The notes below the pieces were generated by a model, which saw only the letters and a list, made by a program, of their open reading frames with translations, did no database searches and had not been told where the DNA came from. Positions 1-64,000 of a DNA stretch of 64,000 bases are shown here, piece by piece. This DNA comes from Aotearoamyces nothofagi (taxonomy: Eukaryota > Ascomycota > Leotiomycetes > Leotiales > Tympanidaceae): positions 434,001 to 498,000 of the forward strand of contig JADDTR010000004.1 of NCBI GenBank assembly GCA_015345905.1, written 5' to 3'. The position numbers and the translations under genes are program-made. Position 1 is the first letter of the stretch. The number at the start of each line of letters is the position of its first letter.

Positions 1-416
1 TCTGTTGGGGTCTAAAGAATCTAAATAGTCGAGAGACTCGCTCGCGACTTTCACGGTGTCCTTCCACTCGCCCAGCTTCAGATAACACGCCGCGATATTG
101 CTTTTCAGCACCGCCCGCTCGTAAAAGATGTAGGCGGGGCAAGCGCTCAGCGCCTTATCGTACGTCTCTATAGCATCCTTGAATTCCGATGCCGTAAATT
201 GTGAGTTTGCGAGCGCCTTGTAGTCGTTTGATTCTTGGAGGAGGGTCTGCCCCAATAGTCCGTTAGCAAGCCTACGACGTAAGGAATGACGTAGTTTAAA
301 AGCAAGCAAGCGCTTACAGCCTCTTCTTCAGGCGAGAAGCGCACAACCTCTTCTTTCTTTTCAACAGTTGTTGCGGTGTTGCCTTTGCGCTCGAAGCGCT
401 CGCTGCGAGTAGTCAT
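1..416 (-). CDS. TPR co-chaperone, TTC1-like (5' part; gene runs off the window)
   Basis: Two exons are visible: 318-416 (start) and 1-246, with an intron at 247-317 (GTAAGC donor, GCTAAC branch, CAG acceptor). After splicing the protein reads through an acidic EEEA stretch into LLQESNDYKALANSQF and a TPR helix pair (YDKALSACP, SNIAACYLKLGEW). This order matches the start of fungal tetratricopeptide repeat protein 1 (TTC1-like) proteins, which are Hsp70/Hsp90-binding adaptors in the cytosol. Only about 115 residues lie inside the window; the remaining TPRs and C-terminus are beyond base 1. It is divergent from the HAD gene, with 278 bp between the starts. The TPR assignment is seen directly; the TTC1 label is family inference. 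Confidence 0.75.
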
Positions 417-694
417 GTTGACGGAGGGGCAGTCTTCGGCGTGGTGGGGCTGGAGATGGATGGGATCTAAGTGAAGGCGAAGTGCGGAAGACTCCCGCTT
501 CTACTTAGACCCCTACGAACCCTTCTCTCTGGCAGCAGGACCACATCTTTGCAACAACACTAATTAGATACGCATTCATTTCCACAGGCATTGCTCTTCT
601 ACATACTTCACATCCAGAATATTTCTTCCCTGCAGTATCAACCATGGGGTCCGCAAGAACAGAGTAAATCCCCCAAAAAATTCTTTGACTCACA

Positions 695-1543
695 ATGAAT
701 TCTGCTAACCCCTCCTTCTTCAGCTTCCCGCCCATTCGGGCTTGCCTCTTTGATATGGATGGTCTGCTCCTCAATACCGAAGATTTATACACGGAAACGG
801 TCAACACAATACTCAAACGTTATAACCGACCTCTAATGCCGTGGTCCATCAAGGCGCAACTCCAAGGGCGTCCAGGTCCTGCTTCAGCAGAGGTCTTCCA
901 AGCCTGGGCAAAACTGCCACTTTCTCCAGAGCAATTAGCCTCTCAGACATCAGAAATTCAACGGCGACTTTTCCCCTCCGCTGCCCCACTACCCGGCGTC
1001 GAAACACTGCTCAAGAATCTAAACAACGCGAAACCTAAGAATGCCAAGGGATCTGAGAAGGTTCATCTGGCGTTGGCAACGAGTTCGCATAAGCTAAATT
1101 TTGAGCTGAAGACGGACCATTTAGGACGTTTGTTTGCAGTCTTTGAGGAGAAGAGGAGGGTACTAGGTGACGATGCGAGGATCGAGATAGGAAGAGGCAA
1201 ACCAGCGCCGGATATCTATCTTCTCGCGCTAGAAATGGTGAATTCAACACTTCCTGAAGGAGAGGAGAAGGTTAAGCCAGAAGAGTGTTTAGTATTTGAG
1301 GATAGTGTGTTAGGTGTTGAGGCTGGTCGGAGAGCGGGGATGAGGGTTGTATGGTGTCCACATCCTGGGTTGGCAGCGGAGTTTGAGGGCAGGGAGAAGG
1401 AAGTTCTTGCTGGTAGTATTACGGATAATGGCAATGGGACCTCGGGAGAGGCGGTCGGAGTTGTGGGAGACGGATGGGGAGAGCACTTGGATACCCTGGA
1501 GAATTTCCCTTACGACAGATATGGGATTGTAGTGGGGTCTTAA
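695..1543 (+). CDS. HAD-superfamily phosphatase (pseudouridine-5'-phosphatase / YKL033W-A type)
   Basis: Single-exon, 282 aa. Motif I is CLFDMDGLLLNTED near residues 17-30, with the nucleophile and acid/base aspartates in DMDG. Motif II is the ATSSH stretch near residue 128. The lysine of motif III is in GRGKPAPDIY, and motif IV is VFEDSVLGVEAG, where the Asp binds Mg2+. The small helical cap between motifs I and II is typical of HAD subfamily IA. Relatives include yeast YKL033W-A and human HDHD1, which dephosphorylate small phosphate esters such as pseudouridine 5'-phosphate. Substrate here is inferred only. The length is somewhat longer than bacterial members, with a loose Gly-rich insertion near residues 240-260. 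The start is the first ATG in frame. Confidence 0.85.
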   Translation: MNSANPSFFSFPPIRACLFDMDGLLLNTEDLYTETVNTILKRYNRPLMPWSIKAQLQGRPGPASAEVFQAWAKLPLSPEQLASQTSEIQRRLFPSAAPLPGVETLLKNLNNAKPKNAKGSEKVHLALATSSHKLNFELKTDHLGRLFAVFEEKRRVLGDDARIEIGRGKPAPDIYLLALEMVNSTLPEGEEKVKPEECLVFEDSVLGVEAGRRAGMRVVWCPHPGLAAEFEGREKEVLAGSITDNGNGTSGEAVGVVGDGWGEHLDTLENFPYDRYGIVVGS

Positions 1544-2022
1544 TATTTCACGAGAGGGAGCAAGCACGAAGTCGACTGGCTTCGGACCGATACGCTATAT
1601 TTCGAGGCTTCAAATGAAACTCAACATCGAAAGGGCAAAGGATATTTCAAAATAGACAGGTTAGCAAGAGATAGAAAGGACGGTCAGGGTTTTATAGAGC
1701 ATTGTTTCTAGATCTTAGACACAAATATAGATTTGCATTTGCTGTAGAGGGCATGGGATTCTGACAAAGATTTCGATACATGGGTGATTGAACGTGGTAC
1801 TCGACCAACAAATCATCGCCTCCATCCGCCACCCTCGAATGCCATCCAGATTTAAACTCATGCGCTAGTGACTGCTAGCGGCGATCAGCCCTTCCGCCAC
1901 ATCTTCAGCCTTGCGCCTCTGTTTTCCCTGGCTCGCAGGGCCAACGCTGGCCGATTGATCAGTAACCTCATCTCCGCCGACCTCAAAGCCCGCCCTTGTC
2001 CGTACTGTACATCTCTGCCACA
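1544..2022. other. intergenic, HAD to XAP5
   Basis: About 480 bp that should hold the HAD 3' end and the XAP5 promoter. I see no RNA gene, repeat or further coding exon. Confidence 0.5.
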
Positions 2023-3389
2023 ATGTCGAGCAAGCCGCCCTCCGGCGCCGCCACGCCCAATCCGCGCTTCACGTCTCAGACCAAGACGGCCGAGGACCTG
2101 CTCGCAAACCAGACGGTCGGCCTGGTCAACCTCTCCGACTTCCGCAAGCGCCGTGCCGAGGCCATCGAGCAGAAGGAGCGCGACGCGCAGCACGCCCTGC
2201 TCGGAAGCAGAGGCGGCTCGGGGGCCGTGACGCCGTCGACGAGTGTCTCGGGGTGAGTCCTTCCATTCATTGCCTCTCTGTGCAGCTTACGACCGCGACT
2301 ATGTGCCTGCGATTGATGATGATGATGATGATGATGATGATAATGATGATGGTGATGAGTAGAGCGTGTGCTGATGTGATTGGTGCAGTGCTTCAACGCC
2401 CGCCGATACCCAGAAGAAGACCAAGAAGCGCAAGGTCGGCACGCCGAAGCTGAGTTTCGGCATCGACGACGACGAGGGCGACGAGGCGGAGCAGGACAGC
2501 GACATCTCTGCGGCTGCGAGGACGAGCGCCGTCGGAGAGTCCAGATCGCAGACGTCGTCGCCGGCGCCCGGTTCGGCGGCTCCGAAGCGCAAGTTCGCGC
2601 CGAATGCTGCGGTGGGGTTGGTGCCGAAGCCGCTCACCAAGAGATCGCTGCTGCAGGAGTCGCAGACGCGGGAGACTTTGAGGAAGGAGTTCTTGCAGCT
2701 GCAGGAGCGGGTTAAGGAGACGCAGATTGCGGTTCCCTTTGTCTTCTATGACGGGAGCAATATCCCTGGTGGAGTGTGCAGGGTCAAGAAGGGAGACTTC
2801 GTGTGGGTGTTCTTGGATGGGAGCAGAAAAGTAGGAGCAGAGGTTGGTGCCGGCGTTGGAGGCGAGGGTGCAAAGGGTGAGGCAAAGGCTAGGAGAGAGT
2901 GGGCAAGAGTTGGGGTGGATGATTTAATGATGGTTAGAGGGGAAATCATAATCCCACATGTGAGTACACTCTCAGGATCAGAGTCCAGACCATATACTAA
3001 CATGGAAACCCGTATAGCATTATGATTTCTACTACTTCATCATGAACCGGACCTTGGGTCCTAACAAGCGTCTACTCTTCGACTATAATTCGCAACCTCC
3101 GCAAACTGCGGATCCTTCTGACACTCCAACCGAGCCCGATAATCTCGACAACTACAATCCTCTGGCCAGGCCCTCTTCAGCCAAACCCAAACAGACTAGC
3201 AATATCCCAATCACAGATCTCGAAGGCGCGAAGGATGATCCAACTTTTACGAAAGTCGTGGATCGGCGGTGGTATGAACGTAACAAACATATATTTCCTG
3301 CCAGTGTATGGCAAGAATTCGACCCGGAGAAGGACTACCAGAAGGAGGTTAAGAGAGACGTTGGAGGGAATGCATTCTTCTTCTCATGA
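2023..3389 (+). CDS. XAP5 (FAM50)-family nuclear protein
   Basis: Three exons: 2023-2252, 2389-2959 and 3018-3389, giving 390 aa. The N-terminus has NQTVGLVNLSDFRKRRAE. A Lys-rich nuclear localisation patch (QKKTKKRKVG) opens exon 2. The C-terminal XAP5 domain carries FVFYDGSNIPGGVCRVKKGD, then FLDGSRK, REWARVGVDDLMMVRGEIIIPH and YDFYYFIMNRTLGPNKRLLF across the second intron, ending in RRWYERNKHIFPASVWQEF. Members associate with spliceosomal C complexes in animals and with the circadian clock in plants; a nuclear RNA-processing role is expected. An upstream in-frame ATG at 1996 would add nine residues, but the 2023 ATG (CACAATG) begins the usual MSSKPPSG sequence. It converges on the membrane-protein gene at 3656. 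Confidence 0.92.
2311..2358. repeat. (ATG)n microsatellite in XAP5 intron 1
   Basis: An imperfect GAT/ATG trinucleotide run fills much of the 136-bp first intron of the XAP5 gene. It makes long Met or His runs in other frames, which are artefacts. Confidence 0.85.
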
Positions 3390-3655
3390 TCTATCCCACT
3401 TTGTTCAGCCATGTAGCTGTTGTGGGTCAAAAATATGGTGCTGTTTCAATATTTAAACAGTAGAAATGGCGTTACGTCCTCTTCACTAGAAAAGAAGTTA
3501 GCTAGATACCCAGGAGAAAATAGAAAGCATCATAAACACTTACTAATCTACGAGTTCCTAGGCTGGCGTGCTCTGGGAGGGCGTGGGCTCTGAATAGATG
3601 CGTTTTCAGCATGCGGTGATTCCCAATTCTTTAAATCCAAATCCCATTTCACACT

Positions 3656-4126
3656 TCAGCCAAACGCACACCAAACAAGATACATGCCGCAGACAACAAT
3701 CCAGCCAGGCCAAAACACCAGTAAGGCAACAGCATTAGGATTCATTAACCAAACCATAAACTCGAAAAATATCCTATCCCTAGCCTTCTCTGTACGTTTC
3801 CATGCTTTCCTCAGCACCCACTTTGCATGGCTGGCCAGGATCTGCAGCACAATAATAGTGTTGACGGCTAGGACCTGTGCCGCGGGGACGACAGTCAGAG
3901 CGAGGGCGTGCAGAGTGTGGAAGAGATTTACAGCGAGGATTTGGGCGGCGGAGAAGAGGTGTTGGAGTATGAAGAAGACGGTGTCGCTGAGGAGTTGTTG
4001 GAAGAGAGATGCCAGATACAGGGAGTAGTTCAAGGCAGGCGTGATGATTGTGCGGAGGGTAGTAGTACCACCCGCGATGGGATTCGTCATGGGTGGTGTG
4101 TGTAGAATGGAGTTGAGGACGGCCAT
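3656..4126 (-). CDS. small multi-pass membrane protein, unknown function
   Basis: Single-exon, 156 aa. It is strongly hydrophobic from about residue 25 to 95 (LYLASLFQQLLSDTVFFILQ, then repeats of AAQILAVN and AAQVLAVN) and again at the C-terminus (VALLVFWPGWIVVCGMYLVW). The central segment WVLRKAWKRTEKARDRIFF is basic. This fits two or three membrane helices around a charged loop. The duplicated Ala-Val-Asn motif suggests an internal repeat. I do not recognise a family. A TGACGTCA element lies 76 bp upstream of the ATG. A real gene is likely because the frame is open for the whole length, begins with ATG, and has coherent transmembrane composition. Confidence 0.6.
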   Translation of the reverse strand: MAVLNSILHTPPMTNPIAGGTTTLRTIITPALNYSLYLASLFQQLLSDTVFFILQHLFSAAQILAVNLFHTLHALALTVVPAAQVLAVNTIIVLQILASHAKWVLRKAWKRTEKARDRIFFEFMVWLMNPNAVALLVFWPGWIVVCGMYLVWCAFG

Positions 4127-4201
4127 GGCTGCTGCAAGCTCAGAGGCGGCCGTGGAGGGGTTTTATGTGCTTCGGTGTTCGGGCATATATATATCTCTCT
4201 C

Positions 4202-4209
4202 TGACGTCA
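4202..4209. promoter_or_regulatory. CRE-like palindrome TGACGTCA
   Basis: A perfect 8-bp CRE (bZIP/ATF site) lies 76 bp upstream of the membrane-protein ATG, next to an alternating AT tract and a CT run. In fungi such sites are bound by ATF/CREB-type bZIP stress regulators. Binding here is inference. Confidence 0.5.
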
Positions 4210-4460
4210 AGCTGTCGTATACAGAGTTTTATGGTTGTCTCTTTCGAGAAAAGTCTCTCGTTTTCTGGCGAGTAGACTGTCTCGGGATTCTTGGCAGCAG
4301 GTGACGGGCGAGCGGTGCTGGCGTGCGAAGATGCTAGAATCTAGACCTCGTTATGTCTGTTCTTTCGGATCTGCATCTCCACCGGGACGATCAAAACTAT
4401 TCCCGCTGCGGAAGCTCAGACAGGACAATGCAAGTGACTGGATCTCCACTCAAGTAGAGG

Positions 4461-4499
4461 ATATCGAGTATGCCGAGTATATCGAGTGTGTCGAGTATA
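4461..4499. repeat. 9-bp tandem repeat (ATATCGAGT)
   Basis: About four imperfect copies of a 9-mer, with variants ATATCGAGT, ATGCCGAGT and GTGTCGAGT. Confidence 0.85.
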
Positions 4500-4983
4500 G
4501 AAAGAAGTTTAGGTATAGAGGCATAACCAGACGGACTGGAGACAACAAAACATCACAACACATCAAGCAGGAAGAAGACTGACGAGACAATAAAGTCGGC
4601 CAAATCAGACCTCCCGCCATCTCTCCTGCAGTAGCGCCTCACATGCAAGCGAACACGGAAAAGGCGCAGAGAGCAGAGACGCTATGCCACAAGCGGACAT
4701 AGCTGCCCGGCTTGCCCCACTTCCTGTACGGAACCGTAGTACGGACGCTCGCAGATACCAGAGACGCAGCGTCGCAACCTCTGCGGCTGGCATGTGATAG
4801 GGCCACGTGCAAAAGCCGCATTCCTGAGTGTGGCAGCCCGTGGCCAAGTCCGGTACGGGAAGTCCGGTACGGGGAGTCCAGAGCACAACGGCTTTGTGAC
4901 GGCCTGCCTTTGTCGATGTAAATGATGCCCATTGTGCGAAGATGCACCAATTAGATAGATGAGGTAGGAACCTACTCTGGGTA

Positions 4984-5050
4984 GCTGTGAGGCTGTGAGG
5001 CTGCGAGGCTGCGAGGCTGTAAGGCTGCGAGGCTGTGAGGCTGCGAGGCT
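4984..5050. repeat. 8-bp tandem repeat (GCTGYGAG)
   Basis: About eight head-to-tail copies of GCTGTGAG/GCTGCGAG, differing mainly by C/T at one position. The unit is not a multiple of three, so it is noncoding. Confidence 0.9.
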
Positions 5051-5667
5051 TTTGAACCTCCACGGCAGAGGCGCCGGCTGGGCCAATCGACAGCCCTGCC
5101 ACAGGCATGAGCAGGAGGTGTCACGTGGGTGTCATTCACTCGTCGGCTTGGCAGGCGCGCCCGGGAGAAGGGATTGGCTGGCTGATCGCCTCCTCGCGCG
5201 GGTGTGGCGGCAGGGAAGAGGGAGATTCCAATACCGAGATCTTGGCTACAAGGTATAGGGAAAGCTCTCGTCGGTAATCGACGAAGGCGCTTCCTGCATA
5301 TCATTCTGTGCAAGTAAACGCTTCTGTCTTGAATCAGAAATTCGTTGTCAATCACCGACGAAACAAAGCAATTCACAAGAGTCAAGAATTGATTGGTTCT
5401 TTGTTACATTCTAATGAATCTTGTCTAGGTTCCTGCCCGTTGTCTACTATTTAATGGCTATAAACACATTTACCAGAAATTTGAAATCCATGCTAAAAAC
5501 CACCGTCCAGAACTGACGCAAACGCAAGAAGGAAGGATGCTTGCAGGGTACAAGCTGAGATTGCGAGCGGTCAAAGGGAAAAGGGCGCGAGACCTGCTCG
5601 TTGGCTGAAGTGCACACTAAAATCGGAGCGGAGATGATTGTGAATGTAGCAGCAGAGTTACATATCC

Positions 5668-8236
5668 TCAATCGCGCTCGAGGTGTGGGGAAAGGATGCG
5701 GCTATCAAAAGGATTCTCTACGACCCCCAGAGCCTGGTCTTGGACGGCATCGTCATCATTGGCGGCGAAAAAACACTGCGCATTGATGTCGAACTCGCCT
5801 TCAGGGCTTAGGTCACCACGTGCGATCGCAAGAAATTGGAAGGGCATGAGAAACTGAGCAAAATGCCCCCTGAAGGTACCGCTGATATCGTAGATGTATG
5901 CCCCTACACCATAGAAGCCAACTGGCAGGTCAGGATGGTACCATTGCTCACCAGCAAATCTGCTGTTATAGCCACGTGCATAGATGCGCAGGTGGTGCAG
6001 TGAAAACTGGTCGGCAAACCCCTGATCAATTCCGAGAAACTGGCAAATGATCTGCTTGTACAAATACTCAAGGTTCTGAGCGCTTCCAAATTGGTCGACC
6101 GGCGTGTTTTCCTGGAGCTGTGGTTGCGCTGGTTGATAACTAGGAGCGACGGCGCTATGCAAGTATGGGTCGAGCATGTCTTCGCTGTAGAGAGCGGTGT
6201 CTATGGCAGATTCTTGGAGGTTAATGTCTTGGTCATTATGGCCTGCGCTTGAGAGTTGGAGAATGCCGGAACTACTGTTGTTGAGGAGGTCTGCAGGAAC
6301 CGGTACAGCCTCCTTATCATTGGTTGACTTGGGCACCTTTGACTGTCGTTGTGAACGTGAACGAGTGGCACGGCGACTAGAATTGTGAACAAGCCCGTCG
6401 TCTTCATCATCCTCCTCGGAATCCATCTCGCTCTCTTCAGACTCGTCTTCGTCGGCAGAGGAAGAATGACGCTTTCTGGACCTTGGCTTTTGGAGGCGAC
6501 GCTTTTTGGTCAAAGGCCTCTTAGACGGGCTGACGACCTCGAGGATTTCTTTGTCTGCGGTATCGATTCGTGTTCTCTTTTGGCCACTCTGGCTTCGAAT
6601 GGGAGGCAATGTAAACACCTTCTTTTCTTCTCGCTCACCCTCGTCAGAATCGGTATTCCATGAACCAGTCTCTTTATTGACGAGCCCCTTTTTCATAGCC
6701 TTCTGACCGGCTTTATTCTGGAGAGTTTTATTATCGTTCAACTTCTTGTTCTGCTTTTTTTGCTATAAGGACTTAAGTCAGTGATTGCAATACGACAGAA
6801 ACAAGAAATAGTGTTGTCCATACCTTCATTTCAGCCGCTGGCCGCCCAACAGCCCTATGGACAAATGAAGGGCGTAAAATCTGCTTCACAAAAGCTTTTG
6901 AGTGCTTGCAGGTGTTAGCTAGTGTCATTTGAAAGCAAATCTATTTTCTTACCTGGCATGCCCAAATGACGTTCTCCATGCGTTCAGAGAAGCTGGGATA
7001 CGGCTCGGCTTTGGATTCTTCATGAATTGTAGAAGAATCATTGCCTTCCTGAACGTCCCTAGCAGCAAGCTAAGAGAAGAAGGTCAGCAAGGCTTCGACA
7101 AGGTGATTTGGTAACCTAGCTATTGGAGGCGGGGAGATGTCGTAGATGCCTCGGAATAGTAACAGTTAGTATACTTACTATAACTTCCCAACTTGCTAGT
7201 TCAAAAGCTTTCCGAGAATACTGGCCACGAGAAAATGCTTTGGTAACTTTAGACCCGTCGAATACATCATCAAGATTCCGCATTGCGTCGAAGACCCTTT
7301 TTACCCAGAAGCGCTGCGTAGCAGCATCCAGAGGGAAATCACTAGGATTCTTCTCAGCGTTAGGTCGATGAAATTTAGCAGCTCTGAAAGATGCTTCATC
7401 CACAATAGTCAGGCCATCCATATTGTTATCATCACCAATTGATTTTGGCACAGCCTGGCGCGGTGACAACACAAATGATGAAGAGTCTAAGCCATGTACA
7501 GCGATACCTGGCTGAGACTCCATTAGGGATGTCGAGGGTTGATAGAAACCTTGCTGCTCGCCACCAGGTCCACTCCAAAGCTGGGTTCCATAAGATGCAT
7601 CGCTGAAGAGATTGGTTGGACCGGCCTGCGGTTGGTGGCCATATCCTAGACGAACCCGAGAAGACAGTGGTGGTAGAGAACCATGGCTTGGATTTGACAT
7701 TGGCTGGCCCAGCATTCCGTATTGGTTTATTCCTGCATCGTACATGTAATTGCTTGGATGATTCGACAACCCATCATTGGTACCAGTCACAATGCTGTGG
7801 GCCGTATTTTGGACGTTTATTGATGTCCAAGTCGACATCTCGTCTTCATGGGTTGGCTGGCTCCGTCTAGGAGCAGCGTCCGCACCATCTGACAAGATCT
7901 GCTATCGTAATTACTGTTAGATGTTATAAGGCAAGGAGTTGTTAGAAGACCGCTTACCAATGGCCCAGATGCCATGCCCAGACCAAGTGAATTTGGTACG
8001 GTAAAAGGAGAGACTGTTGGATCTGTACCAGTCTCCATATTGGTGGAATTGTAGTCGATCTTCCTAAAAGCCACTTGCTCCCAATACGGATCTTCTGGTT
8101 CAGGTGCGTCAAAGCTTCCCGGAAATTGGGAGCCGCTGTAGAGATGAATACTAGAGCTTGCCGGGGAGCTTAGTAGCGAACCCTGATCGAAATTGTCAGG
8201 AATATTTAAATCTGCTGACACTAAAAACTGGTCCAT
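5668..8236 (-). CDS. 764-aa conserved-looking unknown protein, probably nuclear
   Basis: Five exons reconstructed by phase: 7958-8236, 7179-7901, 6953-7069, 6824-6904 and 5668-6762. The N-terminal ~330 residues are Ser/Gly/Gln-rich and probably disordered. A compact helical region follows (WVKRVFDAMRNLDDVFDGSK, ELASWEVI, MENVIWACQHSKAFVKQIL), continued across introns into FVHRAVGRPAAEMKQKKQNK. Next come Lys/Arg-rich nuclear signals (SKRPLTKKRRLQKPRSRKRH) and an acidic run near DEDESEESEMDSEEDDEDD. The C-terminal domain has YHPDLPVGFYGVGAYIYD and FAQFLMPFQFLAIA. I do not recognise a characterised family; it resembles uncharacterised filamentous-ascomycete proteins. The 7179/7069 junction is chosen because only the CTTAG acceptor keeps the frame open. 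The exon 2 acceptor is a tandem TAGCAG (NAGNAG). Confidence 0.75.
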
Positions 8237-9186
8237 CTAAGAACGATCCAATATTCGCTATGCTGTACAGAGGATGTCAACAAATATTAGCATCCAAAGA
8301 CGTGTACAGATAAGTAAAAATCATAAGACAAGCGAGGACAGTAAAGACAATAGAACTTGAATAAGAAATATTCCTATTGTAGAAATAATATTGTAAGGAA
8401 CAAAAACTCACATTTCCCAAAAATAGTGATCGAAGCTATTCTGCACTTCCAGCCAATGTTAGCTACGATATCTGTTATCGAAGCTCGATGTGAAGCAGTT
8501 CACGTGAGACAATGATTGCCCACTATCTTATGTTCTTGATACTTCTTGCAAGTAGAATTAACTGTGCTATGTCAGAGATGATATGATACTTAGCAATGTG
8601 ATGTTCTGAATTGATATAGAATGAAGCAGAAGGAGAGTATTGATACAGTAGCCTCTTAAATGGGGGCTTAGCGCAGACCGGTTAGGCCTAGCGCACACGC
8701 CAACATGTGTAGCGTAGATACGCGAGGTTAAGCGAGATGCGGAGTTGAGATTGGCGTTCTTAAAGTGAGTTTGAACAGGAATGACAGAGAAAAAGTGAGG
8801 TTGCAGCAGGCTGCTAAAGGACGCGGCTAAGACGTAAACTGTGCTTTTGGTCTAGCACTTTAAGGTATTTCCATAGCCACACAGCAGTAATTACAAGTCG
8901 ACACAAGTCAACGCAAGCAGATGCAAAGCAACTCAATTGCTTTCACGATAACATTGAACCGGGAGTGACGGGGAAATGGTTTAGTGGAAGGCGGTAAACT
9001 AACGTGAAGTGGACATCGGCCAACTTTTGGGACAACCCTCTAACACATTTTGATAGAGGCCAGACAGCCTGTAAAATGCTCCAGGGGCTCTACAGCGACT
9101 GTAGAGTACAGCGAGAACTGCAGAAAAAAGTGGCATCAAAGCCTAGGAAGCAACGACGTACACTTCTCACCTCGGGCCGTGATCTT
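8237..9186. other. intergenic, upstream of the 764-aa gene
   Basis: About 950 bp between the start of the 764-aa gene and the stop of the nuclease gene. I see no RNA gene, long repeat or exon. Confidence 0.5.
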
Positions 9187-10360
9187 TCACAACTCCTCTG
9201 TCGACTTAGTGCTAGTAATTAAGTCCATCCATGCGGCTAATCTATGGCGGTTCATTAGTAAATCAGACTATTGCAAGGTAAGCAAGCTTCTCCTAAACAT
9301 ACCTATACCCAGCTCTTGCAATCTGCAAGTTGATCACAGGAATCGCCGTCTCATAGTACGTTCCGTTCAGTTCCTTCCCTTCCAAGGCATCTGCTCCTTC
9401 TGGTAGAACGGTGGTACAGACATATGCATTTGCTTCTTTAGCCCACTTGAGCGAGCTAGAGATCGGATCATCAATGTTCACGCCAGTCAGCCATTCCTTT
9501 GCAGTTAGTTTATACTGGCCAGATATAATGGTGGCTGTGAGCAATGCCGCCCATTTCTGGGCATCGGCGAGTGTATAGCCGCCCACGAACTTTTCCTTCG
9601 TCAGTAAAGACTAAAGTTGCAGAATACTACGTACCTTTTCCAGGATACTGGTGTCCCAAACACTGTGCAGATTTGTGTGTTTCCCATCAAAGGTCACCGT
9701 ATTTATGCCATTTCCGCCCTTGTCTAGATTTTCATCATGGAGCGGTTGGTGGATGTCACCCACAAACTGAGCATCAATGGTAAATCAGCATTGTCCTTTG
9801 AGTGACAAGATACAGAGCCAATGTCTCCAGCAGATTTGCTCACATGAATGAGGAACTATACAGCAAGTTAGTTTTGCGCAAAGCATTAGGATGGTTCAAC
9901 GGACCTTCGCTGCTATTGCATGCTCTTCAGCACTGAGCTTCTGATCGAGGAGTCTTGTCGTCTATTCGTTGAATTTAATATTACTCCCGTTGCATCTGAA
10001 CAGGCCGAGTTTACTTACATAATTATTAATTGCCCCAATCACACAGCCTATTTCAGGGCAGTCTCTATCGAAGGCCACGTCACAGCTAAATGGAGGAGTA
10101 TCCATCGCATCGATAAAATGAAGCGGCGCAGTCCAACGGCCAGCTGCTGTATAGCGGTATGAATCTGCCCAGCTGGCAACCCCGGCAAGATACGTTGGTT
10201 CGGTGTCATTAAGGAGGAGCCGAAACAAGGTTTGAGTCTGTGGTTGAACAAACTTCTGTGCGATCAGAGCAACTGTCATGTGGCCAAGACCTCCCCATGC
10301 ATGGCTTGTAGATATTACAGAAAGGTAGAGGAGGTAGCTGGCTAGTAGTGAGAGTTTCAT
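9187..10360 (-). CDS. secreted S1/P1-type zinc nuclease
   Basis: Six exons: 10019-10360, 9905-9961, 9844-9855 (12 nt), 9635-9766, 9303-9589 and 9187-9241, giving 294 aa. A 21-residue signal peptide ends ...STSHA, leaving Trp1 as mature N-terminus. Mature numbering matches nuclease P1: Trp1, His6 (WGGLGH), Asp45 (ASWAD), His60 (LHFID), His116, Asp120 and His126 (FLIH-FVGD-IHQPLH). NLH and VWDT provide the last His and Asp. These ligands hold the three Zn2+ that cleave single-stranded DNA and RNA. The microexon encodes FLIH, including His116. The last intron (GTATGT...TACTAAT...TAG) restores the typical ending AGYRLAAW. It is an extracellular or vacuolar enzyme for scavenging nucleotides. Each junction keeps phase and family consensus. 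Confidence 0.9.
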
Positions 10361-11759
10361 AATGTTTTTCTCAAGACGCAGTGCGTCGAGTAGAGCAGAG
10401 GTTGAGGTTGGTGTATATAGGAAAGAAAGAAGGTAAGTGGTGATTATATGGGAACCAGGTCTGCCTGGGAAACGCAGTGGATATAAATAATGCCAGCTGA
10501 AAACACAACAGTCAAAACAACTCTATGGGTGACTCAGCGACACGCATGTAGAGTGAACAGCAAGTTTCATTCGCCCATTGACTTTGCGATGGTGGTGATT
10601 ATGGCGATGATGGTGATATTGATTGTGACGTCTGTCGGTCGTTCTTTGTCCAGCCGAGGTGCCCAGGTAGCTTAGACAATACGTCACTTAGCACGGTACA
10701 TGCCGGCGGCGGCTACCTTACCCGTTAGAGTTGCCGACAAAAGACAATACAGAATTCAGGCTTGAAGAACAGACTTGACTTACTCATACCATCCTATTCA
10801 GCCATGGATCTCGATATTTTCAATATTTTTTCTCAAGGCAAGCGAAGGATGAGATGGAAATTCCTAAAGACTATCTAATTACTAATGAAAATAAAAGAAT
10901 ATCTTGTACGGAAAATACTCTTGTACCGAAACCCCCTTCCAGATAGCGATAACTAAATATACTCTGCAGTTGAACGGGACCCTATCACTACTACTTGAAA
11001 TTTGAATTTTAATGAATCAATACTCAATAAAAAGCTTTTAGTTTATTTTTAAGGTTTTAATATATAAAAAGCAGTATCCCATGTCAAAATCATAATTGGT
11101 AAGGGGGTTTTTCTTTTTTATTATAACCTAAGAGTTCAAGTAGTAAATTCAGTAATAATATTTATTTATAATTTGTATAATGTAGTTTATCACCAAGCCA
11201 GCCATATCACCGAGTTGGACACTTTTCTATATGCTGTAGTGGTTTAATTGCATTTTGAAGTAGTGGGGTAGAGAAAAGTATCCGACTCAATGATATAGCT
11301 GGCTTGGTGATAAACCACGTTACAAGTATTTGTAGTATACTGTATGACGAAGTACCTGGCCCTACGTAGTTGTGGGAAGTTACTCCTTTTTTGGTCGAGC
11401 AGAACTACTTGAATAAAAGAAGATCCTTAAAAATTTCACTTCGTAAGCTGCCTGTTAATGAGATTAAAATATATATTGATAGGCTCTGTACAGCAGCATT
11501 GTTCTATCATAACAAATTCAATAGTACTTATAGTACTTATTAGGTACACGACTACACTTTGGCTCAACAGTAGGATGCGGCTGTATAGGGCTATATTAAT
11601 GAAAGTAGCAGAAAAAACCGAACCTCTTGTATAAGACTAGAGAGACTCAGTAGATCACGGTGAAAGCACTGGCGAGGTGATTACTTAAAAATGGACCAAA
11701 GCTGATACAATGTTCCAATCTCATTTACAGTCATGCCTACATTATATCGCACAACTATG
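10361..11759. other. AT-rich intergenic region
   Basis: This holds the nuclease promoter (proximal 400 bp) and, from about 10,790, strongly AT-rich DNA with the foldback repeat at 11,176-11,324. No gene can be supported. The AT-richness and transition differences between repeat arms would fit repeat-induced point mutation (RIP). Confidence 0.55.
11176..11324. repeat. 149-bp foldback (inverted-repeat) element, MITE-like
   Basis: Arms 11176-11228 and 11272-11324 are inverted copies of about 53 bp, sharing TTATCACCAAGCCAGC and ACTTTTCT exactly. About eight of 53 positions differ and nearly all are transitions. The loop is 43 bp. It looks like a small nonautonomous foldback/MITE relic that has been mutated by RIP. 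No transposase is present and I cannot name a family. Confidence 0.65.
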
Positions 11760-14099
11760 TTACCCTACCTTCGGTAGCCAACTGGCACCTTGTAAATCAA
11801 TGGCGCTTTCACGGTCCCTAGCCTTTGCGCACCGTCTCCACAGGTGCACCCATTCACCCTTCGATATCGGCTCCCAAAGAGACTCCGATAGCGAGCCTGA
11901 TGGATCTGCAACTGTTAAACACGACTCAACTGCATCAAGGAGCTCTTCCTTAAGCTTGACTCTTGGAATTTCCCCATCCATATCCGGGATCCAAGTCCTC
12001 AATACTGCCATACAAGCTCTCTGATTACCGGTTTCTGCCACTCGTTGAAATACGCATGAATAAATAGCTGCAGAACGAGGTGTGCGCGTCCGAATCATGG
12101 ACCTGAAGAAGTTCCAGAACGAGATCCAATCGTGTTGGCTGGCGTAGAGATTCAATAGACGGAGACGTGTTGTGTCACTATTGATGGGGACGTTTAACGA
12201 TAACATGATGATATTGAGTCTCTCGTGGATAGAGGATTCCTTGCGGACTGGGAGATAGAACGCTTCGGTGGCAGCAAGGGGGTGCTCGACGAGAATTTTT
12301 GACAGGTCAGCTCCTTCATCTGGATAGAATGCTATAGACTCTTGCAAAGTCAAGAAGATGTGTTCGGTCAATATGTTTTCTCCTCGATCGTGCAGAGTTT
12401 GTAAAATTGTAACAGCCTTATCTAGATGTCTTTCAGAAGGCGGACTGTTGTAAGGTTCACCACTATCTCGAAGACTGAGGATACTTTGTAGAACGTTTAG
12501 GAAAGTTGTACTTTGAATAACATGACCTGATAGCTCGTACGCTTGAAGTAGATGGAACAGGTCTTGGGCTGTATACCCAGCATGACCAAGCTTCCTGGCG
12601 AATATGTGCAGCCGGACGCGAAATTCCCACTCTACGGAAGTGGGAAACCTTGAGATGGTTTGGTGGAAGCAGAGCAGAAAGCCGGTCGAAGAGAGATCAT
12701 TTGCACCGCTACCCAATGCTTCAATGGCCTTATCAGGCGGAAGGGCCTCCAGTTGTTGACTTAAACATTGCAGAAGATAAGGTCTCCAACCATCGTCTTG
12801 GAAGTCTGATATTGAAGACCGATGTTCAAAAACCAAACGTTTCGCGGCTGCGTAGTCGCCGGAGTCAATGAAAGCTATGACTGATTGTTTTATGGAGTCG
12901 AGATCGGTCCTATGTATATTATTAGACCCGGATGAAGCAAATGTGTCGGAAATTTTTGTACCTATCCTGGATGGCGCCGCTCCAGGGAAAAAGGCCCTTT
13001 TGGAGGTATGAAAGCTACGAGATTGTGTAGATATAGTTGGAAATGATGTCGCTGTAGAAAGGGGTCGGTGAACAAGTGGATAGAGTGGCGCAGCGATGGA
13101 ATTCTTGTGCAGCCTTTCCCTTGACGTCTCTGAAGGATCTACATCTTGGTCGGTCGCTCCAGTCTCGGTTTCCTCTATTTCTAATGGGGGTAGGGACTGT
13201 CGTTTGGCAATTCCAGTCCATAGCCTCTCCAGGTCAATCTCTCGCCTCTTTTCCTCAACAAGCATCTGAACAACAATCTTAACACCCTCGGTTTGCCTTC
13301 CAAAACCGACGAAGCTCTCGTCCTGGGCTGCCACTTGCTTATTGTTGACTAAACTTTCGACTGTGCCAACATTAACACAAACCCAGCCCGTCCTCACACC
13401 ATCGTCTGCATCATCTGCGGTAGTTGCACTTCCGAGAAGCTTCGATCTTCGCAATTTTCTTCGTAGCTTTAACTTCAACTCGGCCCTTCCAAGTAATCCA
13501 TCGGCGTCAGGTCTTAGTTTATATTGGCTCCTCAGCCAACGGCAGAGACGGTCTGCCGAAACATGTAGATGCTTTTCGCTACGCGCCGTACCAATAATCA
13601 TGAGAAGATTCGCCCCGAGCGCTGGAGGGGGATCAAGATTTCGAAGATCCAGGAGTGTGAGGTCATCAAGGCCAAGATCAACCGAAATCTGCTGTAGTAA
13701 TGGTTGTAATATGGCTGGCGAAGATTCTGGGAGATCTGGGATTATTTGTCGTTTAGATAATGGTGACAGGTTCCGGGATGGAGCATCAACTTGAAGGTAC
13801 CAAGGCAATTGAGCGGACTCTGCATCGTTCAACACTTCCCCTTCCTCCTGTGGAAGGTATCCACTTCCCTTTCCCACAGAGGACCCATTGTCCGTTTTGT
13901 CGAGATGCTTGGGAGGTGTTTGATCGTAAGCATTTCCGGAAGTATAGCGGACTTGTTGTTGGAGCTTGATCCTAGACTGCCGCGTGGGAAGCTGCCTTGT
14001 GCACCATGGAATACTAGATATTGAGGTAAACGAGTGCAGTAATGACACCCGGCAATTGGCACATCCACTTGCTCTTAGGGCTCTGCTCATGGCTTGCAC
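11760..14099 (-). CDS. ATP25: mitochondrial ATPase synthesis protein 25
   Basis: Single-exon, 779 aa. The N-terminus is Arg/Ser-rich without acidic residues (MQAMSRALRASGCANCRVSL), a mitochondrial presequence. Residues ~135-205 form a ribosome-silencing-factor (RsfS/Iojap)-like domain: LLQQISVDLGLDDLTLLDLR, ANLLMIIGTARSEKHLHVSA and a basic KLKLRRKLRRSK tail. A second half (~390-779) is a helical, PPR-like region (AKRLVFEHRSS, DLFHLLQAYELSGH, AVTILQTLHDRGE). In yeast Atp25 is cleaved: the N-part assists the mitoribosome, and the C-part stabilises the OLI1/ATP9 mRNA and Atp9 ring assembly. Length is typical of fungal orthologues. It is divergent from RPO41, 320 bp apart, so two mitochondrial gene-expression factors share an upstream region. 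A start nine bases downstream is possible. Confidence 0.92.
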   Translation of the reverse strand: MQAMSRALRASGCANCRVSLLHSFTSISSIPWCTRQLPTRQSRIKLQQQVRYTSGNAYDQTPPKHLDKTDNGSSVGKGSGYLPQEEGEVLNDAESAQLPWYLQVDAPSRNLSPLSKRQIIPDLPESSPAILQPLLQQISVDLGLDDLTLLDLRNLDPPPALGANLLMIIGTARSEKHLHVSADRLCRWLRSQYKLRPDADGLLGRAELKLKLRRKLRRSKLLGSATTADDADDGVRTGWVCVNVGTVESLVNNKQVAAQDESFVGFGRQTEGVKIVVQMLVEEKRREIDLERLWTGIAKRQSLPPLEIEETETGATDQDVDPSETSRERLHKNSIAAPLYPLVHRPLSTATSFPTISTQSRSFHTSKRAFFPGAAPSRIGTKISDTFASSGSNNIHRTDLDSIKQSVIAFIDSGDYAAAKRLVFEHRSSISDFQDDGWRPYLLQCLSQQLEALPPDKAIEALGSGANDLSSTGFLLCFHQTISRFPTSVEWEFRVRLHIFARKLGHAGYTAQDLFHLLQAYELSGHVIQSTTFLNVLQSILSLRDSGEPYNSPPSERHLDKAVTILQTLHDRGENILTEHIFLTLQESIAFYPDEGADLSKILVEHPLAATEAFYLPVRKESSIHERLNIIMLSLNVPINSDTTRLRLLNLYASQHDWISFWNFFRSMIRTRTPRSAAIYSCVFQRVAETGNQRACMAVLRTWIPDMDGEIPRVKLKEELLDAVESCLTVADPSGSLSESLWEPISKGEWVHLWRRCAKARDRESAIDLQGASWLPKVG

Positions 14100-14419
14100 A
14101 ATCCTTTAAAAAACAAGTTATTTGGATATAGAGTCGCTGACTGAAAACAAAATCAATATCTAGATGTTGTTGATGGACATGGGAAAAGTTTCGATTAGAT
14201 AAGCCTCGGTGCGAGCCGAAAAGGCTTGGCAAAAAGAAAATCGTTCGGTCCCCTATAGGTAGGTAGCCATTAGCTCGACACGCGACAAGCTCCTACTCTA
14301 TCGTATTCAGCGCGAGCCTTGTGATTTGGTTTGTCTTGTAGTTTTAATGGGCTCGATTTTACCATTGGGGTTTCCTTGAGGTTTAATGATTTCGATCTTT
14401 GTTTTGTACTAAGAACATC
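14100..14419. promoter_or_regulatory. shared divergent promoter of ATP25 and RPO41
   Basis: 320 bp separate the two ATGs. A bidirectional promoter is inferred from orientation; I recognise no specific binding site. A second in-frame RPO41 ATG lies inside at 14399. Confidence 0.5.
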
Positions 14420-17400
14420 ATGCTCTCCCGCGCTGCTCGACGACATGCTCGACCGAATACACATCGAACCTATAGTGCCACATGTGAGCAGCTCTACCTT
14501 CCATGGCTATGCCCAGCATATACTCGTACACGGAATACAATTCGGAGACATGCTACATCAGGAGCTGTGCCACAAGGGCTTGCGCTGAGGAAGAGGCGGA
14601 ACTCTGGAGATGGTGTTGGCTTGTCTCCTCGGCGGTCACTTGCAACCGCCGTCGATCATCCGAGACCAATCGATGATATACCATTCGAAGGGCTAAACCA
14701 AGTTCGAATGCCTGGCTACGCAGCTGCAGACTATCAAGACCTCTCTCGTCTTTCCAATATCCGACTGTTTGATCCATCAAAAACTCTTGTTATTAATGGC
14801 GACATTCAACCCCCTCAACGCCATCGCGCATTTAAAGCAGTTGGTGGCGAGATCAGTGAGATTCTCTCGGTTCTTGAAGCCTGCTTACAAGTTGGACGCA
14901 TCGAGAGAGCTGGCGTTATTATTAGACGGATCGCTGTGCTGAACGTTTTCGACTCGGAGGAGATGCTTCGACTTCATAACCAGTACCTCAAAGTATGGGT
15001 GGAAAGAATAATGGGACATCCTAGCGAGACAACCACGCAAGCACTTCATAAATGGTTTGAACTCGAGATTCGAAACAAGGACCTTCCTATTGATGCAGAA
15101 ACCATGGCTTACATGCTCAAAGCATCATTGCAATCGCCACCGGGTGCAAGGCAGGATAGGCTAGTGCGCCGGTATATGGATATGGCACCTAGGGATACGG
15201 CGTTACAAGTATTAAGCATGATTGATATCATGACTGCGGAGGAACTGAATACAATTACCCAAATTGCGCCGGAACATAACATATCTGCAGAAATGGGACC
15301 AATCATTGATGAAGTTACAAAAATGGGATCACAACTTGAAACCTCTACTTCTACAATTTCGGAAATACCAATACCGGAGGTTCGGCCTACTATACAGAAA
15401 GGTCTTGGGCTCAAAGCACTTAAACAGGCTTTGTCTATATTTCAGAACAAACCTGTGGGGTTTGACTGCGACAAGCTCACAGAAGAAGAGAAACGGGAGC
15501 GCCAGACCAGACTAGAAGAAGATTCTATTCGATCCGCGATCGACCGATGGCGACAAGAAAGTATCCATCTTACTAAAATGGGTTTAGATACGTCGCTACA
15601 AACGAAGTCCTTGGGTGCAAGGATGTGGAGGTGGCATGAAGCACTCACGATACGTCTCCAAGAAGAACTTGCCTTAGTTGATGAGGCAGAGTCTAAGACG
15701 GAAAGATCTGCTCAAGATCTACAGCGTTGCGTTTACGGCCCTTTTTTGCGGTATCTGCCCGTCGATAAGCTGGCTGCGGTAACTATCTTGAGTGCAATGA
15801 CGACCCTTAGCACACAGGGTGTTGATAAGGGCATGACACTCGCGGCAGCAACAATGACTCTTGGACATAGCGTTGAGGACGAAAGCGTTTCCGAATCTAT
15901 TCTAAAGAATAGTAATAAGTATGTTTGGCAGAAGTTGACTAGCGAAAGGCAAGGCGGACTTGCTCGAATTCTTAAGAGCAAGCGTGCACAGAAGGACTTC
16001 TCTGGGTCCCTTGCAATGCTAATCAAAAAGAAAGGTAGTGATGCTCCTTGTCAAGAGGTTACCTGGGATCCGCAATGGTCTGCTACCATTAAAGCTAAAG
16101 TCGGAGCATTTCTGATGTCAGCTTTAATTGAGACAGCTAAAATACCTGTGACGAAGGAACACCCTGAGACCAAGGAGCTAGTGACGCAGATGCAGCCTGC
16201 TCTCTTCCATGCCCATCAATATAAGCTTGGAAGAAAAACAGGAACAATCTTGGCGAACGCCTCTCTGGTGGCGCAACTCAAACGTGAACCTGTTCACAGT
16301 CTTCTGGCAAAACATCTACCAATGGTAGTTGAGCCAGAACCGTGGTCCCAGTTTAACAAAGGTGGCTTTATTACACATGCTGCAAAGGTTATGCGGGTTA
16401 AACATGGCGACAAGGATCAACGGCATTACGCGGAAGCGGCTATCAGTAAAGGTGATATGGAACAAATGTTCAAAGGCTTGGATGTTTTAGGGAAAACATC
16501 ATGGAAGATCAACCAACCAGTTTTCGATACTATGTTGGAAGCATGGAATTCAGGGGAAGCCATAGCTAACTTTCCTGCGGTCAACCCTCAATTAGAAGTA
16601 CCACCTGAACCTGAGGCTTCCAGAGATCCTACCGAACGGAGGCGATGGATTAGAGCTGTAAAGGCGGTGGAGAATACCAGAGGAGGTTACCATTCCCAGC
16701 GCTGCTTCCAGAACTTCCAACTCGAGATCGCACGAGCGTTCCGCGACGAAACCTTTTATTTTCCACATAATGTTGACTTTCGCGGTCGAGCATATCCGAT
16801 TCCGCCGTATCTGAATCATATGGGGGCTGACCACTGTCGTGGCCTCCTGAAATTCGGTAAAGGCAGAAAACTTGGCCGTAGTGGTCTTAAATGGCTCAAA
16901 ATCCATTTGGCTAATGTCTTCGGGTTTGATAAGGCGAGTCTCCAAGAGCGTGAAAGTTTTGCGGCAGATAAACAAAGAGAAATTTTTGACTCGGCTATGA
17001 ATCCTCTGACGGGCAGCCGTTGGTGGCTGGAAGCAGAAGACCCTTGGCAATGCCTAGCAGCTTGTCATGAACTCAAGGCTGCCCTCGATTCTGGGGACCC
17101 CGAAAACTTTCTTTCATATCTTCCTATACATCAAGATGGTACCTGTAATGGATTGCAACATTACGCGGCACTTGGGGGTGACGAATGGGGTGCAAAGCAG
17201 GTGAACTTGGAACCTGGGGACCGACCTGCTGATGTATACTCAGCGGTTGCAGAACTTGTTAAGGCAAGTCTTGCGAAGGACCTGGCGTCAGGGAACGAGT
17301 GCGCCAAACTCTTAGAAGGGAAGATCTCACGCAAGGTGGTTAAGCAGACTGTTATGACCAACGTCTACGGGGTGACATTCATTGGTGCTCAAGCCCAAGT

Positions 17401-18713
17401 TCGACGGCAGCTCGTAGCTGCACATCCAAATCTACCCAACGAACCCAACATGCATAGTGGAATTCTTGCCTCCTACATTGCAACAAAGATTTTCAAGGCC
17501 CTGTCGACGATGTTTAGCGGTGCTCATGACATTCAATATTGGCTTGGAGAATGTGCTAACAGAATATCACAATCCCTTACCCCAGAACAATTGGATAGAA
17601 TTGAACAGCGGCTTGTGATCCAACCTGAGGACCCTTCACAACCAAGGTCAAAAGTTGCCACATTTAACCTTGACGAGGAGATGCAATTCAAATCGGGTGT
17701 TGTTTGGACGAGCCCGCTCCGTATGCCGGTGGTCCAGCCATACCGGACGTCCAAATCTAAAATCATCGTCACAAATTTGCAGAGAATAAGTATTTCCGAA
17801 CCTCATCGATCTGACCCTGTCAGCAAACGGAAACAACTACAAGGATTCCCCCCAAATTTCATTCATTCATTAGATGCAACTCATATGATACTTTCCGCGC
17901 TTAGATGCGATGAATTAGGCTTATCTTTTGCAGCAGTCCATGATTCATTCTGGACGCATGCTGCTGATATTGAGAAAATGAATGGGGTACTACGGGATGC
18001 ATTCATCCGTATGCATTCTGACGACATTATCGGGCGCTTGGCCGCGGAATTTACTGCAAGGTATAGAGGGAACATCTATTGCACAAGAATAAAGCCGGGG
18101 AGTACATTTTACAACCGAGTTCTCGAGTGGCGTCACAAGAGGATAACTGCCAAGGGTTACCGAGTGAGCGGGAAGAGAGCTAAGATCGAAGAAGCTCTCC
18201 TCGAGCGACGTCGCATGCGATTGATGAGTTCTTCGGACCCTGAGGAAGTCAATGAGGGAAGGAACATGGTAACTCCAGGAAGCATCTTTGAACAGATAGC
18301 TGCGGAAGGTGACCTTGAACCAGAAGGTTTGACTGAGCTTGGACTTGGGGAGCTACCCGCACGCGATTCGCGGCTAAAAGCAAACCTGGAGATCGAAGTT
18401 GGTGACATGTCAAATATCGAGGCTGTCGACAAAACACCTATACTTGACGAGGAGGCTTCTGACACGGAAAACCACGAGGAAAGTTATCAAGAGCGTGATA
18501 CCCTTTTTACTAGGAGTGTGATGGGGAAAACAATATCAAAGAGGGGATTGTTGGCCGGCCACCAATGGGCTTGGTTGCCCTTGACGTTTCCACCGGTACC
18601 CAAAAAGGTTTGTTTTTTTCTTCCAGTGGTTTGAAAGGTCTTTGCAAAGCTGACAATTATAGGGTGCGTTTGATGTCTCACGTTTGAAGAATAGCGAGTA
18701 TTTCTTCTCGTGA
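14420..18713 (+). CDS. RPO41: mitochondrial DNA-directed RNA polymerase
   Basis: Two exons, 14420-18607 and 18663-18713, give 1412 aa. The presequence (MLSRAARRHARPNTHRTYSA) is Arg-rich. The T7-like polymerase core contains VDFRGRAYPIPPYLNHMGAD, motif A HQDGTCNGLQHYAALGGD with the catalytic Asp near 906, motif B RKVVKQTVMTNVYGVTFIGA and motif C AAVHDSFWTHA with the second catalytic Asp near 1175. It transcribes the mitochondrial genome with the Mtf1 factor. The short last exon is supported because splicing replaces a divergent tail by GAFDVSRLKNSEYFFS, the expected ending after WLPLTFPPVPKK. An upstream in-frame ATG at 14399 would add seven residues; 14420 gives the better presequence. Confidence 0.96.
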
Positions 18714-19442
18714 AAACTTGTTCGTTGCTCAAAACGATGTAGAGGTGGTTCCGAGCTAAGAGTTGAATACAGATTTAGCCACGATTCACTATTGACCCTG
18801 GAATCAATTTAAGCATAGCGGGCGGGTCTGTACGATCTGGGTGTTTGGGGCATATATGCCATTGAAAAAAAATAGATTTAAACGGATGTGGTTGAGCCTC
18901 TAATGTAACAATGGTGTATTCTGGGGTTTATGCTGGATCTGTACAGCTTCCGACAACTACAGATTGGTTTACATTGTAGATAACATAGAGAGACCTGTAC
19001 TATTATAATATTGCTATCTTGTGAGCTCTCAGCTCATATCGTTTGACGTTGCATAGATGAATTTGTACAGCATGTCTAAAGGTTACCCTCTATCAGCTCG
19101 CCTACTACGTACCTATAAACCTTATATTCTGTGTGCAGAATGATATATGCTAGAACAACCCTTATTCAATTGGAGCCCATCCTTAGACTTTCCGCAGCTT
19201 ATAAAATTAATAAATTATGAATTCCAATTGCTCTAATCTGATATGGCCGAGGGTAGCAAAGACATATAGGAACATACTCGCGACATGGTAGATGGTAGTG
19301 TACGGGATTAACGGCATTTAGCACTGGTCATGTGATCTCAACTTCAGTTGTCGCGCTAAGATTATCGCGACTTAAGATTTTGGAACTTTGCTGCCAATGC
19401 TTCGCAGAAGGAGCGGCAATTTCAACATCATATACCGCCATC
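18714..19442. other. intergenic, RPO41 to CEF1
   Basis: About 730 bp of AT-leaning sequence between tandem plus-strand genes. I see no RNA gene or repeat of note. Confidence 0.5.
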
Positions 19443-21849
19443 ATGCCTGTAGTAAAGGGAGGAGTGTGGACAAATATTGAGGATGAGATCCTAAAGGCGT
19501 CAGTTTCGAAATATGGACTTAACCAGTGGGCTCGAGTTTCGTCGTTGCTTGCGCGCAAGACACCCAAGCAATGCAAAGCAAGATGGGGCGAATGGCTTGA
19601 TCCAGGTATTCGAAAGATCGAATGGAGCAAGGAAGAAGACGAAAAGCTTCTGCACTTGGCGAAACTGATGCCAACGCAATGGCGAACACTTGCTCCTTTG
19701 GTTGGTCGAACAGCCACGCAGTGTCTGGAGCGATACCAAAAGCTCCTCGATGAAGCCGAACAAAAGGAATCCGGAGAGCTAGGACTAGGAGGACCAGAGG
19801 GCGGAGAGACACAGGCGCCAACGGCTGATGATGTCCGAAGATTACGACCCGGCGAAGTCGATCCCGATCCGGAATCGAAACCAGCGCGACCTGATACAAT
19901 CGACTTGGACGAAGATGAGAAGGAGATGCTTAGCGAAGCTCGTGCACGTCTGGCAAATACACAGGGTAAGAAGGCCAAACGTAAGGCTCGTGAACGCCAG
20001 CTTGAAGAATCTCGGCGGCTGGCTGTCTTGCAGAAGCGACGAGAGCTGAAGAATGCCGGAATCAACATCAAGGTCGTCAATAGGAAGAAGGGTGAAATGG
20101 ACTACAATGCCGATATCCCATTTGAAAAGAAAGCGGCACCAGGATTTTACGATGTTCAGGAAGAAGCTATTCTTAATGAAAAACAGAGATTGGCTTTCGA
20201 CCCACGGAAACAACAGCTTGCAAACAAACGGAAGGGGGATCAAGATGAGGACCCGGATCGTAAGCGGAGGAAGAATGAAAAAGATGCCCCTTCAGCTTCG
20301 TACACTGCAGCATTAAAAGCAGGACAGATGCAGAAGATTCGCGAGGCTGAACAAAGTAGTAAAAGGAGATCGTTGGTTCTCCCAGCACCGCAGGTTGGCG
20401 AAGGCGAATTGGAAGAGATTGTCAAAATGGGTATGATTGGTGAGCGTGCAAACCAAATCGCTCGGGCCAGTGAGAACGATGCTACAAGAGGTTTAGTTGG
20501 CACATATAACACCGTCAACACTGGTGCTCCAGTACGAACACCAAGAGCTCCTGCACAAGAGGATCATATTGCGAACGAAATTAAAAATATTCGTGCTCTG
20601 ACCGAAACCCAATCTTCTCTACTCGGTGGCGACAATACACCATTACATGAAGGCGCTGGCAGTACAGGCTTTGATGGCGTCACACCCAGGAGGCAACACA
20701 TGGAGACTCCAAACCCAATGGCAACCCCGTTTAGACAAGGCGGCAATGGAGTAGGTGCAACACCACTTGCAGGTCCAGGTTCAACCCCAATGCGGACACC
20801 AAGAGATACATTTGCCATCAACGCTGATGGAGAGATGCAACTTGTTGGTGGTACACCTCGGGATGCCAAACTTAGGGAGATGTCGATGAAACACAAAGTT
20901 AAGCAAGGTCTTGCATCATTACCAAAGCCAAAAGACACGGAATGGGAGCTGGAGCTCCCCGAGGACCAGCAGGAGTCGGTACGGATCGAGGAACTCTCCG
21001 AAGAGGATGCAGAGATCAGAGACCTTCGGAATCGACAGGTTAGGGAAGCACAGGAACTCCTAGAAGCGAAACGACGAACTCAAGTCCTACAAAGAGAGCT
21101 TCCCCGACCGGCGGTTGTTGATATCGGTGCTATGCTGAGAAGGGTTTCTGAACAATCTGATCCCGTTGAGGCTGCGATTTCCCAAGAGATGGCGCTTCTT
21201 GTTGCGCACGATGCACTCAAATATCCAACATCTAATATGACGGTGCATGGAACGTCACAACCGTTGGAGACCTTAGATGACGACTCTTTAGCTAGAGCAC
21301 GTCTCCATCTAGCTATGGAAGTACCTAGAGATGATTCTGCTGTAGGAGATGAAATCTTTGAGGAAGCATGGAACGAATTGCACACTTCAGCATTACTCCC
21401 CGGTTTAGTTGGTTATGGAGAAGAGGATGAAATCGACGAGCATCAGCTATTGACTGAAGCTTTTAATGTACGTACCCTGTTGCAAGTTATTGATAAATAA
21501 TTTACTAACATAGTCGTAGAACGTGCAAGACGCAATAATTGCAGCTGCAGAGAAGGGCAATAAGCTCGAGAAAAAGCTGGCTCTCCATCTGGGCGGCTAC
21601 CAAAAGCGCCAAAAGATGTTAAGACAAAAGATTGCAGATGCTGCAGATGCTCTCGAAAAGGCAACATTCTCACTAGATTCATTCAAGACACTACAAATCG
21701 CCGAAGAGGCGGCTATTTCAACTCGTCTAGAAGGTCTTAGATCAGAAGTTACCTTCATTAGCCGGAGAGAAAGGGAAGCACAAGAGTTATACAGGGCGAG
21801 GACGCAAGAGTTAGATGGGCTGGCTGGAGGCACAAATGGGTATCACTGA
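19443..21849 (+). CDS. CEF1: pre-mRNA splicing factor CEF1/CDC5
   Basis: Exons 19443-21467 and 21520-21849 give 784 aa. Residues 1-105 are two Myb repeats: [20 protein letters not shown] with CKARWGEWL, then [20 protein letters not shown] with CLERYQKLL. These are followed by the conserved [20 protein letters not shown] and [20 protein letters not shown] stretch, the TP-rich middle (TPLHEG, TPRRQ) and a C-terminal coiled coil. CDC5 is a core subunit of the Prp19 (NineTeen) complex and is needed for spliceosome activation. The intron (GTACGT...TACTAAC...GTAG) is preferred to acceptor 21513, which runs into a stop. An in-frame frame continues upstream, but MPVVKGG is the normal start. The 3' end faces the hexokinase gene at 284 bp. 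Confidence 0.96.
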
Positions 21850-22132
21850 GCATGTATGATGTTTGTTGTATAGTAGTAATAACGACGAAGGCGGGTAATG
21901 CTAAAGTGCATTAAAATCATGCAACTCTCGAGAACTACTGTCTACGTCGTAACGCCTGAAATATTTCTACCCAACTTGACTCTATTATAGCTCTCGTGTG
22001 ACGTAAGCCCGCGATCCACAAATGCTTCAAGTCAACATCCAGCCACTCAAAAGAGCTACACGATGCATTTTGTTCTTAGTAGACCTAGCATGATGAAATA
22101 TCATATCTGATAGATCTTCTATTTGCAGATCA

Positions 22133-23958
22133 TCAAGGGCCTTGATCTAGGTTCTGCACTACCCCAGCCAATACGCCGGCACCAATGATCCCTCCGTCGT
22201 GGGATGATTGGAGCACGACTCGCGGGTGGGTTCGACCAGCAAACTCCGCATCCGTTATTTCATCTAGATATCTCTGGCAATCCGAAAGGTAGTCTTGAAA
22301 GTGGACTATACACCCTCCGGTATAACCGACTATGAGCTCTTCTACTACGTCTTGCCGTGTTAGGGGGCAGGATTTAGCCGAGATGTTGTTGGCTTTTATG
22401 TCTTGATTGAGAGATATCTCCTCGGCGCAGCCCAAGAGACCAATAATGGCAGCGGCTGCCATCCCTGCTGCTCTGACTTGGATCGTTTTGGCTATTTGAT
22501 AGACTGCAGTGGCGGATTCTTCGGTCCAGACGAATCCATCCTTATTTGCAGGAAGCGCTTCGGAGAGTTGGTGGACGAGTGAATGATTTAACGGGTTAGA
22601 GGCTGGTCTTAGGTTACCTAAGAAGGTCGTAGTGAGGCCATTTCGTTGGCGTAATCTCGTCGGTAATAACTCTGCTGCTACTCCGCATTGTGTGGCCAGG
22701 TAATCTACTATTATAAGTCTTCCAAGCTCGCCAAGATAGCCTCCAGCTGTCATGTATTCAAATGGCTGAAAGCCTGGAGCAGCACATTCTGCATCCAGCA
22801 GCTTGTCCCAACGCGTGATCAGATCGAGCTCGAGGAGTGGGCCAACCGCACCTTTTATCGTCCATTCAGTGTTAACAACAATCTTGAGTTCTTCAGTAGG
22901 CTCAACGCTTGTAGCGACATCTCCTAGGTTTGGTCTTTTGCTGGCTTTCAGACTACTTATCTTCATGGGAATTGTGGCGTTGATGCCAGTCCCTACGATG
23001 AGTCCCATCGCCGCTTTCCGCCTCAAGGTGGATCGTTGCTGGTAACTAAACGCAACGAGAGTGGCGACGGCATCATTTACAATGGCTACAATCTTGAGTT
23101 TGGGAAGATTTCTATGCCTGGCTGCTTTGGCATAACCCACAGAAAGTAGATTTCCAAGGTCAAGGTTGGACGTAATGGCAAACCCCTTGCCCATTGACAT
23201 GAGAGTTGCGTGGGAAAGAGTCTTTTGGCTATAGAAACGTTAGCACCGTGGACAATGTAAACGTAAAATAAGGGGTTGACTGTAGAATTGCCAGCCGGTG
23301 GCCCCAGCTTACATCATTGGGAAGCTGAAAGTCACGCCCATCGGTAGCTCGGGTCCCAATGCGCTGGGATAGCTCTTCAGCTCATCTTCAACGACCTCAG
23401 CAATACATTGACCGATCCACGCGAACAGGTCTTGAGCGTTTTCATATTTGAGCTTTTCCCCTATTGGCCATGACCTCTGCGTCTGCCTTACACGTGACCT
23501 TGGGGGTGTTGTGGTCTGCAAATTTTCTGGACTTGACGGCAGCTGATTTTCGGGCTCAGTGTTGCCAGAGAGCTCTACGAAGCCAACACGTAGATTTGTT
23601 CCGCCAATATCTATGGCAAGGTACCTGGGTCTGCTCGTCAGTGAACAGCCTCATCTATCTGCAAATAAATCATAAATGAAGACATTGAAGAGAATGGCTT
23701 GCAGGATTGGTTGTAAATTTGACTGAAGCTGCTATGGAATCTTGACGGATAGGGGTGCACTCACCTCCCTACCTCACTTCCTGACGGCCTCAATATCGAC
23801 TCCGAGATGGGGGTTGGGAGGAACTGATCCTCGGCTTCAGCAGCCAGGCTCTTGTATGTGATGCACAACTTATCCGCAAGAGCAACTAATTTGGGGACGT
23901 CGATGAGTAACGGCCGCAGAAAATCTTGCATATGCTGGCTTGGTGCTGCCGCGGCCAT
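22133..23958 (-). CDS. hexokinase-family sugar kinase, probably N-acetylglucosamine kinase
   Basis: Exons 23765-23958, 23313-23624 and 22133-23228 give 533 aa. The phosphate-1 motif is YLAIDIGGTNLRVGFVEL, the sugar-binding stretch SFPMIQKTLSHATLMSMGKG, the catalytic Asp is in VAIVNDAVATLVAF, and phosphate-2 is GLIVGTGINATIPM. VVNTEWTIKGAVGPL and GFQPFEYMTAGGYLGELGRL resemble fungal GlcNAc kinases (HXK3 type) more than glycolytic hexokinases, which have NTEWGAF. It would form GlcNAc-6-phosphate in chitin or GlcNAc salvage. The substrate is inference. The start at 23958 (MAAAAPSQHM) is preferred; an ATG at 24105 would add 49 residues made of a (Glu-Ala)n repeat that lies in the shared promoter with the GILT gene. 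Confidence 0.85.
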
Positions 23959-24268
23959 TCTTTTGAGGGGGAAGGGAGGGAATCGGCATGAATCAGCCTG
24001 ATATGCGACTCCAGCAAGGCTCCGCCGGCTCTCTTCCTCAGCCTCAGCTTCAGCCTCAGCCTCAGCCTCAATGTTAGCCTCAGTTAAGATAGGCGTGGCA
24101 GCCAACGCAGCGCAGCGCCAGCGCCAGCGTCATCGCCTAAGCGAGAGCCTTGTGGTACCGTCTCCCCCGCTCATAAAGAGAACCGCACCGTCTCTGGCAT
24201 TCCTCAACTATATCAACGTGAAGCACGACCATCTACCAACCGTGCAGGCTTCTGTTGTAGACTCTGAA
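23959..24268. promoter_or_regulatory. shared upstream region with (CCTCAG)n repeat
   Basis: 310 bp lie between the preferred start codons of the hexokinase and GILT genes. It contains a hexanucleotide run, CCTCAG x about 5-6, at 24036-24070, in frame with the hexokinase gene but probably upstream of its true start. No specific factor site is recognised. Confidence 0.5.
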
Positions 24269-25171
24269 ATGGACGAGAAAGGAACTGTACCGCTCACTCG
24301 GCGACCAGCACCGCGAGGGAGGCCATTCGCGATTGGCTTTACATGCGTAGCCTTCCTCTACTTCATATTCTCCGTGTCGAGGCTTTTTACCTTCCCCAGG
24401 GCGCCTTGGGCAGGCAATATTCCGATATTAACAACTGGGGAGCCTGTAGATACAGAGAAGTCGCTCATTCCTCTTGAAGTTCATATTATGAGCAAATGTC
24501 CCGATGCCCAAGTGAGTAACTTAGCAGACAACAATAGGTAGCCAACTAATCAATCTAGTATTGCTTGAGGGAACTGGTTGTGCCAGCGATGCAGCGGGTT
24601 TCTGACAAGGTCGACTTCAAATTGTCATACATCGGCTCGTAAGTTCAGTCTCTACAGCCTTGTGAAATAGTCAGCACTTGCTGACCCAAATCAGACTTAC
24701 AGAGAACGATGGCGTTGAGTGCATGCACGGCGCAGAGGAATGCCTGGGAAATATAATCGAGCTCTGCGCTGCCCATCTGTACCCAGATCCAAAAATATAC
24801 CTCGGCTTTACAATGTGCTTGACAAAAGATTATCAAGATATTCCAGATCGTAGTCTTGTTGAAGACTGTGCTCTCGAGCATGGGGTCGACTTTGAGAAAT
24901 TGAATGAGTGCTCGAGTCAGAATGACGGGCTAGGTATTGGGATGCTGCGTGAAAGTGTCCAGAGGAGTAAAGATGTATAGTGTTACTCCTTTGTGGAATA
25001 TTAACAAATGCTAACATACGGTAGCTCGGCGTCACAAAGTCATGCACAGTTCGCCTAAATGAGGAAATATATTGCATAAGAGATGGAGAATGGCAGGAAT
25101 GCAAGAACGGGCCTGGTGTCAACGATCTTGTTATTGCGGTTGAGAAGCTCTATTATAACTCTGGCTCTTAA
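24269..25171 (+). CDS. GILT-family thiol reductase (membrane-anchored)
   Basis: Four exons, 24269-24511, 24559-24638, 24695-24974 and 25025-25171, give 249 aa. After a basic N-terminus comes one transmembrane segment (FAIGFTCVAFLYFIFSV), so it is probably a type II or signal-anchored secretory protein. The active-site cysteines are at residues 77 and 83 (MSKCPDAQ-YCLREL, split by intron 1). The GILT signature CxHGxxECxxNxxxxC is complete: CMHGAEECLGNIIELC. Animal GILT reduces disulphides in lysosomes; fungal members are presumed to act in the vacuole or secretory path. All introns have canonical ends and phases. The last 41 bp of coding sequence overlap the coding end of DCS1 on the other strand. 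Confidence 0.9.
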
Positions 25172-26176
25172 GCGGTTCGAATATACCCGTCCATAATTCA
25201 CTAGCTTCACCGACCGTATATGTCAAAGCTACAGTATCCATACCGGTCTCATCGTCTCCTGCCATCGTCTCCAACTGTGAAATGACGCTGTCTAGCCCAA
25301 TTGCCTTTCCTGTAGCCTGTGTCGCGCCAGCCTCTAGCGCTACGTGAACTACGTGGATATGGAAGTGATAATACGTCGGCTGATAATGCACATATAGCTT
25401 TAGTAAATCCTCTTCTAGCTCAGGATATGTCTTGACCGCAGCCTGTATTATCTTGCTTTTCATGTCCTTCAACCACCCAATATGCTTCTTCCTTAAATCT
25501 CGCAAGCTCCAGATATCCATCCTCTCAACCAGACCCAGGAGATGGAGACTCTCCATAGTTTTGCGATCCCAATTCAGGTCCGGCAGGAGCAGGAACCCGC
25601 GCTCGACATCTTCTCCTCTAGCCGTGCGGTAGATGACATCCTCAACCTCAGTCTTGCCATCAATGATATTCCACACCCAGTTCAGCCGGCCCTCGTCGCG
25701 CTTCTGCAGCATGTACGGCCTGACCTCGTCGCGATAGATCTGCGCCGTCTCCGTGACGACACGCACGCCCTGCCGGCTGTACTTCTTGAGATGCGAAGCC
25801 GAGCACGGGTAGATGAGGTTCATCTTCAAGTCCTCGTGCGGGTCGGACGACGAGGCGGCCGCGCCGCTGCACGCCATGTACCAGAAGTAGACATCGTTCG
25901 CGCCGAGGTTCTTCAGCGCGCGCAGCGTGGAGGGGATCGTGGCGAGGTGCGGGACGGATGGAGAGAAGGGAGCGCGCTCGAGGATTAGGATGGCGGGTTT
26001 GGAAAGTATGGTGCCGTACAGGACGATGCGCCGCCCGGCTTGATCTGGAGGGGTGTTGTGTTAGTTTGGAGGTGGATCGTGCTGTATCGAGGGGCGCTAC
26101 TCGTACCCTGGTTTAGAACACGCTCGAGTTGGAATTTGGGAATTAGGGCTTCGGCATCTGCTGTGACGTCTGTCAT
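25131..26176 (-). CDS. DCS1: scavenger mRNA-decapping enzyme (m7GpppX diphosphatase)
   Basis: Exons 26107-26176 and 25131-26044 give 327 aa. The C-terminal HIT domain has the active-site triad YYHFHIHVVH (HxHxH), preceded by HIGWLKDMKSKI and LYVHYQPT. The N-terminal half includes YRTARGEDVERGFLLLPDLNWD and WNIIDGKTEVEDVI, matching DcpS/Dcs1 domain-swapped dimers. It hydrolyses the cap dinucleotide left after 3'-to-5' mRNA decay. The intron (GTACGA...CTCCAG) joins VLNQ to DQAGRRIVLYGTIL, the family sequence. The GC-rich 25660-25990 segment is unlike its neighbours in base use but is in frame throughout. The final 41 bp of CDS lie inside the GILT gene's last exon, so the transcripts are convergent and overlapping. 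Confidence 0.95.
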
Positions 26177-27849
26177 GATGTAAGGAATATCTGAGCAAGT
26201 TTGTAATTGCTTTTTTTATATCAGAGGTTCAAACACCTGGTGAGCGAGGTAGATAGAGCTCTAGGCGGTGAGAGCGGCAGTATTTTAATCTATCTAGAGG
26301 AGCGGGCACGGCGGGGTATATACTCACGTGCGTGAGTACTGTACCTCGCTCGTCCGAGGATTGGCATACTTTTTTTATATTTATTCTTATCCACCCAAGT
26401 TCTATCTTGAAACAAAAGGCGCCCTGTGATAACCGGAAGAGAACTTGTTATTGATTTGCTTGTTGCGACTCAAGTACCCTGTCACTTCTATCTGCCCCTA
26501 TACTTTAGCATCTACCAAGGAGGGATCGGAACTAGGTTACTTTGTAAGTCTGTTTTCTCTATATTCAAGATAGTTTAAATAACCTTGTTAAATAAACTAT
26601 CATGAGAAATCACTAGTCTACTCTTCAGCAGTCAAAACTCTATCTAAAGTTCCAATCGTACAACCATTTCGCCCTCAGTCTTCCCTCGCATGGCTCGTCC
26701 CTAGAGACGCCCCCTGAACGCAGGGTGTGCAGCCTCGGTAACGTTCTACCATGATACCAGCCCCTCTTCTAATACGCGTCTCGTCGTCTTTCACTGCCCG
26801 GCAGTTGTAGCAGTCGGCATTTGGTGGCATGTGCTCGATGTAGCTGCATGGAGTTGTCGGTGTGTCAGCACACCCTTTAAAGGTCCCGTTTACCTCCTCG
26901 CATATGTTCCTGTCCGATATCTCCCTAGGCTACGGATCAAAGGCTAGAAGAAACAGAAAACCTAAATTAAGCATCTCGGTCCTATAATTATGTTCCTATC
27001 AACGTTTTGGCTGCTTCCCCTGCTCTTGTCGCTTCCCGGAGACCCTGGGGTATCGGTATCGATATCGATTTCGATATCGACTGATACTGGCGAGACTCTG
27101 CACAGCAATCAAAAAATCTGTCGCAGTCTTCTTGGCTACTACGCATCGGACACAAGGACTTCTCACATAGCAAGTCAAGGCCGTACTTGTCTAGGAAGAA
27201 TAGAATAGTGTAGATAGAAGACTTCCAAGTCTCGTAGCCCGTCTTAGCATTGGGCGTCAATTCATTCTATATCTTAGGTGATACGTCCATTATTAGAAAT
27301 AGTATGATTGCGGATCGTTGATACGCACATTTGCACCGAGCACTCTATCAAAGTAGGCAGTCCGGTTCAGGGAAGGGGCCAACGAAACAAAGTACATTGG
27401 ACAATCTAATAGCCTGCACATGATTCATCACGCCTGCCAATTCCTCCAAAACAGTACCAAAAGCCCGAGAAGCTGACGCCATGCCGTGCCTCGCTTGCTT
27501 GCTTGCTTCTTGCTTGCCTGATCTCAGCCTTGCTATCAGGAGAAACCTGCGCCGGCCAAATCGACAAAGTTGCAGAACACTGCTGAAAAGTAAATGAAAA
27601 ATGTGACAAGTGTGAAAAGAACAAATCTTTCACACTTTTTTGAGAAAGTTTTGCTCTCGCTAGGTATCTGTTTCCCCTCTTGGTTCATCGGTCCGACCTA
27701 TCTTCCAAATAGCACAATGTGTATGTGTTAGGTGCCAATACTCGTGCCTAAGGTAGTCATTCCAAACGCTGCCATGTTGTGGTATCTCTGCCCGCTCGAC
27801 TCGTTTGCTAAACACCATCCATCGTCTCAGTCGTCGCCAGACTTCGCAT
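26177..27849. other. 1.7-kb intergenic region, DCS1 to RAS1
   Basis: This contains the cysteine-rich open stretch at 26675-26929 (minus), a TATCGA-type near-palindromic run at about 27050-27087, and a 10-bp hairpin (27608-27617 with 27628-27637, AAGTGTGAAA/TTTCACACTT). No other gene is supported. Confidence 0.5.
26675..26929 (-). pseudogene. possible exon or remnant of a cysteine-rich protein
   Basis: An 85-codon open stretch ends at a stop (26675) and begins just after a possible TAG acceptor. It has Cys-rich, protein-like composition: ICEEVNGTFKGCADTP, NADCYNCRAV and RGCTPCV, with CxxC pairs. It contains no good ATG at its upstream end. I could not define an upstream exon, and the cysteine-bearing frame at 26988-27260 could not be joined convincingly. 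It could be the last exon of a small, unrecognised fungal Cys-rich protein or a decayed copy. Confidence 0.3.
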
Positions 27850-28682
27850 CTACATGATCACACAACTTCCACAGCATCCTCTACCCTTATCGTCCTCACT
27901 CAGTTCTAGCTTAGTTTGTGGTCCATTCGATCCCGATCCACCTGCACCACTATCGAAGTTGCCTGACATCTGCTTGTTGTATCTGCGGATTTCACGGACG
28001 ATATCGTAGAATGCGTTGTCAACATTGATGCGGGACTTTGCTGAGGTCTCGATGAATTTGCAGCCGAACTGTCTCGCCAGTTGCTCTCCCTCTGGAGATA
28101 TGTGTTAGCAGCCCATTGCATATCTGCAGCCACCAAGAACAAGCCGATATATACCTTGCTTTGAAACCTGTCTGTCGCCCTCCAAGTCGCACTTGTTGCC
28201 CACAACAATGATTGGGAAATAGTCCTTGTCCTTGACTCTGAGAATTTGTTGTTGAAAGGTCATGATTTCCTCAAATGACTGCCTCGACGTGATTGAGTAG
28301 ACCAGTAAAAATCCTTCCCCGGTTCGCATGTATTGCTCTCTCATAGCTGAGTACTCCTCTTGGCCTGCAGTGTCGAGCACATCAAGAAGTGCGACCTCAT
28401 CATCAATAACACACTGCTTGCGGTAGGAGTCTGCATAAGTCAGGGAGTCAGCGGAGACGCGCGCTTCACCTCAGAGGATGGATGCATATCGAACCTTCAA
28501 TTGTCGGGTCATACTCGTCGACGAAATGGCTTTGTATCAATTGGATGGTCAAGCAGGACTTTCCCACACCTCCTCCACCTACTACTACGAGCTTGTATTC
28601 TCGAAGAAACTATTTCCGTGGGTGGTTAGCCAACACTTTACTTCCCCTGCAGCCCAGGAGCAGTGCTCACCTTCGAAGCCAT
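27850..28682 (-). CDS. RAS1: Ras small GTPase
   Basis: Four exons, 28671-28682 (only 12 nt, MASK), 28495-28609, 28155-28430 and 27850-28091, give 214 aa. G1 is [13 protein letters not shown], switch [17 protein letters not shown]3 [15 protein letters not shown]4 [12 protein letters not shown] and G5 [11 protein letters not shown]. The C-terminus is CVIM, a CaaX box for farnesylation, preceded by GCCGSC cysteines suited to palmitoylation, so it is plasma-membrane-bound. Fungal Ras1 acts above adenylate cyclase/PKA and MAPK paths in growth and morphogenesis. The P-loop has Gly at every variable position, as in other fungal Ras1 proteins. The 2.2 kb upstream is the longest gene-free stretch in the window. 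Confidence 0.97.
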
Positions 28683-30873
28683 GCTGAACAGCTCTTAAGG
28701 CAAATCCTCAGATGATGCAAGGACACAGGTAGGCCTGGGTGGCTGTCGCTTGGTATATGCTGAAACTGCCGGAGGAAAGATAAAGTCGATGCTCGCGTCA
28801 GGAGATCGCCCAGAGGTGCAAGCAAGACTGCCCAGCGACAGCAGGAGCGACGGTGCGATTGACTATCTCAGAGGTCTGGATGGAAGCAGGATGCCTAGCC
28901 ACAGTTGCAGTATTTCGCAGAGTGCGATCCGAGGTGAGTTGTATGTGGAGGCAAGGCGAAGTTGGTATTTCGCAGCAGCGAAGGGGTTCGTGCGGTAGGG
29001 AAAGGTGCTAGGAAAGCGGTACGGAGCTACGATATGGACTTTTGGGCGATGCTTGTCGCTGCAGTGCGCCAGAGATGCAGCGGCAGGGGAAAAGGAACGG
29101 GGCCAGCACCAATCACGCTGGGCACACACCGTGTCCACCGGCCACACCCACTCAAAATGTGATTCGGGCTGGCAGGCTGGGTCGGGTTCCCGGGGGGGGT
29201 TTACAGAGGGTGGTTCTAGTTGTCTTCTGTACGTCTTTCCGTCTGGCACCGCGTGCTGCCAGAACGAACCGGCCATGGGCTACGGAGCAGCGACTCCAGC
29301 ACAGCACAGCACAGCACAGTACAGTACAGTGCAGTGCAGCACCTCTGGATATACACAGTACAGTACGCACATACCGTACACACCCACACGGGCACGTCGT
29401 GCTGGCTGCTGGCTCGAGATAGCCAGCACCGCACCGCACCGCACAGCACAGCACAGCATAGCATGGCGATGGAAGGAAGAACGGACGCTGCTCGTTGTTG
29501 GCAAACAAGGGTCTCACTAGTATAAATTGGCATGCTCGGTGCTCTGTGCTCTGTTTATCTTCTGGCAGGTCTAGTCCAGTACCGTAGATACCTGCGCAGT
29601 ACAGCAAAGTACCGTAGGTATCTCCTGTACGATACAGCACGACAGTACACTGACCTACCCACACTCCATCGAGTGAAAACCCGTCGTGAGACGCCGACGC
29701 CGTCGCCGTCGCCGTCACGGATGGTCGAAGCCACGCCAATTTACTCCTGAGCGCTTGAACGTGCGGCGCTGTCCATTGGCAAGTCCCCTTTTCCCTTCAG
29801 GGTCCTCTTGATGGCTGCTCCACCCCCCAACATTGGCCTGCCACTGCCCACCGCATCCGCCCGTCAGCCACACCCAACATGGCGCGAGCGTCTTTCTTGC
29901 CGTCCTGGCCTTCCCGGTCTTTGTGGGCTTTCCGGTCTTTCTGTTTCTGCGTTGCCTGTCCGCACCGAGCATACAACTAATCGTACCTGCGCGGAGCCGA
30001 CCTCCACGAGCAACAAAGGCCCTCCGTGCTCTTCGCTCCGTAGCCTGCGCTATGAGATGCTCGCATGCGCAAGCCAATTCTCCGATATGGTACGACACGT
30101 GCGGAGTGCATACCGAGTCAAGCATCTCCGTTGCCCAAAGCCATGGTGCCGACATTGGGCAGCGGGGACACACTGCCTGGGTTTGGAAGGTGTGAAGCTC
30201 TGATACGCGCCCGAGGAGGCTGCTTTCTTCTGATCAACCTCGGAGTCGAAACATCCATCTTAGCCCGTCCAGCTTCTGGAAACACAAAGTGCAGGTAATG
30301 TTGAGCTCTTGCAAGGCAGTGATCGGCCATTCGGAGGCCTCTTATCTACTTATTATGACGGTATTGGCTCATGCCGGCGCCGGAGATGCGTTCTTCGATC
30401 TACGGGGGGAAGGCAATTTCCCTGGCTGGCAACCCAGATTACTTTGGACCATAAAAACGGACCACTCCCCCAGCCATCATCTGCCGGTGGGTTTCTAAGA
30501 TATCTCATTTGGACGTCGGCATTGCCGAGAAATCTTTGAGAACAACACAGCACAGTAATATTTACTATTTGTAATGGCTGCATCTAACACCATGTCTCAA
30601 TCATAATAAGGCACATTATCTACGTTATATCGCCAGGTCTCAACTATGCAGTTTAGCTTCCGCGCGCTTGTCTTTCTGTCGCTGCCACCCAATCCACCAA
30701 GCAAGGACTGAACTTACAGTACATTTCCCTTCAAAGACTAAATACCGTAATGTAATAGCGTCATAACTGCTAACATCCATGCGATATTTTTGCGATTGGG
30801 GAATGGTTTCAGCGGGGCGATGGAATGGTCAACGGAATTTATTCTTAAATCTCACTCCTATTTCGGCATTGTC
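28683..30873. other. 2.2-kb gene-free region upstream of RAS1
   Basis: It is GC-richer and repeat-rich: pentanucleotide arrays at 29290-29465, and a direct repeat AGTACCGTAGRTAYCT near 29578 and 29610. Open frames here are repeat-driven. It probably holds the long promoter and 5' leader of RAS1, as is common for growth regulators in fungi. I found no RNA gene. Confidence 0.5.
29290..29465. repeat. pentanucleotide microsatellite cluster (AGCAC / CACCG / CACAG)
   Basis: Two arrays, about 29297-29340 (CAGCA-type drifting to CAGTA and CAGTG) and about 29423-29458 (CACCG then CACAG), flank a unique segment. The unit is not a multiple of three, so the Cys-rich and Ser-rich frames across it are artefacts. 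Confidence 0.85.
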
Positions 30874-32123
30874 TTAGTCGTCTTCGCCTTCAATAACAAC
30901 ACGATGGCCTTGCACGTTTTTTTCGACATCAGCGATTAAGCTTTCTAGGAATGTACGATCTCTGCATATGATTCAGTCAGCATCCAACTGGTAGAATCTC
31001 CCCCCTGTAGCTTATGCGGACTCACCTTCCAACCAATGTCACGGTATTCGTAGCCTTCCCCCATCGTGGGTAACTTCCTACCTTCACTCCATTCGACTCA
31101 ACTTTCGCAGCTAGCTCAGCCAAGTATGGAGCAACTTCACTCTCAGGCAGCGGAGTAGAGATTAATATCCTGCTTATACCCTTGGCTTCCGGATCTGTAA
31201 GCCTTGGTAAAATAGAGGGCTTCAAGCCCTCTAGAAGTCTCTCAAATAGTCTTGGTATTCCTGGAAGGATATGAACATTGCCGTTGACCACTGAGACGGG
31301 CACCCATAGATCATCAAGAGTAAATATAATCTGCTGGCTAACATCTCTTGATTCATCAATGGGTAACTCAGCCATTCGATACTTCGCTTTCCTAGCTGGG
31401 GTATCTTCATCCCAGGAGAAATTAGGTTGTGATGGATGGGGCTTCGAGAGCCTCTTCATTCTATCGAGCGTTCCCTGATGCAATACCAGCTTCAAACCAA
31501 ATGCCTTAGCTATCGATTGGTACGTAATATCATCGTGGCTGGCAACATCAGCAGCTGACTTTTTAAGGTAGAGATGATAATACGTACGTCGGTCCAATAC
31601 CTCCACTTGTGACGACAAAATCATAGTTATTACTCATACGCAGAACTGCCTCTGCGATTTCGTCTTCATCGTCTGCGATCACCTCGATTCGTTTGAGGTT
31701 CTGTAAAACAATTAGCTATATGCATATAGGAGACTTGAATTTGGGGACTTGCTATGCCTAGGTTGAAACAAAACTTTGCCATGTAAGCAGAATTTGTCTA
31801 TACATTGGTGTTAGTTGTCGGCTTATGGCCTGTATCCTGAACTGATCGTACATCGACGGTCTGCAGATATATGCGTTAGCTATTATGCTACAATTAGAAG
31901 TAGCATACTCTATATGAACGCATACCTTTCCTCCCAGAACCTCATCTCCAATAATTAGACATGCCGCAGTGTTTATTTTCCGGGTATTGCGCTCATTGGC
32001 GTCGGTTGATGATGTCATGATGCGGCTCGCAAATGTCGAGGAACGCACTGCAGCTGAGTTATGAGCGTAGTTAGGTAAAGGTCGAGAGAAGTGACGAGCG
32101 ACCTGAGAAATTCTTGAAAACAT
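30874..32123 (-). CDS. molybdopterin-binding (MoaB/CinA-like) domain protein, probably mitochondrial
   Basis: Six exons, 31926-32123, 31852-31860 (9 nt), 31753-31797, 31588-31700, 31026-31538 and 30874-30961, give 321 aa. The Arg/Ser-rich N-terminus (MFSRISQVARHFSRPL) resembles a mitochondrial presequence. The MoCF-type domain reads [44 protein letters not shown], then [20 protein letters not shown] and HILPGIPRLFERLLEGL, as in CinA and the N-terminal domain of some FAD synthetases. No FAD-synthase (PAPS-reductase-like) domain follows, so the reaction is uncertain. The microexon encodes TVD. The intron after LGI uses a GC donor (GCAAGT). It is divergent from GMF, 218 bp apart. Confidence 0.87.
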
Positions 32124-32341
32124 GAAGTATCTCGTAGAATATGCCGTGCTGAATGAACGTCGTGCTCGAGAGGGGATTTCCCAGTCCGGGGCCGGACGAT
32201 GTTAGTAGGCGAGACTGCCCCACCATGAACCTTAAGGTATGGGCGCCACGTTCTTGACCAGGCTGAACAACGACCTTTGCTTATCCTTGACAACTTATTC
32301 CAAAGTTGCTAATAGCCATTTCTCTGGAATAAAGAGTTACT

Positions 32342-32942
32342 ATGGTGTGTTTGCGTATCCTGCGCCGTAGGCTAGATAGTGTCACTAACATTAGTGCTAG
32401 TCTTCCGAATCCAGATTATATACCTTCTCACAGGAGAGCAAAGACCACCTGCGCAAGTTCCGTCTAGGAACCTCTCGATCTAATGATCCACAAGCAGTGA
32501 TATGTATGTGTCTCTCATAATATGAGTACCATTTTCTCGCTCTCAGGCCTAATACTGAGCTAGATCTCATCGACAAACATACCCTAGAGATAAAGCAGGA
32601 CGAGGAGAAGACAGTCTACAAGGACTTGCAGGATATATCAGACGATCTACCAGATCATGCCCCGAGATTCATTTTATTAAGCTATCCCTTGACGTTGGTT
32701 CGTATACTACTAAAAATGCCTTTCGGTACGTACAACTGCTAATGTTACGTCAGCCTTCTGGTCGATTATCCGTACCATACGTGCTGGTCTATTACTTGCC
32801 GGTTACTTGCAATGCAGAGCTGAGGATGGTATATGCGGGTGCAAAGGAGCTTATGAGGAACACGGCTGAGGTCGGAAAGGTTATAGAGATTGATTCGGCG
32901 GAGGACTTAGAGGACATACCGAAGAAGTTACGAGGGGAATGA
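32342..32942 (+). CDS. glia maturation factor (ADF/cofilin-fold Arp2/3 regulator)
   Basis: Four coding exons, 32342-32344 (only the ATG), 32401-32503, 32564-32697 and 32754-32942, give 142 aa. The protein starts MSSESRLYTFSQESKDHLRK, continues FRLGTSRSNDPQAVIYLID, EEKTVYKDLQDISDDLP, RFILLSYPLTLPSGRLSVPY, and ends YAGAKELMRNTAEVGKVIEI. This is the GMF (yeast Aim7/Gmf1) ADF-homology domain, which binds Arp2/3 and debranches actin networks. Length is exactly typical. The start exon is supported because ATG is followed directly by GTGTGT, and the next exon opens in phase at SSESRLYTF after a CTAAC...CTAG acceptor. Confidence 0.92.
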
Positions 32943-33188
32943 TAATAAGCTATATCGAGTTCTATCCATGATGGAAAGTGCTAGGATTACCAGCAATTCG
33001 AATTTTGGTTGACAGACCAGGTTAAAAATCCCACGGCTTATAGCCTTGAACACATCGGTTGGTTTCATACCGACTTTAGAGTCTCTGCATACAACGTGAT
33101 GGCTGCCAAAGGGTTCACATTTAGCCAGGCCGCTCACATGAATCGCAAATGGCGATGTATTAGATATATATTTCTTATGATTAAACAT

Positions 33189-33260
33189 GTAATCTTCCTA
33201 CATGTGATCCATCACATCATCTTCCTCCTTGTAATCAATCACATAATATTCCTCCTTGTG
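33189..33260. repeat. 27-bp tandem repeat, 2.7 copies
   Basis: Units 33189-33215, 33216-33242 and partial 33243-33260 share ATCTTCCTCCTTGTAATCAATCAC-like sequence. They lie in the 640-bp convergent gap between GMF and NBP35, where I see nothing else. Confidence 0.7.
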
Positions 33261-33582
33261 TAAACAGTCTTGCATCGACGCGGGTATGGTCGCATACACT
33301 TCCGATGTCCGTCGACTTCCTCGCAGATTCTATTACATACGGTTAGCTTTAGCTTACAGCTTTCCTGAATTTGCCTTCTTACACTTCAGGCTATTTAAAC
33401 CAGGTCTCTGGAAATGGCATCTTTCATAGCAGAAAGATGACTAGTAGCAGACTTATTGGCACGACGACCAGCATTATTGTGTCTTATTGAGGAAGCTACC
33501 TCTTGGAGCCCGGAGTAAGATTGGTAGTAGAGACGAGGTCCCCCAAGCCATTCAAATCATCTTTCTGTGTTGAAAATCCTTT

Positions 33583-34608
33583 TCAATCATCGGACAGGAC
33601 ATCTTCGGCTTTCAAGCCCATTTCTTCGCCGACTCTTTTTACTACCCCCTTCAAAGCCGTGCAGGCTGGACTATCAGGCCAGGCATCAAAAAAACTCTCT
33701 CCATAGTCGCAGGCCATTCCAATTCTTGGGTCCAAAGGGACTGCTCCCAGGAATGGTATTCCCATCTCCTTTGCCAGACCTCTAGCTCCTCCCGTTGTAG
33801 CTTGGAAGATTTGGCTTTCGTGGGTACACTTGGGACACACGAAACCTGACATGTTCTCCACAATTCCTAAAACTCGGATCCCAGCCTTGCGACAGAAATC
33901 AATCTCTTTCCGGACGTCCAGCAAAGCAACCTCCTGTGGTGTTGTAACAATCATTGCTCCGTCAACCCCACTCTCTTTTAGGAATGAGTTGACACTGAGG
34001 TGCTCGTCACTCGTTCCAGGAGGAGTATCCACCAGTAAAAAGTCCAGTTCTCCCCATTCCACATCCTTTAAGAACTGTTTGATCAGGCCATTTTTCTTTG
34101 GGCCTCTCCATATAACAGCATCGTCTCTATTTGGAAGCATGAACTGCACACTCATAACACCAAGATTGTCTAAGACCCACACTGGACTCCACCCGGCGCC
34201 ACTGATATGAATCGTTTCAGCCTCTACACCCATCATCTTCGGTATGCTCGGCCCGCAGATATCAGTATCCATGACTCCCACATTATTGTCGGGATTTGTG
34301 GCGAAAGCATGAGCAAGTAGGCTGGTGAAGGTTGATTTTCCAACCCCGCCTTTGCCACTCAAAATAAGGACCTTATGCTTTATACCAGATAGTCGTGCTG
34401 TGATGGCCGGAATATCGGGATCGGGTCCCTTAGGTGCAGATGCGCATATGGCTTGATTTGGACAGCCAGCACATGAATCCGCTTTGCCTGCTGTGTCCGA
34501 CTCGGGTCCAGGGCAGTGTTCTGGTTCGGGAGCAACGAGCTTAGGTGCGGCCTTGAGAGGATTTTGTAGAACTTCTTGCACACGATCAGGTTCTTCGAGG
34601 GAAGGCAT
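33583..34608 (-). CDS. NBP35: cytosolic Fe-S cluster assembly factor NBP35
   Basis: Single-exon, 341 aa. The N-terminal ferredoxin-like cluster site has Cys32, Cys46, Cys49 and Cys55 (HCPGPES...[11 protein letters not shown]). The deviant Walker A is [11 protein letters not shown] (residues 84-93). These are followed by [35 protein letters not shown] and the bridging-cluster Cxx[14 protein letters not shown]35 with CFD1 forms the scaffold P-loop ATPase complex that builds [4Fe-4S] clusters for cytosolic and nuclear proteins. Length and all cluster ligands are intact. It is divergent from CHO2. Confidence 0.96.
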
Positions 34609-35548
34609 CTTGCCTGCAGGCGTCTAGCGATAGTCTGCACGCAATGGCAAAGATAGTCCAGGACGATGTTGTTAGAAAATGCGAGATGCGAGATTCGAAG
34701 ATCGGACCGGCCAGCCGGCTTATCAAGCGCGGCCGCCGTTGGCATCGGGCACAACGCCGAATTAGTAAGGCGGTGAGCTAGCGAGAAAGTTTATCAGTAG
34801 TAGTACAAGGCGTGACCGTCACAAGCCAAATTACCTATTATTGCCTTTGGACTATTTCACCATTTTCCTCTCTCCTTTTCTTCCAACTACCTCGCGAGTA
34901 TGGATGGAATGAAGTACTATATCTACATGTTTTCGCCCGCTCAACAAAAACAAAAGCCAAACCAAAGGTGTCTCCCATGCAACCGCTACCGCCTTGGCCT
35001 TCTTACAGCATAACTATAATGCTACGGTAACAAACAGAACACCTCTACCCTTAAAACCACAGCCAGTTTTCTGATATACTATACCATATCCCGCTTACAA
35101 TGTCCATACGGTACGCGCATATCCAATAAACCAATACTCTAGTGCCTTAGTACGTCGATATATGATTCTTTGCACGCGGGGGATCGCCCTCTATTCTGCC
35201 ATGCCGGCCCTTTTTGACGTATCTGTTACCTCATATAAACTGCCAACGATGTCTCCGCGTAGACTTAGTAGTACCCGCCGCGACGTAAAGGCAGCTTAAG
35301 GTCATGTAGTGAGCCTGCGAGTGAATATATGAATAGCTGTAAGGTTACATATCAGTATAGTGTGCTTCCTTCGTAGATTTCTAGCCTTAACAGTTTTAGA
35401 GGTGCTCTCGCAAAATAGTGGGGACGCACAAACCGATTCAAAAGGGCATTCTGTTTCCGGACAATCTACGCAACTCCCGCTTCTGCATGTTGCGACCTGA
35501 CTCACTTCACCCGCTCAGTTCATATACTCTGCACTGTGCTTGTTGCCC
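34609..35548. other. divergent intergenic region NBP35/CHO2
   Basis: 940 bp. There is no coding or RNA gene I can support. It should contain both promoters. No inositol/choline element could be placed with confidence. Confidence 0.45.
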
Positions 35549-38500
35549 ATGAGTACAGCTCATAGAAACACTTCCGCGGCGGAAGGCCTTCGGGAACGAC
35601 ATGCGCCATCCACAGCAGCAGACGGCATCGAGGCTGTCGATGGAATTCCAGCACATGTCACGGAAGATGACGTTGAGAAACAGCAGAAGACGTTCGGGAG
35701 AACTCCTGATGGCACAGGTGAGAATGGCGGTTCTACTCTGGGCGTGACTTCAATTGATGCTGTTTTATGCCTTGGATAGACTTGCGCATGTCGAGCTATT
35801 GCTAATCCCTCTGTAGTCTTCACCGTGCCTCATACCCATGATATGGTGTCCCAATTACTCGACCCCCGACAGCCTAAAAACTTGTCCGATGTAATTGTTC
35901 TGGCCATTATTGCCCTTCACATTTTTCTGCTTTACACGCTTCCGCAATCCCTCCGAGTGCCCGTTTTCGCCGTCATATTCCTCTTCTGGAGGGGCTGTTA
36001 TAATGTCGGTATTGGCTATTTACTCCAGATTCAGTCGCACCACAGAAGACTGGTCGGATGGGCGAAGAAACTAAATCTATTTGAGGACCCTGCGTCGGGG
36101 AAGAACCCTAGGCCTCGGATGTACAAGCTTCTTAAGCGTGAATTGGAAACAAAGATACCAGAAGACTATAAATTCGAAGAAGCGCCAATTGAGTACAACA
36201 CCTGGCTAGTCTTCAGGAGAGTGGTTGACTTGATCCTAATGTGTGACTTCACATCTTACTGTCTCTTCGCCATTGCCTGTGCCGGCCGACCAACTGGTGA
36301 AGGCATTGCAATGGCTGTAGCTCGCTGGACTTCTGGCATTCTCCTCTTTGGCTTCAACCTATGGGTAAAACTTGATGCCCATCGAGTAGTCAAGGATTAT
36401 GCCTGGTATTGGGGAGACTTCTTCTATCTCATCGACCAGGAATTAACCTTCGATGGCGTCTTCGAGATGGCACCTCATCCCATGTATTCAGTTGGCTATG
36501 CTGGCTACTACGGAATTTCAATGATGGCCGCCAGCTACAATGTGCTTTTCATATCAATCATTGCACATGCTGCTCAATTCGCATTCCTTATCTATATCGA
36601 GAACCCTCATATTGAGAAGACCTACAACCCTCCTCCGCCCCGGAAGCGAGATGCAAACCCAACTCCCAGCGACATAGAATATGCAAATGAATTAGCTGCT
36701 AGAACCGAAGGCATCGAGTATACTGGGCCCGTAGATTCATACAGAGCTGAGCAAACCACTACGCACTCGGCCCCGCCACCTTCTATACATAATCTGATGG
36801 GAATAAAGAACATTGACCCATTTCGGATTACTGATGTGTCGGTCTTCCTTTTACAAGGCTATGCGATTGTCATGACTTTGTTCACACCATCAACTCAAAT
36901 TTGGCAGGCTATTTTTGTTCTTCACGCAATTGCATGGCGTCTATGGTATAATGTAGTATTAGGCTTAGCATTGGACAGCCAATCGAAGAAGAAAATGTGG
37001 ACTCGTCACTTTGTCAAATATGGAGAAAGCACTGAAGAAGCCTGGAGGCAATGGAAGGGCATGTACCATCTGAGCATGGCGATGTGCTGGGTGAGCTTTA
37101 TTGCGGCAGCCTGGAAGATGTACACAGTGCCACCTGATTGGGACTACGGCTTAGTCCTACTGAAACATATCCTTGGCGTCGGTCTTGTAGCATTGCAAAT
37201 CTGGACAGCTGTCAGTATCTACGAATCGCTGGGAGAGTTCGGATGGTTTTGTGGTGACTTCTTCTTCGATTATGCTCCTAAACTGACGTACAGTGGGATA
37301 TATCGGTACTTGAACAATCCTGAAAGAATTATTGGTCTTGCCGGAGTCTGGGGGGCCGTTTTGATTACCAACAGCAAAGCCATATTTTTTCTTGCATTAC
37401 TAAGCCATACGCTTACTCTCGGTTTTATACAATTCGTTGAGAAACCTCATATGCAAAAGCTATATGGTCGTAGCCTTCGAAAGGAGGCAGGAATTACGAA
37501 AACTATCAAACGATCATTACCGCCTCCATTGAAAAGCTGGCATGGTAGCGTTGATAAAGTACTTGGAGACACGGGTCACTTTGTCGAAGAATTCCTTAAT
37601 GCTGCTCGTCCTAAGCTCGCCGCCGGAGTCTCGACATTTGTTAGAGACACATCTGCTTTATTTAGCCAATATCCAGCAAGACTCACTGTCACAAGACTTG
37701 CACCGGATTTGGCTGGCTATAACCCTGAGGATTATTCCCTTGCGGTTGAAGGCACTTCTGTATCGACACTACCTAACTCTGCGCAAACAGGCAACTTCAA
37801 GAGCCTTGCTTTCGAGTATGGTGCTCCTATGAAAGTCAAATGGACAGCCCCGGCTGGCCATAGCAAAAAAGACTGGGTGGGATTATACATGGTCGCTGAC
37901 AATGCCTCCCGAGACACAACACGAATAGGCTCAGCGGGTCGCTGGATTCCTACTAACGCGAATGAGTATGACTCTACAATAGCTGATGCTGGCATACTCG
38001 TTTCTGAAGTACCTGTGTCAGGCGACCAACTTGACGAGAGCACTACCAACTCTCACGTCTCTGGCGAGATGTTATTTGAAGGTGACAAGCTCTTCTGGAC
38101 ACATGGTGTCTTTGAGTTCCGCTATCACCACGATGGAAAGCATAACGTGATGGCCATATCACTGCCATTCTCGATCCGTATCAATCGTTTCGATGAAGAT
38201 GATGTCGAAGTTGACTCGAATGGCCTTATTCGTGGAGCTGTTGAACAAGCTTTATTACCTGTTATAAAGAACTGCTTCGACCGAGACCCAGAGATAGCAC
38301 CAAACGATGTCGGGGAGAGTTTTGGAAGCCTGGTAGAGAGAGATGGTAAGTATGCGAAGCGGGTTGTCTTTGCGGTACATCAGATGTTCGGGATCGAATT
38401 CGCACCGGCAGTGGTACTAGCTGATGGTAACGTGAGAAACTTGGCGTGGAGAATCTGCAACGCCAAGCATGTGTTAGTGAGTTAAAAACATTTCTTAATT

Positions 38501-38649
38501 CTTATACGTCTATCTATCTCACTTCAAAAATGCTCAATAAGCTATGTACATCTTAATATCCTTGCTCTTCGCTAATTTATTGTTATTAGGCTCCTTATAG
38601 CATGTCACACTCGAAAGGCAGGAATACGCCAACAGGTACAAAATATTAA
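35549..38649 (+). CDS. CHO2: phosphatidylethanolamine N-methyltransferase
   Basis: Exons 35549-35717, 35817-38476 and 38590-38649 give 962 aa. Hydrophilic N-terminus, then many membrane helices ([37 protein letters not shown]). There are two tandem PEMT-type modules, each with a DFFY/DFFF...L(T/K)Y/F signature ([20 protein letters not shown] with [35 protein letters not shown] with [14 protein letters not shown]). A soluble C-terminal domain follows. It catalyses the first SAM-dependent methylation of PE to PMME in the ER, on the route to phosphatidylcholine. The last short exon restores the usual ending ([16 protein letters not shown]) after a GTGAGT donor. Length is normal for fungal Cho2. 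Confidence 0.96.
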
Positions 38650-38901
38650 ACTGCATTAGGTCGAACTAAAAGATTTTGAAAGATAGAGTATGTGTAAATT
38701 TGAGGTTGCCTTTGGTGGCCAATTAACAGCTCACAAAAGTGGTAATAGAGAAGCTATCGAAAGCATATCATATGTCAATAGCTACCCAGTATCTCCCCTA
38801 CCAACTCTCAAATAATAATTCAATATATGAATCTAGTATAATTTCCCTAGCTCTCTGGATTATATCGTGTAATGCACCAGAAGAAATGCTTGATACAGAA
38901 T

Positions 38902-40044
38902 TTACGACCCTTCTAGACGATTACCTTCAGCGGTCAACTTCCATATCAAACTCTGAACAATCAACATAGGCCCCTTCTTCTGTTTCTTCAGGTCTTTCAT
39001 CTCTTTGCAAAACTTGCAATCTTTATCAGACCCATTGCACTCAGGGCAGCTGTTGCTCCAGCCACAGACAGGGCCTCGCCAGCTGCTCTGCTTTACCCCT
39101 GTTCCTTCACCACTTAGGACTTTGCCATCGCCCATCGGGAACCGCCATTTTCTTGCATGTAGAACGATTTGCTCCAACTCGGCTTTCTTGTACTCATACG
39201 TCTCGAGCTCCATTTCAAGCTCCTGCAAAGCCGTTAAATTTTTAAAGGCACTTCCCCAAGCACCCTCCATCCAAGGGACCACTTCGCCGTCTTCTTCCTT
39301 CTTCCAATCTGCTCTCATAGTTGCAATATCTGAACGACCAGCTCTCTGTGGATTGATATGTAGCAAAGCATTGTTCTCGTTGTTTCGCCAGTCCCCACGT
39401 CGCATCGTGATCTTCAGCTTCTTGATATTGCTTAGGGGATGCGACGAGGGGTTCTCCGACGGGATCACGCTTCGCAAGCAGTCTTCGAGCCAATGTTGCT
39501 GGGTGAACATGTGGACTTCTTCAACAAGTGCAAGCTGCTCGTGTCGGAATCGTGAAAAGTAATTAAACTCACTATTGCTGAAACGAAACGGTGGTCCAGC
39601 ATCGTGCCAGAACACATGCTCTTTTGTCACGGGTGGTAGATGATGCGCCTCTAGGTAGATTCTCTGGCAGCACTGTAGAAGGCTGGTTGAGACTACCTTC
39701 ATTCCGACAAAGCTGGGGCGGGTATAGTCTGTCATTGCTGGATATAACCCGTCATGCTTTTCATGCGGAACACTGGAGTTCTGTGTCTTTGGAATATTCT
39801 TCGATAACACAAGCGGCTTTCCAGTCGTTGTAGATAGGATCGTTCCATCTTCGCCCTTGATATATTCCGACAGGGAAAATTCGAAGATAAGGCCACGGAT
39901 TTCAGGTGGAATACTACCGTTGAAGAGTGGTGACTCTCTTTGAGGATTCGCGCCCTTCAGTCTCGGTACCAGCTCAGGCTTGTGGACGCTAGGCTGACGT
40001 CGTATGTCCTTGCCATTCTCACGTCTATTGAGCAGGATTATCAT
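38902..40044 (-). CDS. fungal F-box-like / DUF7730-type unknown protein
   Basis: Single-exon as read, 380 aa. The core LFNGSIPPEIRGLIFEFSLSEY resembles the LPxExRxxIY opening of a large, lineage-expanded family of filamentous-fungal proteins (F-box-like, DUF7730). QCCQRIYLEAHHLPP, near residue 125, is the second family hallmark. A late Cys cluster, CGWSNSCPECNGSDKDCKFC, could bind Zn. Function is unknown; members are usually not essential and vary between species. The C-terminus after VQSLIWKLT may hide a small intron. It converges on CHO2, with 250 bp between them. Confidence 0.75.
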   Translation of the reverse strand: MIILLNRRENGKDIRRQPSVHKPELVPRLKGANPQRESPLFNGSIPPEIRGLIFEFSLSEYIKGEDGTILSTTTGKPLVLSKNIPKTQNSSVPHEKHDGLYPAMTDYTRPSFVGMKVVSTSLLQCCQRIYLEAHHLPPVTKEHVFWHDAGPPFRFSNSEFNYFSRFRHEQLALVEEVHMFTQQHWLEDCLRSVIPSENPSSHPLSNIKKLKITMRRGDWRNNENNALLHINPQRAGRSDIATMRADWKKEEDGEVVPWMEGAWGSAFKNLTALQELEMELETYEYKKAELEQIVLHARKWRFPMGDGKVLSGEGTGVKQSSWRGPVCGWSNSCPECNGSDKDCKFCKEMKDLKKQKKGPMLIVQSLIWKLTAEGNRLEGS

Positions 40045-41000
40045 ATCTATGGCCGTCTATGAGAAACCAAAGATATTGTCGTCTGGGTTATAATTTATTG
40101 ATGAAATATATATTGCCGAGGAATGAATTCGAAAGAAACAAAAGGACATCAAGAGCCTAGATACCTCAGATACCCGAATACCTAGCTGCTCATGACTCAG
40201 TTTATCAAGGGAAGCCTAGAGGTATCTAGATAGACGCCTATCCCAGATCCTTGAAAAAGCGAGTCTGTGCCGTGCCACATCGTTGCAGGACATCCAATAG
40301 AGACGACCAGAGAGTCCTCATGACTTGATGACCGATTCTCTCCGACGTACGACTTTAAACGTGTACAACTTTAACCGCCAAAACGTGTACAGCTCGTAAC
40401 GAATCTGAAATCTATTGATAAAAGCACAGTAGGTTCGGTTCAGCGGCTAAGGTACTTGGCCAAAGTGCAGCTGGCTAAAGCGAAGAAAATCTTCCGTCAA
40501 TTCCTGTCGATTCCTGTCGACCCACGAGAGCTTTCTGATCAGATACAGGTCTTCCCAAGCAAACTGTAAAGAAGGAATTAAATATCCCAGTCATCAAAAC
40601 GAGACTCCTGGATGCTGTGACGTAGCTGTCACCAGTACTTGACACATCTTACAGATTATAAAAAAAGGCCTCTATTCGATTAAAAAAGATGTTGCTAGTA
40701 ATTGATAGAGACTTCGAATTATATAAAAAAGCAGTTGGAATTCTGTTAATACTATTGTTTGTTATGTTTGTTAGTTATACATATCAGCTTCTTTCTACCT
40801 AAAGAGGGGTCTCTTCTCAGTTCCGCCAATAGCCGACTTTGGCCTACCGGGCCACGCTACTATCCCAAATGCGGCAATATCACGTGGCGATTACACGAGG
40901 ACCCCTCCAAAAATCATATCCACTACGATTCAAAAATCTACGAACGACAAAACACGAGATCCTTTTATACAACAATATTGTACAATATTATAGAAGGACC
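40045..41000. other. intergenic, upstream of deoxyhypusine hydroxylase
   Basis: This 950-bp divergent gap contains short direct repeats (AACGTGTACA at about 40360 and 40383; ATTCCTGTCG at about 40501 and 40511). The deoxyhypusine hydroxylase frame stays open upstream to an ATG at 40839, but the conserved protein starts at 41001. No other gene is seen. Confidence 0.45.
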
Positions 41001-42055
41001 ATGGCACCCTCAGCGAACATCGCTGTCAATGACAGCTCTATGACTACCGATCCGTCGATTCTGGTCCTCCGCAAGACCCTCACCACCGAATCGAACCCTC
41101 TTGCTCTCCGCTTCCGAGCTCTATTTGCTCTCAAACATATTGCCAGCCAACCGGAAACGGCCATTCCAGGAATCGAAGCCATCGCAGCAGGATTTACTAC
41201 CACTTCAGTGCTCCTCAAGCATGAGATGGCATATTGTCTTGGCCAGACCCGAAATCTAGCGGCTGTGCCCTTTTTACAAGCCTTACTGGCAGACAAGGAG
41301 GAAGACAGCATGTCTAGACATGAGGCGGCGGAAGCTCTAGGTGCACTGGGTGACATGGGAAGTTTGGAAATGCTAAGGCAACTACGGGATGCGGAAGAGG
41401 AAGTTGTGCCCGTAAGGGAGACCTGCGAAATTGCTGTCGCGAGAATTGAGTGGGAGCATTCAGAGAAAGGAAAATCGGAGAAGTTACGCCAGAGGTTTGT
41501 TAATTCTCGAGCTGATGGGAGCCAGGCTGATTTCTTAGTGATTTTACTTCTATTGATCCTGCTCCACCGATGCCAGAGGCTGCCAAGCCTTCGATTATGG
41601 AACTAGAGAAGTCGCTGCTGGACACAAATGCACCGCTATTCGTTCGATACAGAGCTATGTTTGGACTGCGCGACCTCGCATCCCCTCCAGACCTCCCTAC
41701 AGCCGTCCCAGCAGTCCTTGCCCTCGCGAAAGGCTTTTCCGACCCTTCGGCGTTGTTTCGACATGAAATAGCATTTGTATTTGGCCAACTATCACATCCG
41801 GCTTCTATCCCAGCACTCACAGCTGCGCTAAGTGACAAACAAGAGGCCGACATGGTCCGACATGAAGCGGCGGAAGCCCTCGGAAGCCTTGGCGAGGAGG
41901 AAGGTGTCGAGGACACTTTGAAGCTGTTTTTAAATGATAGCGAGCCAGTCGTGAGAGAGAGCGTCATAGTTGCGTTAGATATGGCAAAATTCGAGAAGAG
42001 CGGCGAGACGGAGTATGCTTTTATTCCTAAAGTTGATCAAGCCAACCTAGCTTAA
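41001..42055 (+). CDS. LIA1: deoxyhypusine hydroxylase
   Basis: Exons 41001-41494 and 41539-42055 give 336 aa. Two symmetric halves of HEAT repeats carry the four His-Glu iron-ligand motifs: LLKHEMAYCLGQ, SRHEAAEALGA, LFRHEIAFVFGQ and VRHEAAEALGS. The di-iron enzyme hydroxylates deoxyhypusine on eIF5A, completing hypusine. The intron (GTTTGT...TTAG) joins ...LRQ to SDFTSIDPAPPMPE. The ATG at 41001 (GGACCATGG) has excellent context and starts MAPSANIAVND. Length agrees with family members of about 330 aa. The gene converges on RPA12 with 125 bp between stops. Confidence 0.96.
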
Positions 42056-42180
42056 TATTACTTTTGGTTTATTGGGTATACAAAGCCAATGTTTGGCGTT
42101 TTGGCAGGTCAGGTGTCTGGGACGATATTATGACAGTACCAGAGGAAAAGTTCATTGTAACATATAGAGAATATTTCCCC

Positions 42181-42650
42181 TCAATTGTTGGTGTTGAATC
42201 TGCTAGTGTCAGTGCATACTTAAAGGCTGGAGCTATGCTAGACTTACTTATGACCACATTCACAACTATAGAAGATTGTGCTTCCTTCATCTGCACCTCT
42301 TAGCTGAACCGTATAGTATTTCATTTCCTTCCTTCCGCATCCTGGGCATGTGTGTGCAATAGTAGTTGCGTTTTGCCTGTCACTAAGCTGGACAGTCTGC
42401 ACGGCCGAGCGCTTCGACCTTAGAGCTGATGGAAATGCTGAGTCCTTAGACCTTGTTGTCACAGTCTTCGACGAGGTATCTTGATTTCGATTAGTACCGA
42501 GTCGAGTCACGCGGGGGTGTTCAGAGCTGGCGTACCTCTATTTGCTGCGCCGCAGCACTCGCAACTCAAGATTGTTTTTTCATCGCCTGTAGAGCTATCC
42601 AGAAGATTTCCGCAGTCTGTGCAGAATACTAGAGACCCGATTGCAGACAT
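42181..42650 (-). CDS. RPA12: RNA polymerase I subunit A12.2
   Basis: Exons 42536-42650, 42248-42479 and 42181-42199 (19 nt) give 121 aa. An N-terminal zinc ribbon, VFCTDCGNLLD...LSCECCGA, and a C-terminal TFIIS-like ribbon, HTCPGCGRKEMKYYTVQLRG...FYSCECGHK, are both complete. The acidic hairpin, normally QxRSADE, appears as QLRGADEGSTI. A12.2 supports RNA cleavage and termination by Pol I. The tiny last exon is needed: splicing at CATAA-GTAAGT gives GHKFNTNN, the expected terminus, instead of a stop right after HK. It is divergent from SCC2, 330 bp apart. Confidence 0.93.
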
Positions 42651-42980
42651 TCTGGCTATGTAAAAGTGATTATATTCAAATGTTCAGTAATGCATTGGGA
42701 AAAAATACAGCTCGAAATTCTGCAAAGGCGGTAAGCAAATATAGCTTAGCGCCTCACTGGATCTCCGGACGCTAAACCTTATCTGGTGGCTTTTAACGCC
42801 GTACCTACTTCCAATGCGGCCGACACATCAAGAGATGCATGCAAACAAGTACGAAGCTCGAGTTTGAGGAATTTTCGACGCCGATGCTCTCTGCGTAGCC
42901 CATTGATTCGCTGGCTGGCGCAAGTCGGCGTGCTGTCTCGCCTCTCTTTCTCTTCGCCTGGTATTCCTCAGCCTTGCAAC

Positions 42981-45900
42981 ATGGCGAGTAATGGCTATCC
43001 ACACCCATACCCTGGACATGTCGCAAATGGCTCGAATGGGCTACATTTGAGCAACAGTCCTGGAAATAGCAAGCCATTTACTGTAGACCAAGCTCTCGCA
43101 TATTCGCCGTTATCTTCAGTTGCGCCGTTCAATACAGGTACTCTACCCCGAATCTCACATGTGCCCCAACTTCATACACAAGCACACAGACAAGGCTTCC
43201 TGTTAACCACATCTTATACAGATATTATTTCTCTTCCTAGTATAGGACTTCGTGCATCACCATCTCTATTCGCAAGTTCTGCGGAACGAAATATCGCACG
43301 GCAAGGTCTAGACATCCTCGACCAGGAGGCTGTAGGCCCACAGCAGACCTCACAACGACTCCAAGAGACTCTGCGACATCTACAACAGCTCCTCGAGCCC
43401 GGATCCCTGACGGAGTTGTGAGTAAACATTAGTATATCTTCGAACATGACTAATATTGCCTAAGCAAGTTCAAGACAGCCCTAGCCTCGTCGAACTCGAA
43501 ACGCTCAGATGGTTACGCCGCGGCGCAAGTAAAGCTCTCCCCATTCGCTCAGATGGTTTACGACAGCACGGATGTGGCTTTTAGGCCGCTTACCCCAGAT
43601 ACTCCAGGGTCCCGATCTGCTGCTGAAAAGGTGAGAAATGGATCACGAAAGCAAGACTCACCTACACGGCCAAGATCGAAGAAAAGCACACCATTAAAGT
43701 CACCGCATGCTGCTACCAATAGCCAAGCTCGCAATCAAAACTTCACCATTGAAGTATCTATTCCTGCAAGACTACCACAGCACATCTCCAGACTTGTCAC
43801 CCCCCCCAGGCCATCACCTGATCGAGCGACCTTGAACTGTGCCCCATCTTTGGCTGTTATTTTACCTCAAGCTTCCGATGTAATCAAAACGGAGGAGTAT
43901 GCCACATGCCCTGATTCCCCTCCTACACCCACAAACTTTTCTGCGAAGAAACGAAAGCGTTCACAAGCTTTCGAAGATGAAGATTTCACAAGTCAAGGTC
44001 CCGACCAGCGTGAGCTAGCAGATGCGGCATTTCGGAACCTACAAGAATATCTCCAGGACGTATTTGAAGCTGAAGACCAGCTTCAGGGTGGTTTTAACAT
44101 TGCCAGTGATTTCTTCGTTCCCACGGATGAAGATGTACTGACTCTCGCCTCCACCGTGCATCAGAAGGTCCAGCCCATGATTCAAAAGCTTATTTCTCTC
44201 AGAAAACTGTCCCAAGTTCCTTTAGACGATCTTATAAGGCTTCAGAGGCTCTGTGAGGGTTCTATTAGAGCCACAGGGACCATTGAGGTCAGGACAGACG
44301 AGTCCTGGGAATCATCTGATGTGGAGGCATGGGTACAGCAATTGTCAAAATCGGAAGTCGGATTAAGATCGGCACGAACTTCACTGCGCTTAATGACGGG
44401 AGGTCGTGAGGAAAAACAATTATATTCAGAGGAAATTATCCAAGGCACGATAAACGCATTTAACAATGTGATGGACTCCTGTATAGTCCCGATAGTTGAG
44501 ATGCGCAGCTCGGGCTCATCATCGGGCTTGTTCAAAACCCTCTTAGCAGAGAGAAAAGTTATCACAAGCATATTAACTCAATGCCAACGGCTATTATCAG
44601 TTCTGAAAGACTTGGTCGCACGTATCGAGCTCTCGGAGACGGTCATCAACACCCTCGAGTTTTCAGTATCTCGTCTAATCTTCGTCGAGAACGCGCCAAC
44701 CGAGAAAGATTCTATTCTTGGTGTCAAGAAATTTGACAATTTCCGCGTTGTGGCAATGGACACTTTGGCACAGATATTCTCCAGTCATTCGGGCCAAAGA
44801 CAGGGTATTTTTGATGAAATTCTTACCTCATTAGAGAAACTTCCTGTCACAAAGCAGAGTGCCAGACAATTCAAACTCCTCGAAGGCGGCAGTATCCAAC
44901 TTGTGTCAGCATTGATTATGCGTCTCATTCAGTCAAGTGCCAACAAGTCAGAAGATGAGAAGGGGAAGCGAACCGTGCCTTTTGATGATCTAGATGAGGA
45001 TGCTGAGGGTGATGTGGATGATCTAGCTCTCGACACTCCCCAAATTAATTATGGGACAATTGCTCTAAACCACGCTTACGATACAGAGAGACGGGCAGTA
45101 CAACAGTCTGTGGCTGCTATTCAAGAACTCCAAGAAGCTGTGCAACCACTACTCGATACTGCTAAATCGAACGCTTCATACGTCGTGGGATTCATTGTTC
45201 AGCGAGCCATGCGCTCAACAAAGACCGGAGATGCACCATACCGCAACCTTTTAGATCTCTTCGTACAGGACTTCATAACTTGTCTCAGCTCTGCAGATTG
45301 GCCAGCCGCTGAACTCCTCCTACGATTGTTCCTTATCAAAATGGTCAATCTCGCAGAAAATGACAAGACGCCAGCTCCTGCAAAGAACATGGCTCTCGAC
45401 TTATTAGGGGAGATGGGTGCCGCGATATCTCAACTGAATTCACAAGTACGAAGAATGGCCTCAGCGCCTGACAATGCTGGCGCAGACGAAGAGCTCGGAA
45501 ATCATCTATCACATCTCGCGGAAGCATTCTTTGAGGATAAATTACGTACTGAAGATCTCGTCGCATGGACAGGACCATATCGTGCATCCCTTGAATATTT
45601 GAATGAGCATTGTGCAGCGGACAATCCATTGCAAAGTGCCATAGGCTATCATATGGCTGATTGGGCTTCTGAAATCTTCAGTACTTACGATCTCATAAGC
45701 GATGATGATCCCGATCATGTGAAAAACGAAGAAGAGTACGGCCGGTTAGCATATCGTCTTCGAATGATGATCACAGACAAGAAGTGGCTGTCAACGGAGT
45801 ATAGTTTTAAATCTGTTGGGCCATCACAAGCTCGACTTGCCTATGCTCTTACTCTATTGAAGTCACAATTCTGTAAGGCATTCGACCGGGTGCTCATGAT

Positions 45901-48631
45901 ATTACTTAGCTCTATGAGCAGCGAGCAAGCTACCGTTCGCAGTAAAAGCCTAAAGAGCGTCAATCAAGTCCTTGAAACAGATCCGACAATTCTTGACCGA
46001 GGCAAAAACGTCATGCGGCTGATTCTCCGATGCTCCAATGACCCCTCTGTCCAAGTCAGAGACTCAGCGCTTGGTCTCATAGGCAAATGCATCGGACTCA
46101 GACCTAGTCTCGAGGAGGAGACGATTTCAGCAATCTTGCAAAGAGTGAGCGATAGTGGTGTTGGCGTACGAAAGCGTGCAATCAAGCTTCTTAAGGACAT
46201 TTACCTCAGAAACAATAACAAGGACATTAGAAGCTCGATTGCAGATGCATTACTGCATCGAATAACAGATTTAGACGAAGGTGTCCAAGAGCTAGCACGA
46301 CAAACAATCGAAGAAGTCTGGATGGCGCCGTTCTACCTTTCTGACTCATCAAACGATGTTTCTGTTCAGTATCGTCTCGCAGTAGCAGATCATGTCGCGT
46401 TGATGGTCAAGACAGTGCAACGTAGTCCTGGTGTTTCCACCGTTTTGGATAAAGTCCTTCAGAACATGCTGTCAAACGACTCCAGGCTCATGGCAGCAAA
46501 TTTCCGAGTCTGTAAGACCCTCGTAGCTGCAATGTTCGATACGATTATTGGGGATTCAAATGCCGGCACTGCCGAGCGAGTCGAGGCACGAGATGCCCTA
46601 CAACTCCTGATGACATTTGCCAAGGCCAACGCAAAGTTATTTACCACTGATCAGATCCAAATTCTACAGCCATACATTGCCGATCTCAAGACTGAAAACG
46701 ACTTGGCAGTTTTCCGCTCTGTGGTTGTGATCTTCCGACATGTCTTTCCAGAATTGTCCTCCCTCCATTCGAATTTCCTCATTACAGTTCGGGGAATTCT
46801 CATGCCCTCAGTTTCTCGAATCAATAGAGCTCTCCTAGACGATGTTTTTGCTTGTCTCTGGATCATCAGTGGGGTACTGGAGAGTACTGAACATCTCGCA
46901 AGGTTACTGTCTTCGACCCTTGACAACCTTCGCAAGATCAGTGGTGTCAATCTCTCAGATCCAAGCAGAGCAGATCTCATTCGCAAAGTGACAAAACTTT
47001 TGATAATCGCTGGCATGTGTGGAAAACATTGTGATTTGGATAGCCAAGCAGCTGCCTTCAAGAAAGTATTCCCAAACTGGAAAGGCGACTCCGTCTCTAA
47101 ACTTATGGTTGATACTTTCGCACCCTTTGCCTCGCCTTTGCAACCTCTAGAAGTCAGGAAAGCTGCACTCGATGCTATTGGATTGGTTTGCCAATCATGG
47201 CCCAAAAACTTTACCTCCGCCAATATCTATACAACGCTACAAGATGCTTTCCAAGGTGGTACGCCGATCTTGGAATCAATGGTCATGAGGTCGTTCAAGG
47301 ACTTCTTCATATCAGAAGAAAAGCTCTCGGATCCTGACGCTGAAACAATAGTGGGAGCTGCAGACTCTATTGCTACACTAGGTGTGATGGGAGGTAGTCA
47401 ACGTGATGGTGTAGCTATCGACATTTATCGGAGATTTGTGACGCATCTCACTCGTATTGCATTATCAAGCCAGGATGACCACGCTTTACTTGCAACTGAA
47501 CTTCTCACCAGCATTCAAAGACAAGGCTTGAACCATCCTAAGGAATTTGCGCCAACCTTCATAGCTCTAGAGACATCACAGAACGCCAATATTGCGGATA
47601 TTGCCTTCCGTGAACATCGTACGCTCCACGAGAAACACGAGACGATTCTTGAAAAGGAGTATATGCGAGCTATACAATCGGCTTTCTCTTACCAGCGCGA
47701 TACTGTACGGGATACGCGTGGAGCAACTGTAGACCCATATACGTCAAAGCTTTACCTGCTAATGGAAATCCTCAAAATCAGCAAGATAAAGACGCGTAAG
47801 AGATTCTACGAAAGCTTATGTAACCGCATTGACTTCGACCCCTTCAAGCTCGATGTGTCTCAGAACCCACCAACGCATTTGGAATTCTCAAGATTTATCA
47901 TTGAGAATATGGCATTCTTCGATTACCCGACGATAGACGAGTTACTAGCAGCCATTTCATCCATGGAGAAAGTTGTTACCGGAACTGGTACGATTGTGGC
48001 GCACGCAATTGAGACGGAAGTCTTTAGCCTGCACTTGGACCAAGTTCAGGAGACAGACAGTGGCCAGGAAGTTCGTCCGGAAGTCAACAACACGGTGGAT
48101 CCTACTCGTTTGCGTCAATTGACGACTGCCGCCATGATTCTATCTAGTCTCTGGGAAGCTCGTACCTATCTTCGACGTACGTATGGCCTCATGAACAATC
48201 GACGTGAAAGCAAGGGTAGACTGGCCAGCAAAGACTTGAACAGGGCACCAATCAAAACACAGGGAGGGACGGGTGATAAATTCTGGGAAGAGATCAACAA
48301 GATCATGGCCGGTTTGTCGCTAGCAGAGACAATGATGGAACAGTGCAAAGCCTTTGTCGAGTTGTTAACAGTTGATAAAGATTTTAAGGTGGCTGCCGAA
48401 GGTGAAGATGTAGCTGCTGATAGAGCTCGACTGACTACTCCGAGCGATGATGAGGGTGAAGGCACGCCAGGCCCGCCAAACGGTAGCGGCAGAGGCCGTA
48501 AGAGAAAGGCATCAGGAACACCTGGTGGTAGAAAGAAGAGGGCTCGCTCTTCCTCCAAAAATCGATCGAGAAGAGGCAAGAGGGATAGTGTTAGCCAAGA
48601 GGAGGACGAAGACGAATATGGTTATGCGTAA
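42981..48631 (+). CDS. SCC2: sister chromatid cohesion loader SCC2/MIS4 (NIPBL)
   Basis: Exons 42981-43417 and 43465-48631 give 1867 aa, the second being 5.2 kb without a break. The N-terminal ~350 residues are low-complexity and basic with SP/TP sites (Scc4-binding end). After ~residue 600 come helical HEAT repeats, including RSKSLKSVNQVLETDPTILD, CSNDPSVQVRDSALGLIGKC and GVGVRKRAIKLLKDIYLRNN, characteristic of the Scc2/Nipped-B hook. The C-terminal tail is strongly basic (GRGRKRKASG, KKRARSSSKNRSRRGKR), ending in an acidic tip. With Scc4 it loads cohesin on chromosomes and stimulates its ATPase. The intron acceptor CTAAG at 43464 is chosen because the alternative hits a stop. Confidence 0.95.
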
Positions 48632-49141
48632 GGCCCGTGATGCGCTTTTATTGAGCATCTGGTGGTCACATATATGCTCCAAGGGAGTTTTGCGACGATT
48701 CCATTCGTTCGAAAGAATGTCACAATATTACTTATTAGCTGCTGTTGCTTTTGCTGAAGAGCCAGCAGGATCTCCGTTATCGAAGCAGATCTCTTCTTGA
48801 CACATAAGCAGTTACATGATAGCCTGCAGTATGCTGCTGCGTATATAAACATAGATACCCCAATGAAATTACTTGTAACTTAATTCTCCTTGTAGTGCAG
48901 TAAATTGTAGTAAATTGTAATAAATTGTAATGTTGACTTGGCTATTAAACCACTACCTACTGTATATACGATCGAGACCCCGATGAATGACGCCATTTGT
49001 CATCGCCGATAAGGGTGGGGTTGCTGCCGATATCGTTGTCAAGTTCCAATGAGCTCGCTCGTATGGAGCTTGTAGAGCTCTACAAACCCCTCTTTGCTAC
49101 CGTCCTTTCTATTCTTTGCAAGCACCTACAGAAAACCTCTC
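48632..49141. other. intergenic, SCC2 to SDR gene
   Basis: About 500 bp. It contains a 10-bp tandem repeat (TAAATTGTAR x 3) at 48901-48930. No gene is seen. Confidence 0.6.
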
Positions 49142-50248
49142 ATGCTGCAATTTCGTACACTCAAATACACTCTGCGAACTTCAATATTCCTGAGACGAGC
49201 CTCGTTACCGAACTTCGTCGGCTCATCGCTTATACGCACCATGGCATCGTCCGCAATGACTAAACGTCTCGAAGGCAAGACAATTGTCATTACCGGTGCC
49301 TCATCAGGCATCGGAGAGTCGACGGCATTCGAATTTGCACGAACTGCGCCAAAGAATCTAAAGCTTATTCTTACTGCCCGAAGCATTGATAAATTGAAGG
49401 AGATCGCGAAGAAGATCAATGCGGAAGTAGGAGACGGTGTCAAGATCCTGCCATTTAAGCTGGACGTTAGCAAGCCAGATGAAGTTCGTGGCTTTGTTGG
49501 CGCTCTCCCTGCAGAGTTCCAGGAGATCGACGTCCTAGTCAACAATGCGTAAGTGCCTTGCCCGGATCCATCGAGCTTTCCTGAAATATTACAGTGGCCT
49601 AGTTAAGGGTGTCGCAAGAGCGCCCGAGATCGCCGAAGACGATATAAGTGTGATGTTTGCTACAAATGTTACTGGCCTGATCAACATGACACAGGCTGTG
49701 CTTCCGGTTTTCAAGAAGCGAGCAGATGGAGGCGCAGGAGATATCATAAACATTGGCAGTATCGCTGGTAGAGATCCTTATCCAGGAGGAAGCATTTATT
49801 GCGCGACAAAGGCAGCAATCAGAAGTTTTACAGACGCACTGAGGAAGGAGTTGATTGCTACGAGAATCAGGGTTATTGAGATTGATCCTGGTCAGGTTGA
49901 GACGGTATGCTATTCACTTATGGATAGCCATGTGCCCATACTAATGAAAGGTAGAATTTCTCTGTTGTTAGATTTTATGGAGACAAGTCCAAAGCCGATG
50001 CTGTATATGCGTAAGTTTTGGGAACTCCTAGGTGTGTTCTTAAGCTAATATCGCCAGGGGTTCTGAACCATTGACCCCAGAGGACATCGCCGAGGTAATT
50101 GTATTTGCTGCTGGACGAAGGGAAAACGTTGTGATCGCGGATACTCTGATTTTCCCTCAACACCAGGTAAGCTCCTTATTCTCTTGATGGCATCAAATTC
50201 TGACTGGCCAAACAGGGCTCTGCTGGACATGTGCACAGGAAGTTATGA
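49142..50248 (+). CDS. short-chain dehydrogenase (YMR226C/YdfG-type, NADP-dependent hydroxy-acid/serine dehydrogenase)
   Basis: Five exons, 49142-49548, 49595-49904, 49955-50010, 50058-50166 and 50216-50248, give 304 aa. Rossmann motif [39 protein letters not shown] with catalytic Ser, and YCATK (Tyr-x3-Lys) are all present. The tail EFSVVRF-like [20 protein letters not shown] is the hallmark of the 3-hydroxy acid/L-allo-threonine dehydrogenase group. The first 33 residues ([20 protein letters not shown]) are Arg-rich and lack acids, like a mitochondrial signal. A second ATG at 49241 has perfect CACCATGG context and gives about 271 aa, the size of the yeast enzyme. Dual targeting by alternative starts is possible. 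Confidence 0.9.
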
Positions 50249-50737
50249 AGAGACTAGCAAGCTTTTAGGCTGGCAGGGGAAGTTACGACATATGCAAGAA
50301 GAGACTGTAAAATCGAAGAAGTAAATTAGTAGCTAGAGTAGATTGCACACAACAACACACTAAATTTATAACTACTATCCAAAAGTTAAGGATTAGCCAA
50401 CACCATATTCTAGATTTCAGGCCTGTCATACCCGTCGCCGACATTTCATGCGTGAAATGCTCCTAGAGATCTGACGATCCTCGTCGAAGCGCCGCTCCTA
50501 GCTCGTGTGCAGTAAAGTAAGCAAGTCTAAATTATTACGAACCTGGAACATTCAAGCCACATATGATGTATTGTGCTGTTTATTTTATAATTGAAATTCT
50601 TGTATTTAGTGTTGTAAAGAGGATGGATGCTACTCACTTCCCTCCGTTGTGTTGTTCCCAGTTGCTAGTCCGTGACGGCTAGTACTTTTCGTTATCGGGT
50701 GTTTATATCATAATAAGCGAAAACGCTCAAAACCAAT
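50249..50737. other. intergenic, SDR to tRNA
   Basis: 490 bp with the SDR 3' region and the 5' flank of the tRNA gene. A CCAAT lies directly before the tRNA (50733-50737). No other feature is seen. Confidence 0.45.
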
Positions 50738-50745
50738 GGTTGTAT

Positions 50746-50801
50746 GTAAGTATTAACAGACACAATTCGTTAGCTTTACAATCCACTAACCTCTATTACA
50801 G
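50746..50801 (+). other. spliceosomal-intron-like insert inside the tRNA gene (between T8 and A9)
   Basis: 56 bp begin GTAAGT, contain CCACTAACC 20 bases before the end, and finish TTACAG, the full set of fungal pre-mRNA intron signals. Removal restores GGTTGTAT-AGTGTAGCGG, matching yeast tRNA-Gln around positions 1-18. It is not at the 37/38 position cut by tRNA endonuclease. The A box (about 50802-50811) lies downstream of it, so a normal Pol III start would fall inside the insert. Confidence 0.75.
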
Positions 50802-50830
50802 AGTGTAGCGGTAAGCACGTGGGATTTTGA

Positions 50831-50884
50831 TTATTCGGCTCAGTAGACCTGAGATTGAGAATGTGGTTTCGACTGCTTTCAACT
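50831..50884 (+). other. canonical tRNA intron (after position 37)
   Basis: 54 bp lie between A37 and T38. The intron's 3' end contains TTTCAAC, whose CAA can pair with the TTG anticodon, as in precursor tRNAs cut by the splicing endonuclease. Confidence 0.8.
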
Positions 50885-50919
50885 TTCCCGAATCCCCGGT
50901 TCGAACCCGGGTACGACCT

Positions 50920-52138
50920 AAATCTTCTTTTTCTTTTTTGCTTTTTAAACTTATGGAAAGGTCATTGTTTTTTGTTTTTGTTTGGGATGCGGATGCGGAT
51001 GCGGATGAGATTTGGCCTTTTTTTTGGTGCCTAGCGGAGTGGTTGCGGTTAAGCGAGCGATGGTGACTGACTGGGAGCCTCGAGACAGCGTAGGCTTTAT
51101 CATGACAGAATCATGTAATTTTGTTTCCTATATATAACAGCACGACATGGCTGTATGTATTATATAACAATATATTATATAACAATAACAATAAAAGCAC
51201 GCGATCAACAGGCTGGTAGTGTCGATTAGTTGGCGCCCGCCTCGAGAACCTTCAGCATACAAGGGCATTCTATGCCAAGGCCCAAAGGCCGTATTCCATG
51301 TCTTCCTTCCTCCATGTATTCTCCGTATTCCGATACCGTGACGCGGAAGCAGCTGCGCCTTCCCCGTCAGCCAGACGGCTTTGCCGCTAGTCTCGAACAA
51401 GCTGCTCAAGCTGTGCCCATACTCCGACATCTCAGCCACCTTTGGCCCTCGAGGATGCCATTATGACTTACGAGTCCCGAGCATGCAGCGGCTGAACACC
51501 ACCCAAGGCACCTCCAAGGCACACCCCGCAAGCCCACAGGAGGTACAGAAGCATGTTTTTCTGCGCCTTTTCACCATAGGCCACTGAGAGCTCGCCGTGC
51601 TATCTCGTCGCTGCATCTACATGTTCTCGCAGTTAGGTACAGCCGTCGTGCTTCCGGCACCCTTTAATATGCTGCTTTGCCTCCACCACGAACCTCAACA
51701 TGTTAGAGGTCGGGCTATGCCAGGTATCGGTGCTACCGTGGCATTCTGCTTGAAATATGTCTCCCGCAACATCGGCTGCAGTGTCGAGCATCGAGTGGGT
51801 GTGACAGGCATTAGTAAGTAAGGCTAGACATGAACGTCAATTCGACTCTTTCATCAGGCTTGGGTAGTTCACTTCATCATTCCATCATTCCATCTACAAG
51901 AGGATATCTATCCGTATCATATCTTAACTCGCTTTCTTTCGTTAAAGCTCGTAGCTATCTCTATACTGCCATAAACTCCATTTTGTTGTCTCAGCCTTGC
52001 CTAGATGATCGGACCATCCCTAGAACTTATCTTCGTGATCACTCAATAGCAGCTCTGCCGTCTTTCCCCTGCACATTGAATGATTCTATCACAATTTGAT
52101 GGTTGCTTGTGATTGACGCTCTTAGTGGTGTGCTCGCA
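50920..52138. other. intergenic, tRNA to ankyrin gene
   Basis: 1.2 kb. It includes a (GGATGC)n run at 50985-51007 and an AT-rich TATATTATATAACAATA segment near 51160-51190. It probably holds the ankyrin gene's promoter and leader. A five-codon upstream ORF (ATG at 52099) precedes the main start. Confidence 0.45.
50928..50939 (+). terminator. Pol III T-run terminator
   Basis: T5 (50928-50932) and T6 (50934-50939) begin nine bases after the tRNA discriminator base. Confidence 0.8.
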
Positions 52139-55100
52139 ATGGAGAACAGATCTGTCGCTCAGCGAGAGCAACGACTACGAGAAATCGCCCAGGAGCTGCA
52201 CGTCGTGCTAGAAGGCGAAACTTCTACATTGTCGCATCATAGACAGTGCCCTACATTCCGCACACCGCAAGACGAGCAAGTGGCTGACACCGTTCTTGCT
52301 ACTACTCGGATGGACGAGAGCCGTAGTCAACCACAGCCGAAAGGACTAAAGAAAGCCTTCACTGCGACAAAGAAGCCACAGGCACCATATAGTTCAAACG
52401 AGATCCATGTCGCGTTGACTCGAGCCATCGATGATAACGGCTCTGCCGGCGTTGTAGAAGTCCTCTTGAACCGCCTTCGCAGCCACGACCACGATCCAAA
52501 CTTTACGAGAAGGTCAAGTACGGGTGGCATATTCAAGAAGATTAAATCCACTGGTCAAGCCATCCAGCGTGGCCGTCTCCTTCAAACCGCTGTCGATATT
52601 GGGCGATTGGATTTCGCTCAGATTATAGGATCAAGTTCAGACCAAGCTAGTCTTGATGAGTCATTGCCAATTGCTCTTGCCAAGAAGCGGTTGGATATCA
52701 TCGAAGTCTTATTGCGGTTTGGAGCAAATATATCTATGTGCCAGACTTCATTCCGGAACTCCGCTGCCATTGGCGACGTTGAGACAGTAAGCCTCTTGCT
52801 ACGCGCCAAAAATAGACCATCAAAACAATGCATTACAGAGAGCCTACTGGAGGCTGCCAGAGGGGGATCTCTTCAAGTGGTTTTGTTACTTTCACAAGCT
52901 GGTGCTGATGGAGATTACCAAGACCATCAAGGTATGTCAGCATTTAAATACGCTGTCGAAACGGGACGGGAGGATATTGTGACGGCTATCATAATGGCTC
53001 CAAATCCACCCTCGAGTGCTTCGGTCGATCGTTTGATTGGCTCCATCTTCTCAGCGGCGGTTGTGAACTTGAACGAGAAGCTTATGATGATTGACGTGCT
53101 ATTATGTGGCGGTCCAGTTGGTGATGGGGCCAGCGAAGGACTTATCAAAGCTACTTGGCTCGGCTGTGTACCCATGATTCAACTCCTATTGGAAGGTCGA
53201 GCATCTGTAAATTATAAAGGTGCAGCAGCAGTACGACATGCTATAGGCAGAAATCGAAAGGACTTGGTAGATATCCTCCTACAGTCACAGGCTCTGCGAC
53301 CCGATCTTGCATCAGAGGCAATGGGATGCATTGATACGAAAGCTCCTCCGGAGATCAAAATCTCGATATCATCTAAGCTGTTGATCCAGGGCTCAACAGG
53401 ACACTACACCAATGAAATGCTTATTCACGCTGTACAGATCAACGACATCGACTTAGCTGGGCTGTTGGTCTCTCATGGGGCCAGCGTCAACTATGATGCC
53501 GGTAGAGCTCTCACGATTGCCGTCTCCCTTGAAAGAGTTGACATGGTATCCATCTTGCTTCAGGGAATGCCTTCAAGTTTCTCACTATCTGCAGCTTTTC
53601 AAGCGATCCCTGTTAAAAAACTAGAGGACCACGTCCATATGGTGCGTGCTCTTTTAATAGCTGGTGCACATGGAACAGAGGTAGATGCTGCGTTGCGAGC
53701 TGCTGTCAGTAATCCGAAACCATCCAATTCCCTCATAGAAACCCTTGTGGAATTTGGGGCGGACGTAAATGGAGAGACACTTTGGACAGTTACTTCCGAA
53801 GGGAAACTCTCTGTCCTGAAGATCCTTCTCAAAGGCCACTTGCTACCTGAGACCCTCTCCGATGCTATTACAGTGGCCATGAAACTTCACCACAATCCTA
53901 CACGCTTTAAAACTCTCAAGCTTCTTCTTTGTCAAGCAACTAGTGCTGGTGTTGGAAAGATTGAAACATCACAGGCAGTAATCAACATCTTACAAAATAC
54001 TCCTGATGATGATCCTCTTCTTCAGCTACTCTGTCAGGAAGGAAAAGCGGATATTAACTTTGAGAGTGGGCAGGCTGTGACAATGGCTGTAAAACTTGCT
54101 GATCCGAAGATACTCGACATTCTCTTATCGAGTCATGGCGGTGCTCCTAGCTCAACTACAGTTGCTAGCTGCTTACCAGCTGCGATGGCTCTTCCGGTGA
54201 CGGATGTGTATAGACAACATAAAATAGAGGCTCTACTACGAAGGTCAAAGCCTCAAGAAGCGATGGATCTTGCACTTGTACAAGAAATATGCTGGGTTCT
54301 GAGTACACCAAGAGATCTCTCTATAGTTCAGACGCTTCTGACTGCCGGGGCTAATGTCAACACCTCTGGGGCCGCACCAGTTTGTCATGCCGTAAGGAGC
54401 ACAGAAATAATGGATATGATCCTAGTCTACGGTCCGACACCTCAAAGCCTATCAATGGCCTTTCCACTGGCTATTGCGCTGCAGGGAAATGGCGAAAGAT
54501 TCATTATGTGTGAAAAGCTTCTTAAAGCTGGCACTGCTGGAGAGGAGATTAGCAAGGGCCTCAGCTATATCATGAAAGAAGTTCCTGCAGATATTAGGAT
54601 GCTGAAACTACTTCTATCCGAAGCCGACGTAAACTACGCCAATGGCCGTGCTCTGCAGATGGCTGTGCGCCGGAAACAGACTGAAGCTCTCGGACTAATA
54701 CTGAAGCAACGACCGGGAAAGGATCCTCTGTTGAGAGGCATGCAAGATGCAATGGCTCTCAAGGACAATCAAAAACGTTATGAAATTGCCAGCTTGCTTC
54801 TCGATGCTGGAGTGAAAGGGGAGGTACTATCAGAAGCTTTAATTACTGCTGTAAATTCCGGTGACCAACGTCTTTCAGAGTTACTCATGAAATCTGGTGC
54901 ATCTATTGAGTACCGAGGCGGCAATGGTGTTATATCAGCAGCAAGCTCCGGGGACAAGGAATTGCTATCGTTGATGGTTGGTGGCAACCTTTGCCCTAAA
55001 CCTACGCTGTCGACGCTCACCGCAGGATTTGGCGCGGCAATGGTCCTTAAAAACAAGAGTAAGGAGCTATTCTATGATATTATACAAATACTTCTGAATG

Positions 55101-57702
55101 TCGGAATGAGAGGACAAGCTGTCGACGAGGGACTGATTGGCGCTGTCAAGGAAGGAGACTCGAATCTAAAGACAACAGAACTACTACTTAGTAGCGGCGC
55201 CAGCGTAGAGTTTCAAGAAGGCGAAGCACTAGATATTTCCGCACGCTCAGCCTATATGGAGACTCTCCGTGTTCTTCTGGCTGCACAACCGTCCCAAAAT
55301 ATTCTGAAGCGGGCATTCAGATCGAGCTTGAAGCTACGGGGAGATAAGAGGTATTCAGTTATCGAATTTCTCCTCAACGCAAAAAAATCCATCGACAGGC
55401 ACGTGTCGAACACGCTCATGACTGCCACGCAGGAGAACCCGCCAGACCGTCGGCTGATCCAGTTACTCCTGAAATTTCATGTTTTTGATGAAGGGCAGTC
55501 TCTCTTATACGCAGCTAGTGCTCTGGACTTGGAGACTCTTAGTATCCTTGTCGAGAGTGATTCGGCAAGCACCTTTATCAACTCAGCATTCAAAATGGCC
55601 ATGTCAAGTGGAGTTGCTTGGCAATCGAACAAAGGGCTAGCTATTTTAGAATTGCTTTTAGAAAGGGGAGCCGTAGGCGATTCGGTAAACGAGAGCCTCA
55701 TGATTGCTGTAGAGAAATGCAACGACCCCTCGAATATCATGGCCAGCGAGTTTCTGGATCTAATTCTGCGGTTCAACGCGAATGTCAACTATCGCGCAGG
55801 TCTAGCTCTACAACGCGCTGCTCAGCAAGCGAATCTTGAGCTTATCAAAAGACTCTTGGTTGGAGCTTCTTCCCATAGCAAATCGATGGCATTTCCCTAC
55901 CTATTTACGTCAACACCTGCTGCGGATGAGGTCTTCATGCTCAAAATGATTTATGCATTTTCTGAAGACACAGAAGAAAGTGTTGACATGGATTTCACAC
56001 ATCCAGCTCCTGAAATTGAGCCGGTTCTGTTTATGACTCTAATGCAGTATCCGAGAAAGACACAGATCCTCAAAGCTTTGCTGAATGGTGGCGTCAACCC
56101 TCATCAGGGAACGTTTTGGGAGCTTGATCCTCGTGCTGGCAAAGAGCACATCTCATTATTATGCTGGGCGATTGCTCAGCCCAAGAAGAAAATTAGCAGT
56201 GAGAATATTGCCTTACTGATTAGTGCAGGAGGTCAGTTGTTCCATAGAGTCTAAATCTTATATGAGCAAAAATTATCGACATGTACAAGTACTAACACTT
56301 GATAGCCAATGTCAATTTCAGATCGAAATCCTACATCACACCAGTGGCGCTTAGCATTAAAAATCAGCGTCCAGATGTTCTGGAGAAGTTGATTGGAAAG
56401 GGTGCCAAAGTCACTATTGCCGACGAGAACGGTATCTCTCTACTTGCTTCTGCAAGTAAACTCGGGAACACCGAAGTCATGGGCCACCTCCTGAACGCTG
56501 GCGCCGAAATCGACGATGGTAGCCTCCATGACGCTGCTCGAGAACTCTGCTGTGATGCTATGAGATTACTCATCAAACATAATCACGACGTCGACTTTCC
56601 GAGTGATCGTCATGAAGGCCGTAGTGCACTCGCAGAACTTTGCCTCAACGCTGATGCATCAAATACTGCCGTTGTTGGGGCGATTGAGTGTCTAATGGCG
56701 AATGGAGCAGATTTTAGGCTACGCTGCGTTGGAGGAAAGACGATATTCCATTATGCTCTCGACTCATCAGATCCATTGTCAATATTAAGGATTTTACTGA
56801 AGCTTATGTGGAAGGTTATCAACGAAGATTGTTACCTATATGACGACGGAAAATTTACTTGCTCCCTCACAAAATATGTGGAAAAGGGGTTATATTTAGG
56901 TCCTCGCATTCAAAAAGATGAGATCTTGACCCTCCTACGCAACAAAAGGGCAAGTGACAAAATCTGGGCAAACTCAATAGAAGATCTACAGCCGGTGGAT
57001 CTTAAAGGGGCACCTCAACACATTATGGATGAAGTCAACCGTCAGAGAGCTCGCAAAAAGCGGGAATCAGAACTTCACGCGGACCTTCATCACAGCCTCA
57101 AACTCAAACAGATTGCGGCAGAAGCGGAAGAGATAATTGCGGGGACCCAAACAAAGCAAGCAATCCGTCGCCAGCTTGAAGCTGCAAGAACCACTGAGCG
57201 AATCCGCCAGAATGAGGCAGACCAGCAGTTGCAGATTGAAAGTAGAGCGGAATTAGAGAGCCAGCGACACTTACAGGTACGCCAGCATGGGGAATTGGGT
57301 CATCTTCGCGCAATTGGAGATCAACAGATATCTACACAGAAAGCTATGGGGAGGCAGCAAGTAGTCACGCAGAAAGAAATCTCGCAGGCAAAGATCGAGA
57401 TGAGAAAAACAGAGCATATGCTAGCTCTAGAGTGTATTGAGGAGAAGAACACTAAGGAGAACGAGGCGAGGAGAGCGCAGCTGTTAATTGAGAACGAAAA
57501 AACAAGAGCGGTGCTAGCGATTGAGGGTAGTGCGAGAGAGGAGAGAGAGAGAAGTCATGGCAGGATTCATGAAAAGGAGATGACGAGGTTGATGACACAG
57601 AAAACATTGGTGGATAGTGCAGTGGCTGCCGCCGCAAGACTTGGGAATGACCAGTTAAATCAACGGCAGGTTGGTTATATTATGGGCGAGATCGGGAATT
57701 AA
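52139..57702 (+). CDS. giant ankyrin-repeat protein with C-terminal coiled coil
   Basis: Exons 52139-56231 and 56306-57702 give 1829 aa. The N-terminus is a short coiled, charged segment (SVAQREQRLREIAQELHVVL), then a linker. From about 90 to 1600 there is a near-continuous solenoid of divergent ankyrin repeats (IEVLLRFGANISMCQTSFRN, AGLLVSHGASVNYDAGRALT, SNSLIETLVEFGADVNGETL). Many units end INYxxGxALxxAV, unlike textbook TPLHxAA. Residues ~1605-1800 form a Glu/Gln/Arg-rich coiled coil (RQLEAARTTERIRQNEADQQ). No NACHT, NB-ARC or kinase domain is seen, so this is not an NLR. It is likely an intracellular scaffold; the partner is unknown. The intron (GTCAGT...TACTAAC...TAG) rejoins the repeat register at GANVNF. 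Confidence 0.85.
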
Positions 57703-58414
57703 TTCGATTGGCAAGTGGAAAAGAAATTCTGTTTATGGCTATTTCTGAAGGAGTTGGTGTCATAGGAGTCTAGGGGATTTTTTTGACTGGATACTTACAG
57801 AAGAAGACAACAGTATCGGAGATTGCTAGCAGCTACTCCTCAAATTATCTTATGCTGTCAAACTTAGGCTTTCCAGAGCACAGCTTGAATAGTTGCTTTT
57901 ATGACAAGGGGGGAGATACAGGTTTACACTTGGATGTCTAGGCTGCTATTAAAAAGGGGCCTTCTAACGGTTACTGACTGGCAGGGGGATTTTATCTATT
58001 TTTACAGTGTTCATGGAGAAACATGTTTTGGTTTACTCAGACGCCCTCACCAATAACTAACAAATGGCATACAACTGATCATAGTTTAATCAAGAGTCTT
58101 ATGATTTCTGTGTCCCCCCTTCTCTACAGTTAGAGTTGGCTGATGTCACAGTGTCACGTGAAAATGCACAATAATGATCACGCAACGCCAGGGGGATGAT
58201 ACACCATAATATAATATCATGCACGAATAGACTCTTAGTCTACCCGTTGTTCTTCTACTTATCCATTTCACAACTCTCTATTATCTTACTCTTTATATAC
58301 TTATAATTTCGTCATTATATGTGCTTCTGAACTTTATTCAATGCATATGCCACTTGCTAGAAAGGTAAGACCGACTTTCCACTATGCATTCAGCGCTAAG
58401 ATATCATAGCTTTT
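57703..58414. other. intergenic, ankyrin gene to MFS gene
   Basis: About 710 bp between convergent genes. I see no RNA gene or repeat. Confidence 0.45.
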
Positions 58415-60323
58415 TTATCCAGCAGCAAACGTAGAGCGCTTCCTCAACGTTTCACCATATTTCCAGAGCAGGAACGGCGCCGGGCATCCAAGCGCAATGG
58501 CGAGGAACGCCAACAGGCTGTTGCCCCCTGTTCGACCCGTTAGCTATGAATATATATATATATATATATATTTTCGTAATCCAGCTCGGAAAAGCATGTT
58601 GAGACTTACATCCATAGCCCAAAGCATCGTACATGTATGGGGCAAACAGTGGAAATCCAAAACCCGCCAGCGACCTCAGTACAGTAGCTGCTCCCACGGC
58701 CGACGCAGCATATCTGGTATAAGAATCAACAATATACGTTTGGATGCCCTGGAATCCTACAATCACTCCTGCCGCGAAGATGGCGGTACCAATGTTGGGC
58801 AGTATCCAGTGCGTATGCGCTTCAGCCGACCAGCCATACCAGAACAAGCCGATCGGTACCATAATGGCACCTGGAATCATGAGGGGTACACGGAATTCAG
58901 GCTTGCCGACACCATTGTTACGCTTCTTGAGAGCTCGATAGATGCGATCTTGGAGAGGAGCAGAGACCTGGGTGCCCGTGAAGAAGCCCAAGCCCAGGCT
59001 GATATAGTTTAGGCCGCCAATACCAACGGACTCGCCGTAGCGTTTCTCCCAGAGTGTCGGATAGGTGGCTAGCACGAGGTACATAAGGCCGTATAAATAG
59101 GCCATATACAGTGCCAAAACCTGGATGATCACCTGAGTGAAGAGCAACTTAAATGGACGGCTGAGAGAAATTCTTAGACTCGTCGAGAGGGTACGATCAG
59201 GACGATCAAATTCGGTATGTAAATCTTGATTTCCTGTGGATTTGATCAATGCCAGCTTCTTGCGGTGAAGAAGTACGGGCGGGTATGTCTCTTGCAGAAA
59301 GAATAGTCCCGAGAGCTGAACAACGGCGTCGCCAATAGTAGTTACCCAGAAAACCCATCTCCATGTTGTGTTTTCTGCTATAAACCCTCCTGCGATGGGG
59401 CCAACCGCCGGCCCAAGCAGAGGTGCAAGACTATAGATACTGATTGCTCGGCCACGCTCCTCGGCAGTGAAAAGATCACTGAGGACACCGCCGCCTATAG
59501 CCAGAGGTGCAGAGCCGCCAAGCCCTGCCAGGAATCGGAAGCCAATCATTTGGCCTTTGTTTGCGGCAAACCCACATCCGAGGTTAAAGAACAGATATAT
59601 CAAATTACTTATTTGGAGGACTATGACCCGCCCGTATATTTCTGAGAGCGGACCGAGGATTAGCGGGCCGATAGCATATGCCAGGACGAAGACAGACAAG
59701 GTAAGAGATAATTCAACTTCGCTCTCGATATGGAATTCTGCCGCGATTGAGGTGAGAGCTGGCGCGACCATTGACGAAGAGACTGGGGAGATGAAGGTGA
59801 AAGATGAGACTACAAGCAATTAGTAAAGCAAGCGGGTGGGCAGTGATTGATGACATATACCAACAAGCGTTGCTGCCCATTTTCTTTTAGTAGACCAATT
59901 CTTTGGATTTTCTATATCATCTGGTCCTAACCAAGTCACCAGATTTGGATCTCTAGCACTTCTGGCACTCCTCGTCGTTTTCTTTCTCTCCAGTTTTTGT
60001 AATTCTACATCATCAACGTCCCTGATATTTTGAATGCCATTTCTATTCTCGAAAACCTCGCCGCTCTCGTCTGGCTCAACATCCACTTCCTCTTCTGTGT
60101 CTTTATCGGATAAGTCTGTCTCGTCAGAATCATCGTCATCTTGTACGGGTTCTTCATGCTCATCGGGAAGGTAGTGGCCTTGATCATCAATGTAGTTTCC
60201 CGACAAGACTCGACGCAGGCTCTGAGGTGACGAGTGTCGTGATCTCGACGCGCCAGTGCGCGATGAGCGACGAGAGGCTGCACGTCTTGCAGGTGGCGTG
60301 CCGCCTACCTCTGTATTCGGCAT
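58415..60323 (-). CDS. MFS drug:H+ antiporter-type transporter (DHA1 family)
   Basis: Exons 59861-60323, 58610-59809 and 58527-58415 give 591 aa. The cytosolic N-terminus (~140 aa) is basic, then very acidic (DDDDSDETDLSDKDTEEEVD). It is followed by WLGPDDIENPKNWSTKRKW, the usual lead-in of fungal DHA1 carriers. Twelve helices include VLAYAIGPLILGPLSEIYGR (motif A), LGPAVGPIAGGFIAENTTWR (motif C) and WRWVFW. Relatives (Flr1, Tpo-type) export drugs, polyamines or metabolites at the plasma membrane. The substrate is not predictable. Intron 2 contains a (TA)11 run, yet its splice signals (GTAAGT, GCTAAC, ACAG) remain. Splicing restores the ending WGNSLLAFLAIALG...WKYGETLRKRS. Confidence 0.92.
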
Positions 60324-61798
60324 GCTTTGTTGTTTGAGCAGAGCAAGCTGGAGCGAGAAGACGAGATCACGGTGCAGCTGCTCGCGTGTCGCAATCCAAG
60401 GAAACGGACCGTGACGAGGTTATACAGACATGATCGATCAGACACAGGTGGGCGAAGCAGTGGCAAGAGGGCGGGGAGGAGGGCGGGCATTGCTTGAGGG
60501 AAAGAGATGGGAGAGTCATACGGAGGATGGAGAAATAAATAGACCACCACTACCACCGGGCAGACAACTGAGTTGGCCGCCATAGCAGAGGCAACACAGC
60601 CCAGCCCAGCCCAGCCCAGCCCAGCAGTGACTGGAGATAAGATCGGGCTTAAAGAGTGCCCTCTACCTACTACAAGTAAAGTACGGGATCGGGATTCCTG
60701 TCGGCACGCTCGCCGCACGCTCGCCGCATCGGAGAGCGGCGCGCCATCCCGCGACGCCTGACCCCTCTCAGCCATTGCGCCACGTCCTGTGTATAAAAAT
60801 TCTTCATCCACGCCAAAATGCCCGTTCTTTGTGCGTGTGGCTGAGTCGGGGAAAAAAAACACCAAAAAACACCGGCAGGACTGACTTACGTATAGCAGGG
60901 CAGCTTCCTTTATATCCGCACCTCCAGCCCCGGCCACCGACCGCGCCATCTGCCCATCTCGCAGCCCTCTGATAGGCTGCTCGGCCGCACCAGCCCGACT
61001 GGCCGACCGTGGTTGCTCGTACTCGATACCCGCCCTGCTTATTCCCGGCCGGTCAGATCAGCCCGATCCAGCATCCGCAAGGCTTACTTCTACGACCTCG
61101 CTCCTTGCTCTCCATAATCTATGATATACTGTCGCAATGTTATATTGCGAATAAATACATGGCTTTAATAATAATGTACTTACGGATACGTTCACGCCGG
61201 TCTAGCATCCCCCTGGCTCACGGATCGGCTTCCCTACGACGACGGAAAAGGTGAGACGGGCGTGACAGGAAAGCTTGGATAGCAACCATGCACTTGACAT
61301 CTTACTCCGACTTCTGCTTTGTGACTCGCGACTATATCTATGGGCAAGTTCCAATGATGGTATCGATAATGACTTCAATTTCCGGCCGTAGTCGACTCGA
61401 GCCCTCCAGTTCGTACATAGATCAAGTCAACCATCTCAAGGCTTCAAGTGCAATGGATTCTTCATTACCCGACATATATATGTACATATATATGTGTGTG
61501 TGGGTTATTTCCAATTTCCATCCCGCAAAAGGAGAGATTATCTACAGTATCTGCTCTTTTTGTCATCCACACTGGCCCATCCCAACCCATACCCCTCGAA
61601 CCATGCCGACGCATATGTTAGAAAACCCAAACCAAACACTAGGCCACAACGCCGGATATCGTCCGTGATATCTTTCATGCCTAACTGCGCGCTCGCTAGA
61701 AACCGCTCAAATAAAATTAGATGTGCCTCCCACAGCGTGCTTGTCTCAAGGTGAACAAGTCCTGTTCTGCCACTGGATTGCACCCAACAAAGATTTTG
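60324..61798. other. 1.5-kb intergenic region upstream of the MFS gene
   Basis: This contains a (CCAGC)n run (listed), an A8 run near 60850 and AT steps near 61478-61495. It includes the MFS promoter and the 3' flank of the next gene. No gene is supported. Confidence 0.45.
60597..60626. repeat. (CCAGC)n microsatellite
   Basis: About six copies of a 5-bp unit lie 275 bp upstream of the MFS start. Confidence 0.85.
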
Positions 61799-63106
61799 CT
61801 ATCGCCCACGATCTCTCGCTGTCCTCCACTCAAGTTTTGGCATACTTTCGTCAAAGCCTTCGTCCTCATCCACTTCCATCTCATTATCCTTCTCCAACTT
61901 TTTTACTACTAAAGATTTCCGGATATGGATAGATCTCAACCCTCTGCTCCCATCAAGCTTCCTGACGACATCGTCAGTTTGTTCCTCTTTCGCTTTATTT
62001 TCGGCGTCTGCTATACCGGCTCGGACTAAGTCCTGCTCTGCCGTCTCTCTACATTCAGCGAGCCGCCGCTTGATCCCTGCAATCTCAATACCACAGTCTC
62101 CGTCTCGAAGGAACTGATGAGCTGCATGTTCGCACATACTCTGGCACCACTCCAGGCCGGTGTCTAACTCATCATATATATTCGTAGCAGCACTTTCGCT
62201 CTGATAACTTAGTCCGCGCGAGCCAGACGTTGGAACACCTCTAAGGTTTGCTCCACCCTGTGTTACGGCTTTAGGTGAGTCCCTAGTAGGGCCCATTCGC
62301 CGCGTACTAACGAATTGAAGTTTTGGAATGGACAATTCGTCATCATCGTCAGCTTCAAGCCCAAGGTCTGGGAGAACTTTCTGTAAAGCATGACCGTTTT
62401 GGGTATTTGATATCGTCGTCGGTCCTTTGGGAATAGCTAAGTCATCTCCCTCCTCCTCTTCCTCCTCTTCCTCCTCATCAGAACTTACTTCTAATTCTGC
62501 CAATCTCCGCATACTTGCCATTCTAGCAGCCATCTTGCCCTTCCTCATGGCATTTCTTGAACAACTTATATATTTGACCAGTTCTTCGAAAGCATGTTGT
62601 ACAGCAGAGTCATAATAGACAATGATCATTGATCGTGTGCGATATTTCGTGGGCTGGGAGCCCGCTGAAGCAAGCGAGTCAGTCTTGCGTTTGCGTGCTA
62701 CGGGCGGTGATCCTGGTGATCCTGGTTGGATATTGTTTATGCGTCGCGAAGGTTGTCTTTGTACAGGTGCTGCAGGGGAGGAGCTGGAATGGGGAAGTGG
62801 AGGTGCCAAAGGCGTCCCGTCTTTTGTTGATGTCAAATTGGTGGTCCTTGTTAACGTTGGGGGATCGGAGGGCTTTTGTGTAACTTCATGACCATGGTTG
62901 ACCTCTTCTTCAATGGCGAAGGTATTCCCTGCATCCTTCGGACGTAAGGACTCGGTGGATCCCTTGTTCTTTAGTGATCGCGTGGGAGGTCGCTGGTCGG
63001 CCAATTGAGCAAGTTCTAATTGCCGACTGGATATCTTACCATTAAGATCATCGAGAAGTTTTTGCCATTCGGGCACGGCAGCTATAAGATCCCGTAAACC
63101 ATCCAT
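61799..63106 (-). CDS. conserved fungal protein of unknown function, acidic/basic mixed
   Basis: Single-exon, 435 aa. The start MDGLRDLIAAVPEWQKLLDD opens an N-terminal helix. It is followed by a Pro/Ser-rich linker with a basic segment (ARKRKTDSLA), then the best-defined block: SMIIVYYDSAVQHAFEELVKYISCSRNAMRKGKMAARMASMRRLAE. An acidic run (SSDEEEEEEEEEGDDLAIP) follows, then QFVSTRRMGPTRDSP and the second block YDELDTGLEWCQSMCEHAAHQFLRDGDCGIEIAGIKRRLAECRETA. I associate these two blocks with uncharacterised proteins conserved in Pezizomycotina; no activity is known to me. It looks nuclear from its charge pattern. The C-terminus is Lys/Glu-rich. Confidence 0.75.
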   Translation of the reverse strand: MDGLRDLIAAVPEWQKLLDDLNGKISSRQLELAQLADQRPPTRSLKNKGSTESLRPKDAGNTFAIEEEVNHGHEVTQKPSDPPTLTRTTNLTSTKDGTPLAPPLPHSSSSPAAPVQRQPSRRINNIQPGSPGSPPVARKRKTDSLASAGSQPTKYRTRSMIIVYYDSAVQHAFEELVKYISCSRNAMRKGKMAARMASMRRLAELEVSSDEEEEEEEEEGDDLAIPKGPTTISNTQNGHALQKVLPDLGLEADDDDELSIPKLQFVSTRRMGPTRDSPKAVTQGGANLRGVPTSGSRGLSYQSESAATNIYDELDTGLEWCQSMCEHAAHQFLRDGDCGIEIAGIKRRLAECRETAEQDLVRAGIADAENKAKEEQTDDVVRKLDGSRGLRSIHIRKSLVVKKLEKDNEMEVDEDEGFDESMPKLEWRTARDRGR

Positions 63107-64000
63107 GATGTAGGATAATGATTGTGTGTTGGCCTGGGGGCTTATAAGACGGTTTGTAGATTCGTGTGTGGAGAGTTAAGAGATGTAAAACCGTTGTGAG
63201 AGCGGTAATACGGTAATGAGTGCTGGCATAGGCTGCGTGGTTTTTTATGAGATCATAAATATGCCAGAGTGTACATTGCGACGATGTGCTTTCAAAGGTC
63301 TTATGTGTCTGGAGGGATGTCTTTCGTGGCTATATTTAGAGAATATGTGTGGCTCAGTGTCGTTCGGGGGTCGAGGATGCAAATAGGAAACGAAGGCTTT
63401 TGCGGTACGTGTGCGGGCAGTAATGCTGCGTCTACTTTCGAGTGCGTGTGAGTTGGATGATATATAGAGACAGAGACGTGTAGATGAAGGCACAGCGTCA
63501 ACTGCAGCGTATTGTGTCGATGTTTATCGCTGCTGTCGATCTTTGAGGAAAAGAGGGCTGCGTCTCTTCGCGAGGTTAGCAAAAGCAAGCGGACACCGTC
63601 GGAAACGTACAAGTAGCGGCCGGATTTGACCCGTTCAGGCGAGGACTAAGCTAGGAGCTCAATCGCTTCGTGGGCGCAGTGCAAAGCCGAAGCGTCTTAT
63701 ACTTTGGCGGTCGGTTGGCATGTATATATATATAATAATGTATATATAACACAGCACAGCAACTGGCACACGGGGCCGGACAGGATGCACACAATGACTT
63801 GCTGGCGGTTAGGTGCGCGGCGTTCCACGGATCACATTGATGCACACGCTGCAGTGTGTACGGAGGATGTCTGGACGCAGGATGTAGAACTCGGCGGACG
63901 ACCAAACAAACCAACTGGCCGGGCCCATAGATTAAGTACAATTTGCAGGGCGAAGGATGGAGGACAAGGTTTCGGAGAAAGCTCGCATGTTGCTGCTGCG
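63107..64000. other. intergenic to window end
   Basis: About 900 bp with the promoter of the 61799-63106 gene and a short (TA)n stretch near 63724-63737. No gene is supported; any coding sequence must lie beyond the window. Confidence 0.45.

Follow-up and report, generated by a model that had tools for sequence, protein, structure and literature searches.

In the nuclear rDNA of ascomycetes, spliceosomal introns occur more widely than as isolated cases, and repeated gain of an intron in U6 snRNA genes is said to have been described by Canzler in 2016. The title of Rogers et al. 1993, as cited in PMC11782384, announces an mRNA intron in the 18S rDNA of deuteromycetes. Apart from U3 and U6, no small structured RNA is as yet known to be often interrupted by an intron, according to the relevant passage of PMC5832005, which also gives the rules followed by fungal U3 introns, i.e. 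a GTRWGT donor, an RCTRAC branch site, a YAG acceptor and a spacing of 6–36 nt. U6 snRNA is a product of RNA polymerase III (Pol III), and the U6 of fission yeast carries an mRNA-type intron which is spliced out, as stated in an excerpt of PMC10484740. The same excerpt relates that the U6 intron is thought to stem from reverse splicing, since it is situated near the U6 catalytic bases.

Introns of nuclear tRNA genes, removed by a different machinery, were regarded in the initial annotation of the locus treated here as known almost only between positions 37 and 38. This holds with the reservation that exceptions exist in Cyanidioschyzon and in nucleomorphs (PMC4090602), and in the section of that paper which treats them these exceptions are not presented as GT-AG introns with a branch site. 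In C. merolae, guidance of the enzyme is ascribed to bulge-helix-bulge (BHB) motifs (PMC4090602), and the 37/38 site is always processed last (PMC3978253). The tRNA introns of Guillardia are 3–24 nt in length (PMC4090602).

Among the matches listed from titles, abstract starts and passages of the open-licence literature, a body of text outside which most subscription papers fall, no spliceosomal intron was described in a tRNA gene, which is no proof of absence. As far as this literature goes, the best reading is that tRNA is a new class of host for spliceosomal introns, on the basis of the tRNA-Gln gene described below.

Anatomy of the tRNA-Gln locus

The window, i.e. the whole stretch of DNA that was analysed, is 64 kb long with a G+C content of 47.9% and contains 0 N. 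Its gene content is, in our reading, of filamentous-ascomycete type. A tRNA-Gln(UUG) gene is located on the plus strand at 50738–50919, and is complete only after two segments of 54 nt and 56 nt have been taken out. The two-segment cloverleaf had been proposed in the initial annotation, and ARAGORN recovered it at the same positions.

The anatomy can be observed directly, and all of the following features are on the plus strand. Exon 1 (50738–50745, GGTTGTAT) contains bases 1–8, i.e. the 5′ acceptor strand and T8, and is followed by the 56-nt insert (50746–50801), which lies between T8 and A9. Exon 2 (50802–50830), beginning AGTGTAGC and supported by ARAGORN as well as by a covariance model match described below, comprises bases 9–37 with the D arm, the 5′ anticodon stem and the anticodon TTG. 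It is separated by an ordinary 54-nt tRNA intron at 37/38 (50831–50884, called as an intron by ARAGORN) from exon 3 (50885–50919), also placed by ARAGORN, which extends from base 38 to the discriminator T73 and carries the T arm, the 3′ acceptor strand and a stretch, GTTCGAACC, that fits the box B consensus. A run of the Pol III terminator type, TTTTTCTTTTTT (50928–50939), begins 9 nt past the end of the tRNA, its role as a terminator being putative. The edges of the 37/38 intron may slide by up to two Ts with the product unchanged, whereas the 8/9 junction is fixed without any sliding, since the flanking bases differ. The spliced tRNA resembles the tRNA-Gln of yeast.

The acceptor strand GGTTGTA pairs with TACGACC (50912–50918) in 7 of 7 positions, one of which is a G-U pair, so that the full acceptor pairing previously claimed for the locus was upheld. 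Equally good pairing with TACGACC was found for seven of the 63,994 7-mers of the plus strand, and in only one of these seven, the copy at the locus, do T and then GT come next. The D stem pairs in 4 of 4 positions, and all four arms are paired in the cloverleaf drawn by ARAGORN after intron removal; decay of the stems or of the anticodon arm, by which a tRNA pseudogene would be recognised, was not seen in these arms.

When run over the whole window, ARAGORN returned no tRNA, either with the bacterial code or with the standard code and introns of up to 300 nt. Of four versions of the locus, both without the insert were called as tRNA-Gln(ttg) and both with the insert gave none. With the insert out and the 37/38 intron kept, the call included a 54-nt intron, and with both introns out it was a 72-nt tRNA-Gln(ttg) with anticodon and cloverleaf intact. 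Rfam searches of the whole window at gathering score likewise gave no match. A relaxed cmscan search of the unedited region 50301–51500 produced a match to the tRNA model RF00005 at 50802–50911, spanning model positions 9–63, with 23.6 bits and an E-value of 0.035, i.e. below the gathering score of 29. As this match starts at model position 9 with base 50802, the 3′ edge of the insert is fixed independently.

Deletion of each of 65 looser intron-like candidates in the window, followed by ARAGORN, yielded one tRNA, which was the tRNA-Gln locus, and the simulated counterpart yielded 0 tRNAs from 551 candidates in 20 simulated sequences. Such tRNA-free controls are to be expected, since a tRNA body is absent both from the 64 remaining candidates of the window and from the simulated sequences. 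The blank result of ARAGORN at the locus and the sub-threshold score of the Rfam tRNA model point to a possible blind spot, and in passages of PMC8450103 the search of tRNAscan-SE 2.0 for noncanonical introns is described for the archaeal model. As tRNA genes of this kind are outside the scope of tRNA finders, more of them may sit unseen in eukaryotic genomes.

Two further sequence features were noted downstream. The motif GGATGC is present in about four head-to-tail copies at 50985–51007, just downstream of the T-run, and GGTGCCTAGCGGAGTGGTTGCGG at 51026–51056, ca. 107 bp past tRNA-Gln, is a box A-like stretch similar to a tRNA 5′ half. No tRNA was reported at 51026–51056 by the relaxed Rfam search.

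Searches with a pattern of the split tRNA-Gln gave 0 matches in genome contigs and viral contigs, and as these collections are of prokaryotic or viral origin, misses in them say little. The pattern of the unsplit tRNA-Gln had 0 matches in the prokaryotic genome contigs and matched one viral contig (L001, IMG/VR). As a relative of tRNA-Gln this match was rejected, being an unrelated tRNA-Asp. Positions 4811–6677 of the viral contig contain seven tRNA genes, including a tRNA-Gln(ttg) and the tRNA-Asp whose 5′ part fits the eukaryote-type tRNA-Gln pattern.

Splice signals of the 8/9 insert

A U2-type spliceosomal intron is the reading that suits the insert best. The insert has GT-AG ends with a donor of the GTRWGT type (GTAAGT…CAG), a branch site of the form RCTRAY within 6–36 nt before the acceptor (ACTAAC, at 11 nt), and signals and length like those of the host, its 56 nt lying within the 44–84 nt of 11 host introns. 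That the stretch 50746–50801 runs from GTAAGT to TTACAG between T8 and A9 had been claimed before, and agrees with both the sequence and the start of the cmscan match at 50802. The earlier placing of CTAAC 20 bases before the insert end was in error: the predicted branch site (50786–50790) begins 16 nt before the end, and 11 nt follow the motif. No other AG stands between the branch site and the 3′ junction to A9, and the insert conforms to the fungal U3-intron rules of PMC5832005.

As a yardstick for host-like signals, 11 introns were picked by hand from protein genes of the window; they are not a random sample, and comprise four introns of a short-chain dehydrogenase (SDR) gene and seven judged by continuity of ORF or protein. 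From the 16 candidates of a second intron finder six were used, two of them with altered ends, and ten were left out; the other five introns were identified by eye, on the strength of an uninterrupted ORF or protein and with known family sequences as a guide. A first intron finder based on a coding score (12 candidates) was dropped, because its candidates were mostly in-frame pieces of long exons. The SDR gene (49241–50248) contains four introns of 46–50 nt as read by protein continuity, and its spliced protein matches PF00106 with an E-value of 4.3e-52 over residues 13–208. For SDR intron 1, the branch picked by the script is not a consensus site. In an intron of an MFS-type transporter gene on the minus strand (58528–58609, 82 nt), donor and branch site are separated by a long run of TA.

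When donor, branch and acceptor matrices were summed, the insert scored 21.9 with the matrix from all 11 host introns, and the host introns, for each of which the matrix was built from the ten others, scored from 12.7 to 20.9. The insert ties with the best host intron and beats the other ten, since the MFS intron (20.9) has identical letters at the scored positions. The usual exon letters at a donor are AG, and the exonic donor flank of the insert, TAT, differs from them, which is counted against a spliceosomal reading. An introner-like copy of the insert was not present elsewhere in the window, the best other blastn match being 12 nt long (E-value 0.14).

Strict sites composed of suitably spaced GTAAGT, CTAAC and YAG were found at four places of the window (six nested matches, two strands), and in 30 simulations a 64-kb strand had a mean of 0.4 such sites, the highest number being 5. 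Looser intron-like sites numbered 30 and 35 on the two strands versus 34.1 in simulation, i.e. without enrichment. The weight of the case lies in the coincidence of place, as a segment with strong splice signals adjoins precisely T8 on one side and A9 on the other, in a tRNA whose cloverleaf is intact after its removal, and this observation is real and beyond chance.

The anatomy and signals, taken together, argue for a nuclear tRNA-Gln(UUG) gene with a U2-type spliceosomal intron at 8/9 in addition to the usual 37/38 intron, of which the 8/9 insert would be removed first. We regard this reading as likely.

Probable transcription, in silico folding and proposed order of intron removal

Transcription is probably by Pol III, which is favoured by the box B match and the T-run. 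With T8 split off in the DNA, box A agrees with the consensus at 10 rather than at all 11 positions, and its start lies 63 bp, not 7 bp, downstream of G1. With box A displaced in this way by 56 bp, the Pol III start would be expected inside the insert if it were set by box A alone. In some fungi an upstream TATA element can set the Pol III start, according to PMC3978253, and a TATA-like stretch, TTTATATCATAA, is located 25–36 nt upstream of G1. This stretch was set aside as the start-setter, since 50% of 639 pieces of the window match the TATA consensus equally well. The polymerase is the weakest step of the spliceosomal-intron reading. Removal by the spliceosome had initially been taken to imply a Pol II precursor, a requirement that falls away, since U6 is a Pol III transcript and is spliced in fission yeast, as the excerpt of PMC10484740 states, and since the tRNA-Gln gene ends in a T-run of the Pol III type. 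For splicing of a Pol III RNA by the spliceosome, fission yeast U6 is the precedent.

Mean pairing probabilities calculated in silico for the transcript with both introns were 0.00 for the D arm, 0.18 for the anticodon arm and 0.97 for the acceptor. With only the 37/38 intron present the values were 0.47, 0.51 and 0.98, respectively, and with only the insert present, 0.00 for the D arm and 0.70 for the anticodon arm; the acceptor value was 0.97–0.98 across all versions. One hundred shuffled inserts gave a median of 0.02 for the D arm (10–90% range 0.00–0.68), 0.01 for the anticodon arm and 0.98 for the acceptor. Disruption of the D arm is thus indicative of an effect of insert size with no special design, as shuffled inserts mostly do likewise. 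In comparison with shuffled sequences, neither the precursor (z −0.96, 33 of 200 shuffles folding as well) nor the insert (z −0.76) was unusually structured.

The eukaryotic tRNA endonuclease is held, in the parts of PMC4090602 and PMC3978253 that treat it, to measure from the tRNA body. As the D arm is unpaired in the presence of the insert, the insert would be the first to leave, an order that parallels C. merolae, in which the 37/38 site goes last (PMC3978253). In the pathway that we infer from the sequence, with respect to transcription and polymerase, the actual splicing, the order of steps and the function of the product, Pol III would transcribe the gene, and the spliceosome would excise the 56-nt insert as a lariat in the usual way and join T8 to A9. 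Loss of the insert would allow the D arm and the tRNA body to fold, the tRNA endonuclease, measuring from this body, would then cut out the 37/38 intron, and RNase P and RNase Z would trim the ends. We lean towards a living tRNA gene that depends on two machineries, the spliceosome for the intron at 8/9 and, for that at 37/38, the tRNA endonuclease together with the ligase, where the first step is the precondition for the second.

If the insert is spliced, one RNA of 72 nt would be processed by two splicing systems that are unrelated to each other, probably one after the other, and the supply of this tRNA would be tied to the spliceosome. Splicing would also suggest that a Pol III precursor whose first exon is very short is within reach of the spliceosome. 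For the gain of the intron, the argument from position made for U6 is not transferable to a tRNA.

Alternative explanations and comparison with known systems

The main rival is a dead tRNA gene, i.e. that one of several Gln-TTG copies acquired an intron, reverse splicing and DNA repair being examples of how, and has ceased to be expressed as a tRNA. Box A shifted away from the start and the T8 lost from it are in keeping with such a copy, and odd insertions in eukaryotic tRNA genes are mostly found in one of many synonymous genes and are supposed to mark pseudogenes, according to the passage in PMC4090602. Against this stand the stems, box B and the T-run, which are without any sign of decay, an argument that a very recent insertion would escape. 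A random insert is moreover not expected to match the best of 11 host introns, although an inserted intron copy would escape this argument in turn. On balance, we consider a dead copy unlikely, while still granting it some weight. Alternatively, splicing might be confined to a noncoding transcript or to one that arises by Pol II read-through, and would then not give a working tRNA. The SDR gene on the same strand ends ca. 490 bp upstream (stop codon near 50248), and its 3′ UTR, if long, could span the locus. An unrelated transcript would however have no need for a junction exactly between tRNA positions T8 and A9 that restores the full cloverleaf, nor does a T-run after the tRNA fit well with it, and read-through is accordingly judged improbable.

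An unusual endonuclease site had also been proposed for the insert, a suggestion that gained no support from the BHB test. A strict BHB was not found at the 8/9 junctions, where, depending on the orientation, 1 or 2 of the 4 pairs form in the central helix, and 0–2 of 3 in the flanking helices. The 37/38 intron does not pass this strict test either, with 0 or 2 of 4 pairs in the central helix, for which reason a relaxed site at 8/9 may still exist, and introns outside 37/38 do occur in some eukaryotes, as PMC4090602 reports in the part concerned. An ectopic tRNA intron of the Cyanidioschyzon or nucleomorph kind, cut by the tRNA splicing endonuclease, would nevertheless have to live with these poor helices at 8/9 and leave the GT, branch and AG signals unexplained, and is in our view highly improbable. 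Even less credence is given to chance or artefact, i.e. an accidental resemblance to an intron or a wrong assembly. With 0.4 and up to 5 strict sites per simulated strand, one such site somewhere is not rare, but it would have to start exactly after the T8 of a fitting acceptor strand, of which the seven 7-mers mentioned above are the only source, and an assembly error is not expected to make splice signals.

The spliceosomal-intron reading brings the locus closest to fungal U6 snRNA and U3 snoRNA genes, which likewise contain a GT-AG intron with a branch site inside a small structured RNA gene (PMC5832005; for U6 as a Pol III product, PMC10484740, both in the passages concerned). The host here differs from these in being a tRNA, and in having a second intron for another machine. 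Canonical nuclear tRNA genes, whose 37/38 intron is handled by the Sen endonuclease and the Trl1 ligase, are matched by the 54-nt intron at 37/38, whereas the 8/9 insert lies outside the anticodon loop and is without a strict BHB. In the occurrence of an extra intron outside 37/38 within one tRNA gene, the locus is similar to the ectopic introns of Cyanidioschyzon merolae and nucleomorphs, and it differs from them in that the insert is a GT-AG segment with a predicted branch site, theirs not being so described in the relevant passages of PMC4090602. The spliceosomal introns in nuclear rRNA of ascomycetes are comparable as mRNA-type introns in a structural RNA gene that is not transcribed by Pol II. 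The rRNA case involves Pol I and long exons, in contrast to an exon 1 of 8 nt plus leader in the tRNA-Gln gene. If the reading is true, tRNA would join rRNA, U3 and U6 as hosts of spliceosomal introns.
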